Below are positions 1-14,651 of a DNA stretch of 14,651 nucleotides, piece by piece; position 1 is the stretch's first letter, and every line of letters starts with the position of its first letter. The notes beneath the pieces were generated by a model. The model worked only from the letters and a program-made list of their open reading frames with translations, was not told where the DNA came from and made no database searches. A program made the translations under genes and the position numbers. Source of the stretch: Candidatus Mcinerneyibacteriota bacterium (GTDB taxonomy: Bacteria; Macinerneyibacteriota; Macinerneyibacteria; Macinerneyibacteriales; DSCS01); contig JAFGWL010000030.1 of the NCBI GenBank assembly GCA_016937175.1, positions 1-14,651 of the forward strand, in the 5' to 3' direction.

Positions 1-758
1 ATCCAGGCCAACTCGTTCTCTTTAGTACTGCAGGTCAAACGGATATTCGTAAAATAGTCCGGGACTGTAAATATAACCACTTTTTCAACGACTTCTTCTC
101 CGGGAGCGACTTCCTGTGAGAAGAGAGCATTATCTTCCAGCCATACAGCTGTATATTCCAAAGAATCAGCCACCTCTTCAGCAGATTTGAACTGTTTATT
201 CTGATAAAGATCCCAGGGGAAATCTGTGATCTCATCGACAATCAGCCCCTGTGTCCCCTTCACAGGATCATCAATCATCTCTGAGCCATGGGCCAATAAC
301 CGGATGACCTTTAATGCTGCTGTTGTGGCCTTGCCCCTTTGGATACGCTCCCTTATCTCCTCAGCATTATCGACCATCACTTGAATCGTCCGGCTGGGAT
401 CAGCGGGACGAATAGACCCGACAAAATGCTCGGGGCCCTTTTTTTCTTTTGAATAATAATCCCCATACATTTTAAAAGACTCATATCCTATTTGAACCGG
501 CTTCTCAGATTCATTCTTGGCATTCACATATAAAAGAAGGTATCCGTTTTTCCCGAATACGGGAGCTACTTTCATTAACAGACCATCTGCCTGTGCAATA
601 TAATATCTTTTCCCTCCCTCTTCTACACTCTGCATCGTGGGAGCTTCCATCCGTACAATATAATTCCTTTTTGCTGCACATCCCGTTATAACAAAAAGAG
701 TCAGAGTAAGGGCCGCAAAGATGATCCGTCTCAGTACTGACCTCCTTATGTTTGTCAT
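1..758 (-). CDS. Putative lipoprotein, C-terminus beyond the window
   Basis: This frame stays open from position 758 to the window edge (about 252 codons). The N-terminus is a clear lipoprotein signal: arginine-rich start, hydrophobic stretch IIFAALTLTLFV, then lipobox ITGC with the lipidated Cys at residue 27 if ATG 758 is used. The mature part has short beta-like segments (for example GYLLLYVNAKNESEKPVQIG) that suggest an Ig-like or beta-sandwich surface protein, but I recognise no family. The start is ambiguous. ATG 758 lacks a good ribosome site. An in-frame CTG at 734-732 lies 6 nt after a perfect AGGAGG (741-746) and gives a typical 19-residue signal up to the Cys. The promoter at 765-792 would begin the transcript near 758, so the CTG is a serious candidate. 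The lipoprotein call is firm; function is unknown. Confidence 0.8.
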   Translation of the reverse strand, partial: MTNIRRSVLRRIIFAALTLTLFVITGCAAKRNYIVRMEAPTMQSVEEGGKRYYIAQADGLLMKVAPVFGKNGYLLLYVNAKNESEKPVQIGYESFKMYGDYYSKEKKGPEHFVGSIRPADPSRTIQVMVDNAEEIRERIQRGKATTAALKVIRLLAHGSEMIDDPVKGTQGLIVDEITDFPWDLYQNKQFKSAEEVADSLEYTAVWLEDNALFSQEVAPGEEVVEKVVIFTVPDYFTNIRLTCSTKENELAW

Positions 759-764
759 TAATCA

Positions 765-792
765 AATATATTTAATAAACTGGTGATAACAA
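765..792 (-). promoter_or_regulatory. Candidate sigma70 promoter for the minus-strand lipoprotein
   Basis: On the minus strand, TTGTTA (787-792) is followed after 16 nt by TATATT (765-770). The predicted transcript start is near 758, almost exactly on the ATG. The message would therefore be leaderless from ATG 758, or have a leader of about 24 nt ending in AGGAGG and a CTG start. Confidence 0.45.
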
Positions 793-834
793 GTCAGCCA
801 AAGAAAGAAGAAGAATTTATTTTTAATTACCATA

Positions 835-862
835 TAGAAAAAATGAAATTTGTTATTATATT
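835..862 (+). promoter_or_regulatory. Candidate promoter of the first small charged protein
   Basis: TAGAAA (835-840), a 16-nt spacer and TATATT (857-862), 44 nt before the ATG at 906. The -35 box is weak. The geometry matches that of the paralogous gene at 2182 (same 16-nt spacer, same TATATT, 42 nt to the ATG), which supports it as real. Confidence 0.5.
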
Positions 863-897
863 GTCTGTTATGCCCGCTGCTCCCGCCTTGAAAGGAG

Positions 898-915
898 TAT
901 CTCCCATGAGAGATA
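898..915 (+). promoter_or_regulatory. Start-codon hairpin, copy 1
   Basis: TATCTC (898-903) and GAGATA (910-915) can pair as a 6-bp stem around the loop CCATGA, which holds the ATG at 906. The Shine-Dalgarno AAAGGAG (891-897) touches the 5' side of the stem. The same stem encloses the start codon of the paralogous gene at 2174-2191. A role in translation control is inferred only. Confidence 0.4.
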
Positions 916-1085
916 AGAAAGCGAAGCAACCTTCTGCTTCGGCAAGCAAGGCACCTAGATCTGAAAAAACCAGGCCTGAGACAAACCGGACGACCCAAAC
1001 ATCCCCCGGCTCGGCCGACAGAGAGCGTCAGGAAAGGGAACGCCAGGAGAGAGAGCGCCTGAGAAGATCCGTCAACGACGATTAA
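906..1085 (+). CDS. Small highly charged protein, paralogue of the 36-aa protein at 2182
   Basis: A 59-residue protein starting at ATG 906 behind AAAGGAG. An upstream in-frame ATG at 783 exists, but that extension would run through the promoter and ribosome site, so 906 is preferred. The first 27 residues align without gaps to the protein at 2182-2292 and are identical at 13 positions, including MxDK at the start and SKAP followed by EK. The C-terminal half is specific to this copy: a low-complexity Arg/Glu/Gln tract built of RERQE repeats (residues about 39-55), likely a charged helix or disordered. There is no signal peptide, Cys or membrane segment. No family is recognised. A nucleic-acid-binding or other cytoplasmic role is possible from composition but is not shown. 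The paired conservation of promoter, leader and protein argues that it is a real gene. Confidence 0.6.
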   Translation: MRDKKAKQPSASASKAPRSEKTRPETNRTTQTSPGSADRERQERERQERERLRRSVNDD

Positions 1086-1136
1086 TCAAAAAAACGTTAT
1101 TATTTTAACAGACTGACGGGGCAGCGTGGCCTTTTT

Positions 1137-1284
1137 AGGGGGTCGCGTCTTGTATTTAGTATTATAAGATTTTTACGCATTCGATTTATTAAGTCTGCAA
1201 CTTCATTATTTTGGGTGTTCAAATGTATTTTGACTTAAATATTTTCTTAAACCATAATACTAAATACAAGACGCGACCCCTCTA
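1137..1284. repeat. Inverted-repeat element, GGGGTCGCG type
   Basis: A perfect 27-bp inverted repeat (arms 1139-1165 and 1254-1280) flanks 88 bp of AT-rich DNA with no ORF. The arms start with GGGGTCGCGTCTTG. The right tip continues as TCTA, so read inward it is TAGAGGGGTCGCG. It resembles a small non-autonomous mobile or REP-like element. No transposase is encoded in it or elsewhere in the window. It fills the space between two convergent genes, could terminate transcription both ways, and includes the 3' end of the methyltransferase. Confidence 0.8.
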
Positions 1285-2003
1285 CGAACAGCCCGGATAA
1301 AAAGAAACTGCGGACGTTTACTGACACGCTCGAACCCTTCGGGATTTGTCTTTCGAAACTTCTCTGTGGGCATAGGTTCATCAAGCTTGTCCAGGATAAA
1401 ACCGTTCTCCAGGACAGAAGAGATCACAGCTTTCAAAGGACGACGATAAAACTCAACTTCCACTTCACCCAGAGTGGTCGTCCAGGAGTCTTTGAGCCGC
1501 TCCACAGCAAAATAGTCTTCTCTCTTGAAAAGCGTAAAATCCATAAAAGGATGGTGGACGGAAAAGACCAGGACACCGCTTGTCTTCAACAGTCGGTGAA
1601 ACTCCCTGAAGGTCGGGCCCCACTCTTTGAGGTAATGCAGGGTGAGCGATGAGAGGATAAGATCGAAGGAGGCTGTTTCAAGAAAGGAGAGGGGAGCGTT
1701 CAGGTCGGCCTGATGAAACTTGACATTCTTATACATCTCGACCCTTTTAGCGGCATAGGCGATCATCCTCGGGCTGAAATCCAACGCCGTGACATGCTCT
1801 GCCCCATGATCCAGAAGCCATCGGGTATACCAACCTGCCGCGCACCCTGCATCCAGAACACGGGCACCCGTTACGTCAGGGAGAAGGCTCAGAGTCCCGG
1901 GCCGCTCATAGTAGGCGTTGAAGGGTTTTGTATCCACAACTTTAAAGTAGTATTCAGCCATCTTTTCATACGCGTTGAACGACATTTTCTCAGGATTATC
2001 CAT
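1260..2003 (-). CDS. Class I SAM-dependent methyltransferase
   Basis: A 247-residue Rossmann-fold methyltransferase of the Methyltransf_11/UbiE-like group. SAM-binding motif I is VLDAGCAAGW (residues 49-58). The acidic motif II follows at LDFSPRM (74-80), then D100 in HQADL, and motif IV is FDLILSSLTLHY (113-124). The substrate cannot be inferred; small-molecule methylation is typical for this length and domain. ATG 2003 follows GGGAGG at short spacing. A -10-like TATAAA lies on the minus strand at 2021-2026, without a clear -35. The coding sequence runs into the right arm of the repeat element: the last seven residues (RGVASCI) and the TAG stop are encoded by repeat DNA, so the native C-terminus was probably replaced. 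The gene lies between the two small paralogous genes and opposes both. Confidence 0.85.
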   Translation of the reverse strand: MDNPEKMSFNAYEKMAEYYFKVVDTKPFNAYYERPGTLSLLPDVTGARVLDAGCAAGWYTRWLLDHGAEHVTALDFSPRMIAYAAKRVEMYKNVKFHQADLNAPLSFLETASFDLILSSLTLHYLKEWGPTFREFHRLLKTSGVLVFSVHHPFMDFTLFKREDYFAVERLKDSWTTTLGEVEVEFYRRPLKAVISSVLENGFILDKLDEPMPTEKFRKTNPEGFERVSKRPQFLFIRAVRRGVASCI

Positions 2004-2112
2004 AAGCCTCCCTGTTTGCTTTTATAGACCCGTTCAATGGTGATGAAGTTTCACCGGACGCCTCTTTCTATGTTTTTTGTGTCCTTAAGTGACTGAATAA
2101 AAACCATTTAAC

Positions 2113-2140
2113 TTGATATTTTTTGAAATGCGATTATATT
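2113..2140 (+). promoter_or_regulatory. Promoter of the 36-aa charged protein
   Basis: TTGATA (2113-2118), a 16-nt spacer and TATATT (2135-2140), 42 nt before ATG 2182. Spacer length, -10 box and leader match the promoter at 835-862. Confidence 0.55.
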
Positions 2141-2173
2141 ATTCATTAAGCCGTTATCCCTGTCTGAAAGGAG

Positions 2174-2191
2174 TATCTCTCATGGGAGATA
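2174..2191 (+). promoter_or_regulatory. Start-codon hairpin, copy 2
   Basis: TATCTC (2174-2179) pairs with GAGATA (2186-2191) around the loop TCATGG, which contains ATG 2182. The stem is identical to that at 898-915, while the loop and codon 2 differ. The ribosome site AAAGGAG is directly adjacent on the 5' side. Confidence 0.4.
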
Positions 2192-2292
2192 AGAATATGA
2201 AACCCAAAAGCGGTTGTGGAAGCAAAGCCCCTAAGGCTGAAAAAGCAAGTACTGAAAAAAACCAGGCCAAGAGCAAACCGAAAAAGAAATAA
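2182..2292 (+). CDS. 36-aa lysine-rich protein, paralogue of the protein at 906
   Basis: A 36-residue basic protein starting at ATG 2182 after AAAGGAG. It begins MGDKNMKPKSGCGSKAPK and ends in a Lys cluster. It shares 13 of its first 27 residues with the 59-residue protein at 906, and the upstream DNA back to the -35 box is recognisably homologous. It has a single Cys (residue 12) and no signal peptide or membrane segment. It lacks the Arg/Glu repeat tail of its paralogue. The function is unknown. Its shortness means automated callers would often miss it; the support is the conserved promoter, leader hairpin and N-terminal protein similarity in the pair. Confidence 0.6.
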   Translation: MGDKNMKPKSGCGSKAPKAEKASTEKNQAKSKPKKK

Positions 2293-2345
2293 CACCGGCG
2301 TCGTTTAGGTTACATTTTTTTTGACGGGTATAATGGCTAAGGGAT

Positions 2346-2424
2346 CATAGGGGGTCAGGCCTTTCTTTTCTTTTTCGTTTTTGTAAAACAAAAGCGCTAA
2401 AGGGAAAGACCTGACCCCTCTATG
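2346..2424. repeat. Inverted-repeat element, GGGGTCAGG type
   Basis: GGGGTCAGG (2351-2359) is mirrored by CCTGACCCC (2410-2418). Pairing extends outward through CATAG/CTATG and inward through CCTTTC/GAAAGA with one bulge and one mismatch. The interior is T-rich on the left and A-rich on the right (CGTTTTTG ... CAAAAGCG), so about 80 nt can fold into one long imperfect hairpin. It lies between the 36-aa gene and the beta-propeller lipoprotein and may terminate the former. Confidence 0.75.
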
Positions 2425-2499
2425 GTCGGTTGACTCCCACTTGTTGATCTGAAACACTCCTCCTTCTATCACTGTCTTATAAGAAAAGAAAGGTCTTCT

Positions 2500-3573
2500 A
2501 TGAAACCATATACTGTACTCTTTCTGTTTCTTCTCTCTGCCGTTCTCCTCTCACTGACCGGATGCGGAACAGCAGAAAAACCTCAGATCATCGAAATGAA
2601 CATCCTCAAGACTTTTGAGCTGAAAGATATCGCAGGAGGAAATATCGCCTGTACCGTGGGCGTCTATCATAACTCTATCTATTATACCCGGCGCACAGGT
2701 GATATCTTTTCCATCGTCTTTACCGATTTTGAGGGCCGTGAACTCAGTCACTTCGACATCCCCCGGGGTAAAGGGCCCGGGGAGGCCGTCATGGCCATGG
2801 GAGTCAAAGTCAAAGATGACATCGTCTATTTTTATGACCTGGGCCTTATGCGGCTATCACGGTTTGACCTGAACGGCCGTTTCCTTGACAGCATCGACTA
2901 CACACCGGAGACAGGGATCATTATCTTCTTTGCCTTTTTAAATGACCGCCTCTTCATCCACAGTGCCAACAACACCTACATCGGCGAGATCGATCCCGCA
3001 ACGGGCCGTCTTCTCCGAAGCCTTCCCCATCCTATCCAGGGGATGCCTGAAGTAGGGGCTCGACTCGTCGGGGGGATGATGGATACTGACCCCTATACAA
3101 ACGAGATCTATGTAGGCCATGCCTGCAAACCATACAGGATCGAACGCTATGACACTGATTTCAATCTCCTCGGGACCTTCACTTACGGAAAGGACAATGA
3201 GTATGAGCCGGTCGTCTACCAGGATCACCTCAGGATCGCCGGAGACACCCTGGTGAACTCCCTTGCTGTTGACCGGGACTTTATCTATGCCCCCCACATC
3301 GGTGACCGTGAATATGTGGATCAAAAGAACCATGTGGTACGGCCCGAATATCCTGTCGAAGTTTATGCTTTCTCAAAGAAAACCGGAAAACTGTCCGCCA
3401 TCTATAAAAGCAAAACCCTCGGAGTCACCCAGGGGACTTTCGGGACGGTGGGGACATCGGATGGAAAACTTGTCCTCATTGTCAGCGGCTACGGCCATGC
3501 GGTGACGGCCCTCTCAGGGGGGATCGACGACTCGAAATACCGAGGTTATGCCGTGATCATCGAAACGAAATAG
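2500..3573 (+). CDS. Six-bladed beta-propeller lipoprotein
   Basis: A 357-residue protein. Residues 1-21 are a lipoprotein signal (hydrophobic VLFLFLLSAVLLSL, lipobox LTGC, Cys 22), so it should be lipid-anchored in the envelope. The rest alternates short beta strands in blade-like repeats (NSIYYTRRTGDIFSI, DDIVYFYDLGLMRLSRFDL, NDRLFIHSANNTYIGEID). It carries RGKGPGE at 89-95, a signature of the 6-bladed propeller family (DUF4934/DUF5128/BF3164-like) common in Bacteroidota and some related environmental phyla. The ligand and role are unknown; such propellers usually bind sugars, peptides or partner proteins rather than catalyse. The ATG follows AGAAAGG with somewhat long spacing. It is convergent with the serpin and followed directly by a hairpin element with a T-tract. 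Confidence 0.8.
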   Translation: MKPYTVLFLFLLSAVLLSLTGCGTAEKPQIIEMNILKTFELKDIAGGNIACTVGVYHNSIYYTRRTGDIFSIVFTDFEGRELSHFDIPRGKGPGEAVMAMGVKVKDDIVYFYDLGLMRLSRFDLNGRFLDSIDYTPETGIIIFFAFLNDRLFIHSANNTYIGEIDPATGRLLRSLPHPIQGMPEVGARLVGGMMDTDPYTNEIYVGHACKPYRIERYDTDFNLLGTFTYGKDNEYEPVVYQDHLRIAGDTLVNSLAVDRDFIYAPHIGDREYVDQKNHVVRPEYPVEVYAFSKKTGKLSAIYKSKTLGVTQGTFGTVGTSDGKLVLIVSGYGHAVTALSGGIDDSKYRGYAVIIETK

Positions 3574-3613
3574 GAATCCCAATGAGTTTACCCAGCACTC
3601 AATTCTTTCGCAA

Positions 3614-3686
3614 GGGGTCAGGTCTTGATTCATCCAGCACTCAATTCAAATAGTTGAGTGCTGGAACCTGACCCCCTCTATTTTTT
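3614..3686. repeat. GGGGTCAGG-type element that can act as a terminator
   Basis: Two nested stems: GGGGTCAGGT (3614-3623) with ACCTGACCCC (3666-3675), and TCCAGCACTCAA (3633-3644) with TTGAGTGCTGGA (3654-3665), closed by a 9-nt loop. The left strand carries 9 extra unpaired bases. A T-run follows at 3681-3686, so on the plus strand this looks like an intrinsic terminator for the lipoprotein ending at 3573. A partial extra copy of the inner arm (CAGCACTCAATTC) lies just upstream at 3592-3604. Confidence 0.8.
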
Positions 3687-3687
3687 C

Positions 3688-3711
3688 TAATTGCAAGACG
3701 CGCCCTCTCTA
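3688..3711. repeat. Half-element fragment of the GACGCG type at the serpin stop
   Basis: The stretch containing CAAGACGCG and ending in CTCTA matches the right arm of the element at 1254-1284 with a few changes. No left arm is visible. Its tip supplies the TAG stop (3709-3711) of the serpin. Confidence 0.6.
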
Positions 3712-4935
3712 CAGCGACAACACCTTCCCCATAAAGAGGATCATCCCGTTCTTCTCGTCACGGATGACAAAGAAGAAAGGCCTGTCGGCCGTGAAGGTCT
3801 TCGGGGGCTCATAAGCCGACTTCCCGATGGAGATGATGGTGACGGCAGCAGCCTTGGTCCCCTTCTCATCCACTTCGATGACAGCTTTATGGTCCACATA
3901 TTCCACAAAGAGACGGGGGTCATCCATGATGTTCATAAGCGAGCCGGAATAAAAGATCTTCTCCATACCCAAACGCACAAGGGCATCATTCAAACGTTTA
4001 ACGCCATAGCTCATTTTGAATTTCGGAATACCCAGCTCGATCTTTTCCATATACATAGACCCGATGATCGTCTCCCACTTGTCCCGCGTCAGGCCATCGA
4101 GAAACTCATTCAGCCCGAGTCCCTCGCGGGGAAGAAGAATGTACATGGCCGCTTCCCCTTCGCCGTAAGGAAGCTTCACCGCTTTGTACTCCTCTGTCTC
4201 ACGGAAAGCCACAGACATCGTCTGATGCATCATCTGGGCTTTGCCCTTTCTGTTTTTATAATCTGTAAAGACCTCTTCGCGTGTGAATTCGGGGTCGAAC
4301 TCTTTCGCCCAGATTCCCTTAAAGTAGATGGCGTTGATGAGAAACATGATACTCTGGGGGCTGATGTCATGGAGCATAGCGGGGATCATTCTCCGGGTCT
4401 TGTCGCTGATCCATCCGTTGATCTCACCCACAACACTTTTATCGGAGAAGTCTCTTGTGAAGAATTCGGAAAGATAATACTCTTTTAGGGCTTTCTGAAA
4501 ACTCTCATTGGGAACGACACCCAGATGAGCCCAGAGAGAGTTGGCGATACTCAGCTCCACTTTCTCTCCGCCTTTTTCCAAACTCTTTTTCAAAGCCAGT
4601 TGACGCTCATTCAGCTTATCCAGTTCGATTCCCTCATAATAGAGAGTTTCCATCATCTCTGTGCGGGCTTCCCCCGACGCTCCGTTCAGAAGCATAGAGA
4701 GCGCCGTGGAGATGCTGTAGGGAGAGAAAAAGATACTGTTCTCCCGATCCTCCTCCTGTAGGCTTTTGAGCATGTCAAAAGCGAAGCGGTTGTTCCCCTC
4801 GGCAACAGGACACCCGGACTGTTTCAAGGCTTTTGTTTCTTTCGGTTTATCTTTTGAACCCGGTCCGGCTTCACGCCCCATGATCACGCCTGAACAGACA
4901 AGAAGAAAGACTATGGCCACCAATACTTTTTTCAT
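3709..4935 (-). CDS. Secreted serpin (serine protease inhibitor)
   Basis: A 408-residue serpin with an N-terminal Sec signal (MKKVLVAIVFLLVCSGVIMG). Serpin landmarks are in order: NSIFFSPYSISTALSMLLNGA near residue 65, FLINAIYFKGIWAKEFD mid-protein, and a C-terminal reactive-centre loop followed by FTADRPFFFVIRD. The hinge reads GTKAAAVT from residue 359; the small residues needed for loop insertion are present, so it is probably inhibitory. P13 is Lys where Glu is usual. By alignment to antithrombin-type loops, the likely P1-P1' bond is Lys372-Ser373, suggesting trypsin-like target proteases, with a loop about one residue shorter. The start is firm: AAAGGAGG lies just before ATG 4935 and a near-consensus promoter lies upstream. 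The stop codon lies on a repeat fragment. A role in envelope protection against outside proteases is inferred. Confidence 0.93.
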   Translation of the reverse strand: MKKVLVAIVFLLVCSGVIMGREAGPGSKDKPKETKALKQSGCPVAEGNNRFAFDMLKSLQEEDRENSIFFSPYSISTALSMLLNGASGEARTEMMETLYYEGIELDKLNERQLALKKSLEKGGEKVELSIANSLWAHLGVVPNESFQKALKEYYLSEFFTRDFSDKSVVGEINGWISDKTRRMIPAMLHDISPQSIMFLINAIYFKGIWAKEFDPEFTREEVFTDYKNRKGKAQMMHQTMSVAFRETEEYKAVKLPYGEGEAAMYILLPREGLGLNEFLDGLTRDKWETIIGSMYMEKIELGIPKFKMSYGVKRLNDALVRLGMEKIFYSGSLMNIMDDPRLFVEYVDHKAVIEVDEKGTKAAAVTIISIGKSAYEPPKTFTADRPFFFVIRDEKNGMILFMGKVLSL

Positions 4936-4967
4936 CGCTCCTCCTTTGAGTAAGCACTTTATTGTTG

Positions 4968-4996
4968 ATTATACGTCGGGAGGCAGAAAAAGTCAA
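4968..4996 (-). promoter_or_regulatory. Serpin promoter
   Basis: On the minus strand, TTGACT (4991-4996), a 17-nt spacer and a perfect TATAAT (4968-4973). The start site would be near 4961, giving a leader of about 25 nt that contains AAAGGAGG. This is one of the strongest promoter matches in the window. Confidence 0.75.
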
Positions 4997-5028
4997 AGTG
5001 AATAGGTGCAAGCTTTAAGCGATTATGT

Positions 5029-5057
5029 TTGTCAATGTTTCAGTTTTAATTTATACT
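5029..5057 (+). promoter_or_regulatory. Promoter of the diguanylate cyclase gene
   Basis: TTGTCA (5029-5034), a 17-nt spacer and TATACT (5052-5057). The predicted start near 5064 leaves only about 8 nt before ATG 5072, so the ribosome site (GGGTGAG) would be only partly transcribed. Either the leader is very short or the true start site lies slightly upstream. Confidence 0.55.
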
Positions 5058-5071
5058 GTAATGGGTGAGAA

Positions 5072-6589
5072 ATGAAAAAAATCAGATACCGTTATTTGAT
5101 TGGAAACATACTTTTAGCCGTGATCCTGTTCCTTGTCCTGGCGGGGAACAGGTCTCTTTACCTCAACAATATTGAGGAACAGAATCAAAACTATTCGAAA
5201 AAAACCAGCGACGAGATCGAAATTATCTTCAGATCTTATAAAGACATGACCGACATCATCTACCATCAGATCATCAATACCCCTGAAATAGCACAACACC
5301 TCTACTTAAGCCATCAATACCCGGCCACTGCAGGCAATCATCGTAAAGCGCTGCAGAAGAATGTCTCAGAGCTCTATGCTTATCTTCTTCAATACCACTA
5401 CCGTCAACTCCATTTTCATCTTCCTGATACTGCCAGTTTCTTACGGATGCACCGGCCGGAAAAATATGGGGATATCCTCTCGGGAGTCCGCTCCACTGTC
5501 CGTTATGCCAATGAGTATAAGAAACCTGCCATCGGTTTCGAAGAGGGCCGTATTGTCAACGGATATCGTTTTGTCTATCCGCTTTTTTACCAGGGGAACC
5601 ATGCCGGCAGCGTCGAGATCAGCATCTCCATGAAAGCTGTTATCCGCATCATGGAGGATCTGTTCGAGAACTCCTATGGTTTCATTATAAAAAAAGAGAC
5701 CGTTATGGAAAAAGTCTTTGAAGAGGAGTTAAAGAACTATGAAACCTGCGGACTTTCCTCTGACTACTTCATCGACAAAGAGATCTCCTCCGCTGATATC
5801 TGTCGCAACCTTCCAGAGACACTTAAAAATAAACCGAAGATGGAACAAACGGTGGCTACAAAACTATCAGCAGAAGATGATTTTACCATCTATCTAGATG
5901 AACGGGATTTTAAAGGCGCATTGACTTTTATCTCCATCAAGAACTTTGACGGCTGGCATGTGGGATATCTCTTCACGCTTAATAATGACCATATTTACAG
6001 ACATTTCCTTTCGGACTTCCATCGGAGTAATATCATCATCCTTCTCTTTTTTCTTCTTTTGGCTGCGGCCTTCACTTTTCTTATCTATGCCAATAACAAA
6101 TTCAGGAATCTCGCTATCGTAGATAAATTGACGAATACCTATTCCCGCCACTTCTTCCATGAATTTTATAAAAAACTCGTCCAGAAATTAAGCCGTGAAG
6201 AGAAGACCATGGTTCTTATCATGGCGGATATCGATCATTTCAAAGAGATCAACGACACATTCGGACATCCGGCAGGTGATCGGGTCCTAAAAAAGATCGC
6301 TTCGATTTTTGTACATAATATCCGAAGCAGTGATATTGTCGCCAGATGGGGAGGAGAAGAGTTCGTTTTCCTTATCGATAACATCAATTTGGAAAACGGG
6401 GTCAAAGTCGCTGAAAAGATCAGGCAAATCATAGAAGAGACAGAATTTCACAAAGGACTGAGTGTTACCTGCAGCTTTGGAGTAGATATTATCACCCAGG
6501 AACGCTCAGACCTCAATGAACTGCTCTCCTCTGTGGATCAAAAACTCTATACCGCCAAACAAAAGGGACGTAACAGAGTAGAGTTTTAG
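5072..6589 (+). CDS. Membrane diguanylate cyclase with dCache-type sensor
   Basis: A 505-residue signalling protein that makes cyclic di-GMP from two GTP. Membrane helices at about 9-25 and 319-340 bracket an extracytoplasmic sensor. Its core (HFHLPDTASFLRMHRPEKYG, then GFEEGR and YPLFYQGNHAGSVE, residues 115-183) is typical of double-Cache domains (dCache_3-like) that sense small ligands. The C-terminal GGDEF domain (about 345-505) is intact: metal-binding D386 in MADIDHFK, the GTP-binding FGHPAGD, and active-site GGEEF at 427-431. R418-S-S-D421 sits exactly five residues before GGEEF and is the RxxD inhibitory site, so product feedback is expected. No EAL or HD-GYP partner is in the window. 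The gene is divergent from the serpin; its stop overlaps the rmlB stop from the opposite strand. Confidence 0.93.
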   Translation: MKKIRYRYLIGNILLAVILFLVLAGNRSLYLNNIEEQNQNYSKKTSDEIEIIFRSYKDMTDIIYHQIINTPEIAQHLYLSHQYPATAGNHRKALQKNVSELYAYLLQYHYRQLHFHLPDTASFLRMHRPEKYGDILSGVRSTVRYANEYKKPAIGFEEGRIVNGYRFVYPLFYQGNHAGSVEISISMKAVIRIMEDLFENSYGFIIKKETVMEKVFEEELKNYETCGLSSDYFIDKEISSADICRNLPETLKNKPKMEQTVATKLSAEDDFTIYLDERDFKGALTFISIKNFDGWHVGYLFTLNNDHIYRHFLSDFHRSNIIILLFFLLLAAAFTFLIYANNKFRNLAIVDKLTNTYSRHFFHEFYKKLVQKLSREEKTMVLIMADIDHFKEINDTFGHPAGDRVLKKIASIFVHNIRSSDIVARWGGEEFVFLIDNINLENGVKVAEKIRQIIEETEFHKGLSVTCSFGVDIITQERSDLNELLSSVDQKLYTAKQKGRNRVEF

Positions 6590-7593
6590 GATTCCGGATT
6601 CTTTCTCTCCCTCTCCTCATACCACCTGATCGTCTCCTCCAGGCCCTCTTCGAAGGTATAGGAAGGGCTCCACCCCAGCTCGCCGGTGATCTTGGTGTTG
6701 TCGATGGCATAACGCCGGTCATGAGCGGGGCGGTCTCTGACGTAGGTGATGAGCGTTTCCGGTTTCCCCAGTGTCATAAGGATCGCCTTCACGATGTCGA
6801 TATTGGCCTTCTCATTATTGCCCCCCACATTATAGATCTCTCCTGCGCGTCCCTTTTCAAGGACGGCCAGGATCGCCCGGCAATGATCCGCCACATGGAT
6901 CCAGTCGCGCACCTGCTTCCCGTCCCCGTAGACGGGGAGCGGCTTGTCCTGCAGAGCATGCGTGATCATCAGGGGGATAAACTTTTCAGGATGCTGAAAG
7001 GGGCCGTAATTGTTACTACAGCGTGTGATATTCACCGGCAGCCCGAATGTCTGAAAATAGGCCCGTACGATGAGATCCACCCCGGCTTTGGAGGCCGAAT
7101 AGGGGCTGTTGGGAAGAAGGGGAGACTCTTCCGTGAATTTTCCCGTAGGGCCTAAAGCCCCGTATACTTCATCGGTAGAGACCTGCAGGAATTTCACATC
7201 CGGCTTATACTCCCGGGAGTACTTGTCTTCAGGATTCACTTTCCATCGTTCTTTGGCAATATCCATGAGGGCCTGAGCTCCCATAATATTGGTCTGGAGA
7301 AAGACTTCCGGGCCGTCGATACTCCGGTCCACATGGGATTCAGCGGCGAAATTCACCACCGTGTCGATATCGTATGTGCAAAAGACCTCCCGGATCTTCT
7401 CGCGATCACGGATATCGCCCTGTTCAAAATGATACCAGGGATGGTCTTCATAACCTTTGAGATTGTCGGGATTCCCCGCATAGGTCAGTAGGTCCATGTT
7501 CACGATCTCATAGCCTGAATGTTCTGAAAGCATCATCCGGATAAACTGGCTTCCGATGAATCCGGCGCCTCCGGTTACTAGAATGTTTTCCAT
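6586..7593 (-). CDS. rmlB: dTDP-glucose 4,6-dehydratase RmlB
   Basis: A 335-residue extended short-chain dehydrogenase. It converts dTDP-glucose to dTDP-4-keto-6-deoxyglucose, step two of dTDP-L-rhamnose synthesis, in the cytoplasm with bound NAD. Visible features are the NAD motif GGAGFIG (8-14), VNMDLLTYAGN (31-41), AAESHVDRSI (83-92), the catalytic triplet within STDEVYG (T140, D141, E142) and Y165xxxK169. ATG 7593 is chosen because AAAGGAG precedes it at good spacing and the protein then begins MENILVTGG like its family; the longer in-frame reading to 7677 overlaps the upstream gene. It is the last gene of the rml operon, 10 nt after rmlCD. Its TAA overlaps the TAG of the convergent cyclase gene, leaving no room for a terminator between them. 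Confidence 0.96.
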   Translation of the reverse strand: MENILVTGGAGFIGSQFIRMMLSEHSGYEIVNMDLLTYAGNPDNLKGYEDHPWYHFEQGDIRDREKIREVFCTYDIDTVVNFAAESHVDRSIDGPEVFLQTNIMGAQALMDIAKERWKVNPEDKYSREYKPDVKFLQVSTDEVYGALGPTGKFTEESPLLPNSPYSASKAGVDLIVRAYFQTFGLPVNITRCSNNYGPFQHPEKFIPLMITHALQDKPLPVYGDGKQVRDWIHVADHCRAILAVLEKGRAGEIYNVGGNNEKANIDIVKAILMTLGKPETLITYVRDRPAHDRRYAIDNTKITGELGWSPSYTFEEGLEETIRWYEERERKNPES

Positions 7594-7603
7594 TGGTCTC
7601 CTT

Positions 7604-9004
7604 TCAAATGAAGTCAGCGAAAAATCGCTCCAGAGCATCTTTCCAGTGAGGCAGCGGAAGCAATCCTTTTTCCTCAATTCTTTTCTGTGACAAACGAGAA
7701 TTCAGAGGCCTTTGCGCCAGGGCCGGAATTTCAGAGGTCAGAACGGGTGTGACAGTCACATCCAGTCCGGCTCTTTGAAAAATCGCTCTTGCAAACTCAC
7801 ACCGGCTGCAAAACCCACCGCTAACGCCGTGATAAGTCCCGTAATCAGTTGTCCCGATAAGTGCATAGATAAGACGGGCCAGATCCAACGTATAGGTGGG
7901 GGCGCCTATCTGATCCCTGACCACCGCCACCTCTTTTTTCGTTTCTCCCAACCCAAGCATGGCCTTCACAAAATTCCGCTCTCCTTTTCCATAGAGCCAG
8001 GATGTCCGCACAATAAAGTGCTTTTCCAGCCCTCTGACGATCTCTTCCCCCCGGGCTTTCGTCATCCCGTAAAAATTGACCGGATCCGGAGAGTCATCTT
8101 CCTTCCATGGGGTCTCTCCCTCCCCGTTAAAGACATAGTCTGTACTAATATAGACGAGGGGTAATCGAAACTTTTCAGCTGCCATGACGAGATGTTCAGT
8201 TCCCCTGACATTGATATCGTAACATCGGGATTGCTGTTCTTCAGCCAGGTCCACATCTGTAAAAGCCGCGCAATGAACAATGAGATGGGGGGATTCTTTT
8301 CGTATAATATCATAAATTGGGGCCTGATCTCTGATGTCTCCGTCTTCCTTATCGATTCCTGTAACATGGAGTCCTTCACTTCTGAAGAGTGAGGCCACGG
8401 CTGAACCCAGCTGGCCCCGGGCCCCGGTCACAAGGACTCTCAAAGAAAACTGAGCCCCGCTCTCTCTCAAGAATGGGGCTTTTCGATCTTTATCCGAGAG
8501 AAAAGGATGGCTGAACCCCCAGTCGATTCCTATTTCGGGATCATCGTACCGGATACGCCCCTCCTCCTGAGGAGAATAGGGTTCATCCACCTTGTATTGC
8601 ACCTCTGTATCATCTTCCAATGTGACAAAGCCGTTTGCAAATCCCTTCGGGACAAGAAGCTGTCTCTTATTCTGTGCCGAGAGCTCCATTCCTGTCCACT
8701 TTTTGTAGGTGGGAGATCCTTTTCTGAGATCCACGATGACATTGAAGATCTTCCCCCGGAGACAGCGGACAAGTTTAGTCTGGGCTTTAGGCTCTTTTTG
8801 AAAATGGAGCCCTCTGAGTGTTCCCTTCTGTGCTGAAAAAGAGTGATTGTCCTGGAGAAAATCGAAAAAGAGTCCGGCGGCTTCCCAGGCCGGTTTTGAG
8901 TAGGTCTCAGAAAACCAGCCCCGGCTGTCTTCATAGAGACGGGGCTCGATGACCAAAGCACCGCCAAGCTCTGTTTCCGTAATCTTCAACTCACGTGCTC
9001 TCAT
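7604..9004 (-). CDS. rmlC-rmlD: RmlC-RmlD fusion: dTDP-4-keto-rhamnose 3,5-epimerase and reductase
   Basis: A single 466-codon frame joins two enzymes. Residues 1 to about 185 are RmlC, the cupin 3,5-epimerase: RGLHF with catalytic H67, VPKGFANGF (119-126) and DEPYSP with Y143. From about 188, RmlD begins abruptly with LRVLVTGARGQLG (NADPH-binding G194, G197, G200), then STDYVFNG, FYGMTK (YxxxK) and the C-terminal RPLNSRL typical of the 4-reductase. Together they perform the last two steps to dTDP-L-rhamnose. The linker is short and in frame; there is no sign of a frameshift. Asn replaces the His often seen in GFAHGF. ATG 9004 has a G-rich upstream stretch with GGAGG 12 nt away, which belongs to a duplicated rmlA 3' end. 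Products are expected to feed the rhamnosyl chains made by nearby glycosyltransferases. Confidence 0.93.
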   Translation of the reverse strand: MRARELKITETELGGALVIEPRLYEDSRGWFSETYSKPAWEAAGLFFDFLQDNHSFSAQKGTLRGLHFQKEPKAQTKLVRCLRGKIFNVIVDLRKGSPTYKKWTGMELSAQNKRQLLVPKGFANGFVTLEDDTEVQYKVDEPYSPQEEGRIRYDDPEIGIDWGFSHPFLSDKDRKAPFLRESGAQFSLRVLVTGARGQLGSAVASLFRSEGLHVTGIDKEDGDIRDQAPIYDIIRKESPHLIVHCAAFTDVDLAEEQQSRCYDINVRGTEHLVMAAEKFRLPLVYISTDYVFNGEGETPWKEDDSPDPVNFYGMTKARGEEIVRGLEKHFIVRTSWLYGKGERNFVKAMLGLGETKKEVAVVRDQIGAPTYTLDLARLIYALIGTTDYGTYHGVSGGFCSRCEFARAIFQRAGLDVTVTPVLTSEIPALAQRPLNSRLSQKRIEEKGLLPLPHWKDALERFFADFI

Positions 9005-9039
9005 AACGTATCCCGCCCTCCGCTACTCTTCTCAAATGG
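9000..9039. repeat. 40-bp direct repeat copy A: relic of the rmlA 3' end
   Basis: This matches 9272-9311 at 36 of 40 positions. On the minus strand it encodes HLRRVAEGGIRYE, exactly the RmlA C-terminus, but has no rmlA body upstream. The four differences from copy B are all A-to-G on the coding strand and all at synonymous third positions. This copy now holds the start codon and G-rich ribosome site of rmlCD. Read on, the relic frame would end two codons later (RYEST, then TGA), overlapping the rmlC start. Confidence 0.85.
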
Positions 9040-9271
9040 CAGGGGTCAAGTCCGGCACTCACTTCAAAAAGAGTAGAAGTGAGTGCTGGATTAAAATCTT
9101 TCCCTTCTTATTAAGCGACGACATCAGGAGTCGTCCCGCACTCAAATCATTATTGCTCACGTTAAAAATATGCTCCTCTGCTCTAATTTATCAATAACGC
9201 ACATCGTGGCACTCACCAGTATTTGAGTGCGGTGAACCTGACCCCTACTCGAGTGCTGGACCTGCCCCCTA
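9040..9271. repeat. Composite inverted-repeat element inserted between rmlA and rmlCD
   Basis: About 232 bp with no credible ORF. The left end begins AGGGGTCAAGTCCGGCACTC; the right end, inverted, begins TAGGGGGCAGGTCC and continues AGCACTC. Inside are a 15-bp hairpin with one mismatch (9051-9065 with 9076-9090, loop 10), a small GACGAC/GTCGTC hairpin near 9117-9135, GCACTCA/TGAGTGC (9209-9215 with 9224-9230), and a further CCTGACCCC (9237-9245). It is related to the elements at 3614 and 14612. Its right tip supplies the rmlA stop. The hairpins lie between rmlA and rmlCD and could reduce read-through. Confidence 0.75.
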
Positions 9272-10156
9272 CTCATAACGTATTCCGCCTTCTGCTACTC
9301 TTCTTAAATGGTCTCCGTAAGGCGAGTTCCCGTATCGTTTGGCCGCTTCCAAAAGGGTCTCTTTATCGATCCATTTTTGATTGAAGGCGATCTCTTCAGG
9401 CGCTGAGATCTTTATCCCCTGGCGCTCCTCTATGATTCGCACAAACTCCGCAGCGTCCACCAAAGTATCCACAGAACCGGCATCCATCCAGGTAAATCCG
9501 CGCCCCAGTACCTTCACGTGAAGGTCGCCGTTTTTTAGATAGAGGTTATTCAGGTCGGTGATCTCCAATTCCCCCCGTTTCGAGGGTTTGAGCCTGCGCG
9601 CATGCCCGACCACTGTATGATCGTAAAAGTAGAGGCCCGTAATACAGTAATGGCTTGTGGGTTTTTTTGGCTTCTCTTCGATGGAGAGAACGCGTCCCTC
9701 CCTGTCAAACTCCACGATCCCGAACTTTTCCGGGTCGGGGACAAAATAAGCAAAGATGGTGGCTTTCCCTGACCGGGCTTCCTCCCTGGCCTTACGCAGC
9801 ACGGCTCCAAGTCCGTTACCGTAATGGATATTGTCCCCCAGGATGAGGGCCACGTCATCCTCTCCTATAAAATCAGCACCCAGCAGAAAAGCCTGGGGAA
9901 TCCCGTCGGGAGAGGGCTGCTCCAGATAGGAGAACTCCATGCCGAACTGATGTCCGCTGCCCAGAAGTTTTTTAAAGTTTGGCAGATCATCGGGGGTCGA
10001 GATAATGAGGATCTCCCGGATCCCGGCTAGCATCAGTGTGGAAAGCGGATAATAGATCATGGGCTTGTCATAGACGGGAAGAAGCTGTTTGCTAGTGACA
10101 AGCGTCAGCGGGTAGAGGCGCGTTCCCGTCCCGCCGGCCAGAATGATTCCCTTCAT
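9269..10156 (-). CDS. rmlA: Glucose-1-phosphate thymidylyltransferase RmlA
   Basis: A 295-residue nucleotidyltransferase catalysing glucose-1-phosphate + dTTP to dTDP-glucose, the first step of dTDP-L-rhamnose synthesis. It begins MKGIILAGGTGTRLYPLT (nucleotide-binding signature), followed by KQLLPVYDKPMIYYPLSTLM, ILGDNIHYG (metal-binding Asp) and the C-terminal GFTWMDAGSVDTL, all typical of RmlA. ATG 10156 is chosen because it overlaps the upstream glycosyltransferase stop as ATGA, with AAAGGA before it, which indicates translational coupling; an in-frame ATG at 10174 lies inside that gene. The TAG stop (9269-9271) is the tip of the repeat element, and the final 13 codons are duplicated at 9000-9039. 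The ancestral protein probably ended two residues later. Confidence 0.96.
   Translation of the reverse strand: MKGIILAGGTGTRLYPLTLVTSKQLLPVYDKPMIYYPLSTLMLAGIREILIISTPDDLPNFKKLLGSGHQFGMEFSYLEQPSPDGIPQAFLLGADFIGEDDVALILGDNIHYGNGLGAVLRKAREEARSGKATIFAYFVPDPEKFGIVEFDREGRVLSIEEKPKKPTSHYCITGLYFYDHTVVGHARRLKPSKRGELEITDLNNLYLKNGDLHVKVLGRGFTWMDAGSVDTLVDAAEFVRIIEERQGIKISAPEEIAFNQKWIDKETLLEAAKRYGNSPYGDHLRRVAEGGIRYE
9272..9311. repeat. 40-bp direct repeat copy B: functional rmlA 3' end
   Basis: The partner of 9000-9039. It encodes residues HLRRVAEGGIRYE of the intact RmlA, immediately followed by the TAG at the element tip. Similarity stops sharply on both sides, giving the junctions of the duplication. 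Confidence 0.85.
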
Positions 10157-11004
10157 TTTCCTTTGTGTACCCAATTTTCCCCCTTTGAAATGATATTCCG
10201 AACCACTTTCCCTGTTATCTTGGCCAGGATATTGCCGGCTCTCTTGGTAAAAAGATATTTCTGATATCTCCTGAATTGCGGATAACGTCCGGTAAAGACT
10301 TCAAAACACTCCAGGTTAGACCTTAAGAAATCGGCCCGTTTGGAGAGATTATTCTCGTGGATCCTATAATTGAAAAGCGGCTCTTTTACATAACAGTACC
10401 TTTTTCCCCGACGCTTGTTGAAAAGATCGATATATAAAAAGTAATCATCCCCGCCCCGGGCTTCGGTTTCGATGAGAGGGTCCATCAACTCTTTTTTGAA
10501 AACCAACTGCCCGATGGTCCGCATCATGCTTCCGAACCGGAGCAAAGAATTTCCAGTGAGAAGAGGAAAGTAACAAGAAAAGAGGGGCGTGTAGAAAGTC
10601 CTCGCCTCCCTCCCTGCATGCTGTGTAACGTTGAACAGCACAAGGTCGGCGCCCTCGCTGATCTTTTTTTCCAGAGTAGGATAAAAGCTTTCAGACATCC
10701 AGTCATCATAATCCACAAAGTGGATAAACTCTCCCCGGGCGGCCTCTCTCCCCCTGTTGCGGCTTTTGGCTACCCCCAGGTTTTCCTCATTGTCCAGGAG
10801 GATGATCTCAGGATATTTTTTTGATAAAAAGCTCAGCTCCTCTTCGGGTGAATCATTCACGACGATGATCTCAGCGGCCAGGGAAGAGCGGGCCAGAGAA
10901 GCGAACACAGACTCTAACGTCTGTTCTATGAACTTGCGCCCCTGATAAACGGTGATGACAATACTCAGCTGAAGATGTTTTCCTGAGATGTCCGGTTTCT
11001 CCAC
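10153..11004 (-). CDS. Family 2 glycosyltransferase
   Basis: A 283-residue GT-A inverting glycosyltransferase, first gene of the rml operon. The N-terminal domain starts LSIVITVYQGRKFIEQTLES, with EIIVVNDSPEE for the nucleotide-binding Asp, a DxD-like FVDYDDW and, further on, GGDDYFLYIDLF near the acceptor/catalytic region. The C-terminus is basic (KRAGNILAKITGK), suggesting contact with the inner membrane. Donor and acceptor cannot be read from sequence; coupling to rmlA suggests rhamnosyl or neighbouring sugar transfer. The start is set at GTG 11004: GGGAGG lies just before it, and the promoter at 11033-11061 would initiate near 11026, excluding the longer in-frame ATG at 11061. It overlaps rmlA by 4 nt. 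Confidence 0.88.
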   Translation of the reverse strand: MEKPDISGKHLQLSIVITVYQGRKFIEQTLESVFASLARSSLAAEIIVVNDSPEEELSFLSKKYPEIILLDNEENLGVAKSRNRGREAARGEFIHFVDYDDWMSESFYPTLEKKISEGADLVLFNVTQHAGREARTFYTPLFSCYFPLLTGNSLLRFGSMMRTIGQLVFKKELMDPLIETEARGGDDYFLYIDLFNKRRGKRYCYVKEPLFNYRIHENNLSKRADFLRSNLECFEVFTGRYPQFRRYQKYLFTKRAGNILAKITGKVVRNIISKGENWVHKGK

Positions 11005-11032
11005 CCTATCCCTCCCTTTAGAAACTGTCTTC

Positions 11033-11061
11033 AGTCTACCCGATAAGCCCCATTTTGTCAA
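11033..11061 (-). promoter_or_regulatory. Promoter of the rhamnose operon
   Basis: On the minus strand, a perfect TTGACA (11056-11061), a 17-nt spacer and TAGACT (11033-11038). The start site would be near 11026, leaving a leader of about 22 nt with GGGAGG before GTG 11004. It lies directly downstream of the PIN gene, so the operon can be transcribed independently of the XRE module. Confidence 0.65.
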
Positions 11062-11077
11062 AGAAAGCGAATGGGGG

Positions 11078-11599
11078 TCAACGGTTCCCTTTCATACGGT
11101 TTTCAAAATGACGGATCAATTTTGAACTAAGCCAAAAACCCTTTGACTTCATTTGCAGGACGATCTGAATGGCTTCATCAGCGTTTATTAACCCGATTTG
11201 AACACACTCTTCCACTAAAGATAACGTTCCGCTTAGCTTGATCCCTTCCTTTTCGGCACAATTTCGCGCTTTTACATCATCTGTGGCCATAATGTCAGCT
11301 CTGCTGAGCCCTATACACATCATACACGACAGTTCCCCATCCCCCAGGCCTTTCCATCCGGGGATGATTTTGACCGCTTTCTTATATTCCTGAAAGTCCC
11401 TTTCTGAAATCGGAATCAAGGGAATATCGATACTCGAAGAATCAAAAACAAATCCAAACTCATCGAGCACATACTGAGTCACATAATATTCATCCGGGGA
11501 TAATCTCAGTATTTCACTGAACAGAGACATTCGATTGATTCTTTTGAAATTCGAAAGCACCGTGTTGTCTAGAACAATCCTCAATGATCCTGTCCCCAT
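11078..11599 (-). CDS. PIN-like nuclease (DUF3368-type), likely toxin or effector of the XRE/ImmA module
   Basis: A 173-residue PIN-fold protein. It opens with RIVLDNTVLSNF (D11), has an acidic middle position in YVLDEF (E47), then GLGDGELSCM (D87/E89) and ADIMATDDVKARNCAEKEGI with D107/D108, followed by LSGTLSLVE. This order matches the DUF3368 group of PIN-like proteins, whose acidic residues bind metal for RNA cleavage. The ATG at 11599 overlaps the peptidase gene by 19 nt but has a weak ribosome site. An in-frame TTG at codon 6, overlapping the upstream TGA and preceded by AGGA, is a possible alternative. It is the last gene of a tight three-gene operon, so joint action with the XRE and ImmA proteins is likely. 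Activity and target are inferred. Confidence 0.8.
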   Translation of the reverse strand: MGTGSLRIVLDNTVLSNFKRINRMSLFSEILRLSPDEYYVTQYVLDEFGFVFDSSSIDIPLIPISERDFQEYKKAVKIIPGWKGLGDGELSCMMCIGLSRADIMATDDVKARNCAEKEGIKLSGTLSLVEECVQIGLINADEAIQIVLQMKSKGFWLSSKLIRHFENRMKGNR

Positions 11600-12315
11600 A
11601 AATCGATCAACTCAAGAGGATTCATTTTTCTGTTTTGACAGAGTTCAATAAGCTTTCCATAGCTGATATCAGCTTCTGTATACGCTTGTTTCATTTTGTC
11701 TGTAAACTTCAGTACCGGTTCGCGGACTTCCCCGCTGGGCTCATATAAGGAGTAATCGAAATTTTGTTCCGGAAATAGATTCTGAGCTTTTTTAACTATA
11801 TCATGAACCTTTTCAGCCTTATCACTTTTCAAACGATTTTTAAAAAGTGTTGCTATCCTGTTTCTTGCATCCTCGAAACTCACCCGATAATATTGGGAGA
11901 ATCTCAAAACATCAAAATCGGTGAATATTTTCGTATCCCCGAAAACATCATGGCATTCTTCTTCCGGCATAAGGAAACACGCTGCGAAATGATCAGCATC
12001 TCTTTCACGCGTCTGATTCTTACCATCAATATCCCATGATTCCCTCCCCTGATGCAATTCAAAATGGCCCAGTTCATGGGCAAGAGTAAAATTTTGCCTT
12101 CCAAGAGCCTGGGAGGAATTGATAAATATGAACTTGATTCCCTTTTGCATTTTAGCAAAACCGGATATCTTATCCTGTCCCAAAGGGTAATAAAAAAGAT
12201 AAGCCTCATAATGATTTTCGAGGATATCCACAAAAATATCTTTACTGACCGGTCCTGCAAGGTTGAGCTTCTGTCTCAGATCGGCAGCTGCTGAACTGAT
12301 GTCACTTTTTATCAT
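11581..12315 (-). CDS. ImmA/IrrE-family zinc metallopeptidase
   Basis: A 244-residue member of the ImmA/IrrE (COG2856) family. The zinc-binding HELGH is at H80-E81-L82-G83-H84, preceded by NFTLA and followed by ERDADHFAACFLMPEEE with E104 as probable third ligand; this is the canonical layout. Known relatives (ImmA of ICEBs1, IrrE of Deinococcus) cleave a partner XRE-type repressor in response to damage or other signals. The adjacent XRE gene is the obvious candidate partner. The C-terminal 110 residues are unassigned and may sense a signal or contact the nuclease. ATG 12315 follows GAGGAG and overlaps the XRE gene by 14 nt; the 3' end overlaps the PIN gene by 19 nt. Such overlaps indicate co-translation of all three. 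Confidence 0.92.
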   Translation of the reverse strand: MIKSDISSAAADLRQKLNLAGPVSKDIFVDILENHYEAYLFYYPLGQDKISGFAKMQKGIKFIFINSSQALGRQNFTLAHELGHFELHQGRESWDIDGKNQTRERDADHFAACFLMPEEECHDVFGDTKIFTDFDVLRFSQYYRVSFEDARNRIATLFKNRLKSDKAEKVHDIVKKAQNLFPEQNFDYSLYEPSGEVREPVLKFTDKMKQAYTEADISYGKLIELCQNRKMNPLELIDLWGQDH

Positions 12316-12622
12316 GGATCAACTCCTCGAGCAACAAGATATCCTCGATCCATGAACGAAAATCTGGCATTTTTTCAAGAACTTCAGCATCAAGCTTCTC
12401 AAAATCTCTATAAAAATTATTCTCTGCCTCTTCTTCAGGTGAAAATCCGTATAATTGCTCCGGAGAAATATCGTATAGGCGCGAGAGTTTAAAAAGGACA
12501 AGGGGAGTCATCTCCCTTTCCCTGTTCTCAATCAGCGACAGGACAGAGCGGTTAATACCTAAATAATCAGCCACCTCTTGCTGAGTCATATTTTTTTCTT
12601 TGCGTAGTTTAGAAAGATCCAT
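12302..12622 (-). CDS. XRE-family HTH repressor of the three-gene module
   Basis: A 106-residue protein with a Cro/C1-type helix-turn-helix in residues 4-58 (LRKEKNMTQQEVADYLGINR, then SVLSLIENRER as the recognition region). The acidic C-terminal half (about 60-106, rich in Glu and Asp) may mediate dimerisation or contact with the peptidase. It is likely the autorepressor and antitoxin-like component; ImmA-type cleavage would relieve repression. ATG 12622 follows GAGGTG at close spacing, and a near-consensus promoter sits just upstream, with a candidate operator at 12678-12692. By eye the module is more AT-rich than the rml genes, consistent with acquisition. Confidence 0.9.
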   Translation of the reverse strand: MDLSKLRKEKNMTQQEVADYLGINRSVLSLIENREREMTPLVLFKLSRLYDISPEQLYGFSPEEEAENNFYRDFEKLDAEVLEKMPDFRSWIEDILLLEELIHDKK

Positions 12623-12639
12623 ACCATCACCTCTATTTA

Positions 12640-12668
12640 TTTATAACATCATATTGCAACAAAGTCAA
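12640..12668 (-). promoter_or_regulatory. Promoter of the XRE-ImmA-PIN operon
   Basis: On the minus strand, TTGACT (12663-12668), a 17-nt spacer and TATAAA (12640-12645). The start site would be near 12633, about 11 nt before ATG 12622. The match is close to consensus, as expected for an autoregulated module. Confidence 0.7.
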
Positions 12669-12677
12669 CACGGTTAT

Positions 12678-12692
12678 GTTATATTATGTAAC
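12678..12692. promoter_or_regulatory. Candidate XRE operator
   Basis: GTTATATTATGTAAC is an imperfect palindrome (12 of 15 positions symmetric) lying 10 bp upstream of the -35 box. Position and size fit a Cro/C1-type site, but it is AT-rich and chance symmetry is possible. Confidence 0.3.
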
Positions 12693-12743
12693 ACTCAAGG
12701 GTTGGTTGAGTTCCGATAAGCAGGAAAAGGAGATAGTCTGGCC

Positions 12744-13940
12744 TCAAGACTCTACCAATTGATAAAATTCAGATATACTCCCAGCCGGGCAGTATCCCTT
12801 TCGCAGTTGAGCGGATAATCTCTCACGCAGGTTTTTATCCAGCGCCATCTCTCTGATTCCTCGTGCAAGACTCTCTTTATCGATGAAGACGACCTTTCCT
12901 GTGACCCCGTCTGTGATCTGGTCCTTGACCGTGGGATAGGCCGCCACAAGGATGGGTTTTTCAAATATCTTAGCCTCTTCCACAGAAACCGATTTTCCCT
13001 CATCCGTCGAAGGATGAAAAAAGACATCCGCGCGCGTAAGATAAGGATAAGGATTGTTTTGTCCCCCTAAAAGATGGACATGCTGTTCCATATTGTTTTT
13101 ACAGATATAGGCTTTTAACGCCGAAGCTTCGGGGCCCTCACCCACGATCTCCCAGGTAATGTACAACCCCTCCCGAAGGACTTTATGAAAAGCTTCCAGC
13201 GCCAGCATAAAGCCTTTTTCTTTGGTAAGCCGGGAAACGCTCACAAAATGAATATCTCCCTTGCAAGCAGGATCTACTTTCTCGCGCGCTTTCTCAAAGA
13301 TTTCCTTTCTGTCGATGAGATTCTCCATGACAAAGATCTTCTCCCGATGTTCTGCAAACTCTTCATCCAGGACTTTTTTACAGAGGTCCGAAACCGTGAT
13401 GATCTTGTCGAAGCGCGCGATATAATTTCTTTCGATATCCGAATGTGTCCCGAAGATCCTATAGTCCCCATGGATCCATGTCATCTTGAGAGGAGACACA
13501 ACCGAATCTATGACAAATTGATTCACAAGCCCCATACCGTCATAATAAGCGATGGCGACATCAAATTCATAAGAGGGAAGTTTTTCTCCGGCCATTCGCG
13601 GGTAAACATCTGTCCAGTAGCTTTCCCGCGCTTCCCGGGCATTGGCTTTCCAGGCGACCACTCCGCTTTTGATAAAACTTTTTAGCTGCCGGGGCTGCTT
13701 TAACATCATACGGCAATCTTTGCAAATTGTGTTTTTTTTAAACCGTGGACGGGATAACAGCTCAGGCGCCGGAATCCGTTCCACTTGTTCGGGGATCTCT
13801 CTAAGGAGCGGCCCTTTTTCATGGGCCAGCATCAAAGTCGCCCGGTATTTTGCATAATCCAGATTCTTGAGCAGCGTAACCAGAGTTCTCTGAACCCCTC
13901 CGATGGTCATATCTTCACAGACAAACAAGATCTTTTTCAC
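12744..13940 (-). CDS. Family 4 glycosyltransferase (GT-B fold)
   Basis: A 398-residue GT4-type retaining glycosyltransferase (Glycos_transf_1). The N-terminal domain begins KKILFVCEDMTIGGVQRTLV, with the glycine-rich acceptor-side loop at 13-17. The C-terminal donor-binding domain contains FVSVSRLTKEKG (232-243), WEIVGEGPE (263-271), HLLGGQNN (289-296) and the E-x7-E motif E314...E322 in STDEGKSVSVEEA, placing the nucleotide-sugar site. Its role is presumably polysaccharide or lipid-linked sugar assembly beside the rhamnose genes; the exact sugar is unknown. The start is GTG 13940, preceded by GAGG at good spacing; no ATG fits better. It has its own promoter and is separated from the XRE operon by 121 bp. 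CKDC at 73-76 is an uncommon Cys pair. Confidence 0.9.
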   Translation of the reverse strand: MKKILFVCEDMTIGGVQRTLVTLLKNLDYAKYRATLMLAHEKGPLLREIPEQVERIPAPELLSRPRFKKNTICKDCRMMLKQPRQLKSFIKSGVVAWKANAREARESYWTDVYPRMAGEKLPSYEFDVAIAYYDGMGLVNQFVIDSVVSPLKMTWIHGDYRIFGTHSDIERNYIARFDKIITVSDLCKKVLDEEFAEHREKIFVMENLIDRKEIFEKAREKVDPACKGDIHFVSVSRLTKEKGFMLALEAFHKVLREGLYITWEIVGEGPEASALKAYICKNNMEQHVHLLGGQNNPYPYLTRADVFFHPSTDEGKSVSVEEAKIFEKPILVAAYPTVKDQITDGVTGKVVFIDKESLARGIREMALDKNLRERLSAQLRKGYCPAGSISEFYQLVES

Positions 13941-13981
13941 AGTCCTCTTTTCTGAAAATCCATTACTATAAACGCCCTTGC

Positions 13982-14010
13982 ATCTTAATCATCTTCCCGG
14001 GAGATGTCAA
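13982..14010 (-). promoter_or_regulatory. Promoter of the family 4 glycosyltransferase gene
   Basis: On the minus strand, a perfect TTGACA (14005-14010), a 17-nt spacer and TAAGAT (13982-13987). The start site would be near 13975, giving a leader of about 35 nt before GTG 13940. Confidence 0.55.
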
Positions 14011-14029
14011 ACTGTTTGAAAGACCCGGG
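13996..14029. promoter_or_regulatory. Palindrome over the -35 box of the glycosyltransferase promoter
   Basis: TCAAACTGTTTGA (14007-14019) is a perfect 6+1+6 palindrome, flanked on both sides by CCCGGG (13996-14001 and 14024-14029). It covers most of the -35 box, the right place for a repressor site. The binding protein is unknown. Confidence 0.4.
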
Positions 14030-14177
14030 CTGTAAGCCAACCCCATAACATTTTGTTCTCATTTTTTAAACGTTTATCTGAAAATAGGGCCTCTTGTCTG
14101 AAATCATTCTCATTTTTCTCTTCTTGTTCGTATAGTAAAGAGAAGTTTGAACTCGATGAATATGAGTATCTGGCCTG

Positions 14178-14195
14178 TACCCTCAACATAGGGTA
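14178..14195 (+). promoter_or_regulatory. Small leader hairpin before the membrane-protein gene
   Basis: TACCCT (14178-14183) and AGGGTA (14190-14195) form a 6-bp stem with a 6-nt loop, ending about 9 nt before the ribosome site AAGGAG. I see no clear -35/-10 pair for this gene; the remaining 13941-14215 spacer holds only the features listed. Confidence 0.3.
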
Positions 14196-14215
14196 AAGCA
14201 TGTTAAGGAGACTTT

Positions 14216-14581
14216 ATGAATGAAATTATGGATGTCCGGGGAGTTGAACCGGATCAGTCAGTGCACCCGAAATCCTTTTTACAAAAGATGAGCGACGGTG
14301 ATTATGGCCTGGCCAGGACCTATTGGCTTTACGGTGGAGTTGTTGGAGTAGGTTTTTTTATAATCCAGTCTGTCCTGTCTCTTTTCCCCCTTTTATACCT
14401 TTTGTTTTGGGGAGTCCAAACGTTTTATTTCATCCATAACCTGACAGGCGTCTGGCGGGCCTCTTCCTTCTACGCCGGCCCTCAGATCTGGGCATTTCTG
14501 GCCAAAGTCATGACTGTTATCGGATGGATCAATATTCCCCTCTCACTCATGAATGTGTTTGGAACTCTCAGCAATTATTAA
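14216..14581 (+). CDS. Small integral membrane protein of unknown function
   Basis: A 121-residue protein with a polar N-terminus (residues 1-30), then GLARTYWLYGGVVGVGFFII leading into a long hydrophobic stretch (about 36-75, probably two closely spaced helices), a short loop with Arg81, and another hydrophobic segment (about 91-113). Three membrane segments are the best reading. The LARTYWLYG segment at the membrane entrance is distinctive and recalls small uncharacterised membrane proteins in other Gram-negative bacteria, but I cannot assign a family. ATG 14216 follows AAGGAG at a spacing of 6, so the start is firm. The gene is divergent from the glycosyltransferase gene, and a repeat element begins 30 bp after its stop. 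Confidence 0.75.
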   Translation: MNEIMDVRGVEPDQSVHPKSFLQKMSDGDYGLARTYWLYGGVVGVGFFIIQSVLSLFPLLYLLFWGVQTFYFIHNLTGVWRASSFYAGPQIWAFLAKVMTVIGWINIPLSLMNVFGTLSNY

Positions 14582-14611
14582 TGCAGATGAAACAATTTGA
14601 ATGAATCGGAA

Positions 14612-14651
14612 TAGAGGGCAGCCCGGCACTCATCACCGGCACAGGGGTCAG
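14612..14651. repeat. Left end of another GGGGTCAG/GCACTCA element, cut by the window edge
   Basis: It begins TAGAGGGCAGCCCGGCACTC, like the inverted right end of the 9040-9271 element, and reaches CAGGGGTCAG at the edge. The other arm is outside the window. Confidence 0.6.

Follow-up and report, generated by a model that had tools for sequence, protein, structure and literature searches.

The locus analysed here raises the question of how two genes that very probably once overlapped could come to be separated by a repeat element and yet each retain what it needs at the junction. The window, a stretch of 14,651 nucleotides, is the entire contig C43 of the 1.88-Mb host genome G000, and its minus strand encodes a glycosyltransferase, RmlA, an RmlC-RmlD fusion, and RmlB, the last identified from its translation. 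The two genes in question are rmlA (9269-10174, minus strand), encoding glucose-1-phosphate thymidylyltransferase (TIGR01207, 436.8 bits), and the rmlCD fusion (7604-9004, minus strand), encoding an epimerase and a reductase (TIGR01221 and TIGR01214, both above cut-off). The minus strand of the window also encodes a full-length serpin (3709-4935; PF00079, 360 bits), a protease inhibitor of a kind unusual in bacteria, and, within the sugar locus, a cluster (11078-12622) with the appearance of a mobile or stress module, in which an HTH regulator and an IrrE-like metallopeptidase are accompanied by a small DUF3368 protein. Of the 60 nearest genomes searched, only one (G001) is of the same genus as G000 and one of the same order.

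The element between rmlA and rmlCD (9040-9271, minus strand) is 232 bp long, with an uncertainty of several bases at its boundaries, and is predicted to fold as RNA into one large hairpin with REP ends (-88.5 kcal/mol). The full REPIN has its REP head (TAGGGGTCAGGTTC) at 9234-9247 on the minus strand, and the GGGGTCAGGTTC sequence at 9234-9245 has its inverted counterpart, GGACTTGACCCC, at 9042-9053; the latter belongs to the REP tail (9042-9090, minus strand; inverted repeat I1), in which a hairpin with arms at 9051-9065 and 9076-9090 is followed by GGACTTGACCCC. The head is preceded, in tandem, by an additional half-REP of 24 nt (TAGGGGGCAGGTCCAGCACTC..., 9248-9271, minus strand; repeat family D2), the first triplet of which, TAG, serves as the rmlA stop codon. 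On the basis of this structure, we name the element REPIN-type and class it as a REPIN, an inverted pair of REPs whose GGGGTCAGGT ends belong to the RAYT/TIRYT class; no Rfam family matched between 8500 and 9700. The loop of the right hairpin (9063-9079) is complementary to the duplicated target (AAGAGTAG), possibly by chance (p ~0.015 before correction).

On either side of the element lie direct repeats (9000-9039 and 9272-9311) that are identical at 36 of 40 positions, with a start-to-start spacing of 272. Their score of 28 is the highest for any direct repeat in the region, and shuffling the region 300 times never gave a score above 14. The outer copy (9272-9311, minus strand) provides the final 13 codons of rmlA (HLRRVAEGGIRYE) and corresponds to the tail HLRKVAEGKIRY that is conserved in RmlA of relatives, while the inner copy (9000-9039, minus strand) holds the rmlCD ribosome site GGAGGG at 9016-9021 and the start codon at 9002-9004. 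As it stands, rmlA ends HLRRVAEGGIRYE-TAG; read on the gene strand, the element opens with this TAG. When the element is removed in silico, rmlA reads RYEST-TGA and the rmlC ATG falls inside its tail, giving an overlap of 14 nt. These results bear out most of what an initial annotation of the locus had described, namely a 232-bp element between 40-bp direct repeats, an inner copy carrying the rmlCD start codon and ribosome site, and a joined rmlA ending in RYEST-TGA across the rmlC ATG. Its statement that the outer copy completes rmlA holds for the last 13 codons but not for the stop, which is supplied by the element.

The evidence for an ancestral overlap comes from distant relatives. In the closest of these, RmlA ends HLRKVAEGKIRY-stop, which identifies the outer copy as the conserved RmlA tail. 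At many distant-relative loci, the start of rmlC falls inside the tail of rmlA or just a few bases beyond it, so that overlapping or abutting junctions are common. Two loci with abutting or overlapping genes, L172 and L133, have the rmlC ribosome site within the rmlA tail, and the anti-Shine-Dalgarno duplexes predicted there (-10.4 and -10.1, respectively) resemble that of the inner copy (-10.0 kcal/mol) and are stronger than that of the outer copy (-8.1 kcal/mol). A search for an element-free allele in the 60 nearest genomes and a contig scan gave nothing closer than ~70% at RmlA; a close rmlA is absent from G001, the only same-genus genome, and a scan of 84,980 species did not reveal a near relative of RmlCD. 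We therefore infer, from the junctions of distant relatives and with no empty allele found, a strong case that rmlA and rmlC overlapped before the insertion. The initial annotation had proposed the same, and the prevalence of overlapping or abutting junctions agrees with it, but the uninterrupted allele that it anticipated did not turn up.

The four differences between the copies all fall at third codon positions of rmlA and are all synonymous, with A in the outer copy and G in the inner; the chance that four randomly placed differences would all hit those positions is 0.011. Owing to these A/G differences, the GGAGG core is absent from the outer copy. This pattern fits a division of labor after duplication, although the direction of change is unproven. 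A third copy of the 40-mer was not found in the G000 genome, and there is no copy at all in the two nearest relatives; a donor elsewhere in G000 as the source of the inner copy was rejected on the former ground. A diversity-generating retroelement acting by A-to-N substitution, considered because all differences are A/G, was rejected by judgement, as there are only four transitions and all are synonymous.

The REP family to which the element belongs is dispersed in G000, at about six sites (C1:416, C19:1, and C43 2351, 3614, 9040, and 14608), and the motif also occurs in G001, which supports reading the element as a mobile repeat of REP type, as implied in the initial annotation. This copy number is low compared to classic REPs. 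Four of the approximately six detectable sites share the 14.6-kb contig of the window, which itself ends inside one. Two of these are further REPINs (2351-2418 and 3614-3675), and the last (14608-14651), read by eye, is the start of a REP array with a similar layout of half-REP and head that is cut by the contig end and hence is not matched by the motif scans. A second copy of the element, 81% identical, lies at G000:C19:1-155, where it is truncated by the start of the contig next to a gene that reads as NusG-like. At the syntenic place, beside sequence common to both genomes, G001 carries a related REPIN array. The arrays at this shared locus (L004 in G001:C59 and L002 in G000:C19) differ between the two species in their left halves, as would be seen if part of one REPIN had been replaced by another. 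G001 also encodes two genes with the IS200-type Y1 transposase domain (PF01797), and one of the RAYT units, at G001:C31:8885-10286, is bounded by the REP motif of the window element: its GGGGTCAGGTCTTG inverted ends are terminal repeats of the GGGGWSAS type found in TIRYTs, around a Y1 unit. No match to PF01797 was obtained in the G000 assembly, which is 98.7% complete, and thus no RAYT with the same REP ends was found in the genome that holds the REPs; an assembly gap or loss may account for this. Flanking duplications were not significant at the REPINs at 2351-2418 and 3614-3675, at the C1 site, or at the two G001 RAYT units. A candidate 6-bp duplication, CTCGAG, at a G001 RAYT unit was rejected, as CTCGAGTAGGGG belongs to the inverted repeat and recurs inside the window element. 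Comparison of contig ends for a shared REP-adjacent flank yielded no comparable pair, since only the C19 start and the C43 end finish in REPs.

To place the 40-bp repeats in a wider context, left and right flanks were compared at 66 distinct REPIN sites, which represent two types of REP sequence and were drawn from 386 genomes and from viral contigs. With a score threshold of 9 or more, which was set after the scores had been seen, flanking direct repeats were present at 5 of 66 sites, the window included, versus 17 of 4290 mismatched pairings (0.4%; binomial P 7e-6). The binomial P is 1.4e-4 without the window site and 2e-3 when two sites on the same contig are counted once. The motifs used were near-exact, so eroded elements are under-represented and 5/66 is a rough rate. 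The five sites represent two REP subfamilies on four contigs, and the repeats are 36/40 at the window, 18/18 at L343:1871, 11/11 at L343:5066, 11/11 at L480:2995, and 12/13 at L479:14425. Lengths thus vary from 11 to 40 bp, including 18 and 11 on the same contig, with a few filler bases, and a target-site duplication of fixed length is not what these sites present. At L343:5066, the repeat can be extended by eye to 13/14, with a reading frame left open by the REPIN. A search for an empty site corresponding to L343:1871 gave 16-mer matches that were chance-like and no relative. L343 (1-7381; IMGVR_UViG_3300029286_003067) is phage-like and carries five REPINs in 7.4 kb, one of them in-frame within an ORF and two with duplicated flanks, and at L480 (11121-11370), a gene tail of ~100 nt is repeated beside a second REPIN. 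The remaining 61 sites, other REPINs of G000 among them, had no flanking repeats. Judged from these flanks, duplication at REPINs is neither chance nor an obligatory signature. As the other G000 REPINs with two readable flanks show none, it is also not the normal insertion signature of the window's own family. The initial annotation had regarded 40 bp as unusually long for this class of element, which is in keeping with the 61 of 66 sites that lack any duplication; its expectation that other copies would have duplicated flanks was realized at four further REPIN sites elsewhere but at none of the other REPINs of G000.

The reading we prefer, to which we assign roughly an even chance of being correct, is that insertion of the REPIN at the rmlA/rmlC overlap recopied 40 bp of the target in one step. 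A GGGGTCAGG-class (RAYT/TIRYT) REPIN would have entered at the point where the genes overlapped. Replication or repair would have switched template, leaving the target at GAG, with which the element also starts, copied the REPIN, and then re-entered the target 40 bp upstream, producing the duplication in a single step. The outcome would have been retained by selection, as an insertion here with nothing duplicated would leave rmlC severed from its start codon, and the copies would later have divided their roles, with the protein code kept by the outer and the ribosome site by the inner. Such a switch is possible because target and element have GAG in common at the outer junction, a microhomology of only 3 bases. 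The variable length of the repeats among the surveyed sites, together with the few filler bases, favors copying or repair over a fixed staggered cut. Counting against the copying model are the lack of an empty allele, the absence of duplications at the other REPINs of G000 and at the G001 RAYT units, and the shortness of GAG. According to the initial annotation, insertion had duplicated precisely the sequence required by each gene. The stretch does contain both, but this is best explained by survivorship, as only such an outcome leaves rmlC its start codon, and it need not reflect the mechanism, given that other REPINs of G000 lack duplications.

A true target-site duplication, in which a transposase or host nuclease nicks the strands 40 bp apart and the element joins the overhangs before fill-in, would agree with repeats that, at either end, are no more than 2 bases away from the REP core and with the existence of other REPINs with flanking duplications. 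We nevertheless consider it unlikely, because 61 of 66 sites lack a duplication, because the lengths are unequal between sites, even on one contig, and because relatives in the IS200/IS605 group produce no larger duplications (Nunvar et al., PMC2817692). It is still more doubtful that the junction first underwent a 40-bp tandem duplication, with the REPIN inserted between the copies later: joining the copies by eye indicates that such an intermediate would be viable, with rmlC intact and a short extra tail on rmlA, but this history requires two events and an insertion within ~2 bp of the copy boundary. Homologous exchange between diverged alleles, for instance with an acquired rml cluster, would place the rmlA tail of one upstream of the rmlC of the other, with the REPIN at the seam. 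The copies differ at synonymous sites only, as two coding alleles would, and the lack of a close rmlA in G001 means that the rml cluster may have been acquired, but no second rml allele and no third 40-mer copy were found, and one allele must already have held a REPIN at the same point, which makes this exchange improbable. The reading of the locus is based on a single site in one assembly without reads, and the roles of template switching, staggered-break fill-in, and recombination are not separable from one locus.

The mechanism by which REPs disseminate is reported as unknown (PMC8266576), and duplicated flanks offer a rare hint of how REPs and REPINs insert. We tentatively propose, as a generalization that is more apt to fail than to hold, that GGGGTCAGG/TIRYT REPINs spread by copying, through template switching or target-primed synthesis, leaving target duplications of variable length that at most sites decay or become deleted and persist where they rescued a gene junction. 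A fossil insertion kept by the need of two genes, along with a few other examples, suggests that insertion footprints might usefully be sought at essential gene junctions, as selection preserves them there. The locus may also illustrate a route for separating overlapping genes, by which a stretch that served as both coding sequence and ribosome site is doubled, leaving each copy a single role.

The window element shares features with several known systems. REPINs are mobilized in trans by RAYTs in Pseudomonas fluorescens SBW25, and, in the accessible part of that account, they resemble the window element in having two inverted REPs and one hairpin, with nested insertions and tandem clusters that can include flanking sequence, and differ in their REP sequence and in excisions that leave ~6 bp of REP; a long flanking duplication is not described in this part (Bertels and Rainey 2011, PMC3116915). 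The terminal repeats of TIRYTs and TIRs have the motif GGGGWSAS in common, which GGGGTCAG fits and which the ends of the G001 RAYT unit also display; as far as the accessible text of that paper goes, it does not describe target duplication (Di Nocera et al. 2013, PMC3733652). The Y1 transposase domain (PF01797) of the G001 RAYT is shared with the single-strand transposons of the IS200/IS605 group, which generate no larger target duplications (PMC2817692), unlike the 40 bp at the window REPIN. BIMEs have captured the 3' ends of rayt genes (Nunvar et al. 2010, PMC2817692), and a gene tail copied beside REPs, as at the window and at L480:11121-11370, is similar to this, with the difference that the tail copied at the window restores a functional gene junction.
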